Origin: Planctomycetota bacterium
GTDB taxonomy: Bacteria; Planctomycetota; Planctomycetia; Planctomycetales; Planctomycetaceae
Reading direction: 5' to 3'
NCBI GenBank assembly: GCA_018242565.1
Contig: JAFEBR010000484.1
Location: forward strand, 1 to 40,026
DNA length: 40,026 nucleotides
This document shows, one piece after another, positions 1 to 40,026 of this stretch. The position numbers and the translations under genes are program-made. The notes under the pieces are model-generated. The model saw nothing but the letters and a program-made list of their open reading frames with translations. It was not told the DNA's origin and made no database searches. The first letter of the stretch is position 1. Each line of letters starts with the position of its first letter.

Positions 1-1
1 C

Positions 2-1099
2 GTGGTTGAACAGGCTGCGTGGGATATTGTCGGCACGGGTTTTTCGTATGACGGCAAATGGCGTGTCACGGCGATCAACGCCGATGCCCGCACGCAAGTC
101 AAGCTGGTCGCGACTGACACCGGCACAGCGGTCGCACTGCCGGAGTTCCCCCGAGCCGATATCACCGGTCTCGTCATCAGTCGCTCGGGCAAGAACATCG
201 CCTTTTATGTCAACGGCGACACGTCTCCCGCCGATCTGCATGTGCTGCAGGTGGGCAGCGGCAAAGTCGCACGATTGACGAATTCACTCAACCCGGCCAT
301 CCAGGCGCGCGACCTCGTTGAGTCTCAGAACATCCGCTACAAATCGTTTGACAACCTTGAGATTCCCGCCCTGCTGTACCGACCGCAGAGTGCCTCGGCC
401 GACGCCAAGGTCCCGGCGCTGGTCTGGGTGCATGGCGGACCGGGTGGGCAAAGCCGCACCGGCTACAACGCCAACATTCAGTTTCTCGTAAACCAGGGTT
501 ATGCCGTCCTGGCGGTGAACAACCGCGGCTCATCCGGTTATGGCAAGACGTTCTTCCACGCGGATGACCGCAATCATGGGGAGAATGACCTGCAGGATTG
601 CATCTACGGTCGCCGTTACCTGGAAAAGCTGGACTGGGTGGACAGCCATAAAATTGGCATCATTGGCGGATCGTACGGCGGATTCATGGTCTGTGCAGCC
701 CTGGCGCTGCAACCCGATGCCTTCGATGTCGGGGTGAACATTTTCGGTGTCACCAACTGGTTGCGGACACTCAAGTCGATTCCACCGTGGTGGGCCGATA
801 TGAAAGAGGCCCTGTACGCCGAGATGGGCGATCCCGAGAAGGACAAAGACCGCCTGACGCGGATCAGCCCGCTGTTTCAGGCCAAGCACATCAAGAAGCC
901 GTTCCTGGTGTTTCAGGGAGCGAATGATCCGCGGGTGCTCAAGGTTGAATCGGACGAAATCGTCGAGGCCGCCAAAAAGAACGGTGCGCCAGTGGAGTAC
1001 GTGGTGTTCCCCGACGAAGGCCATGGCTTCGCCAAGAAAGACAACCGGATCAAAGCCGCAGAAACTCAGGCCGCATTTCTGGATAAGTACCTGAAGTGA
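2..1099 (+). CDS. S9 family peptidase (prolyl oligopeptidase-like), 5'-truncated by window edge
   Basis: This is the C-terminal part of a serine peptidase of the prolyl oligopeptidase (S9) type, which cleaves peptides. The reading frame is open at the left edge, so the true start lies outside the window. About 110 residues of the beta-propeller end come first, then the alpha/beta-hydrolase domain. Visible signatures, numbered from the window edge, are HGGPGG (about 144-149, oxyanion region), the nucleophile in GGSYGGF (Ser about 224), Asp about 309 in GANDPR and His about 341 in DEGHGF, so the triad is complete. The gene ends at TGA and is followed by a perfect hairpin shared with the convergent zinc-ribbon gene. 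Whether it is secreted cannot be judged because the N-terminus is missing. Family call is firm; substrate unknown. Confidence 0.93.
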   Translation: MVEQAAWDIVGTGFSYDGKWRVTAINADARTQVKLVATDTGTAVALPEFPRADITGLVISRSGKNIAFYVNGDTSPADLHVLQVGSGKVARLTNSLNPAIQARDLVESQNIRYKSFDNLEIPALLYRPQSASADAKVPALVWVHGGPGGQSRTGYNANIQFLVNQGYAVLAVNNRGSSGYGKTFFHADDRNHGENDLQDCIYGRRYLEKLDWVDSHKIGIIGGSYGGFMVCAALALQPDAFDVGVNIFGVTNWLRTLKSIPPWWADMKEALYAEMGDPEKDKDRLTRISPLFQAKHIKKPFLVFQGANDPRVLKVESDEIVEAAKKNGAPVEYVVFPDEGHGFAKKDNRIKAAETQAAFLDKYLK

Positions 1100-1129
1100 A
1101 ACTGGCCGGTCTGGACATCGCTTACGAAC

Positions 1130-1157
1130 GCAGGTGCCGTCGCGCGACGGCACCTGC
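1130..1157. terminator. Bidirectional hairpin terminator between convergent genes
   Basis: A 28-nt perfect palindrome (half-site GCAGGTGCCGTCG) forms a GC-rich stem of about 12 bp with a tiny loop. It sits 31 bp after the peptidase stop and one base after the stop codon of the convergent zinc-ribbon gene. There is no clear U-tract on either side (TTCATT on the plus side), so it is a hairpin-type terminator or 3'-end stabiliser rather than a canonical intrinsic terminator. Confidence 0.65.
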
Positions 1158-1158
1158 T

Positions 1159-1875
1159 TCATTCCATGACGTATTCGACGGTATCGTCACTGCCCAGCAG
1201 TTTGAAATCGATAAACCAGATCAGACCGATAATCAGGATGATCACGATCCGAAACACCACGGCCCCCCAGCGAATATACTGGCCGGGCTGCAACTCTGAC
1301 GCAAATGTCACGACGGACATTATGACGACGATCACCATCGCCACAGTCCCCAGCATGGCCAATCCATCCATCAGCATGCCGATGAGTCGGGCGGCATTCA
1401 GGCGAAACAACAAACCCAGCAGTACCAGTACATCAAGCCCGGCCCAACCCATCATGGCGACGACAGGCCACGAGGCATGTTGCAGATTGTTGCCATTAAA
1501 AATCGGGCCCTGGACGATCGAAATGGCTTGTTTCCCCACAAAGAACCAGAACACACTGCCTAACGTACACAGTAAGCAGGTGGCGACAACAGTTGCCGGA
1601 ATCGGACGGCGGGGTGTTTTCTGCACCGCGGCACGGCGCGCTGGTTTCGGCCGGCTTTTGGGCTGTCGTCGCCGGGGAGGGGGCGGCTCTGGGGTTACAT
1701 CTTCGATCAAGTCCGACCAGTCATCATCCAACGCCGGCTCTTCATCCAGTGTGGCCACAGGCAAGGGGACGGGAATCAGCGTTTCGCAACCCTTACAGCG
1801 GAATTTCTTGCCCGCCGCATCGTCCTTGACCTGATACGATTTCTGACACTGGGCGCACGTGATCTTGATCGACAT
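1159..1875 (-). CDS. Zinc-ribbon N-terminal, four-TM membrane protein
   Basis: A 238-residue protein starting at the ATG at 1875 (MSIKITCAQCQ). Upstream in-frame codons would add a tail with no family resemblance, so this start is chosen. The N-terminus has two CxxC pairs (Cys7/Cys10 and Cys27/Cys30), as in the short zinc-ribbon/MJ0042-type domain common at planctomycete protein N-termini. A Pro/Arg-rich basic linker (about 55-90) follows, then four hydrophobic segments likely to span the membrane. No enzymatic motif is visible. A plausible role is a membrane-anchored sensor or scaffold, but that is inference. A hairpin and a repeated 10-mer lie in the leader upstream. Confidence 0.8.
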   Translation of the reverse strand: MSIKITCAQCQKSYQVKDDAAGKKFRCKGCETLIPVPLPVATLDEEPALDDDWSDLIEDVTPEPPPPRRRQPKSRPKPARRAAVQKTPRRPIPATVVATCLLCTLGSVFWFFVGKQAISIVQGPIFNGNNLQHASWPVVAMMGWAGLDVLVLLGLLFRLNAARLIGMLMDGLAMLGTVAMVIVVIMSVVTFASELQPGQYIRWGAVVFRIVIILIIGLIWFIDFKLLGSDDTVEYVME

Positions 1876-2381
1876 GGTGTTGCGGCTCCACAACCAATGA
1901 CGCGCTGGTGAAAGTTCGACCCGCATGCGAATAGCCCAATTCGCATGTACACCTTATCATTGACCAATTGCGAAGAAATAACAAGCCCAATTCTTTGGGG
2001 TGATGCCATCAGACAGACACAGCCTCCCGGCTCGAACCTGTCATGAGCGCGTGAGGCCCAGCCTGAAGGACACACTTCCACCGGACAAGTGTACCAACAC
2101 GGGCACCAAGCAGGCCCTGCGAAACAACAGCATGTGCCGACCGCAGAGGTTACTGACGAGCCACTTCGGCAGGCGTTGCCACTGGTTGTGATCGCCCCAT
2201 CGCAGAACGCAAAGGCCACTCTCAGGAGGTAACCGAGAAACAAGTCGCGATCCCGTTGCATGCCCGTGACAACGGACCTGCGTTGTCATGACCGGAAATC
2301 GGCGACCGAGTCATTCCTGCGGCCCGTACCACACAAACGCAACACCAACTCTGTCCGCCGGGCGGCGGCGATTGCCCCCAA
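1876..2381. other. Gene-free stretch between zinc-ribbon and DUF1080 genes
   Basis: About 500 bp without a convincing gene. Short open frames on both strands lack ribosome-binding sites and family motifs. The right part is leader for the zinc-ribbon gene and holds an inverted repeat at 1924-1947 and a 10-bp direct repeat (AGCCCAATTC at 1933-1942 and 1984-1993). The left part follows the DUF1080 stop and shows only a short GC-rich hairpin near 2360. Confidence 0.6.
1924..1947. promoter_or_regulatory. Inverted repeat upstream of the zinc-ribbon gene
   Basis: A 9-bp perfect inverted repeat (CATGCGAAT and ATTCGCATG) with a 6-bp centre lies about 50 bp upstream of the start at 1875. The sequence AGCCCAATTC, which overlaps it, is repeated 51 bp further upstream, about five helical turns away on the same face. 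This could be an operator with a second site, or a leader hairpin. No regulator can be named. Confidence 0.35.
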
Positions 2382-3173
2382 CTATTCCTTCAGCACCTGA
2401 ATCTCAACTTTGCGGAAATCGACGGGATGGCTTTCCGACTGCAGCGATATCGTGCCCCGGTCGAGCATCTTGGGTTGCTTGGCGAGCAATTCCTTGGCGT
2501 GCGCGTCGGTTTCATCGAGTTGGGGCTCGCTGTATTCCAGCACCGTCTTGCCATCGACCTTGTGCCGAATCAGTTTGTTCCCGTGAACTTCAATCTCGAC
2601 CGTCACCCACTGCTCGCCGTGATAGGTCTTAGAAGTCGAATTCGTACAGTGGCGGGTGATCAACTCGCCATTCATGACAATATTCGTGCCGGGCGTGCAC
2701 AGGTTGGCCGTCGGACGCTCTTCGGTCCCGTTCCCCCCCAGCAACTGCACTTCAATCGACGCAGGAAAATCCTGATCGCGCCCCATTGTTTCCGGCGATT
2801 CGCCGTGAATCATCACGCCGCTGTTACGAATCGCCCAGCCCGGGCCACCTTCGGCCTGTTCACCCACAAACCGGTATTCGACCCGCAGGCGGTAATGCGA
2901 AAACGTGTCCTTGTAGAAGATGTGTCCGAATTGTCCGCGGAACTTCTTGTACTTGGTCTTATCGTACCGCACTTTCAGCAGGCCATCTTCCACCCGAAAC
3001 GTGTCGGCGAAGTTCTCACCCAGTGGATGCGATTTGATTTTGATCGTCCATCCGTCCAGGTTCTTGCCGTTGAAGAGCTGAACCCATTTTTCCTGCGGTT
3101 CGTCGGCCGCACGAACAGGCACGAATGCCAGACACATCAAACCGGCCAGCACGACACAACGGCGAATGTTCAC
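2382..3173 (-). CDS. Secreted DUF1080 (3-keto-disaccharide hydrolase-like) protein
   Basis: A 263-residue protein of the DUF1080 jelly-roll family, related to 3-keto-disaccharide hydrolase and thought to act on extracellular or periplasmic glycans. The start is a GTG at 3173, preceded by GGAG six bases upstream, and it gives a clean signal peptide (VNIRRCVVLAGLMCLAFVPV, cleavage after RAA). The family signature LFNGKNLDGW follows the signal, and the C-terminal SHPVDFRKVEIQ matches the usual end of the fold. Length is typical for a single-domain member. It lies downstream of a hypothetical secreted protein on the same strand, with a hairpin between them. Substrate specificity cannot be read from the sequence. 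Confidence 0.88.
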   Translation of the reverse strand: MNIRRCVVLAGLMCLAFVPVRAADEPQEKWVQLFNGKNLDGWTIKIKSHPLGENFADTFRVEDGLLKVRYDKTKYKKFRGQFGHIFYKDTFSHYRLRVEYRFVGEQAEGGPGWAIRNSGVMIHGESPETMGRDQDFPASIEVQLLGGNGTEERPTANLCTPGTNIVMNGELITRHCTNSTSKTYHGEQWVTVEIEVHGNKLIRHKVDGKTVLEYSEPQLDETDAHAKELLAKQPKMLDRGTISLQSESHPVDFRKVEIQVLKE

Positions 3174-3275
3174 AGCGCACTCCACGGAAAACAGGCGTTC
3201 GTGACGCAGGACAAGGTGCAGACTCTGCAGGAAATGCCGCGTCGACACGCGACCCCGCGACAACGCCGATTACGG

Positions 3276-3309
3276 ACAGCACGGCAGACATTCGGCCCTG
3301 CCGTGCTGT
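3276..3309 (-). terminator. 12-bp hairpin after the hypothetical gene at 3330
   Basis: A perfect 12-bp stem (ACAGCACGGCAG and CTGCCGTGCTGT) with a 10-nt loop lies about 20 bp downstream of the stop at 3330. No U-tract follows on the minus strand. It likely ends or stabilises that transcript before the DUF1080 gene. Confidence 0.5.
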
Positions 3310-3329
3310 TGGAACCGGCGACTGGCTCG

Positions 3330-3899
3330 TTACTCTTCCGTCGCTTCTTCCTCGGTGTCCGTTTTCTTCGCCGGCTTCTTGGTGCCGTCGTCCACCGTCG
3401 GAATCAATTCTTCGCCGGTGATATCCGCGCGACGCGCGTACGACATGCGGATCGCCGAGATCGGGTACAGCCGGATCACGCGTCCCTTGTAAGTGAGCTT
3501 CCCTTCGGGATCGCGGCTGAGATCTACGGCGACTTTGTCCGAAGCCAGACCGGCGTACAGGGCCGCGAAGGTTTCCGGATCGACGCCGCTGGCCGACTTC
3601 AGATCATCGAATGTTCCGCCGCCACCAGTGAGGACCGTAAACGCATTCACACCCTTGGTGGCCGATTCCTTGAGTTTCCCTTCCGCTTCGAGGGCGTCCC
3701 AGGCGGCCTTCAGGGCGTCAGCAGCCGTCTTGATCTTGGCCTTCGTCTCGTCACTGAGACCGGTATCGCCCGCGTCACCCGGCTTGGCCTTGGCCCCCTG
3801 CGCGAACAGGCTCGTCGGCGACAGCAATTGTGAGGCGCCCAGGAAATAGCCCACCAACAGCAAAGCCACGCCGCTGGTAATCGTGATCGATGTCCGCAT
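3330..3899 (-). CDS. Signal-anchored hypothetical protein
   Basis: A 189-residue protein of no family I recognise. The ATG at 3899 has a strong ribosome-binding site (GAGGAG, seven bases upstream). The N-terminus (MRTSITITSGVALLLVGYFLGA) is a signal peptide or single anchor. An Ala/Lys-rich probably helical region (about 35-70) follows, then a compact middle with a Gly-rich turn, and a charged tail rich in Lys, Thr and Glu. It may be a small periplasmic protein. It is divergent from the large DUF1549 protein gene and could share regulation with it; that is inference. Confidence 0.72.
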   Translation of the reverse strand: MRTSITITSGVALLLVGYFLGASQLLSPTSLFAQGAKAKPGDAGDTGLSDETKAKIKTAADALKAAWDALEAEGKLKESATKGVNAFTVLTGGGGTFDDLKSASGVDPETFAALYAGLASDKVAVDLSRDPEGKLTYKGRVIRLYPISAIRMSYARRADITGEELIPTVDDGTKKPAKKTDTEEEATEE

Positions 3900-4199
3900 G
3901 TGTCACTCCTCAGTTCAAATTCAGTATCGGAAAGGTGCCTGATGACCGGTTAAATGATCGAACGATCTCTGCTCATAGTGGCGGTTCCACGTGGTTCCTG
4001 CAAGGTCAAGAGTTTTCGGCCCAACCCACCATACCGCATCGCATTCTGACGCAAAGTCCGAATCTGCCGGACACTCGATTCCCCGTGTCGGCGGGCGGCC
4101 AACCCAGCCGAAACGAAACTTGTGAAGGCTGCACCCGAGGGGTATCATAAAATTCTGCTGATGGATTCTCGAAACCTCGTGCTGCGCAGAAAACCGTCC
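3900..4199. other. Divergent intergenic region
   Basis: About 300 bp between the divergent genes at 3899 and 4200, expected to hold promoters for both. No confident -35/-10 pair, operator palindrome or small gene was found. An alternative in-frame ATG for the rightward gene lies at 4161. Confidence 0.5.
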
Positions 4200-7100
4200 A
4201 TGAAAGCTGGCTGGAAATTCGTCTGTGGGCTGTTCTGTCTTCTGGTCGCCTCGGCGACCGCTGCCGCAGAGCCCGCGAATCCCGAACACGTCGACTACGT
4301 TCAGGACATCAAGCCGATTCTCTCTCGGCGCTGCTATTCCTGCCACGGGGCCTTAAAACAGAAAAGTGACTTGCGGTTGGATACCGCAGCCCTGGCCCTC
4401 AAAGGGGGCCAAAGTGGTCCCGCCATTGTCGCTGGTCAAAGTGCCGAGAGCCTGCTGATCGAAGCCGTCACCGGCGAAGGCGGCGTGGCGAAGATGCCCC
4501 CCGAAGGGGACCCCCTCACTGCCGAGCAGATTGCCAAACTGAAAGCCTGGATCGACCAGGGCGCGAAAGCTCCCGTAGAAGCCATCCCGCAGGATCCGGC
4601 TCGACATTGGTCGTATCAGGCTCCCGTTCGACCGGCGGTGCCTGCGGCACAGAATGCAGGCTGGGTGCGCAATCCGATTGATGCCTTCATTGCCGCCGAG
4701 CATGAGCGTCGAAAACTGGTTCCCAGTCCCGAAGCCTCGAAACAGACGCTGTTGCGGCGGGTATATCTGGATCTGATTGGATTGCCCCCCACCCGGGCCG
4801 AAATGCAGGCCTTCCTGGCAGACACATCGGCCGACGCGTACGACCGAGTCGTCGATCGCCTGCTCGACAGCCCCCACTACGGCGAACGCTGGGGACGCCA
4901 CTGGATGGACGTCTGGCGCTACAGCGACTGGGATGGTCACGGTGCCGAAGTCCGCGAAAGCCAGCCTCATATCTGGCGCTGGCGTGACTGGATCATTCAA
5001 TCGCTGAATGCCGACAAGCCGTACAGCGAGATGATCGTCGAAATGCTCGCCGGCGACGAACTGGCGCCCGACAACCCCGATGTGGTCCGCGCCACCGGTT
5101 TCCTGGTCCGCAACTGGTACAAATTCAATCGCAACGTCTGGATCGACTTTTCGATCGAGCACACGTCGAAGGCTTTTCTCGGCACGACGATGAACTGTGC
5201 CCGCTGCCACGACCATATGTACGATCCCATCTCGCAACAGGAATACTACAAATTCCGGGCCTTCTTCGAACCCCACGATATCCGGACTGACCGCGTCCCG
5301 GGACAGGCTGACACCACCAAAGATGGGTTGGTTCAGGTGTACGACGCCAACCCCGCGGCTCCCACCTTCGTCTTCGCACGGGGTGACGAAAAGAACCCGG
5401 ATAAAGACCACCCCGTGTCGGCCGCCTTGCCCGGCGTGCTCGCCAAGGCCGAATTGCCGCTGGCCAGTATCCCGCTGCCAGCCACTGCGTACTACCCCGG
5501 ACTGCGACCGCATGCCCAGGCCGAAGCCTTGAACCAGGCACGCAGTGAAGTCGAGAAATCGAAAGCCGGCCGGCAAGACGCGTTGGCCAAAGTGGAACTC
5601 GCCAAAAAGAAACTCGCCGACTTCGCGGCGACCCAAGCCACTGCCGCGGCCGCAACCGCACCGGCTGTGCCCGCGACGCCCCTCTTCGCCGACGAATTCG
5701 CGGCCGCCAAACCCGAACTGTGGACCCTCGGCGCCGGTCAGTGGGAATACGCCGGTGGCAAGCTGCTGCAGAAAGACCCGCGTGATGCGATCACTCAGGC
5801 GCTGTCCGTCCGGACCCACCCTGCTGATTTTATCGCCCGCTTCAGGTTCAAGACCACCGGCGGCAAGGTCTACAAGTCGGTGGGGCTCAGCTTCGATGCT
5901 TTCGAAGATCGTGACTTCTGGGCGGCCTACCTCAGTGCCACTGGCAAGTTGTCGGTCTTCCGCCGGGTGAACGGCCAGGATCAGTACCCCGCAGATGCGA
6001 ACCGGAACTATCCCGTCGAACTCAATCGCGAGTACGAATTGCAAGTTGCGGTGCGAGGCCTGCTGTTGAACGTGTCGGTCAACGGCAAGCTTGAATTCGT
6101 TTACAAGCTGACGGGCGACCGCCGCAAAGACGGCCGCATCGCTTTGTGGACGTACGACGCCACCGCGGAGTTTCTGCGTGCCCAGGTCGAAGAAATGCCC
6201 GCTTCCTATGCGATGTACGAAAAAGCGGGGGACGCTCCGGTCCCTGTCAGCGAAGCCGACCTGAAACTGGCCGTAGTGCAAGCCGAACAATCACAGGCTC
6301 TGGCCGAGAAAACGCTGGCCACTGCGGAAGCCGCCCTCACCTGGACGGTGAACCGCATCGCCGCCGATCAGGCGAATTATGCGAACCCACCGGCACCCCA
6401 GGCGAAAGATCTGTCGCTGATTGCTGGCGGTGCTGAGCGTAAGCATGCCTTCCTGCTGGCCGAGCAGAATTTGCTGGCCGCCGAGCACAAACTGTCGACA
6501 GCCCGGGCCCTGCCCAATCCTGCCGACGACAAAACGAAGAAAGCTGTCGCCGATGCCGAGGCGGCGGTCGCTGCTGCGACAAAAGCCCGCGATGCCGCCC
6601 GTGAGGCTCTGGCCCAGCCTTCGGAAGCGTACACGCGATTTGGACCGGTCTACCCGCAGACGACTTCGGGCCGTCGACTGGCTTTGGCACGTTGGATTGC
6701 CGACCGGAATAATCCCCTGACCGCCCGGGTGGCGATCAATCACATGTGGTTGCGACATTTCGCGACCCCCCTGGTACCGACCGTCTTTGATTTCGGGTTA
6801 AATGGGAAGCCCCCCACTCACCCGGAACTGCTCGACTGGCTGGCTGTCGAACTGATGGAGCCCAGCACGACCTCTCCTGGAGGTTCATTGGGTGCCACGG
6901 GTCCCTGGCGGATGAAACACATCCATCGGCTGATTGTCACCAGTATGACCTATCGGCAACAGTCGTCCGCAGCGCCCACGATCGAGCCTAACCGCCAGAT
7001 CGACCCGGATAACATTGCTCTGTGGCGGATGAACGTCCGCCGCATGGAAGCCGAGATCATCCGCGACAGCACCTTGTACGTCGCGGGCAAACTCGACAAC

Positions 7101-7610
7101 ACCATGTCCGGAGCCGAACTCGACGAGAACACGGGGATGACCGCCACCCGACGGAGCGTTTATTTCCGAAACAGCAAAGAGAAGAAAATGACGTTCCTCG
7201 ATCTCTTCGATCGCCCCAACGTCGTGGAATGCTATCGCCGCAGCGAGAGCGTCGTACCGCAACAGGCCCTGGCGATGGCCAACAGTCCTCTTTCGCTGGC
7301 ACAGGCGCGAGTGCTGGCCAAGTCGCTGTCGGCCGAAGCCGGCGCCACCACCGATGCCGCGACATCCGAGAAGTTCATCACCATCGCCTTCGAACAGATT
7401 CTGTGTCGCCCCCCCACCGCGGCCGAACGGTCCGAATGCCAGACCTTCCTCGTTGAACAGGCGGGGCGTTTTGCCAACCCCACGACACTCACGCAGTTCA
7501 AAACGGGCACACCCAGCTCAGTTCCCGCTGCCAGCGATCCGCAACAGCGGGCACGCGAAAATCTGGTCCATGTGCTGCTCAACCACAACGATTTTCTGAC
7601 CGTACGGTAA
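4200..7610 (+). CDS. Secreted cytochrome c / DUF1549 / jelly-roll / DUF1553 protein
   Basis: A 1136-residue planctomycete-type multidomain protein. The ATG at 4200 is chosen because it gives a compact signal peptide (MKAGWKFVCGLFCLLVASAT); ATG 4161 is possible. Order of parts: planctomycete cytochrome c domain with CYSCH (Cys45, Cys48, His49); DUF1549 (about 140-370, with RRVYLDLIGLPPT and HYGERWGRHWMD) containing a second CxxCH at 333-337; Ala/Lys coiled coil (about 440-490); an LamG/DUF1080-like jelly roll (about 493-667); a second coiled coil; and DUF1553 (about 809-1110, with ARVAINHMWLRHF). Two covalent haems and periplasmic location are expected. The partner of this family is usually a DUF1501 protein, and two follow directly. 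Biochemical function of the family is unproven; electron transfer linked to glycan breakdown is a hypothesis. Confidence 0.93.
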   Translation: MKAGWKFVCGLFCLLVASATAAAEPANPEHVDYVQDIKPILSRRCYSCHGALKQKSDLRLDTAALALKGGQSGPAIVAGQSAESLLIEAVTGEGGVAKMPPEGDPLTAEQIAKLKAWIDQGAKAPVEAIPQDPARHWSYQAPVRPAVPAAQNAGWVRNPIDAFIAAEHERRKLVPSPEASKQTLLRRVYLDLIGLPPTRAEMQAFLADTSADAYDRVVDRLLDSPHYGERWGRHWMDVWRYSDWDGHGAEVRESQPHIWRWRDWIIQSLNADKPYSEMIVEMLAGDELAPDNPDVVRATGFLVRNWYKFNRNVWIDFSIEHTSKAFLGTTMNCARCHDHMYDPISQQEYYKFRAFFEPHDIRTDRVPGQADTTKDGLVQVYDANPAAPTFVFARGDEKNPDKDHPVSAALPGVLAKAELPLASIPLPATAYYPGLRPHAQAEALNQARSEVEKSKAGRQDALAKVELAKKKLADFAATQATAAAATAPAVPATPLFADEFAAAKPELWTLGAGQWEYAGGKLLQKDPRDAITQALSVRTHPADFIARFRFKTTGGKVYKSVGLSFDAFEDRDFWAAYLSATGKLSVFRRVNGQDQYPADANRNYPVELNREYELQVAVRGLLLNVSVNGKLEFVYKLTGDRRKDGRIALWTYDATAEFLRAQVEEMPASYAMYEKAGDAPVPVSEADLKLAVVQAEQSQALAEKTLATAEAALTWTVNRIAADQANYANPPAPQAKDLSLIAGGAERKHAFLLAEQNLLAAEHKLSTARALPNPADDKTKKAVADAEAAVAAATKARDAAREALAQPSEAYTRFGPVYPQTTSGRRLALARWIADRNNPLTARVAINHMWLRHFATPLVPTVFDFGLNGKPPTHPELLDWLAVELMEPSTTSPGGSLGATGPWRMKHIHRLIVTSMTYRQQSSAAPTIEPNRQIDPDNIALWRMNVRRMEAEIIRDSTLYVAGKLDNTMSGAELDENTGMTATRRSVYFRNSKEKKMTFLDLFDRPNVVECYRRSESVVPQQALAMANSPLSLAQARVLAKSLSAEAGATTDAATSEKFITIAFEQILCRPPTAAERSECQTFLVEQAGRFANPTTLTQFKTGTPSSVPAASDPQQRARENLVHVLLNHNDFLTVR

Positions 7611-7691
7611 ACTGACTGGCGTGCGCTGAACGCGGATGACGATGTCCCTCAGACCAACCTGCCTGACAGCGATTTTTGAAAGACGTCGACC

Positions 7692-9164
7692 ATGACATTT
7701 CCTGACCGCCGCTCAACTCGCCGCGACTTTCTGGCTGGAGCCGGCATGGGCTTTTCCAGTCTCGTCCTGGGCAAGATGCTGGCCGACGAAGGCATCGTTC
7801 GCGCCCATGACGTCGACTCCTGGTCGAAGCCCGATGGCCAGCCGCAGTTCGCCCCCAAGGCCAAGAGTATCATCTGGATCTTTCTCATTGGCGGCATGAG
7901 CCAGATGGAGTCGTTCGATCCGAAGCCCGAACTCAACAAATGGGCCGGCAAGACATTCGCCGAGTCCCCCTACCAGAAATTCCTCGAATCCCCCTACCTG
8001 AAGAAAAACCTGCGGGAGTTCATCGAAGGGCTGCATAAGGTTCACCCCAAGATCTACGAGATGCAGGTTGGCTACCGGAAATACGGCCAGAGCGGACTGG
8101 AAATCAGCGACTGGTGGCCCCACGTGGGTGCCTGTGCCGACGACCTGGCTTTGGTTCGCTCGATGTGGACGACCGACAACAACCACGGCGCCCAACTGCA
8201 ATTCCACACCGGCCGACACGCCCTCGAAGGTCAGTTTCCCACCATCGGTTCCTGGGTTCATTACGGTTTGGGCACCCTGAACGGCAACCTGCCGCAGTTC
8301 GTGGTCATGGGCACTCCGATCGCCGACTGCTGTGGCGGAGTGGGCGCTCACGGTTCGAACTACCTCGGGCCCGAGCACGCCGGCGTACAACTGGCCATCG
8401 ACCCGCAGAACCCGCTCCCTTTTGCCGTTCCCGCGGGGGACATGTATCGCGAAGAACAGCAGCAGGAATTCGCTCTGCTCGGTCGATTGAACCGGCTGTC
8501 AGCCGCCGCGCATCCAGAAGACCCGGCCATCGAGGCGCGAATCAAATCGTACGAACTGGCGTTCCACATGCAGACCGCGGTTCCCAACATCGTCAATTTT
8601 GCCGCCGAGACGCAGGCCACCCAGGCAGCCTACGGCTTGCAACAACCCGAAACCAAGACGTTTGGCGAACAGTGCCTGGCGGCCCGTCGGCTCGTCGAAC
8701 AGGGAACCCGTTTCGTCCAGATCTTTCATGGCTCGAATGGCGGTGCCGGTGCCTGGGATGCCCACGGGGCACTCAAGGCCGGGCACTCGGCACTCTGCAA
8801 GCAGGTTGATCAACCGATCGCCGCCCTGATCCAAGATCTGAAACATCGGGGTCTGCTCGACGAAACCCTGGTCGTGATCGGCACCGAGTTCGGTCGCACG
8901 CCCGGGGCCCAAGGGTCCGATGGACGCGACCACCACCCCTATGGCTTCTCGATCGCTTTGGCGGGCGGAGGTGTAAAAGGCGGGATCGCCCATGGCGCCA
9001 CCGATGAACTGGGCTTCCACGCCGTCGAAAATCGGCACTATGTGACCGACCTGCATGCCACTGTGCTGCACCAGTTGGGGCTCGATCCACGTCGATTGGA
9101 AATTCCCGGCCGCAAACGGCTGGAAATCGATTTCGGTCAGCCCATTCGTGAGATTCTGTCGTAG
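7692..9164 (+). CDS. DUF1501 Tat-exported protein, copy 1
   Basis: A 490-residue DUF1501 protein. The family has an alkaline-phosphatase/sulfatase-like fold and no settled activity. The N-terminus has a twin-arginine signal (STRRDFLAGAGMG), so the protein is exported folded. Internal landmarks typical of the family are IWIFLIGGMSQMESFDPKP, DNNHGAQLQFHTGRH, the DCCGGVGAHG turn and GTEFGRTPG near the C-terminus. It lies 81 bp after the cytochrome/DUF1549 gene, the usual partner, and 14 bp before a close paralogue, so the three are probably co-transcribed. Confidence 0.93.
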   Translation: MTFPDRRSTRRDFLAGAGMGFSSLVLGKMLADEGIVRAHDVDSWSKPDGQPQFAPKAKSIIWIFLIGGMSQMESFDPKPELNKWAGKTFAESPYQKFLESPYLKKNLREFIEGLHKVHPKIYEMQVGYRKYGQSGLEISDWWPHVGACADDLALVRSMWTTDNNHGAQLQFHTGRHALEGQFPTIGSWVHYGLGTLNGNLPQFVVMGTPIADCCGGVGAHGSNYLGPEHAGVQLAIDPQNPLPFAVPAGDMYREEQQQEFALLGRLNRLSAAAHPEDPAIEARIKSYELAFHMQTAVPNIVNFAAETQATQAAYGLQQPETKTFGEQCLAARRLVEQGTRFVQIFHGSNGGAGAWDAHGALKAGHSALCKQVDQPIAALIQDLKHRGLLDETLVVIGTEFGRTPGAQGSDGRDHHPYGFSIALAGGGVKGGIAHGATDELGFHAVENRHYVTDLHATVLHQLGLDPRRLEIPGRKRLEIDFGQPIREILS

Positions 9165-9178
9165 GAACCGATCCGATC

Positions 9179-10678
9179 ATGCCGATTCACCCCGCACCGC
9201 ACAGGCCCACCGCCGGACAGTTCCGCCCCAATCGCCGCACCTTCCTGGCTGATGTGGGGATGGGTTTCACCGGGCTGGTGCTGGGGAAGATGCTGGCCGA
9301 CGACGGAGTCGTCCGCGGGAACGACGCAGCCGGTTGGGTCCCGCCCGATGGCAACCCGCACTTCGAGCCACGGGCGAAGAGCGTCATCTGGATTTTTCTG
9401 GTGGGTGGCATGAGCCACATGGAGAGCTTCGATCCCAAACCGGCTCTCAACGAACACTCTGGCAAGACGATCGCCGAGTCGCCTTACAAGAGCGTGCTCG
9501 ACTCACCTTACCTCAAGAAGAACCTGCGCGAGTTCGTCGCCGGCAATCACAAAGTCTACCCGACGATCTATCCGCTCCAGGTGGGCTACAAGAAATACGG
9601 CCAGTCGGGCATCGAGATCAGCGACTGGTGGTCCAATTTGGGGAGTTGCATCGACGACGTGGCCATTGTCCGATCGATGTGGACCACCGACAACGACCAC
9701 GGCGCGCAGCTTCAGTTTCACACCGGAAGGCATGCGCTCGAAGGTCAGTTTCCGACTATCGGCTCCTGGATTCATTATGGTCTGGGAACCCTGAACGCCA
9801 ACCTGCCGCAGTTCGTCGTCATGGGGACTCCCATCGCCGACTGCTGTGGCGGAGTCGGCGCGCACGGGGCCAACTACCTGGGCCCCGAGCATGCGGGGGT
9901 GCAACTTTCCACCGATCCAAGCAACCCGCTCCCCTTCGCTGGTCCGGGGACTGATGTCTATCGGGAAGAGCAGCGGGAAGAGTTTGCCCTGCTGAACCGC
10001 TTGAACAGAATGTCCGAGGTCGAGTACCCCGACGACCGATCATTGGCCGCACGCATCAAGGCTTACGAACTCGCCTACCATATGCAGGTCGCCGTTCCTA
10101 ACGTCGTCGATTGCGCGGTTGAGACGGCCGCCGTCCAGAAACTGTATGGCCTCGACAACAAGACGACCGAGACCTTCGGTCGGCAATGTCTGGTGGCCCG
10201 CCGACTCGTGGAACAGGGAACCCGTTTCGTGCAGATCTTTCATGGTTCGAACGGCGGTGCGGGCGCCTGGGATGCCCATGGCGGCCTCAAGGCCGGGCAC
10301 TCGGCGCTGTGTTCTCAGGTCGATTTGCCAATTGCCGGTCTGATCAAAGACCTCAAACAGCGGGGCCTGCTCGAAGAGACCATCGTCGTTATTGGCACGG
10401 AATTCGGACGTACACCGGGAGCCCAGGGCGCCGATGGACGCGACCATCATCCGTATGGTTTTTCGATTGCGCTCGCCGGGGCTGGAATCAAGGGAGGTGT
10501 CGTACACGGCAGCACCGATGAACTCGGTTTCCACGCCGTAGAAAATCGGCACTACGTGACCGACCTCCATGCCACCGTCCTGAAGCAGTTGGGACTCGAT
10601 GCCCGTCGGCTGGAGATCCCCGGCCGCAAGCGACTCGACATCGACTTCGGGAAACCCATCACCGAAATCCTGGCGTGA
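9179..10678 (+). CDS. DUF1501 Tat-exported protein, copy 2
   Basis: A 499-residue paralogue of the preceding protein, starting at the ATG at 9179 only 14 bp after it. The Tat-like motif is NRRTFLADVGMG. The two proteins align along their full length, with long identical runs such as LPQFVVMGTPIADCCGGVG and GTRFVQIFHGSNGGAGAWDA, while the DNA differs mainly at third codon positions. This indicates an old tandem duplication kept under selection. The second half of the operon has no second DUF1549 partner, so the two copies may share one, or act as a heterodimer (inference). Confidence 0.93.
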   Translation: MPIHPAPHRPTAGQFRPNRRTFLADVGMGFTGLVLGKMLADDGVVRGNDAAGWVPPDGNPHFEPRAKSVIWIFLVGGMSHMESFDPKPALNEHSGKTIAESPYKSVLDSPYLKKNLREFVAGNHKVYPTIYPLQVGYKKYGQSGIEISDWWSNLGSCIDDVAIVRSMWTTDNDHGAQLQFHTGRHALEGQFPTIGSWIHYGLGTLNANLPQFVVMGTPIADCCGGVGAHGANYLGPEHAGVQLSTDPSNPLPFAGPGTDVYREEQREEFALLNRLNRMSEVEYPDDRSLAARIKAYELAYHMQVAVPNVVDCAVETAAVQKLYGLDNKTTETFGRQCLVARRLVEQGTRFVQIFHGSNGGAGAWDAHGGLKAGHSALCSQVDLPIAGLIKDLKQRGLLEETIVVIGTEFGRTPGAQGADGRDHHPYGFSIALAGAGIKGGVVHGSTDELGFHAVENRHYVTDLHATVLKQLGLDARRLEIPGRKRLDIDFGKPITEILA

Positions 10679-10934
10679 CGCGGTCTGCATACACAGGAAA
10701 TGGCCTGTGACTTTCCCCGTTCCTTAGGCCGACGCGCAGACAGACGAGTGCCGCGCCAGTCGGTCCACACGTTCCCAGCCACGGCCAGCATTTCTCCCCC
10801 CCCCGCACAGGCTGTCCCGGGCCCGATTGGCCAAGTCCTGCCGCCGGCAGACAGCCTTGTTCCACGGACTACGCGGCCATTACATTAGAACACGTCGTTT
10901 GCCGTGTTTTTTCCGTATTGAGAGAGAATTCCCT
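10679..10934. other. Intergenic leader of the PVC-type haem protein
   Basis: About 256 bp with no supported gene. A long in-frame extension from 10827 is rejected because the signal peptide begins at 10935. No strong terminator hairpin follows the DUF1501 stop; only a 5-bp GGCCT/AGGCC pairing near 10701-10731 was seen. Confidence 0.5.
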
Positions 10935-13900
10935 GTGTTTTCCAAATATTGGTGTGTGCGTTCGCTGTTCTGTCTGGGATTGGCCACGGCGGGGGTGCTG
11001 CTGTCGGTGACGCTCCCCGTCGACTACCTGTCGGCGGCGGTCCCCCCGAATACCAAAGTGGCCCCCGCCTCGCACGATGCCGAATTGGCCCTCTCGCGAA
11101 TCAAAGTCCAACCGGGGCTGAAGATTGACCTGTGGGCCGCCGAACCACTGCTCGCGAATCCCGTGGCGTTCTGCATCGACGAACGGGGCCGCGTCTACGT
11201 CGCCGAGACGTTTCGCCAGAGCAAAGGGGTCGAAGACAATCGCGGTCACGGACACTGGCTGGACGATGATCTGGCGGCCCAGACCCTCGAAGACCGCCTC
11301 GCCTATTTCTGGAAGCACCTCGGCAACAAGGTCTGGCAGTACACCAATGAAGAAGACCGCATCCGCATCCTCGCCGACACCAACGGCGACGGAAAAGCGG
11401 ATTCATCCACCATCTTCTCCGACGGCTACAACGCCGTGCTGGAAGGAACCGGCGCGGGCGTCCTGGCGCGCGGGGGCGACGTCTGGTACACTAACATCCC
11501 GCACCTCTGGCGTTTGCGTGACACCGATGGCGACGGTAAGGACGACCTGCGCAAACCGTTACACTACGGCTATGGTGTGCGGGTGGCACTCCGCGGTCAC
11601 GACATGCACGGGCTGACCTTTGGCCCCGATGGGCGGATCTATTTCAGTATCGGTGACCGCGGCTTCAATGTGACGTCGCAGGAAGGGAAGCGGTTCGTGT
11701 ATCCCGACCAGGGGGCCGTGCTCCGCTGCAATCCCGATGGTTCTGAACTTGAAGTGTTTGCTTCCGGATTACGGAATCCGCAGGAAATCGCCTTCGATGA
11801 TTTCGGCAACCTGTTTACGGGAGACAACAATTCGGACAGTGGTGACCGGGCCCGTTGGGTGTACGTGGTCGATGGGGGCGAAACGGGCTGGCGCATGAGC
11901 TTCCAGTACCTTTCGGACCGCGGTCCCTGGAATCGCGAAAAGCTCTGGCACCCCCAGCATCCCGGGCAGGCGGCGTATATCGTGCCCCCCATCGCCAATA
12001 TCGCCGACGGCCCCTCGGGCCTGACACACTACCCCGGCGTCGGTCTTCCCGAGAAGTATGCCGATCACTTCTTCCTGGTGGACTTCCGCGGCGGTTACGC
12101 CAACAGCGGCGTGCGTTCGTTTGCCATGAAACCCCAGGGAGCTTCGTTCGAACTCGTCGATTCTCAGGAATTCCTGTGGTCGATCCTGGCGACCGATGTC
12201 GACTTCGGTCCCGACGGCGCGATGTATGTCGCCGACTGGGTCGAATCGTGGGATGGCGTGGGCAAAGGGCGGATCTACAAACTGCACGACCCGGCCTCTG
12301 AGGACAATCCGGCCTTGAAGCAGGCGGTCTCGCTATTCAAGACCGGGTTTGACAAGCGTTCCAACACCGAACTGGCCGGCTTGCTGGGTCATGCCAGTGC
12401 CAAAGTCCGCCAAGAGGCGCAGTTCCATCTGGCCGACCGTGGACCGGCCGCGGTCGAAACTCTAACTGCAGTCGCGACCCGCAACAGCAACCGCTTCGCT
12501 CGACTGCACGCCATCTGGGGCCTCGGTCAGATCGGTCGTAAAACGCCAGCGGTCCTCGCCGGGATTCTCCCCCTCCTGGGTGATGCCGATCTCGAGATCC
12601 GAGGCAACACAGCCCGAGTGATTGGCGAGGCGGCCTACAATCCCGGAGCAGAGAAACTGGTACCGTTGCTGCAAGATGCCGAACCTCGAGTCCGGTTCCT
12701 GGCGGCGCTGGCCTACAGCCGTGCTGGCACGGCTGGTCAACTCGCACCGATCATCGAACTGCTGCGCGACAACGCCGATGCCGACCCGTATGTGCGACAC
12801 GCCGGGGTGATGGCGCTGACCCGCCTCGGGCAACTGCCGCAATTGCAGGCATATGCCAGCGACGCATCCCCGGCCGTACGACGAGGTGTGCTCCTGGCGC
12901 TGCGCCGGCAGCAGCATCCTGAGATTGCCACTTTCCTCGCCGACACAGACCCGAGCCTGGTCGAAGAAGCCGCGCGGGCCATCAATGACGTGCCGATCAA
13001 TGCAGCGCTGCCTCAACTGGCCGGCCTGGCGAATCGTCACGGTCTGACTCCCGCGACCCAGTATCGAGTGATCAACGCCAACTTTCGGCTGGGAACGGCC
13101 GACGCGGCACGAGTGGTGGCGGCCTACGCTGCCGATGCCGACACAACTCCCGAAATCCGGAAAGAGGCGGTGCAGGCGCTGGGCGACTGGGCAGCACCCT
13201 CCGGGCGCGATCGCGTGATGGGACTGTGGCGTCCACTTCCCAAACGCGATCGGGAACTGGCCGCCGCCGCCTTCCGCGACAAACTGGGGGGCATCTTCGC
13301 GGGACCGGGTCCCGTGCGCGAAGCGGCCACCAAAGTCGCCGTGCAACTCGAGATCAAGGAAGTCGGCCCCGTCCTCGTGCAGACCCTGCACGATTCCCGG
13401 CAGCCACCGCAGTCCCGGGCCGACGCACTTGAAGCGCTGGCTGGGCTGAATTACGACAAGCTCGCCGAGGCCGTCGAAACGGCCCGGACATCCGATCAAC
13501 CCGAATTGCGCGTGGCTGCCCGCCGCGCCCTGGTCCGCCTGCAACCGGATGCCGCGTTGGCTGACCTGAAGCAGGCGTTGGAAGCTGGAACGCTGATCGA
13601 AAAGCAATCGGCCCTGTCGCTTTTGGCCGAGATCAAAGGCTCGGGATCGGCCGATCTGCTGGTGGCCTGGCTCGATAAAGCCGTGCGCGGCGAGGTGCCG
13701 CTGGAGATTCAACTCGACCTGCTGGAAGCCGCGGCACAGCGCAAGCTGCCCCAGATTCAGCAGAAGCTCACCGAGTTCCAGGCACTGCAATCGACGGCCG
13801 ATCCGCTGGCCGCCTATCGTCCGGCCCAAGCGGGGGGACAAGCCGAACGCGGTCGCCGTGTATTCCAGCGCGGCGATCTGTCCTGCGTCCGGTGCCATAA

Positions 13901-14249
13901 GGTGCAAGGACAAGGGGGCGAAGTGGGCCCCGATCTGTCTAAGATCGGTTCACAGCAGAAACGCGACTACCTGCTGGAAGCCATTGTGTTCCCGGATAAG
14001 CAGATCGCCAAAGGTTTCGACCCGGTGGTCATCGTCACCGACAGCGGCAAGGTCTATTCTGGAATCATCCGGGAAGAAACCGACACGCACGTACGCCTCA
14101 TGAACGCCGACGGGCAACTGGTCGCGATTCCCAAAACCGAAATTGAAGAGCGGGTCCGTGGCAAGTCCGCCATGCCCGAAGATCTGATCAAAAAGCTCAA
14201 TCGCTTTGAACTTCGCGATCTTGTGGAGTTCTTGTCCAGCCTGAAGTAA
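10935..14249 (+). CDS. PVC-type haem-binding propeller / HEAT-repeat / cytochrome c protein
   Basis: About 1104 residues, taken to start at the GTG at 10935, which has GAGAG upstream and begins a signal peptide (VFSKYWCVRSLFCLGLATAGV). The first 450 residues form the six-bladed propeller of the planctomycete membrane-bound dehydrogenase family (PGLKIDLWAAEPLLANP, GLRNPQEIAFDDFGNLF, MYVADWVESWDG). HEAT repeats occupy about 480-950. The C-terminus is the phylum-specific haem domain with CVRCH (Cys984, Cys987, His988), GGEVGPDLSKIG and RLMNADGQLVAIPKTEIEER. It is expected in the periplasm as an oxidoreductase or electron carrier for sugar-type substrates, by analogy with PQQ/glucose dehydrogenase propellers. 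It follows the cytochrome/DUF1501 genes and may act with them. Confidence 0.92.
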   Translation: MFSKYWCVRSLFCLGLATAGVLLSVTLPVDYLSAAVPPNTKVAPASHDAELALSRIKVQPGLKIDLWAAEPLLANPVAFCIDERGRVYVAETFRQSKGVEDNRGHGHWLDDDLAAQTLEDRLAYFWKHLGNKVWQYTNEEDRIRILADTNGDGKADSSTIFSDGYNAVLEGTGAGVLARGGDVWYTNIPHLWRLRDTDGDGKDDLRKPLHYGYGVRVALRGHDMHGLTFGPDGRIYFSIGDRGFNVTSQEGKRFVYPDQGAVLRCNPDGSELEVFASGLRNPQEIAFDDFGNLFTGDNNSDSGDRARWVYVVDGGETGWRMSFQYLSDRGPWNREKLWHPQHPGQAAYIVPPIANIADGPSGLTHYPGVGLPEKYADHFFLVDFRGGYANSGVRSFAMKPQGASFELVDSQEFLWSILATDVDFGPDGAMYVADWVESWDGVGKGRIYKLHDPASEDNPALKQAVSLFKTGFDKRSNTELAGLLGHASAKVRQEAQFHLADRGPAAVETLTAVATRNSNRFARLHAIWGLGQIGRKTPAVLAGILPLLGDADLEIRGNTARVIGEAAYNPGAEKLVPLLQDAEPRVRFLAALAYSRAGTAGQLAPIIELLRDNADADPYVRHAGVMALTRLGQLPQLQAYASDASPAVRRGVLLALRRQQHPEIATFLADTDPSLVEEAARAINDVPINAALPQLAGLANRHGLTPATQYRVINANFRLGTADAARVVAAYAADADTTPEIRKEAVQALGDWAAPSGRDRVMGLWRPLPKRDRELAAAAFRDKLGGIFAGPGPVREAATKVAVQLEIKEVGPVLVQTLHDSRQPPQSRADALEALAGLNYDKLAEAVETARTSDQPELRVAARRALVRLQPDAALADLKQALEAGTLIEKQSALSLLAEIKGSGSADLLVAWLDKAVRGEVPLEIQLDLLEAAAQRKLPQIQQKLTEFQALQSTADPLAAYRPAQAGGQAERGRRVFQRGDLSCVRCHKVQGQGGEVGPDLSKIGSQQKRDYLLEAIVFPDKQIAKGFDPVVIVTDSGKVYSGIIREETDTHVRLMNADGQLVAIPKTEIEERVRGKSAMPEDLIKKLNRFELRDLVEFLSSLK

Positions 14250-14323
14250 GATCCGGGTTCTAAATCCAGGTATTCCGCAGAACATTGAGCTGACTTAACG
14301 GCGAGAGACCTTACGGCGAACTT

Positions 14324-14779
14324 ATGGCAGACGCAAAAATTGACATCGTCGGACCGGGGGATATCCCCCTGATCTCCGATCTTTATAACCAGATCTTCCG
14401 ACCCGCCCGCGACGCCGCGTTCTTCCGCCGGCGCTTCCAGGGACGCTGCAACGTGCTGATGCTCGTGGCCAGCCAGCAGTCGGAACCGACCGGTTTCTAC
14501 ATCGGTTTCGAATTGAAGCCGACCGTGTACTTTTCGTGGTTTTACGGCGTTTTGCCACCATACCGCCGCATGGGCATCGCCTCGCAACTGCAGGATGCAG
14601 TCCACGCCTGGGCTGCCGAGCAGGGTTACGAGTCGATCCGCTTTGAATGCCACAATCAGCATCGTCCGATGCTGCATCTGGCGATCGCCCGCATGTACGA
14701 CATCGTCGGCATTCGCTGGGATCCCGACCGCGGTGCCAACCTGGTGATCTTCGAAAAATCGCTGATCACCTCGACCTGA
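14324..14779 (+). CDS. GNAT family N-acetyltransferase
   Basis: A 151-residue protein with the acyl-CoA-binding core of GNAT acetyltransferases: the beta4 strand FSWFYGVLPPYRR and motif A RRMGIASQLQDA (about 83-95), followed by a helix and the beta5 strand YESIRFEC. The C-terminal half is shorter in conserved features, so the acceptor substrate cannot be predicted. It lacks a signal peptide and should be cytoplasmic. It lies 74 bp after the haem protein on the same strand but is not obviously related to it. Confidence 0.82.
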   Translation: MADAKIDIVGPGDIPLISDLYNQIFRPARDAAFFRRRFQGRCNVLMLVASQQSEPTGFYIGFELKPTVYFSWFYGVLPPYRRMGIASQLQDAVHAWAAEQGYESIRFECHNQHRPMLHLAIARMYDIVGIRWDPDRGANLVIFEKSLITST

Positions 14780-14818
14780 GTCGATCGCGCACAAATCGAC
14801 CGGGGGCCGATCAGGCGA

Positions 14819-15544
14819 CTATCGCCGGGCCCAGCGGATTTCGTCGGCGTCGAAGTACCGCGCGATCGGCCCCTGAACGAAGACGATCATCCATACGGCG
14901 TAGCCCACGGCGGCTCCCGACAGGGTGTCGCTCAGGTAGTGCGCGCCGGTTTCGATCCGCTGCATGGCCACCATCGCCGCCAAGGTGTAGAACAACACCC
15001 GGCCGCGTGGGAACACCGACGACAAGGCCAGGCAGAATCCCACCGCCATCGCGGTATGAGCCGAGGGCCAGCTTTGAATCGGCGACCCACCCCCACTTCC
15101 CGGCAGGAAATTCCGGAAGGTGCTGGTCACGGTCCCCGCGAAATCGAAATTGCGCGGACGTACCCGGGCAACGGTCGTCTTGAGCAAGTCGGCGAACAGC
15201 CCGGAACAAAGGGCCCCTGCTGCAATTCGAAACCCGGCCCCCCGTTTGGGACCGGCACAGAACACAATCGCCAGCGAGACACAGATCACCGCCGTCGGTT
15301 GTCCAAAAGGCTCAACCGCCTCCAGCACATTGTGAACGACTTTACGAATCCGCTGCCAGGGCTGTGCCCAGTCCTGATCCACCATGTGCCGCGAGATGTC
15401 GAGATCAATCAGCAAGGCCATCCCCGCCAATAACAGCAGCAGCGCCACCGGCGTCCAGCGGCGGGCGAGGCGATCGGGTTGCAATTCAGCATCCGGTGCC
15501 ATGCCGTCAGCGACCTGGGCAGGCGGGCATTCCCGGGCAGTCAT
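14819..15544 (-). CDS. PAP2-family phosphatase, membrane protein
   Basis: About 241 residues from the ATG at 15544; a GTG at 15598 would extend it but adds a non-hydrophobic tail. All three motifs of the PAP2 phosphatase active site are present: KTTVARVRP (Lys122 to Pro130), PSAH (160-163) and RIETGAHYLSD (Arg196, His202, Asp206). Several hydrophobic segments surround them, as in lipid phosphatases acting on phosphatidic acid or undecaprenyl pyrophosphate at the membrane outer face. Which lipid it uses is not decidable here. Convergent with the GNAT gene, with 39 bp between the stops. Confidence 0.9.
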   Translation of the reverse strand: MTARECPPAQVADGMAPDAELQPDRLARRWTPVALLLLLAGMALLIDLDISRHMVDQDWAQPWQRIRKVVHNVLEAVEPFGQPTAVICVSLAIVFCAGPKRGAGFRIAAGALCSGLFADLLKTTVARVRPRNFDFAGTVTSTFRNFLPGSGGGSPIQSWPSAHTAMAVGFCLALSSVFPRGRVLFYTLAAMVAMQRIETGAHYLSDTLSGAAVGYAVWMIVFVQGPIARYFDADEIRWARR

Positions 15545-15640
15545 ATTCACAGGGTCGCAGGGCACGTGTGTCTTTCCTGATAGTCTGCGTCGTCGCACCG
15601 GCTACATTCCGACCGATCACGATCTGGCCGCGAGAGATAC

Positions 15641-15658
15641 CGCGCCCCCTCGGGCGCG
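15641..15658 (-). terminator. GC-rich hairpin abutting the stop of the ASPIC gene
   Basis: A 7-bp perfect stem (CGCGCCC and GGGCGCG) with a 4-nt loop begins one base after the stop codon (TGA, 15661-15659). No U-tract follows. Position suggests a 3'-end structure of the leftward operon. Confidence 0.5.
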
Positions 15659-17443
15659 TCAATCCGGCTCAGTGCCAGTCGCGGCACGGCCGGGTTCGGC
15701 AGCAGGCTCTTCGACCAACAGCAGCCTTTGGCCGGCCGGCAGGTCGGTTAATTCGGTGCGTTGCCCGGAAGGCCAATGGACCACCAGACGTTCCACCCTG
15801 GCCTCCGTCCCCAACCCAAACAGCAGTTCGCGGTCACTGGTCGAGAGATAACTGCCCCCTCCTTTCACGATTCCGACCTGCTGTCGGCCGTTGGCGAACA
15901 GATCGACTCGTGCACCGATGGCCGACCTCGGGCTGGCGCGTCCCACCAGGCGAACAGCCAGCCAATGCGGGATTTTTGTTTCATTCCGCAACACGGCCAC
16001 CGGCTCGTTGGTGTGCGTCACCACGAGGTCGGGGGTCCCGTTACCATCCAGGTCCCCTGCCGCCGCGCCCCGTCCGAGATGCCGCTGGGCAAAGTATCCA
16101 CCGAGCTGAGGTGCGAGGTTTTTCAGGCGAGTCCCCCCCTCGTTCCAGAACAGGTAGGGGAATTGCCGCCGTTCCATGGGAATCGTCGGGGACCACACAT
16201 GTCCATTGGCACAGAAAATGTCCTGACGCCCATCGCCATCGACGTCGCACAAGATCGTCCCGAATCCAACCGCCTCGGCGCCGACCGCTGACACGCCAAA
16301 CGCGTGGCTGGCATGGTGGAACATGTCGTGCCCGCGGTTGCGATAGAAGGCAAACGACTGGTTCTCATAATTGGCCACCCAGATATCAAGCTGGCCGTCT
16401 CCATCGAGATCGCCAACATCCACTCCCATGCTGCCGTCGGCGGTCCCCAGCTCACCCAGCGCGACCCCGTCTTCCAGCGCCATGTCGCGATACGGTCCAC
16501 TCGGCTGCGACACATAGAGTTGATTGGGCAGCGTGTCGTTGGCGACATACACATCAGGTCGCTGGTCGCCATTAAGGTCGGTGACGATCACGCCCAACGT
16601 CTTGCCGATCTCCTGCATGCCGAGTTCGGCACTGGCCTCGCGGAATGTTCCGTCACCGTTGCCCAGGTAAACCGTGCAGGGCAAACCCTGAAACACGGTT
16701 GGATCGCAGATATTCCGCAGGTTGCGACGCGTGTCGGTGCAGACGGGATTATTCGTCAGCGACCAGTCAACGTAATGGCCGACAAACAGGTCCAGAACCT
16801 GGTCCTGATTGAAGTCTCCCCAACCGGCGGCCAGACTCCAGAGCGAATCACTCAACCCTGAGCTATCGGAAACGTCCACAAACGTCCCATCCCCCTGGTT
16901 GTGGAACAGTTGCAGCCCGCCCCAACCGGTAATCAGCAGGTCTGCAAACCCATCTTCATCCAGATCGGCCATCCACATGCCGTGATGGTAATGCCGCACC
17001 GGCCGCAAGCCGGCCTGCTCCGCCACGGGTTCAAATTTCCAGTGACCCACCTGTCGAAACAGTTCCATCGGCCGGGGCAAGATTCGCGGTCCCTCGGCGA
17101 ACTGACCTCCACCTGCAAACAACAGATCGGGTCGTCCATCGCCGTCATAATCGTCGATGGCACAGCCGGCACCGAACGATTCGAGGATGGTAAACAATCC
17201 GGCCTCTTCGCCGTTCTGCTGAGTCCATGCTACACCACTGTCGACAGCCACATCCTGAAACCGAATGCGCGCCGCGACTGTCGCATTCTGCGCGCCTTTG
17301 TCGGCATTCTCGCCTGTCTGCCCCGCGGGAACGGCTGGCACAGACCCGGAATCTCGACAGCCCGTTGACAGCGCAACCAGCACGACGGCCCACAGAGCCG
17401 CGCTGCTGCGCGATGTCGTTCGGTTTCCGATGTGGTCTGCCAT
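15659..17443 (-). CDS. FG-GAP / ASPIC-UnbV (CRTAC1-like) lipoprotein
   Basis: About 594 residues. The ATG at 17443 is preferred because GGGA lies six to seven bases upstream; ATG 17449 is also in frame. The N-terminus is a lipoprotein signal (ALWAVVLVALSTGC, Cys lipidation). Seven or so FG-GAP/VCBS calcium-binding blades follow, each with a DxDGDGxxD-type loop (for example DYDGDGRPDLL, DLDGDGQLDIW, DVDGDGRQDIF). The C-terminus is the ASPIC/UnbV module (IGARVDLFANGRQQ, VERLVVHWPSGQRTEL). The expected form is a lipid-anchored beta-propeller on the cell surface or in the periplasm, probably for binding. It is the last gene of the leftward series and follows a TPR protein, as its paralogue precedes another. 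Confidence 0.92.
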   Translation of the reverse strand: MADHIGNRTTSRSSAALWAVVLVALSTGCRDSGSVPAVPAGQTGENADKGAQNATVAARIRFQDVAVDSGVAWTQQNGEEAGLFTILESFGAGCAIDDYDGDGRPDLLFAGGGQFAEGPRILPRPMELFRQVGHWKFEPVAEQAGLRPVRHYHHGMWMADLDEDGFADLLITGWGGLQLFHNQGDGTFVDVSDSSGLSDSLWSLAAGWGDFNQDQVLDLFVGHYVDWSLTNNPVCTDTRRNLRNICDPTVFQGLPCTVYLGNGDGTFREASAELGMQEIGKTLGVIVTDLNGDQRPDVYVANDTLPNQLYVSQPSGPYRDMALEDGVALGELGTADGSMGVDVGDLDGDGQLDIWVANYENQSFAFYRNRGHDMFHHASHAFGVSAVGAEAVGFGTILCDVDGDGRQDIFCANGHVWSPTIPMERRQFPYLFWNEGGTRLKNLAPQLGGYFAQRHLGRGAAAGDLDGNGTPDLVVTHTNEPVAVLRNETKIPHWLAVRLVGRASPRSAIGARVDLFANGRQQVGIVKGGGSYLSTSDRELLFGLGTEARVERLVVHWPSGQRTELTDLPAGQRLLLVEEPAAEPGRAATGTEPD

Positions 17444-17570
17444 ACACATTCCCGTTGCTCACTGTCTGCGTCAGCCACCCGGCCGTACAGGCTCCTGCCA
17501 CTCACCACGCTGGCCCGCCAGTGACCAGGCACTCAAGCCGTGCCACATTCGCGAGCCAGCCACGCACCTT

Positions 17571-18911
17571 TCATTCCTGATCTTTTCCGCGCCCCACGGC
17601 CGATCGATCCTCGGCAGACGGATCGACCGGTTTCGCCGCCGGCACCGACTGATCGGCCAGTTCGGCATGTCGATCGGCCCGCTCCGAATCCCCCAATTGG
17701 CGGTACAACTCCGCCAGCGCGGAATGAGCCGGACCATACGTCGGTGCGACCTGTAACAATGCTTCATACCAGCGAACCGCATCGCGACGCGAGACATACT
17801 TCGCCGTCAGGCCGGCGATCTGCATGCGTATCTCGAGATTGTCGGGCGCCTTCCGCAACTGCTTTTCGAGCCGGTTCAGTTCCTCCAGCCGGGGTCGCGA
17901 CTCGGCGACAAACGCGAACAGCGGTTGCGCTGCCGCTGCCTGTCCCGATTCCTTCAGGGCCCGGGCCAGCGCGTACGCCAGATTGGCATGTTCGGGCACC
18001 TGTTGACTGGCCTGCTGCAGCGGTTTCACAGCTTCTGCGGCATCTCCCCGCGATAACAGGGCCTCTCCATAAGCCTTGAGTGTGGCAAAATCATCGGGCT
18101 GGATCTGCAGCGCCTGCCGCAGCAGGTCAATTGCACGATCTATCTGCCCCCCCGCCGCTTCACATTGTGCCAGGCCGCGGAGAGCCACCAGATCGTCCGG
18201 GTGCCGACGCAGGTAGTCGGCAAACAACGGTACGGCCTGATCGGTCTTCAGCCGAACCTGCAATGCCCGGGCATAGGCTAAACGATAGTCGTCATTGTCG
18301 CGTGCCAGTTCCCAGGCCTTGCGATACGACTCTTCGGCGGCTTCCCAATGCACCTGTGATTCATAAAACCGACCGCCCAGAGCCCACGGTTCAGGATCGC
18401 GCGGGTAGTCGGCCTGCCAGAGTTGCAGCGTTTTTTCAGCCTGCCGCAACTGATGATTGAGCATCGACCACTGGTAAAACGCCCGCGCGATTTCCGGCCC
18501 GTCGTCACGCTGATCCGCCAGCAGCGATTCCCAGTCATTCCGCAGTTCATCGAACTGACCGGTCTGCGCCAGAGCCAGACGGCGTTCGCGCTGCACGTCA
18601 GCCAGCGACGCGCCAAGCTGGGTGGCCTTCTGCAGTTTCTGACGCACCTCTTCAAAGTCGAGCCGACGGCGGGCAATCCGCACCTGCACAAGGCAGGTGC
18701 GGGCATCCAGCGGATGTCCCAGCCATTGGCTGCGCGCCACCCAGTTGGCAGCGGCCGCATGCTGTCGGCTTTCGAGGCAGGCTTCCGCCCGTCCCAGGCA
18801 CAGGTCGTTCCAGAAATAGACAGTCAGCCCCACGGCGACCGCCGCACATCCTGCGACGGCCGCCAGTCGGGTGCGTGCCCGTCGGGTCTTCAACCATCTG
18901 GAAACGACCAC
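17571..18911 (-). CDS. Membrane-anchored TPR-repeat protein
   Basis: A 446-residue protein starting at a GTG (18911), with AAGGG about seven bases upstream. An N-terminal basic stretch and one hydrophobic segment (about 14-34) anchor it, after which alpha-helical tetratricopeptide repeats fill the rest (visible units include LRGLAQCEAAGGQIDRAIDLLRQALQ and NLAYALARALKESGQ). It ends in a charged tail. TPR arrays mediate protein-protein contacts, and the domain should face the periplasm. It lies 26 bp after the small lipoprotein gene, so the two are almost certainly co-transcribed. Its neighbour downstream is an ASPIC lipoprotein, a plausible partner. Confidence 0.85.
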   Translation of the reverse strand: MVVSRWLKTRRARTRLAAVAGCAAVAVGLTVYFWNDLCLGRAEACLESRQHAAAANWVARSQWLGHPLDARTCLVQVRIARRRLDFEEVRQKLQKATQLGASLADVQRERRLALAQTGQFDELRNDWESLLADQRDDGPEIARAFYQWSMLNHQLRQAEKTLQLWQADYPRDPEPWALGGRFYESQVHWEAAEESYRKAWELARDNDDYRLAYARALQVRLKTDQAVPLFADYLRRHPDDLVALRGLAQCEAAGGQIDRAIDLLRQALQIQPDDFATLKAYGEALLSRGDAAEAVKPLQQASQQVPEHANLAYALARALKESGQAAAAQPLFAFVAESRPRLEELNRLEKQLRKAPDNLEIRMQIAGLTAKYVSRRDAVRWYEALLQVAPTYGPAHSALAELYRQLGDSERADRHAELADQSVPAAKPVDPSAEDRSAVGRGKDQE

Positions 18912-18937
18912 ATCGCTGCCCTTCAGTCACGCGCGAA

Positions 18938-19444
18938 TCAGATATCGATATTGATCGTGATTGCCGCATTGGTGACTTCGACTTCCTTGGGGGACGTCTT
19001 CGCATCACCCCATTCTTTGGGGAACGGCGGTTCGGGAACGGTCATCGCCGCTTTGCCCTGCTGCATAATCTTCATGGCCATCTCGCCCGACATCTTCGAG
19101 GCTTCTTCAGTGCTGATCTGCTTGCCCCCCATGCCCTGCGACTGATTCGACGCCGCCATCGCCGCGCCGTCGATCAGGACCACTTTGTATTTCCCCGGGT
19201 TGGCTCCCTTGTCGCCGTTGGTGGCGATGGTGAATTTACCTTCGGCGTCGGTCTTGCCGATGCCCGGCTTCGACTTCGCCGTCGCGTCAACGGGTGTTAA
19301 TTGCACGGTAATATTGGCCAGCGGTTTACCGCCGACTTTCAGCGATCCTGTGGCCTGGTACAAGGGCAACGCGCCTTCGCCCCCGGCGCTGCAACCCAGC
19401 AACCCAACCGACAACAACAGCGAACAACTCAACAGACGACGCAT
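18938..19444 (-). CDS. Small lipoprotein with carboxypeptidase-regulatory-like domain
   Basis: A 168-residue lipoprotein. The ATG at 19444 has AGGGAG eight bases upstream and opens a lipoprotein signal (MRRLLSCSLLLSVGLLGCS, lipidated Cys). The mature part begins with a strand-rich module (ATGSLKVGGKPLANITVQLTPVD, then TDAEGKFTIATNGDKGANPGKYKVVL), which matches the transthyretin-like/carboxypeptidase regulatory fold often encoded beside DUF1559 genes in planctomycetes. The remainder is Met/Lys-rich with no motif. It sits between two TPR genes in the leftward series. Exact role unknown; surface display or binding is a guess. Confidence 0.82.
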   Translation of the reverse strand: MRRLLSCSLLLSVGLLGCSAGGEGALPLYQATGSLKVGGKPLANITVQLTPVDATAKSKPGIGKTDAEGKFTIATNGDKGANPGKYKVVLIDGAAMAASNQSQGMGGKQISTEEASKMSGEMAMKIMQQGKAAMTVPEPPFPKEWGDAKTSPKEVEVTNAAITINIDI

Positions 19445-19543
19445 CGTAAGACTCCCTTGCTCAACATGGTGACAAAAACTCATCCCGCCGTCCTCGGTTT
19501 CACACCGCCGGGGCGCAACCTGGCGTTCGATCGAGATGCCGGA

Positions 19544-20815
19544 CTACAGGTTCGCCAGCCTCTCGCGGAGAGCCGTGGCGACCTCTTCGTCCTGGGCGAA
19601 CTCCGCTAATTTTAGCATAGATTCCAGAAATTTCCGATCATTGAGACTCTCTGCCGATTTGGACAGCGATTTGACTTCCGTCGTCAGAGCTTTTGAAATC
19701 TTGTAAATCTCAAAGTACCTGGCCGATTCTTCCAGTCGGCCCCGTCGACGCAGCAGGTCATGCAATTGAAAATGAATCTGCCACCAGTACGGATCGAGAG
19801 CAAACGCCTGCCGCAGGGCCCGCTCGGCGGATTCGAAATCGCCATTCACATCGGCACACCAGGCACGGGCCCGCCAGAAGCGTGCGTCGCCATCCGCGAT
19901 TTTTGCGGGGACCGCTTCGAGCAGTTCCTGTACGCGATCGAGGTCTCCGTCGCTGATATTCTGATTCAGAAAGTACGCCACCAATTCCAGGTTGTGCGGG
20001 TACTTTTCCAGTAACTGTTCGGGGGTCGGAATGTGTTCAAAATCGGCCGCATGCAAGAGATCGGTCTTGGCCTCGGATACGTACACCTGCAGTGCTTGCG
20101 CCACCTCGAACGTTTCATCGTGCGGATCAGCCTCGCGCCAATGCTCGTTATGACGATACAGCGACGCGCTGTAGAGCCAACTGGTGCCCAGCAGATACAC
20201 ATACGATTCGGGACTCTCGCGCCGCGCACGAATCGCCTGGCGAATCCGCCGAACCATCTCGGCCCGCTGCAACGTCATCGTGAAGTAAAAGATCGCCTGT
20301 TTATGCACCATCAAAATGCGGGAATCGAGCGCCAGTACCTCGTCGCACGTCTGCACACCAATCCGCGGTCGATTCAGATTCTCGAATTCGATCATCGCCT
20401 TGCGGACCAGGGCCCCCACCGCCCGTGAATCATCGCGCGGAACCCGCCCCAGAAATTCGGCGGCGTGTTCGTAGTCTTCCAGCCCCTCGGCAGCCTCGGC
20501 CCGCATCAACCACGGATCGGCCGTCTGCGGCGCGATGACCGACCAGCGGGCCGCGACCTCTGCCAGTTCGTTCAACTGACTGTGGGTACTCAAGATGCGG
20601 CACTGCCGACTGAGTTCTGCAACCGACTCGCCACGCCACGGCCGCCACACCGCGAGTCCCGCGGCAACACCACCACACACGACCAGCCAGATCCACCACC
20701 GTGAACTCTTGTGAGCGACAGTCACCGTGTCGTGGACAACGGGGTCCGCCGTCTGGACGGCCTGCTCGACGGCTCCACTCGGACCGGCATTCGGTATCGC
20801 CGAATCGTGAATCAT
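19544..20815 (-). CDS. TPR-like membrane protein, translationally coupled to ASPIC gene
   Basis: A 423-residue protein. Its ATG at 20815 overlaps the stop of the ASPIC gene upstream in the ATGA arrangement, so translation is probably coupled. A cytoplasmic tail of about 38 residues is followed by one membrane segment (WWIWLVVCGGVAAGLAVW). The rest is helical and TPR-like (LNELAEVAARWSVIAPQTADPWLMRAEAAEGL; FESAERALRQAFALDPYWWQIHFQLHDLLRRRG). It should expose repeats to the periplasm. The coupling points to a stoichiometric partnership with the ASPIC lipoprotein. Confidence 0.85.
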   Translation of the reverse strand: MIHDSAIPNAGPSGAVEQAVQTADPVVHDTVTVAHKSSRWWIWLVVCGGVAAGLAVWRPWRGESVAELSRQCRILSTHSQLNELAEVAARWSVIAPQTADPWLMRAEAAEGLEDYEHAAEFLGRVPRDDSRAVGALVRKAMIEFENLNRPRIGVQTCDEVLALDSRILMVHKQAIFYFTMTLQRAEMVRRIRQAIRARRESPESYVYLLGTSWLYSASLYRHNEHWREADPHDETFEVAQALQVYVSEAKTDLLHAADFEHIPTPEQLLEKYPHNLELVAYFLNQNISDGDLDRVQELLEAVPAKIADGDARFWRARAWCADVNGDFESAERALRQAFALDPYWWQIHFQLHDLLRRRGRLEESARYFEIYKISKALTTEVKSLSKSAESLNDRKFLESMLKLAEFAQDEEVATALRERLANL

Positions 20816-22719
20816 CGTGTGGCCCCCTCCGTTTCGGCACGGGCGGCACCGCTGGCCGTCGACGCCCCGTCGCTCTGCGCCTGCACGCCCGATGGCGGCC
20901 GCTGCCGCAGCACGACCTGCTGATCGAGAGTCACTCCGTTTACGGTCTCGCGGTCACCGTTCGGCCAGCGAATCTCGAGATCGACCGGACCAGCGTCAGT
21001 CCCCAGGCCGAAGATCAGCGCTGCTTCATGAGCCGAGCAGTAACTGACACCCCCGGCGAGTTCCTGGGTCAGGGTTTTGTCCCCCTGCCGCAGCACGACG
21101 CGCGTACCGATGCCCCGGCGGTTGCCCAGCGCCTGGCAGCGGATCTTCAGCCAGTGGCCGCGTTCGGAATCGTTACGCAAGATGGCGGCGGGCAGGTTCT
21201 GGTGCACGACGCACAGGTCCCAGTCGCCGTCGTTGTCGAAATCGCCACAGGCGAGTCCCCGGCCAATCAGTTTTCGCGAGAAAAACTCTCCCGCCTGGGC
21301 CGAGCAGTTAACGAATCGTGGACCTTCAAAGCTGAACAGCATCGGTTCCATTTCATGATCGTCACCCCGTTCGCGCCAATCGTCGACATGCCCGTTGGTG
21401 ATGAAGATGTCTTCGTGGCCATCCTGGTTGAAGTCGGCCATCCATGTACCGAATCCCAGTTTCGTGAGGGTCGGCGCGTACAGCCCGACCAGTCCGGTGA
21501 CATCCTGAAAACCAGCCGTTCCCAGATTCTTGTACAGCGTATTGCCTTCTCGCGTGAAATTTGTGCAGTACAGATCCAGCCACCCATTATGGTCAAAGTC
21601 GCCGAGCGCGATCCCCATGCTGGCCTGCATGAGTCCTTCGCCACTCACCGCGCACCCCAGAAAATTCGCCGATTCCACGAACCGCCCCTGCCCCTGATTG
21701 ATGAACAGAAAATTGGCCGTCGTGTCGTTGGCGACGTAGATGTCGGGCAGGCCGTCGTTGTTCAAGTCAGCAATCACGACTCCCAACCCCTTGCCATCGG
21801 GCGCGGTCAGGCCATGCTGGTCGAGCGCGGCGACGAAGGTGCCGTCGCCCCGGCTGAAGTAGCATTCGTCGGGCACGGCCGCCAGGTGTTTCGGGTGGCA
21901 CGTACCCTGCTTACCGGTCGCGCCATAGCACAGAATCGGATGATACGGATCGTATTCGACGTAATTGCAGACGTACAAATCAAGATGGCCATCACCATCG
22001 AGATCGGACCAGGCGGCACTGGTGGTCCAAAGCTTGTCCGAAACACCCGACAGCCGACTGACATTAATGTAGGTTCCATCTCCCTGGTTCTTCAGGAGCG
22101 TATCGGGGCCGACGTTACTGACGAAGATGTCGTCGAAACCATCGTCGTCATAGTCGGCGATTGCGACCCCCTGCCCGTATCGCCGTTCATCGATCCCTGC
22201 GACCTCGGCGACACTCACGAACCGTCCCGGTTCAACCTGCCGAAACAACTGATCGTTCGGTTCCGCGGCCGGATCATCCGTCGCCGGGTTGCCTCCCTGG
22301 CAGAAGTACAAGTCCAACAGGCCATCGCCGTCGAAGTCGAGCCAGCCGGCTCCCCCTCCGCTGGCTTCGACCATCAGCGAGCGCCCCGAGACGCCATTCG
22401 CATAAGAGAAGCGAATTCCCAGTTCGTCAGCAACTTCCGTGAACCGGGGAAACGTCGTAAGCCGGGGCTTCGACTGGGCGCGCGACCGCTCGGCGGCCGG
22501 TTTCGATGCAGTGGCCGCGGAAGGCGCCACTGCGACCTCCGTCGGCGCAGTGCTGGACTGAGCAGAAGATTGCCCAGAACGGACCGCCTCGGGCATCGCG
22601 GGTTGCGGCGCGGGATCAGCGCAACCGCCGGCCCAGATCGCCCACAGGCTGGCAGCCAACCCCGGCAATCGCGGTCCGAGACCGCGGAAAACCTTGCCTC
22701 GGTGGCTCACGCTCTCCAC
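20812..22719 (-). CDS. FG-GAP / ASPIC-UnbV (CRTAC1-like) lipoprotein
   Basis: About 635 residues from a GTG at 22719; a GTG at 22710 with GGAG just upstream is an equally good start. Near the N-terminus is a lipobox-like WAGGC. A Pro/Ala/Ser linker leads into FG-GAP/VCBS blades with Ca-binding loops (DFDGDGLLDLY, DYDDDGFDDIF, DLDGDGHLDLY, DFDNDGDWDL) and a C-terminal ASPIC/UnbV module (GIGTRVVLRQGDKTL, LEIRWPNGDRETVNG). It is a paralogue of the proteins at 15659-17443 and 24169-25950. A cell-surface or periplasmic propeller is expected. A U-tract terminator lies just upstream of its start, between it and the DUF1559 gene. Confidence 0.92.
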   Translation of the reverse strand: MESVSHRGKVFRGLGPRLPGLAASLWAIWAGGCADPAPQPAMPEAVRSGQSSAQSSTAPTEVAVAPSAATASKPAAERSRAQSKPRLTTFPRFTEVADELGIRFSYANGVSGRSLMVEASGGGAGWLDFDGDGLLDLYFCQGGNPATDDPAAEPNDQLFRQVEPGRFVSVAEVAGIDERRYGQGVAIADYDDDGFDDIFVSNVGPDTLLKNQGDGTYINVSRLSGVSDKLWTTSAAWSDLDGDGHLDLYVCNYVEYDPYHPILCYGATGKQGTCHPKHLAAVPDECYFSRGDGTFVAALDQHGLTAPDGKGLGVVIADLNNDGLPDIYVANDTTANFLFINQGQGRFVESANFLGCAVSGEGLMQASMGIALGDFDHNGWLDLYCTNFTREGNTLYKNLGTAGFQDVTGLVGLYAPTLTKLGFGTWMADFNQDGHEDIFITNGHVDDWRERGDDHEMEPMLFSFEGPRFVNCSAQAGEFFSRKLIGRGLACGDFDNDGDWDLCVVHQNLPAAILRNDSERGHWLKIRCQALGNRRGIGTRVVLRQGDKTLTQELAGGVSYCSAHEAALIFGLGTDAGPVDLEIRWPNGDRETVNGVTLDQQVVLRQRPPSGVQAQSDGASTASGAARAETEGATR

Positions 22720-22721
22720 CT

Positions 22722-22762
22722 AAATAAAAAATGCTCGTCACCGGCACGCCGCCGGTGACGAG
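22722..22762 (-). terminator. Intrinsic terminator between DUF1559 and ASPIC genes
   Basis: On the minus strand, a 12-bp perfect stem (CTCGTCACCGGC and its complement) with a 5-nt loop is followed two bases later by TTTTTTATTT. It lies 45 bp after the DUF1559 stop and ends only a few bases before the start of the ASPIC gene, so readthrough would set expression of the downstream genes. Confidence 0.85.
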
Positions 22763-22806
22763 ACTGATGAACAAATCACGTCAATCGCTACTGAACCTGC
22801 GACGGG

Positions 22807-23862
22807 TTAGAAGTCGCCGACCGGGTAGCTGCCGTTGCGGGTCGCCAGAGCCTGGATCGTAATCATCGCCATGTTATCGGAGATGTACTTCACCGAGCCG
22901 TCGGCCATCGCGACATGGCATCCACCGATGTGGGTGCTGCTCATGCCGTGGCACTTGTGCGGATCCGGATAGCCATAGTTCTGATTGATCAGATTGCAGG
23001 CCGTCGAGACTTGCATGGTGCTGGGCCAGCCACTGTCGCCTGCGGTTTGGCCGGGCTGAAGCCGACCTTGCGACCAGTGATGATCTTCCATCACGAGAAT
23101 CGTCTGCGACGTTCCGTCGATGATATCGCTGACCTTTGCGGTGCCGAAGAACGAGAACACGCCATCCACACCCTGCAGGTAGTGATAGACCGCATCGCCT
23201 TCACCCCAGGCCCAGGTCGAACCACCGTTCGTCTGGTTCAGCGGAATCGAAACATAGTTGCTGCCGCCTTTGGGCACAGGCACCGGTCCACCGCCGTTGC
23301 CGGTGGTGCAGTCGCGCCAGTCGCTGACGATGAAGCCCATGTTGCCGGTGTAGTCGGTGCGGGCCACGTTGCCCACGCCGCCGCCGCTGCAGCCAGCCAC
23401 GTCGCAATTCACGAACTTCGGCTGAGGATTGCTCGGGCAGAGCAGAGCCTGAATCGTGGTGGTGTACAGGAACGTGTTGCTGGCCGAAGTCCAGCCAAGC
23501 GAACCCGCGCCACCCGGACCGGGAGTCCAGTCATTGAAGTTGATTTTGTTGTAGATCGGAGCCTGATCCAACTGCGGCAAGGCCATTACGATCCAGCCAA
23601 AGTCCCCCGTTCCCTGCTGCCAGTTGCCGGCGTTTTCGCCGATCGGTCGACCGTCGTAGTTGTTGGGGAACTGGTTGTACTGCTCATGGTAGTTGTGGCA
23701 GGCCAACGCCAACTGCTTCAGGTTGTTCTTACATTGAGTGCGGCGGGCTGCCTCGCGGGCCTGTTGGACGGCCGGCAGCAGCAGGGCCACCAGCACGGCG
23801 ATAATCGCGATCACCACCAGCAACTCAATCAGTGTAAACGCACGTGACTTTCTGTTTCTCAT
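22807..23862 (-). CDS. DUF1559 prepilin-like protein
   Basis: A 351-residue DUF1559 protein, a family hugely expanded in planctomycetes. The ATG at 23862 has AGGAG seven bases upstream. The N-terminus is a type IV prepilin signal: KSRA, then FTLIELLVVIAIIAVLVALLLPAV, with cleavage expected before Phe9 and the conserved Glu at mature position 5. The usual VQQAREAARRTQCKNNLKQLALACHNYH follows. The C-terminus has the family H-x-DG signature (CHVAMADGSVKYISDNM). The product should form or decorate pilus/pseudopilus-like filaments, though the biological role of the family is poorly known. A strong terminator follows; a divergent ASPIC gene lies upstream. Confidence 0.94.
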   Translation of the reverse strand: MRNRKSRAFTLIELLVVIAIIAVLVALLLPAVQQAREAARRTQCKNNLKQLALACHNYHEQYNQFPNNYDGRPIGENAGNWQQGTGDFGWIVMALPQLDQAPIYNKINFNDWTPGPGGAGSLGWTSASNTFLYTTTIQALLCPSNPQPKFVNCDVAGCSGGGVGNVARTDYTGNMGFIVSDWRDCTTGNGGGPVPVPKGGSNYVSIPLNQTNGGSTWAWGEGDAVYHYLQGVDGVFSFFGTAKVSDIIDGTSQTILVMEDHHWSQGRLQPGQTAGDSGWPSTMQVSTACNLINQNYGYPDPHKCHGMSSTHIGGCHVAMADGSVKYISDNMAMITIQALATRNGSYPVGDF

Positions 23863-24168
23863 ACGCAATCTCCTGAACACCAAACCAAAAAAGATCCCTG
23901 AAAATCCCAGGGGAAAAAGTCGAGTCACTCAATCGAAATCGAAAATCCTGACGCCGTGGGCCTCACACGTCCCTGTGCCTCAAAATTGGACATTAATGTC
24001 CTATTTTTCTATTCCAATAGATGAACTCTCAGCATCCCAAACGCATCTGCGCAACCTGATGCCTTTTGTGATTCTAGGGGCGGCTGACGAAGATCGTCAA
24101 GGCTGAAGATTTTTCACAAATCTGCAAGATTCCGCAGCCATTCGCCCCGGCCACCAGGCGAACCCCCA
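23863..24168. other. Divergent intergenic region with a perfect palindrome
   Basis: About 306 bp between the DUF1559 prepilin and the third ASPIC gene. It is notably AT-rich for this genome. It contains the 14-bp palindrome at 23988-24001 and several A/T runs, but no gene. Confidence 0.55.
23988..24001. promoter_or_regulatory. 14-bp perfect palindrome GGACATTAATGTCC
   Basis: This perfect dyad lies roughly in the middle of the divergent promoter region, inside an AT-rich stretch. Its form suits a homodimeric regulator controlling one or both divergent genes. No cognate regulator is encoded in the window, and the assignment is by symmetry and position only. Confidence 0.4.
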
Positions 24169-25950
24169 ATGAATGGCCGGTACAATTCCTTCGTGAAGAC
24201 TCGAAAACTGCCTTTGGTCTGGATCTGGTTGACAGCGTTTGGGCTCTCAGCCTGCTCAGATTCCGCGCCGCGGGACATGCCGTCGTCCCCCACACCAGTT
24301 GCCAAGACCCCTTCCCTTCCGCCGCCCACTTCCCCTACTCCGTCCCGCCCCCCCCGGGAGCCGGTGGAGTCCCCCTCCCGACTCGTTACGTCCAGACACC
24401 TGGTATTTCGTGAACTGGCTCAGATGTCGGGTCTCATTCATGCCTGGCCTGAACAGCCTCGACCATTGACCTCGCTGCAGGCCTTCGGTGTGGGCTGCGC
24501 GGCATTCGATCTCGACAACGACGGCTGGCAGGACGTCCTGCTGGTCGCTCAACCTCATCCCCGCCTGTTCCGCAATTCTGGACACAGGCGGTTCGTCGAT
24601 GTCACCGCGGGGAGCGGACTCGACCAACTGTCCGGCGACTGGCGCGGTTGTGCCGTCGGAGACTACGATGGTGATGGCCTGCTCGACTTACTCATCACCG
24701 GTTACCACGGCCTGGCCCTCTGCCGCAACCTGGGCAACTCTCGATTCGCCAACGCCACCGTTGAATCCGGTCTGGATCCCCACAACCTCGGGGAATGGGG
24801 TTCGAGTGCCGGATTCATGGACCTCGACGGCGATCAATGGCTCGATCTCGTGATTTTAAATTACGTGGTCTTCGGCCCCGATTCGCAGCAATATTGCGAG
24901 CATCACGGCGTGCGCTCGGGATGTAACCCGCGCATGACCTACCCCCCCGAACGCGGCCGCATCTGGCGCAATACCGGAACCGGCCGGTTCGAAGCGATCC
25001 CTCAGGAGCAAGCCATGGCCGCCACCCACGGCTTGGCACTGGTCGTTTCCTTCAGTGACTTCGACGACGACGGACGGATCGACTTTTACGTCGGCAACGA
25101 CGGAGTGCCGGCCGACCTGCTGCACAATCAAGGTGCGATGACCTTTCACAACACGGCCCGTGTGGCGGGTCTTGAACAGGTCGAGAGCGGAGCGGTCGCC
25201 GCGATGGGATCGGACCTGGCCGACTTTGACCGAGATGGGCGCCTCGATCTGGCCGTCACCAACTGGCAAGGGCTGGGTGCGGTTCTCTTCCGTGGCCTCG
25301 GCCAGGGATTGTTTTTCGACCAGTCGCAGATTTCGGGACTGACGCGAAGCACCAAGGATTTCATGGGATTCGGCCTGAAGTGGATCGATTTCGAAAACGA
25401 TGGCTGGCCAGATCTGTTCCTGGTCAACGGTCATGTCTACGACAATTCCGACCAGGTCGAAGGCCCCACGGCCCGGTTTCGCCAGCCGCTCAACCTGCTC
25501 GTCAACGTGCAGGGCCGTCGTCTGGTGGATGTCGTTCCCGCGCTACCCGAAGAGATGCAGTCCCCTCTCGTCGGTCGAGGCTCGGCGACCGCTGATTTTG
25601 ACAACGACGGCCGAGTCGATTTGCTCGCCGTCGACCTCGAAGGCCCCGTCCGTTTATTCCACAACGAAACCGAAACGACGCATCACTGGCTGAAACTCGA
25701 TCTGCGGGGCAAAGCCCCCAACACGTTTGGATACGGCGCACGATTGGTGGGGCGGTCAGGGACTCGTGTATGGCGTGCCGACCTGTCACCTGCCTCCAGT
25801 TATCTCTCTTCCAGCGATCCGCGGATTCACTGGGGTCTGGGTGACACTACGACGCTCGAAACTCTGACCATCCGCTGGCCCGATGGGACTGAACAGACCT
25901 TGAACGGTATCGCCGCCGACCAGATCATGCGGATCGACCAACCGAAATAG
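24169..25950 (+). CDS. FG-GAP / ASPIC-UnbV (CRTAC1-like) lipoprotein
   Basis: 593 residues from the ATG at 24169; a GTG at 24193 would also give the lipoprotein signal (PLVWIWLTAFGLSAC, lipidated Cys). A long Pro/Ser/Thr spacer (about 33-60) follows, then FG-GAP blades with acidic loops (DLDNDGWQDVL, DYDGDGLLDLL, DFDRDGRLDLA, DFDNDGRVDLL) and a C-terminal ASPIC/UnbV module (FGYGARLVGRSGTRVW, LETLTIRWPDGTEQTLNG). Third paralogue of the locus, on the opposite strand and divergent from the DUF1559 gene. Expected on the cell surface or in the periplasm. Confidence 0.92.
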   Translation: MNGRYNSFVKTRKLPLVWIWLTAFGLSACSDSAPRDMPSSPTPVAKTPSLPPPTSPTPSRPPREPVESPSRLVTSRHLVFRELAQMSGLIHAWPEQPRPLTSLQAFGVGCAAFDLDNDGWQDVLLVAQPHPRLFRNSGHRRFVDVTAGSGLDQLSGDWRGCAVGDYDGDGLLDLLITGYHGLALCRNLGNSRFANATVESGLDPHNLGEWGSSAGFMDLDGDQWLDLVILNYVVFGPDSQQYCEHHGVRSGCNPRMTYPPERGRIWRNTGTGRFEAIPQEQAMAATHGLALVVSFSDFDDDGRIDFYVGNDGVPADLLHNQGAMTFHNTARVAGLEQVESGAVAAMGSDLADFDRDGRLDLAVTNWQGLGAVLFRGLGQGLFFDQSQISGLTRSTKDFMGFGLKWIDFENDGWPDLFLVNGHVYDNSDQVEGPTARFRQPLNLLVNVQGRRLVDVVPALPEEMQSPLVGRGSATADFDNDGRVDLLAVDLEGPVRLFHNETETTHHWLKLDLRGKAPNTFGYGARLVGRSGTRVWRADLSPASSYLSSSDPRIHWGLGDTTTLETLTIRWPDGTEQTLNGIAADQIMRIDQPK

Positions 25951-26020
25951 CTCACCCGCGGCACGGCGACCGCCGAGACACCTCTGACACGTGACCAACT
26001 TGCCCCACAGAGGTTGGGGT

Positions 26021-29000
26021 TCAAGGTCCGGGGCTGTCGAGTCGTTCTGACGGCCGATACGAGAGACTCAGGTGTACCGTGCGCGGAGTGCCACCGGTCA
26101 CGACCGATTTCTTTCCTACGTACAGCAGCGACTTAGAATCTCTCAGCAAATCGAATTCACTGTCACCTGCCATAAGCGATTGCGATTCCCAGCCAAACCA
26201 CAGCGGATGAGGAATCTCCTGCCCCACCGCACGCACCGGGACATCGTAGTCCTTGCGAAATACGGGATGACCATCCACATCAATTCCCAGCAGACACCCG
26301 GCGGGTTGTTGACCGACAATCGCCAAAGTGCGATCCATCGCCACGGATTCCCGCGGTTGAATCCACAACAGCAGATGCGCCCGCGGAGTCGGAATCTTCC
26401 AAATGTCGCTGGGGTTCTGCGACGGCAATCGGGTGGGAAATGATTGCTGGCCCGTTTCGCGGACTTCCATCCAGAACTCCGCGGGGCCGTCGTCAAAATC
26501 AAGAGCCCAGACCTGGGTGCCCAATTGCCGAATTGACTCTGCTGGCGAACCTAACAGTCCACCGGTGATTTTCCGAGGCAACTCCGTCAGGATGTGCTGC
26601 AACTCGGCATCAGTGGGCGCGACCTGTTTCGCCGGCCGGGTGGTGCGAAGCGATCTGTCCTGCTTCTCGTTCACCGAAGTCGTTCCGAACGGCTCCTGAT
26701 AAATTGCGAAGCCGTTACCGCCTGAGGCGTAATCGGCGGCCGAGACCGGTTCGCAACGGACTTTGAGAGCCAGTACGACCGAATGGTCACGGATCGTTGA
26801 CAGCAAATCCCGGGTATTGGTCGCCGTCAGGGTCTGTCCACCCACTTTCATCCAGAGGACATACTCGACAAACGGCTGAAGCTGCCAGGTTCCTCCAGGG
26901 GGATTTTCCAGAATATCGGCCGTCTGCAACCCGGCGAAGAGATCAGAGACCCAACCTCCCGATTTGATCGCATTCGTCCCCCGCTCGAGGTGGCGAGAAA
27001 CCCTGCCGCGCCATTCGCAGCGCAGTTGGCCTTGTCTTTCCGAGCTCAAATCGGTCCCCTGCTGCAGATGCAGAGTCATGTCTCCCGCAGGCGCCGCACC
27101 GGGGGGTGGAATCAATGCCAGGGTCTGTCCAAAGTCGCCTAAAGGCTGGACCTGACCCGCCACATACAACTCGACACCGAAAACCACCTTGTGATTCACC
27201 GGGCCATTGACCTCGAAAACCGGAACCAGCGAATCACTCACCGGGCGCGCGGTGATCCGCAGGGGAGGATCCCGTTCCGCCGTGGTTTCGCCCGGGATCG
27301 TTTCGGACCGATTGGCCTGCTGATCGGACTGCGGCGCGCGGGACCAGTAATTCGATAACGCTACAATCGGAAATGTGCAGGACAGCAGAAACAACAACCA
27401 GGTCAGAGAAGTCCATCCCGCCGACTGAGTCTGTTGCTCGCGAAGCACTGGGCGATGCCGACCGCGGGTCAGCCACCAGAGATGCAGCCCGAGCGCGACC
27501 ACGAACAGCAGCGACCAGCTTCCCAAAACGGTGACCAGGTGGATCACCTGGAGTTCCGCGGGAACCAGAATCGAGACGGCGATCCCCGCAGACAGGCAGA
27601 CCGCCGTCAGCACCAGCAGGGGGACCGCCACACAGCGAACATAAAGCGGCCCCTGCGGAGTCATCGCCACCCGCAGTCCGGCGCTGAGTGGATGCTCACG
27701 CAACTCGGTTTCGGAAGTCGGGCCCGAAACGGGCGGCGCAGGCACACGAAGGTTTCTGGCACCGACCAGCAAGGCCGCCAGATACCCGACATACAAGACC
27801 ACCCCCACGGACAGCAGGCTGATGCGTAATGGAGTCGATTGGGCTTCGGCAGCCAGGTAGCTCGCCGCCAGAGCCAGAACCAGCGATGCGACAGCGATCT
27901 GCCCCAGCTGTTGGCGGGTCGTCAGAGCCGGCCGTTGAATGCCGTATCGGGCCGCAATATCAGCGATGGCCTGTTGCGCCTCACCCAGACTCGAGCCGGT
28001 GATGTCGCGGTGCATGCGAATCGCCCCGACCCAATTCTGTCGCAGGACCCGCAGCAGCACCTGCTCTTCCGCGGGATTCAAGGCCCCGGGTGCATCCCCG
28101 GTGCGGGCTGCGGGAGTGCGCACGGCTTCGACGTCGGTTTTCACATCCTGAGCCTGCTGGTATCGCTTTTCCGGCTCCTGCGCCAAAGCCCGCAGAACAA
28201 CCTGATCCAGTCGTACGTCGACCTGAATCTTCTGAGACGGCGGCTCGAAGCGCCCCATCGGAATCTGGCCGGTCAACAACTCGTAGAATACAACCCCCAG
28301 CGAATAGATATCCGCCCGGTGATCGACCGCTTTCGTCCCCTGCATCTGTTCTGGCGCCATGTACCGCAGCGTCCCCAGCACCTGATGGGTCCCCGTCAGT
28401 GAGACATCGAGTTGATCTTGATGCAGGAGTTTCGACAGGCCAAAGTCGGCGATCTTCACGCGCCCTTTTTTGTCCACCAGGATGTTCTCGGGTTTGATGT
28501 CGCGGTGAACCACACCTTCGTCATGAGCGTATTGCAGCGCATCGCAGATCTGCGGCACGATCGCCAACGACTGGGCCGGCGTCATCTGTTGCGATTCGAT
28601 CAGGTGTCGCAGATTCGTCCCATCGATGAACTCCATGACAAAATAGAAGTGTTTTCCCGCCTGACCAAAATCATGGATCGTCACAATGTGGGGATGGTTG
28701 AGTCGGGCCAACGCGCGGGCCTCGCGCGTGAATCGCTCGGCGAATGCCGGATCGTCGCCGACTTCCGGCGGCAGAATCTTGACTGCCACCATCCGATCCA
28801 GCCCAGTTTGCCGGGCCTTGTAGACCATCCCCATGCCGCCTCGTCCCAGCAGCTCGACGATTTCCAAATGCGGGAACAACGGCCCCAACTGTTCGGGGGA
28901 GGGAACTTCGAAACCCGCTAACCGACCGCCAGCGGGTGATGCTGCCGTGGCTGCCACCTCCGGCCCCTCACTGGCACCGCTTTCTGCGGGACCGCGGCTT

Positions 29001-29098
29001 TCGAAACCCGCCTGCACGAGACACGTCGGGCATAAACCCAGCGGGGCGTCCAGGGGTAATTCGGCTTGGCATCGGGGGCAGGATTTCATGTCGCTCAT
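26021..29098 (-). CDS. Zinc-ribbon Ser/Thr protein kinase with five TM segments and periplasmic C-terminus
   Basis: A 1025-residue Hanks-type kinase. The ATG at 29098 has GGAG seven bases upstream. Parts in order: zinc ribbon (Cys7/Cys10, Cys23/Cys26); kinase domain with Gly loop GRGGMGMVY (about 85-93), Lys107 in VAVKIL, HRDIKPEN (198-205), DFG (218-220) and APEQ, so it should be active; an L7/L12-C-terminal-like helical segment (about 350-385); five hydrophobic segments (about 400-590); then about 420 residues with no recognised domain. If the kinase is cytoplasmic, an odd number of TM segments places the C-terminal part in the periplasm as a possible sensor. It is 86 bp after the sigma factor gene, a frequent planctomycete pairing. 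Confidence 0.93.
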   Translation of the reverse strand: MSDMKSCPRCQAELPLDAPLGLCPTCLVQAGFESRGPAESGASEGPEVAATAASPAGGRLAGFEVPSPEQLGPLFPHLEIVELLGRGGMGMVYKARQTGLDRMVAVKILPPEVGDDPAFAERFTREARALARLNHPHIVTIHDFGQAGKHFYFVMEFIDGTNLRHLIESQQMTPAQSLAIVPQICDALQYAHDEGVVHRDIKPENILVDKKGRVKIADFGLSKLLHQDQLDVSLTGTHQVLGTLRYMAPEQMQGTKAVDHRADIYSLGVVFYELLTGQIPMGRFEPPSQKIQVDVRLDQVVLRALAQEPEKRYQQAQDVKTDVEAVRTPAARTGDAPGALNPAEEQVLLRVLRQNWVGAIRMHRDITGSSLGEAQQAIADIAARYGIQRPALTTRQQLGQIAVASLVLALAASYLAAEAQSTPLRISLLSVGVVLYVGYLAALLVGARNLRVPAPPVSGPTSETELREHPLSAGLRVAMTPQGPLYVRCVAVPLLVLTAVCLSAGIAVSILVPAELQVIHLVTVLGSWSLLFVVALGLHLWWLTRGRHRPVLREQQTQSAGWTSLTWLLFLLSCTFPIVALSNYWSRAPQSDQQANRSETIPGETTAERDPPLRITARPVSDSLVPVFEVNGPVNHKVVFGVELYVAGQVQPLGDFGQTLALIPPPGAAPAGDMTLHLQQGTDLSSERQGQLRCEWRGRVSRHLERGTNAIKSGGWVSDLFAGLQTADILENPPGGTWQLQPFVEYVLWMKVGGQTLTATNTRDLLSTIRDHSVVLALKVRCEPVSAADYASGGNGFAIYQEPFGTTSVNEKQDRSLRTTRPAKQVAPTDAELQHILTELPRKITGGLLGSPAESIRQLGTQVWALDFDDGPAEFWMEVRETGQQSFPTRLPSQNPSDIWKIPTPRAHLLLWIQPRESVAMDRTLAIVGQQPAGCLLGIDVDGHPVFRKDYDVPVRAVGQEIPHPLWFGWESQSLMAGDSEFDLLRDSKSLLYVGKKSVVTGGTPRTVHLSLSYRPSERLDSPGP

Positions 29099-29184
29099 CG
29101 GATTCTCCAGTCGGCACAGGTCCGGTATTGCTCAGGTACAGGAGAGTCTCAAGTCGGTAACAGGAAATCTGAACTGGCGTCACA

Positions 29185-29928
29185 TTATTCCAGAGATTTC
29201 AGAAGCAACTGCAGTTCCTGATCGACATCCTCGCGACTGCCCACGGTGCGGGCCACTTCCTCTCGAAACAGTTCCCGATAGCGTTTTCGCAGGCGATATG
29301 CGGCCTGCTTGGCGGCGGCTTCGGTGATTCCCAGGTTCGCCGCGGCGTTCGCGTAGTGCTCTGAATTCGCTTCCCCGGTCAAGGCGGCCTGGAACTGCTC
29401 GAAATACTCGGGCTTCCCGGATTCGCTGAGTTCGCCACGCAATTGCGAAAGGACCTGATCCAGCAGCGTCAGGACCCACCGTCGTTCAAACAGTTTTTCT
29501 GCGGTCAATTCATGACTGGGTTCGAGCAGGTATCGCGATTCACCCGTAGTGAAATCCAACGACAGAATCTGGCAGTCGCCCCCGCGTTTCAAGGCCCGCG
29601 CATGCTCCCGCTCGTTCAGCAGAAAGTTCTGGACTGACGCCAGTAAGAACGCCCGGAACCGGCCACGCTCCCGGTCGGCACGAGCCAGAATCTGCTTCTC
29701 GAGCAAATGCGAGAAAAACCCCTGCGTCAGATCTTGCGCCGCGTGGCGGTCGGAAACCCGCCGACGGACATACGCATACACCGGATACCAGTACGCATCA
29801 CAGAGTGCTGCCAGCGCCTGACGTGAGGCGTTGTGGTCAGCATCGGCCGCGGCGGCGACCAGACTCCACTGCGTCGTGGCGAACTGTCGGCACCGCAGTT
29901 CCCGGGGCAGATCGGATGAATCGGGCAT
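29185..29928 (-). CDS. ECF-type RNA polymerase sigma factor
   Basis: A 247-residue sigma-70 family protein of the planctomycete ECF type. Region 2 is at about 35-105 (LCDAYWYPVYAYVRRRVSDRHAAQDLTQGFFSHLLEK), with core-binding and -10 contact features. Region 4 helix-turn-helix is at about 190-225 (NAAANLGITEAAAKQAAYRLRKRYRELF). A long acidic tail follows, longer than in classical ECF factors. No anti-sigma factor with a typical zinc domain is adjacent; the kinase downstream is the probable controller (inference from gene order). No clear ribosome-binding site precedes the ATG. Confidence 0.9.
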   Translation of the reverse strand: MPDSSDLPRELRCRQFATTQWSLVAAAADADHNASRQALAALCDAYWYPVYAYVRRRVSDRHAAQDLTQGFFSHLLEKQILARADRERGRFRAFLLASVQNFLLNEREHARALKRGGDCQILSLDFTTGESRYLLEPSHELTAEKLFERRWVLTLLDQVLSQLRGELSESGKPEYFEQFQAALTGEANSEHYANAAANLGITEAAAKQAAYRLRKRYRELFREEVARTVGSREDVDQELQLLLKSLE

Positions 29929-29993
29929 ACCGGCATGTTAGCAGATCATTTCCCGAACTGTCGCACATCGCCCGATCGCGTCGGGCGACCTGG

Positions 29994-30124
29994 CGTGGGA
30001 CAAGTTTTCAACTTGTCAGCGCAGAGCGTACTGCGAGAGTGGCCGGGTTGTCAGCCAACAGATGGGGTCTCTGTGCGGGGCAGGCCGGTGAGACATGCCT
30101 GACAAGTTACAAACTTGTCCCACG
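29994..30124. repeat. 131-bp MITE-like inverted-repeat element
   Basis: Terminal inverted repeats of 26 bp match at 24 positions: the left arm starts CGTGGGACAAGTTT and ends AACTTGTCAG, and the right arm is its complement. Each arm is itself nearly palindromic (ACAAGTT/AACTTGT). The 79-bp interior carries no gene. No target-site duplication is obvious. It has the architecture of a MITE or REPIN-type element; copy number elsewhere in the genome cannot be seen. Confidence 0.7.
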
Positions 30125-30144
30125 GATTTGGGTAACACGCGCAC

Positions 30145-30214
30145 AAAAAAAGAGCCTGCCGCTCAACCGCATTGCTCCGGGCCAGCAAAGACAATACAGG
30201 AACGGCGAGGCTCT
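30145..30214 (-). ncRNA. Candidate ~70-nt intergenic small RNA with terminator
   Basis: On the minus strand, the predicted 5' end (30214, AGAGCCTCGCCG) pairs with the 3' end (CGGCAGGCTCT) in 11 bp with one bulged C, and seven Ts follow immediately (to 30145), as in an intrinsic terminator. An inner hairpin TTGCT/AGCAA caps the loop. A sigma-70-like promoter ends seven bases before 30214. The molecule matches no RNA family I recognise: it lacks the SRP-RNA GGAA loop and is too short for 6S, tmRNA or RNase P. The alternative is a simple terminator. Confidence 0.5.
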
Positions 30215-30220
30215 GACGGA

Positions 30221-30248
30221 ATAATAACACGTTCCGGTCTCACGTCCA
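30221..30248 (-). promoter_or_regulatory. Putative sigma-70 promoter for the small RNA
   Basis: On the minus strand TGGACG (30248-30243, 4 of 6 against TTGACA) and TATTAT (30226-30221, 5 of 6 against TATAAT) are separated by 16 bp. The predicted start falls seven bases downstream, exactly at the first base of the terminal stem. Confidence 0.45.
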
Positions 30249-30485
30249 GTTTCTTTCGCAATTGTAACCCGACTCATTCCCTTATGCGGATTTTCCTTAC
30301 ATACACAAACACACCCGTTGCCCTGCCACCCATTGTTCAAATTCCACAGATGCCACTGCTCACCCTTAACCCGCGTCCCCAATTCGCCTGATATCCCCCA
30401 ACGCTACGCAACGTGCGAATTCGACCGCCGGCCACCAACAAAACAGTTTCCAAGCCGAAAAACCATCATCCCAACACGAGCAACA

Positions 30486-30529
30486 AAGTTCCGCACGCGA
30501 ACGATTGACGATTCGTGTGAACGGAACTT
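30486..30529. other. Imperfect long hairpin downstream of the glycosyltransferase
   Basis: AAGTTCCG at 30486-30493 pairs with CGGAACTT at 30522-30529, with further inner pairing (CAC, CGAA) interrupted by small bulges around a short loop. It begins 44 bp after the glycosyltransferase stop on the minus strand and is not followed by a U-tract. A 3'-UTR structure is plausible. Confidence 0.4.
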
Positions 30530-30572
30530 GCCAGACAAGTTTTCATCTCGGTTGGGTGCGAATCCGACTGCC

Positions 30573-31949
30573 CTACTTTGGTTCCCTCGGGACGGATTGT
30601 TCCAACAGCCTGGCAACACGTTGCAGCGCGGCACGATTTTGAGTGCTGTGGCGATCAAGCCTCACTGCCCGGCGGAAATACTTCGCCGCCAGATGCAGTT
30701 CCCCCAGATCCATAGCCATGTACCCGGCGGTCTTTAGTGCGAACCCATAATCCGGATACGCCTCAGCCACGTCGCAAACCTTCCCGAGTTTTTCCCGGGT
30801 AGCTGATCCGCGATTCGCCCATTGGAGGATGAATTCCGGGGCCCCCGGAACGAGCTGCAGATATTGGCCGTCGCGATCGGCCCAGCTTAAGACCTCACTC
30901 CCCAAATCTGCGGGGACCACCGGCGCGGGACCCCTCGTGTGTGCAGGCCGAACCTGTGCCAGCAACTGTCGATAAAACTGCAATCGCTCGCCGATATGAT
31001 CAGACAATCGCTGGGACTGGACGAAGGCATGGGCCTGGCACCGAAGTTGCCTTCGCAAATCCTCGTCGGCTGCTAACCGATCGAGTTGCCGAAATAATTC
31101 CTCATCATCGCGATACAGCAACCCCGTCTGCCCCTGGATGACACTGTCACGGTATGGCTCCAGCTCAGGGAAGATCCCCACGACACCACGGGAGGCGTAT
31201 TCAAGGAATTTGACATCCGAGCGACAGCGATTGAACGCCGTGGGCAACAGCGGGGCGAATCCGATGTCGAGTCGATCGAGAAATCGCAGGTAGTCGGCGA
31301 ACGGCCCGAACGTCTCGAAGTGATAACGGGCCGGTGGTAACGAGAAATACGCACGCGCACTTTCGTGTGTCATCACGGCCAGATGGATCTCGGGGTGCCG
31401 ATCGAGCCAGCGCTGCAGGAGGGCAGACAGGCTGTGCCAATCCGCCAGGTGTCCCGCCGAACCTCCCCAACCAATCGTCAGAGGACGGTCCGGACGGGCA
31501 GGCAAATCGGAAACATCGTCCAGCCGATTACGGAAAATGGCCATGGGACGGGTCGTGTGGTTCTGCCACAGACGGGCCAGCGCCGGCACACTGGTCTGTA
31601 CGCCGTCGGCCTGCCGAAGTGTCTGAATGAACCACTGCTGTTGTTCCCGATCGTTCCACGTTTGAGACAAATAATGTCCGGCAGGCAGGGCAAAATAGTG
31701 ATCGTTGGCTTCCACGACCGTCACACGACCCGCCTTACGGCGAAGTTCCAGCAACGGCAGATCGTCCCAATCCCAGGCCGCCAGAATCAACACATCCGCC
31801 CGCTCGACCAACCCGCGCCGCAGGTGATGTCGCAGTGGGCAGTCGACCACCGTAACCCCCGGACAGCGACTGAGCGCGCGGCCAGGTCCATGCAGTCGAT
31901 GCACTCCATCTCCCGTGTCCAGAATCTCGCAGATTTGAACGATGAGCAT
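30573..31949 (-). CDS. GT-B glycosyltransferase (family 4-like) with C-terminal TPR-like tail
   Basis: 458 residues from the ATG at 31949; the frame is open further upstream but that part has no family resemblance and lies in the divergent promoter region. The N-terminal Rossmann domain begins MLIVQICEI. The second domain begins at about 157 (LTIGWGGSAGHLADW) and carries the donor-binding region KFLEYASRGVVGIF (247-260) followed by PYRDSVIQGQTGLLYRDDEEL, typical of GT4/GT1 transferases. From about 390 the chain becomes TPR-like (AYPDYGFALKTAGYMAMDLGELHLAAKYFRRAVRLDR). Likely cytoplasmic, adding a sugar from a nucleotide donor to a glycan or protein. Donor and acceptor unknown. Confidence 0.85.
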   Translation of the reverse strand: MLIVQICEILDTGDGVHRLHGPGRALSRCPGVTVVDCPLRHHLRRGLVERADVLILAAWDWDDLPLLELRRKAGRVTVVEANDHYFALPAGHYLSQTWNDREQQQWFIQTLRQADGVQTSVPALARLWQNHTTRPMAIFRNRLDDVSDLPARPDRPLTIGWGGSAGHLADWHSLSALLQRWLDRHPEIHLAVMTHESARAYFSLPPARYHFETFGPFADYLRFLDRLDIGFAPLLPTAFNRCRSDVKFLEYASRGVVGIFPELEPYRDSVIQGQTGLLYRDDEELFRQLDRLAADEDLRRQLRCQAHAFVQSQRLSDHIGERLQFYRQLLAQVRPAHTRGPAPVVPADLGSEVLSWADRDGQYLQLVPGAPEFILQWANRGSATREKLGKVCDVAEAYPDYGFALKTAGYMAMDLGELHLAAKYFRRAVRLDRHSTQNRAALQRVARLLEQSVPREPK

Positions 31950-32052
31950 CGAGCGGCAACCGGCAAACCCAGTTTGGCGTGGAATTCCGTGGGTGTACCG
32001 ACTGTCGGAGAGAATCGCAATCGACCGCGCCGGGCCGTCGCATTCGTTATTG

Positions 32053-32072
32053 CCCCTGCCGACTGGCAGGGG
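32053..32072. other. Perfect hairpin in divergent leader region
   Basis: CCCCTGCC and GGCAGGGG enclose a GACT loop between the divergent glycosyltransferase and HExxH-HEAT genes, about 80 bp upstream of the latter. No U-tract follows. It could be a leader structure or an operator. Confidence 0.4.
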
Positions 32073-32152
32073 GTTGTCAGCCGTCTGCGGGCGTAATAGT
32101 CTGGCACACGCAACACTTTCTGCCGCCAGCAAATTTCTTCGGGACCTTAATC

Positions 32153-33652
32153 ATGTTCGGATTCTTCAAGCCGCGCTGCCCGATTGACATTCGGGAAAAA
32201 ACGTGGATCGAACTCCGCATGCAGTGGTTGCTGGAACGCCTGGGTGCTGAGCGGATCGCCGAGGTCGAAGTGCTGACACCCAGCCCGGCCCATTTTCCAG
32301 AGGCCTACTCCGGTTCCGCGGCAGATGTCGAACGGATCTTCACGCTGGTCTGCGAGCGGATGGGAGTCCGCAGAAATTCCGTCGAGCTGAAGATCTTTGC
32401 CGGCGCACGGCCGAATCCCCAAGTGCTCAATCAGAATTCTGTGGCGCTGGGACTTTACGAATCGCGTGAGTCCGATTCCGACGACCACAAGATCTGGATT
32501 GCGAAACAGCAAACCGAGGATCCCGCCAATCTGATTGCGACAGCCGCCCATGAGTTGGCCCATTGCCTGCTGCTGGGGGGCAACCTGCTGCAATCAGCCG
32601 ATCTCGATCATGAGTTCATTACCGACCTGCTCCCCGTGCTTTTGGGATTCGGCATTTTCCTGGCCAATTCTGTGGTGCAGGAATCGACTCATTGGGCCGG
32701 GCCCTATCTCTCCTGGTGGTCCATCCGCAAGTCGGGCTATCTGCCCCCCAGAATGTTTGGCTACGCTTTAGCCCTGTTTGCCTGGTACCGCGGCGACGAC
32801 GGCGCATGGTCGAAGTATCTGCGCGGGGATCCACGCCAGGTCTTCAAATCCGGCCTGGCTTATCTGAAACGCACGAACGACTCGTTGTGCCACCCTCAAT
32901 TCCGTACCGGACGTGCCGCCCCGTCGCGCCTCTGTGATCGGCTGTCCGACCAGAATGCCGGTATCCGGTTGCAGGCGGTGTGGGAATTACGCCGGCCTGA
33001 CGAACCGCCTCCGGGAGACCCGGAGTGGGCCGCTCTCCTCGAAATGTTCGCGGGCCGTGATCCGATTCTGATTGTTGAGGCCGCTACGGCCATCACTGCG
33101 GTCGGGCGGCTGGATCATCGCGTCGTCGCTCACGGATTGTCGCTGCTCGAACGATTCGATCACCAACCCGCCGTGGTCAGCGCGGCAGCAAGAGCCCTGG
33201 CAACTCAGAAAGACGTGATCGACAGCAGTTCCCAAATCCGCAGGCAACTTGCGGATCAAATCTGGAAACTTCTGGATCATCCCGCACAGGATGTCGTGAT
33301 CGCCGGACTGACCGCCGTGAGACAACTGACGCCGGCCGGCGATCCACTGACGCAGCAGCGTCTCTTACGCCTCTTGCGGCGGGGCCTGGCAAACTGTGAC
33401 GAAGTGCTGACCCAGAGTGCCGTACAGGCGATTCGGGCCACGGTTTCCAATCCCCACCAGGTGATCCGAGATTTCTTCCGTGACGACCCCGACCTGACCT
33501 GTCTGGTCGAAGCGGCCCTGGAAGCGGATTTCAATGAGACAGAGCAGCGGCCGGTCCGTCTCCCCACCCGCAACAGCCTGCCGATTCCCCTGCCAGGCTG
33601 GACGCTGGGCGAGATCCTCTCACCCGTCCCGATCCACACGCCTCCCGTCTGA
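32153..33652 (+). CDS. HExxH metallopeptidase-like protein with HEAT-like repeats
   Basis: 499 residues from the ATG at 32153; earlier in-frame codons overlap the promoter region and are not used. No signal peptide. Residues 133-137 read HELAH within LIATAAHELAHCLLLGG, the HExxH zinc motif of gluzincin-type peptidases; Glu154 in DHEFITD, 17 residues later, could be the third ligand. A hydrophobic helix follows (LLPVLLGFGIFLANSVV), probably a hinge or buried helix. From about 245 the chain is made of HEAT-like helical pairs (RLCDRLSDQNAGIRLQAVWEL; QDVVIAGLTAVRQL; SAVQAIRATVSNPHQV). I do not recognise a named family. Protease activity is inferred only from the motif. Divergent from the glycosyltransferase. 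Confidence 0.8.
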   Translation: MFGFFKPRCPIDIREKTWIELRMQWLLERLGAERIAEVEVLTPSPAHFPEAYSGSAADVERIFTLVCERMGVRRNSVELKIFAGARPNPQVLNQNSVALGLYESRESDSDDHKIWIAKQQTEDPANLIATAAHELAHCLLLGGNLLQSADLDHEFITDLLPVLLGFGIFLANSVVQESTHWAGPYLSWWSIRKSGYLPPRMFGYALALFAWYRGDDGAWSKYLRGDPRQVFKSGLAYLKRTNDSLCHPQFRTGRAAPSRLCDRLSDQNAGIRLQAVWELRRPDEPPPGDPEWAALLEMFAGRDPILIVEAATAITAVGRLDHRVVAHGLSLLERFDHQPAVVSAAARALATQKDVIDSSSQIRRQLADQIWKLLDHPAQDVVIAGLTAVRQLTPAGDPLTQQRLLRLLRRGLANCDEVLTQSAVQAIRATVSNPHQVIRDFFRDDPDLTCLVEAALEADFNETEQRPVRLPTRNSLPIPLPGWTLGEILSPVPIHTPPV

Positions 33653-33858
33653 TACCCGGCAACACCCTGAACTGTCTGCCAACGTCTGAAACCGTCATTC
33701 CCCAACGACGCAGCAGGTATCAACCGCGGCACCGTCCCGCGAGATTACGCACAGAAATCCGCTGAACAGGCAGTTCCTTGAATCCAGCGTCCCGGTCCGG
33801 CACAATTCGGGTTCGAATCACCCCTTCAATCGTTGTCGATGACAAGTCGGGAAGACTG

Positions 33859-34716
33859 ATGAATAGTGCGGAACTCGCTTCGCCCATTAAGCGCCATGGC
33901 GGAAAAACCTATCTGGCCGAGAAACTCCTGGAACTCATGCCCCCTCGGGCGAAGAACTCGAATCGGCCTGACCCCGAAGATCCGGGTTGGGTGCACTATG
34001 TCGAACCGTTCTTTGGCGGCGGATCGGTCCTGTTCGCGCAAGACCCCGAAGGCATTTCGGAGGTCGTCAACGACATCGATGGCGAATTAACGAATTTCTG
34101 GGACGTGCTGAAATCAGCCGAGTTGTTTGCCGACTTCCAGCGGGTGGTCTCCCTGACCCCCTGTTCCGAAGTGGAGTTCGAGCGTTCGCGACAGATTTCA
34201 CCACAGGCGTCACCTGTGGAACGGGCGGCGGCGTTTTTTGTACGAAACCGCCAGTCACGACAGGCCTTGGGCAAATGCTTCTCGACATTATCGCGGAACC
34301 GCACGCGACGGGGAATGAATGAACTCCCCTCGGCTTGGCTGTCGGCGATCGCCGGCCTGCCCGAAGTGCATCGGCGCCTGCAGCGAGTCGTGATACTCAA
34401 CCAATCGGCCCTCAAAGTCATCGAAAGACAGGACGATGCCCGCACACTGTTCTATCTCGATCCGCCGTACGTGCATGACACACGCACTGTAACCAATGCC
34501 TACGATCACGAAATGCATGACAGCGAACATCGGCAACTGCTGACGCTGATCGCCGGGATCAAGGGACGATTTCTGTTGAGTGGCTACAACTGCCCGCTTT
34601 ACCACGAGTTTGCCAGCCTGCACAAGTGGCAGCGCGTCGATATCGAAATCGACAACAAAGCCGGCAGTGGCAAAGAAAAGCGGAAAATGATCGAGTGCGT
34701 GTGGATGAACTACTGA
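33859..34716 (+). CDS. D12-class (Dam-like) DNA adenine-N6 methyltransferase, orphan
   Basis: 285 residues from the ATG at 33859, preceded by GGGAAG; the upstream TTG at 33778 is rejected. Family motifs are present in the class-alpha order: KRHGGK (11-16, N-terminal loop), EPFFGGG (49-55, AdoMet FxGxG motif), NDIDGELTNFW (71-81) and catalytic DPPY (201-204). The spacing between KRHGGK and FFGGG is slightly longer than in E. coli Dam, with a Pro/Asn-rich insert (RAKNSNRPDPEDPG). It methylates adenine N6 in double-stranded DNA; the recognition site is unknown. No restriction endonuclease or phage gene is adjacent, so it is an orphan enzyme or a solitary remnant. Confidence 0.9.
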   Translation: MNSAELASPIKRHGGKTYLAEKLLELMPPRAKNSNRPDPEDPGWVHYVEPFFGGGSVLFAQDPEGISEVVNDIDGELTNFWDVLKSAELFADFQRVVSLTPCSEVEFERSRQISPQASPVERAAAFFVRNRQSRQALGKCFSTLSRNRTRRGMNELPSAWLSAIAGLPEVHRRLQRVVILNQSALKVIERQDDARTLFYLDPPYVHDTRTVTNAYDHEMHDSEHRQLLTLIAGIKGRFLLSGYNCPLYHEFASLHKWQRVDIEIDNKAGSGKEKRKMIECVWMNY

Positions 34717-34806
34717 CATCGGCGGTACGGTCGCGGGCACCCGGTCGCCAGACAATTCGCGGCCGGAACACCGGACAAGGCCCGCCCAGTCGTCAGCGGC
34801 ACGGGT

Positions 34807-35223
34807 TCAGTAGAACACAGACCACAGACCGACCAGGCCGATGATGGCCAGTAAGACGGCGATTGTCAGGCTCAAAGGCCACTGCGAGAGGACGGGCGTT
34901 TCGTCCCGACGTAAGCGACGCTGAGAGCGCCATTGAGAAATTCCGGCTCCGATCATGGCCACAATCCCCAGCACGATCAGGCCGACGCCCATGCGAATGG
35001 CCCCTTGATGCAAGTGGGCCGTCTCAGGATTGGGATGCTTTTCCTGCAACGAGCGAAAGAAACCGACCATCCCGAATCCAAACGTGGCAAAAGTGATCGT
35101 CGTACGAATCCAGGCGAGCATCGTCCGATCGAGCGCCAGTTGTGTCCGGAAGCTGGCCATCGACGTCCGACGCTCAGCCAGGGGCACGCGGGGATCGGCA
35201 GGGGTTTGATCGGCCGGTTCCAT
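34807..35223 (-). CDS. DUF202 family small membrane protein
   Basis: 138 residues from the ATG at 35223; a much longer frame upstream lacks family features and is not used. The signature LALDRTMLAWIRTTITFATFGFG is the DUF202 motif around the first membrane segment. Two more hydrophobic segments follow (MGVGLIVLGIVAMIGAGI and LSLTIAVLLAIIGLVGLWSVF), giving a three-TM protein of typical length. DUF202 proteins are small inner-membrane proteins of unknown function, related to yeast VTC/YidH-like proteins. It is convergent with the methyltransferase and not obviously linked to its neighbours. Confidence 0.88.
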   Translation of the reverse strand: MEPADQTPADPRVPLAERRTSMASFRTQLALDRTMLAWIRTTITFATFGFGMVGFFRSLQEKHPNPETAHLHQGAIRMGVGLIVLGIVAMIGAGISQWRSQRRLRRDETPVLSQWPLSLTIAVLLAIIGLVGLWSVFY

Positions 35224-35567
35224 GTTGGCAATCCCGTTTCTTTTCAAGGGTCGTTCTGCGGTGGCCACGCACCAGGAACCTTGCGCGCAGGAGGCTCGGA
35301 CGTGGCCAGCGAGTACACTCCGGCATCCCGGTTCCACAGGAGCGGAATTGTCACCGTACGGTCGGGAGCGGTCAAGCCTGAGCGCGGAACGGCCAGAGAG
35401 AGTGCCTGACCACCACAACTGGTCCATGAAAGCGCCGCGCGAAACGGGACGGAACGCCACCCAGGCCGAGGCCCCGGCGGCCGCTCATCCGATAAGAGAC
35501 TCCGCCAGGCTGGCACACGCGCCGACGGCGTTGTGCCAGCCCACGGAAAGCCGCGAACAGTCTGAGA
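35224..35567. other. Gene-free stretch upstream of DUF202 gene
   Basis: 344 bp without a supported gene. It contains the hairpin at 35508-35541 after the PEP-CTERM stop and presumably the promoter of the DUF202 gene. Open frames on both strands lack motifs and ribosome-binding sites. Confidence 0.55.
35508..35541 (-). terminator. Two-part hairpin after the PEP-CTERM gene
   Basis: A 10-bp outer stem (GGCTGGCACA and TGTGCCAGCC) and a 4-bp inner stem (CGCC/GGCG, loop GAC) separated by a small bulge lie 26 bp after the stop. No U-tract follows on the minus strand. Confidence 0.5.
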
Positions 35568-36272
35568 TCAGGCGCGACGCAGCGTACGGCGCAGGACCAG
35601 GGGCATCGCGATCAGACCCAACACGAGCACCGACGACGGTTCGGGAACCGGGTTCGCCTCGGCTCCATAGAGCAGGTCATCAAACGCGACGTAGTCACTG
35701 CCCGCGACAGTGATCTGAATTGCGGCGATGTTGGCTCCGCTCGTCGAGACAAAGCCGGCGAACAGCCATTCATTCGGGTGCGGGTACTGCAGTTCATAGG
35801 TCGCCAGGACGCCGTTCATACTGTCGAGCAGGGTGATCGTATTCCCGGCGAATTCCGAGTCGAGATACGAAATCGCCACGGCGGCCTGGGGAGCCGCAAA
35901 ATCGATCTGTACACCGCCGCCACCGTCAAAATCGCCTGCCACCTTGGGATTCACTTCCATTACGTTCAATCCACTTTGAGCCGAGACGGCCGACGACACC
36001 CGAGGATTGCCGCTGTTGATCGCCGAGAAGGTGAGGCCCGCCACTTGGTTGGACAGAGAACCATGGGCCAGGCTGTCGAAATCCACACTGGACGGAGCGG
36101 GAACCGCGGCATTCCACGACGCGGCATCGGTGAAAGTCACAATACCGGCATCGGCCGTGTGGCCCGAGACCACACCCCACACAGCACAACAAACGACGAG
36201 CAATCTACGTCCCAGGCGGAGGTGAAGCCGGTCTGGGGAAAACACAGACGGAAAAACGATTCGCTGCGACAT
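35568..36272 (-). CDS. PEP-CTERM sorting-domain protein
   Basis: 234 residues from the ATG at 36272 (GGAG seven bases upstream). The frame continues upstream across the kinase gene, but that part is antisense-like and not used. A signal peptide (LGRRLLVVCCAVWGVVSGH, then ADAG) precedes a beta-rich body (VTFTDAASWNAAV, FDSLAHGSLSNQVAGLTFSA, VAFDDLLYGAE). The C-terminus is VPEPSSVLVLGLIAMPLVLRRTLRRA: the VPEPS motif, a membrane helix and a basic tail, which is the PEP-CTERM signal cut by an exosortase. It should be exported and may end in the matrix. No exosortase gene is in the window. It follows the large kinase gene by 85 bp. Confidence 0.9.
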   Translation of the reverse strand: MSQRIVFPSVFSPDRLHLRLGRRLLVVCCAVWGVVSGHTADAGIVTFTDAASWNAAVPAPSSVDFDSLAHGSLSNQVAGLTFSAINSGNPRVSSAVSAQSGLNVMEVNPKVAGDFDGGGGVQIDFAAPQAAVAISYLDSEFAGNTITLLDSMNGVLATYELQYPHPNEWLFAGFVSTSGANIAAIQITVAGSDYVAFDDLLYGAEANPVPEPSSVLVLGLIAMPLVLRRTLRRA

Positions 36273-36357
36273 TCGAGGACTCCGCGCAAAGGATGTGGAA
36301 CGATGAACCGGGCACAAATTCCCGGCACCACAGCGATAAGCGCAGTCCGCCAGCGAT

Positions 36358-39300
36358 TCACCGCACGGATTTTTGGATTTCAGCGGGATTTTCAGGATCT
36401 CGAGAAAACAACGAGCCAGGTCGCAGTCGCAGCGGGGGGCGTCCTGCGGTATCCGCAGTCGGCGGGATGCCCGGCCAGAACGTTCCCAGATCCAGATCGT
36501 CCAGGCCCCGGCGGATCCGCGCCAGGTCAAAGCGATACAACACGCGGGATTCCGTGGTGGCGGCATACAGAGCCACGTTTCCAGGAGCGATCGCGATGGG
36601 AACCAGGGGTTCATCGAAGGGTGCGTGCAGCACGGCGAATTCTGCCAGCGTTTCTCCGTCCCGCAGAGAAATTTCTCCGGTGTCGCCTGAAAACGCGCAG
36701 AGCGTCTCGTCGGGTGAGAAGATCGGGAGAAACCTGACGGGAATGCGGCAGTCCAGGCTCCAGTCAGCCGAGCGGTAGACGTGGCACTCAAAATTTGTCG
36801 AGGAATGCACCAGTAACCGATTGCCCCGGGGTGAGAACTTCACGCGGCACAGACCAAGGGACGGCAGGGCGGCAACCACCTGGCCCTGGGGATCCCAAAC
36901 CATGGCAGGGGTTTGCCCCTCTGTGGGCGATCCACTCCACACGCCGGTGGCGACGAACCGTGCATCGGGACTGACCGAGACCGATTTCACATCCAACCCG
37001 CGTGCGATGGCAAAGTGGTTCGCAGGAAGATCGGGCCGACGACCGGTGTGAATACAGGCCGCCCCCAGAGTTGTCTCCCCATTAATGATTTCCGCCTGCA
37101 AGGCAATGAGTGAGCCATCGGCAGCCACATGCGAATCGAAAGGCAACGCGGCGCGCCACCCCGACAGACTCCGATCGGGCTCACCGATGGACAGTGTGCC
37201 CCCTGCGGTATCGAGCGTGATGGGCCAGATCTGCAGGCCCTCCCGGCCATAGGTGACCAGTGACTGATCCTGAAGAAAACCGGTCGCCTGCAGACTTGAG
37301 GGCCGGTTTGCCGGCAGTTGCACAACAGTGACTCCGGCATTCGTATCGACCAGCGCGATTCCCTGGCGCGTCGTGACTGCCAGCAGGCTGCCGGTGGCAT
37401 CGAGGTGGTGGAAACGGTGAAAGTCGCCAATGATCTGCGGAGACTCGGTTTTCCCCAACGGCACCAGGCGCAGTTCCCGCCCCGGCGCAAATCGCAGGGT
37501 CCGCACGCGATGCTGGCTGAGCAACTCGGGCCCGATCCGGGTATTGTCGGGCGAGACCACAAGGTTATTCCGGTTGGGGCTCGACGGACGCAGCAGCAAT
37601 TCTCGACCGCTCGTCGTTTCCCACATGCGCAGCGTCTGTGTCCAATCGGTCGAAAAGACGGTGTCTCCGTCGCGGCTCAACACCGGCACAATTCCGGCCG
37701 AAGTGTGCCGTACGAAGGCCGGAGCCACCTGAGAACCACTGGCCAAATCCATGAGCACGCAACCCCGGTCGCGCGGACCAGCCACGATGGCCCAGTGATC
37801 ATTGGGATGCGCTGTCGGGCGGTACCCAATATCGGGCAGTGCATGCCGCGACTCGGCGAACGAGTGTTCTGCATCGAACACGCGCCAGTCCACGGCCGTC
37901 TGGGCCACCAGGTAGCGACCGCTCGGTGACCACATGAACGCCAGGCTGCGCTGGAAATCCGCGACCTCGATCTCTGCCATGAGCCGCTGGTCCGCCAGGT
38001 TCCAGATCTGCACCTGGCGTTCCACGTGCATGGCCAACCTGCAACCGTCGGGACAGAGTGACGCCCAGTGTCCGAAACGTTCGAAGATCAGTGTGGCCTG
38101 TCCACCATCCAGTTCCCAGCATCGCACACGGGGGTCATCTCCGTCGCGGCGCTCGAGCAGCAGTCGCCCGTTCTCACTGAAAGTCAACCCGCCATAATCG
38201 CTGTGGGTGCCCAGCCCCTGGAAACGAGTCAGCGGGTGATTTTCCGGAAGAGAGCAGACATCGATGGAACCGTCGCGATGGGCCACGGCGTAACGATCAA
38301 ACGTCGGGGCCAGGGCAAAGGCCTCGCCATCGTCGGGATAGCCGGTCCATTCCAGGTCGGGCTCCCAATCGGGAAGGCACAGGGCCGAGGCGGCTTCGTC
38401 GGCATGTTCTCGACTGGGGCCGGCGATTGCGAGAGACTCGCGCAGAGCGCGCAGGGCTCCAAACCGCTGCCCGGCACGGCCCCCGGTTCGCAGGGCGCGA
38501 GCCAATTGCAGCAAACCGACCGCCCGCTCGGCCCGGGCGCGCTGCGTTTGTTCTTCAGCCCGTTCGCGCTGCTGACGTTCTGACTCGCGAGCCTGTGCCT
38601 CGGCGACAGCCCGCAATGAGGCCGTCCAGGCGAAAAACAGCGACGTAGACAACCCGGCCAGCAATGACAGGAACACAGCCGCGACCAGTCCGGCGATGGC
38701 CGGATTGTGTCGGCACCAGCGGGCGCAGCGCTCCAGCGGGCCGGCGGACCGGGCATGAATGGGCTGGCCATTTAGAAAGCGTGTCAATTCATCGGCAACT
38801 TCACGCGCCGTGGCGTAACGATTTTCGCGAGCGGCCTGCAGACACTTCATCACAATCGCATCGAGTTCCTTCTCGATCTGACGGGCCACCCGGGCTGGAA
38901 TCCCTCCCCGGGCAGCGGAAATGGCTGACGCGTCGGGTGCCGACCGCAGGCTGACACTGGGTGGAGAGGGGGTCCCCTCGCGGATGAGCATGAGCATTCC
39001 CAACAGCGAGTCGTGGTCGATGCCGTAACGTCCGAAGGGAGGCCGTCCCGCCAGCAATTCATAGAGCAGAGCCCCCAGGGAATAGACATCGGTGCGGGTA
39101 TCGACGTCGATCGGTTCCAGTCGTGCCTGCTCGGGAGACATGTATTCGGGGGTGCCCACGACCATCCCGAAGGCCGTCGTACTGTCGGCAGGGGTCAAGG
39201 GCTGACCGATGGCCTTGGCAACGCCGAAGTCGATGACTTTGGGAATCGCCCGACCGCCACTGACCGACACCAGCACGTTCCCTGGCTTGAGATCACGATG

Positions 39301-39972
39301 AATGACCCCCTTCTGATGGGCGTGCTGCAGGGCTTCGCAAACGGAGATAAACAGTCGCACGCGGTCCGCGATCGAGAGGCGGTGTTCGTCACAATACCGG
39401 TTGATAGGGACACCAGGGACGAGTTCCATGACGAAAAAGGGGTCGCCAGAGTCGGTGCCACCCCCATCGAACACGCGGGCGATGTTTTCATGGTCCATCA
39501 CGGCCAGGGCCTGACGCTCGGCGTCAAACCGCTGAATGACGGCGGGAGAAGCAACTTCCGGCTTGATCAGCTTGAGGGCCACCTGCCGCACCAGCGGCGC
39601 GGTCTGCTCGGCCCGGTACACCGTGCCCATACCCCCTTCACCCAGGACTTCAATGAGGCGATACCGGCTGGCGATGACCGTGCCCGCGGGGAGAGCAGGT
39701 GGCGCGGGGACGGCGGAATGCAGATCGGGGAGCGCGCCGTCGCCAGGCGCGCTCTCCGAGCCGGCCTCATCCCCCAAGTCGATCTGGGGGAGAGACTCCG
39801 GATGCAGAAAATCATCCATTTCCCCATGGGCGGCCAGCAGGCGTTCGACCCGTTGCCGCAACGGCGCATCGCCGGCGCAACTCCCGTCCAGCAGCGCCTG
39901 TCGCTCGGGGCCGGCAGGAACTTCGAGTGCCTCATAGAACAGCGTCTCAACTTGGCGCTCGTCAGGCATCAT
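36358..39972 (-). CDS. Ser/Thr protein kinase with TM, coiled coil and WD40-like C-terminal half
   Basis: About 1204 residues; three adjacent candidate starts (GTG 39975, ATG 39972, ATG 39969) differ by one codon. A roughly 100-residue N-terminal helical region resembles those of other planctomycete kinases. The kinase domain has GEGGMGTVY (about 112-120), catalytic Lys about 134 in [14 protein letters not shown] (about 225-232), DFGVAK (about 248) and MSPEQA, so it should be active. A TM segment ([23 protein letters not shown]) and a coiled coil ([27 protein letters not shown]) follow. The last 650 residues are WD40-like beta-propeller repeats ([38 protein letters not shown]). If the kinase is cytoplasmic the propeller is periplasmic. 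Any sigma factor partner would lie beyond the right edge. PEP-CTERM gene downstream. Confidence 0.93.
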
Positions 39973-40026
39973 CACGATCTTTCGCGGAACTGGCTTTCAC
40001 AGTCAGAACAGCGCATTCCGGAAGCC

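Follow-up and report, generated by a model that had tools for sequence, protein, structure and literature searches.

A multicopy family of covarying single-hairpin RNA genes with an invariant apical loop in a planctomycete genus

Analysis of a 40,026-nt stretch of planctomycete DNA (contig JAFEBR010000484.1; hereafter the window) identified an RNA gene family that is almost certainly real. On comparison of sequences, its members share a hairpin some 64 nt long, with a covarying stem and an invariant apical motif, occupy at least eight unrelated loci and, for most copies, carry sigma-70-like promoters at a fixed distance. We consider it fairly probable that they are independently transcribed, Hfq-independent, trans-acting sibling small RNAs (sRNAs) that work through the apical loop, the trans-acting and loop-mediated mode being suggested by analogy with known systems.

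Table 1 Features of the RNA unit in the window
Feature	Position	Strand	Basis
-35-like hexamer TGGACG	30243-30248	minus	read from the sequence; promoter scan
Extended -10, TG t TATTAT (TG 30229-30228; TATTAT 30226-30221)	30221-30229	minus	read from the sequence
Putative small RNA of about 65-70 nt, single imperfect terminator hairpin	30145-30214	minus	fold; BLASTN match ends; covariance-model match
Invariant apical motif TTGCTGGCCCG, loop CUGGCC closed by G-C and an invariant U-G	30178-30188	minus	identical in all 12 genus copies used for the third model
TTGA at 3'-side bulge; TYGA in 9 of 12 copies	30163-30166	minus	alignments
Seven-T tract, intrinsic terminator	30145-30151	minus	sequence

Direct reading of the minus strand confirmed the elements reported in the initial annotation, namely a TGGACG/TATTAT pair with a 16-bp spacer, paired arms and a run of seven T. 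The 5' arm (AGAGCCTCGCCG), which begins at 30214, pairs with CGGCAGGCTCT, and the T run (30151-30145) follows. The annotated order of promoter and then stem was upheld, with a distance of six bases, instead of seven, between the -10 element and the first paired base. The 71-nt strand of the unit folded into one long hairpin (-36.4 kcal/mol, z = -5.25, with 0 of 200 shuffles equally stable) about 64 nt in length, leaving little single-stranded seed outside the loop. The closed stem described earlier is therefore retained, and its separate inner hairpin gives way to one continuous hairpin with bulges. BLASTN matches to paralogues began at 30214 or 30206 and ended at 30144-30147, and the covariance-model match to the window spanned 30143-30216 (69.8-84.9 bits). 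The hairpin was absent from the list produced by a simple terminator scan. By itself, the window promoter occurred at the chance rate, with two such sites in 8.5 kb versus 2.1 expected, so that evidence from this single sequence would not settle the question of a small RNA. It was the comparative evidence that raised the unit above chance, through copies matching only over the RNA, a covarying stem and promoters at the same distance. Separately, positions 29994-30124 of the window hold a 26-nt inverted pair (CGTGGGACAAGTTTTCAACTTGTCAG / CTGACAAGTTACAAACTTGTCCCACG), whose arms lie 79 nt apart and are each palindromic, in a REPIN- or MITE-like arrangement; pieces of this repeat are found again at L022:3188-3228 and L021:5569-5597.

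At least eight copies of the RNA were found in this genome (G000) and 12 in the genus, whose only other genome, G001, holds four clear ones. A BLASTN search of the window region against its own genome returned three further copies with 80-93% identity, each confined to the proposed RNA. Four more G000 copies were recovered by covariance models, which covered only the RNA and whose E-values are rough. The first model, derived from the window copy and the three BLASTN copies, retrieved C132, C406, C97 and two G001 copies, and the second added C635, G001 C29 and G001 C206, whose hairpins are visible in the sequence. With the third model, the twelve copies scored 56.9-83.6 bits and everything else at most 34.5 bits across 170 family genomes, 39 relatives searched with laxer filters and 392 phylum genomes; within the phylum-wide search of these 392 genomes, nothing exceeded 31.9 bits outside the own genome. 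A collection-wide pattern scan matched 23 genome stretches and one viral sequence, among which only L196 fitted the model (63.7 bits versus 18.5 or less for the rest), and this is very probably the same copy as G001 C575. No match to the family was found in plasmids. A T-rich tail was seen in family copies. Since G000 is a fragmented draft (9.3 Mb in 1252 contigs, 96.7% complete, 3.5% contamination), the copy number is a minimum and any single copy may lie on a stray contig. For the closest pair, C473/C814, the match extended to 112 bp including the promoter, the flanks being otherwise unalignable, and the duplicated unit thus appears, from the sequence, to be the gene plus its promoter.

Several candidates were set aside during these searches. 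Used alone as a genome probe, the loop motif gave 35 matches in G000, most of them outside hairpins and reading as coding sequence, and most low-scoring model matches in relatives were plain terminators of 35-50 nt. The G114 copies (L047 and L124) have a similar loop, yet they resemble another repeat with its own upstream hairpin and were left out of the family; at L047:1501-1566 and L124:1501-1566, a hairpin tipped by ATGCTGGCC is preceded in each case by another shared hairpin, and the whole may be a dispersed repeat. G001 C333 (TTGCTAGCCCG) is possibly a broken copy. Two G000 loci of the same length class with changed loops, L097:1501-1571 (C1219; TTGCAGCCCC) and L100:1501-1576 (C470; GTCGGCCCA), are possible degenerate or diverged members.

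Compensatory changes, for which the initial annotation had proposed looking, were abundant. Among nine copies, 15 of 23 stem pairs had changed on both sides and 97.1% of cells were paired, values that none of 500 shuffles reached on any measure; a control with slid partners gave 33-50% of cells paired. Extending the alignment to 13 sequences yielded both-side changes in 16 of 23 pairs and 93.1% of cells paired. Both alignments were fitted to the model and are hence biased towards it, while the first MAFFT alignment of four copies, which was not model-fitted, already contained four pairs with both-side changes. The apical motif UUGCUGGCCCG was unchanged in all 12 genus copies while the helix below it is rewritten, and the U-G pair under the loop was invariant in 13 of 13 sequences. 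We discarded self-pairing of the loop, as the predicted dimer merely reflects a self-complementary hairpin.

As only the RNA itself went into the models, promoter scores provide independent support for a transcription unit. To obtain them, we searched the 60 bp preceding each hairpin and rated sigma-70 hexamers whose end fell 3-10 bases short of the first pair, with weights of our own that approximate E. coli frequencies. The summed score of the eight G000 copies was 77.1, compared with 12.2 +/- 7.5 in dinucleotide shuffles. Individual promoters reached p <= 0.022 at 11 of 14 loci and were not significant at C635 (p=0.10), G001 C524 (p=0.41) and G001 C29 (p=0.16). The best-scoring -35 of the other seven G000 copies lay 16-18 bp from the -10, and TGnTAnnnT occurred at the matching place in C1093, C814 and C473.

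A weak model match in G147, from another genus, led to an element conserved across that genus, with BLASTN matches in 16 of 17 genomes, 15 of them to the RNA; the G174 match covers the upstream part only. Eleven of the 14 non-self RNA matches begin exactly at the RNA. The RNA sits between a conserved divergent gene and a conserved same-strand gene, upstream of the latter; judged by eye from their translations, the flanking genes look like those for a zinc-finger-containing membrane protein and a ceramidase-like protein. The loop CUGGCGCGAC is invariant in 15 sequences, and a MAFFT alignment showed five pairs with both-side changes. In all 15 sequences (L199-L213; G147, G131, G118 and others), A(A/G)ACAAA-N17-TC precedes the RNA, ACAAA-N17-TC being invariant, and this motif is reminiscent of an ECF-type promoter and differs from the sigma-70-type promoters seen in the window family. 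In a further genus, g75, two genomes have GUUGGCCCGC loops together with good promoters. The RNAs of both genera are likely, rather than proven, homologues of the window family. For G147's genus, homology is argued from architecture and a short motif in the loop; TGGCSCG turned up in 2 of 31 control hairpins, covariance scores in that genus (16-29 bits) are ones that ordinary terminators also reach (up to about 32 bits), and the loop differs between the genera (CCCG in the window genus versus CGCG). In G147's genus (g56), L218:1501-1586 and L220:1501-1586 contain a second hairpin with a T-tract and the loop region AAGCAGGCCCGAG, near-identical in two genomes, which may be a further RNA gene.

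The genes around the copies bear on how the RNA might act. In the window, the RNA lies 222 bp upstream of, and on the same strand as, a sigma-factor gene (29928-29185), a Sigma70_r2 match just below the Pfam cut-off with a clear kinase adjacent. The copies have neither a neighbour family nor a neighbour orientation in common; the genes next to other copies are TPR, thioredoxin, hypF-like, SDR and DUF1501 genes, in both orientations. This speaks against both a cis leader and a dedicated link to the sigma-factor/kinase genes, so that the regulation of these genes suggested in the initial annotation found no support. Hfq (PF17209), the host factor of Hfq-dependent sRNAs, was not found in G000 and 20 relatives, whereas the control search worked, detecting it in 5 of 14 control genomes. 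G000 and G001 each encode one RRM_1 protein.

We propose that RNA polymerase would make a transcript of about 65-70 nt, whose sole structure, the hairpin, would also be its terminator. The RNA would act in trans without Hfq, its apical loop being available for pairing with complementary sites in mRNA or for recognition by an RNA-binding protein, and the RRM-type protein is a possible helper in this. The sequence complementary to the loop would be CGGGCCAGCAA. Having several copies would provide dosage and let each gene be controlled separately at transcription while serving one shared output. More speculatively, the family may belong to an old class of regulatory RNA in planctomycetes, made up of single-hairpin sRNAs that present a loop. 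One genus would have essentially a single copy, driven by an alternative-sigma promoter, whereas another would have expanded the class to eight copies with housekeeping promoters, and the RNAs would work with an RRM protein in a lineage lacking Hfq; we regard this wider picture as tentative and rather unlikely.

The main rival to trans-acting sibling sRNAs is a protein-binding decoy or structural RNA, in which a protein would recognise the invariant loop and the TYGA bulge and several copies would titrate it, as CsrB-type RNAs do CsrA. Loop and bulge are kept while the helix sequence varies freely, the pattern expected from protein recognition, and the invariant U-G pair below the loop, the near absence of single-stranded seed and the encoded RRM protein fit as well. 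However, one site per molecule would make a poor sponge, and any partner would have to tolerate or follow the change from CCCG to CGCG between genera, and we hold this explanation to be possible but rather unlikely.

Other alternatives fare much worse. The copies are dispersed, one pair is duplicated as a 112-bp block and a different palindromic repeat adjoins the window copy, all of which could suggest a mobile or REP/REPIN-like palindrome resembling an RNA gene by chance. Such elements, like MITEs, would be near-identical and leave the promoter unconstrained; here the copies have diverged over a long time and show compensatory changes, a fixed loop and retained promoters, and in most genomes of G147's genus the likely homologue is flanked by conserved genes, so this origin is largely refuted and very improbable. 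Action as a leader or attenuator for the sigma-factor gene downstream would agree with the gene order in the window and with the same-strand gene downstream of the RNA in G147's genus, but C1093, C814, C132 and C406 face opposite-strand genes, the copies share no neighbour family and the T-tract closes the unit, leaving little room for this role. A chance promoter beside an ordinary intrinsic terminator, the alternative given in the initial annotation and compatible with the chance-level score of the window promoter, was refuted by comparison and deserves next to no credence, given that multiple copies are conserved and covary, keep the loop invariant and have promoters in recurring positions.

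The family matches the initial description of a candidate small RNA outside known families, now with covarying copies and promoters of their own. The search of Rfam release 15 proposed there returned no family at gathering score in the window or in the 11 loci holding relatives, and the best weak match (mir-454, 12.3 bits, E 5.2) is meaningless. In the papers searched on planctomycete sRNAs and structured RNAs, we found no matching family, nor any sRNA family described for planctomycetes. On sequence grounds, this is a previously uncatalogued RNA family of the sibling-sRNA kind, with several related genes per genome (eight in G000, four clear ones in G001), with promoters and terminators of their own, the promoter falling short of significance at three of 14 loci. 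A multicopy covarying RNA with an invariant loop offers a concrete handle on post-transcriptional control in planctomycetes, where Hfq was undetected in 21 related genomes. Mutating the loop, or using it as bait, could reveal its partner, and what appears to be a single copy in a related genus with complete genomes would keep a deletion test simple.

Two known systems provide the nearest comparison. FopS, a paralogous sRNA family of Bacteroides thetaiotaomicron associated with the RRM protein RbpB, comprises many short, scattered genes that have housekeeping-type promoters and intrinsic terminators, each RNA having a single-stranded 5' seed, R1, followed by the terminator hairpin (PMC11697453). 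The window family is likewise made up of scattered, short paralogous genes in a genus with an RRM_1 protein and no Hfq found. However, its RNA lacks the 5' seed, being nearly all hairpin from the first nucleotides, and its invariant part is the loop; sequence relation was judged by the Rfam search alone. LhrC1-5 of Listeria monocytogenes are multicopy sRNAs with two hairpins, whose loops, including the terminator loop, contact target mRNA; their UCCC motifs pair with G-rich sequence lying upstream of the start codon (PMC4132741). Multiple copies are common to both families, and the loop-mediated contact of LhrC is what we propose for the window family, which differs in having one hairpin and CUGGCCC. 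As the closest working precedents, FopS/RbpB and LhrC, alongside the neighbour and Hfq results, favour Hfq-independent, loop-acting trans sRNAs.
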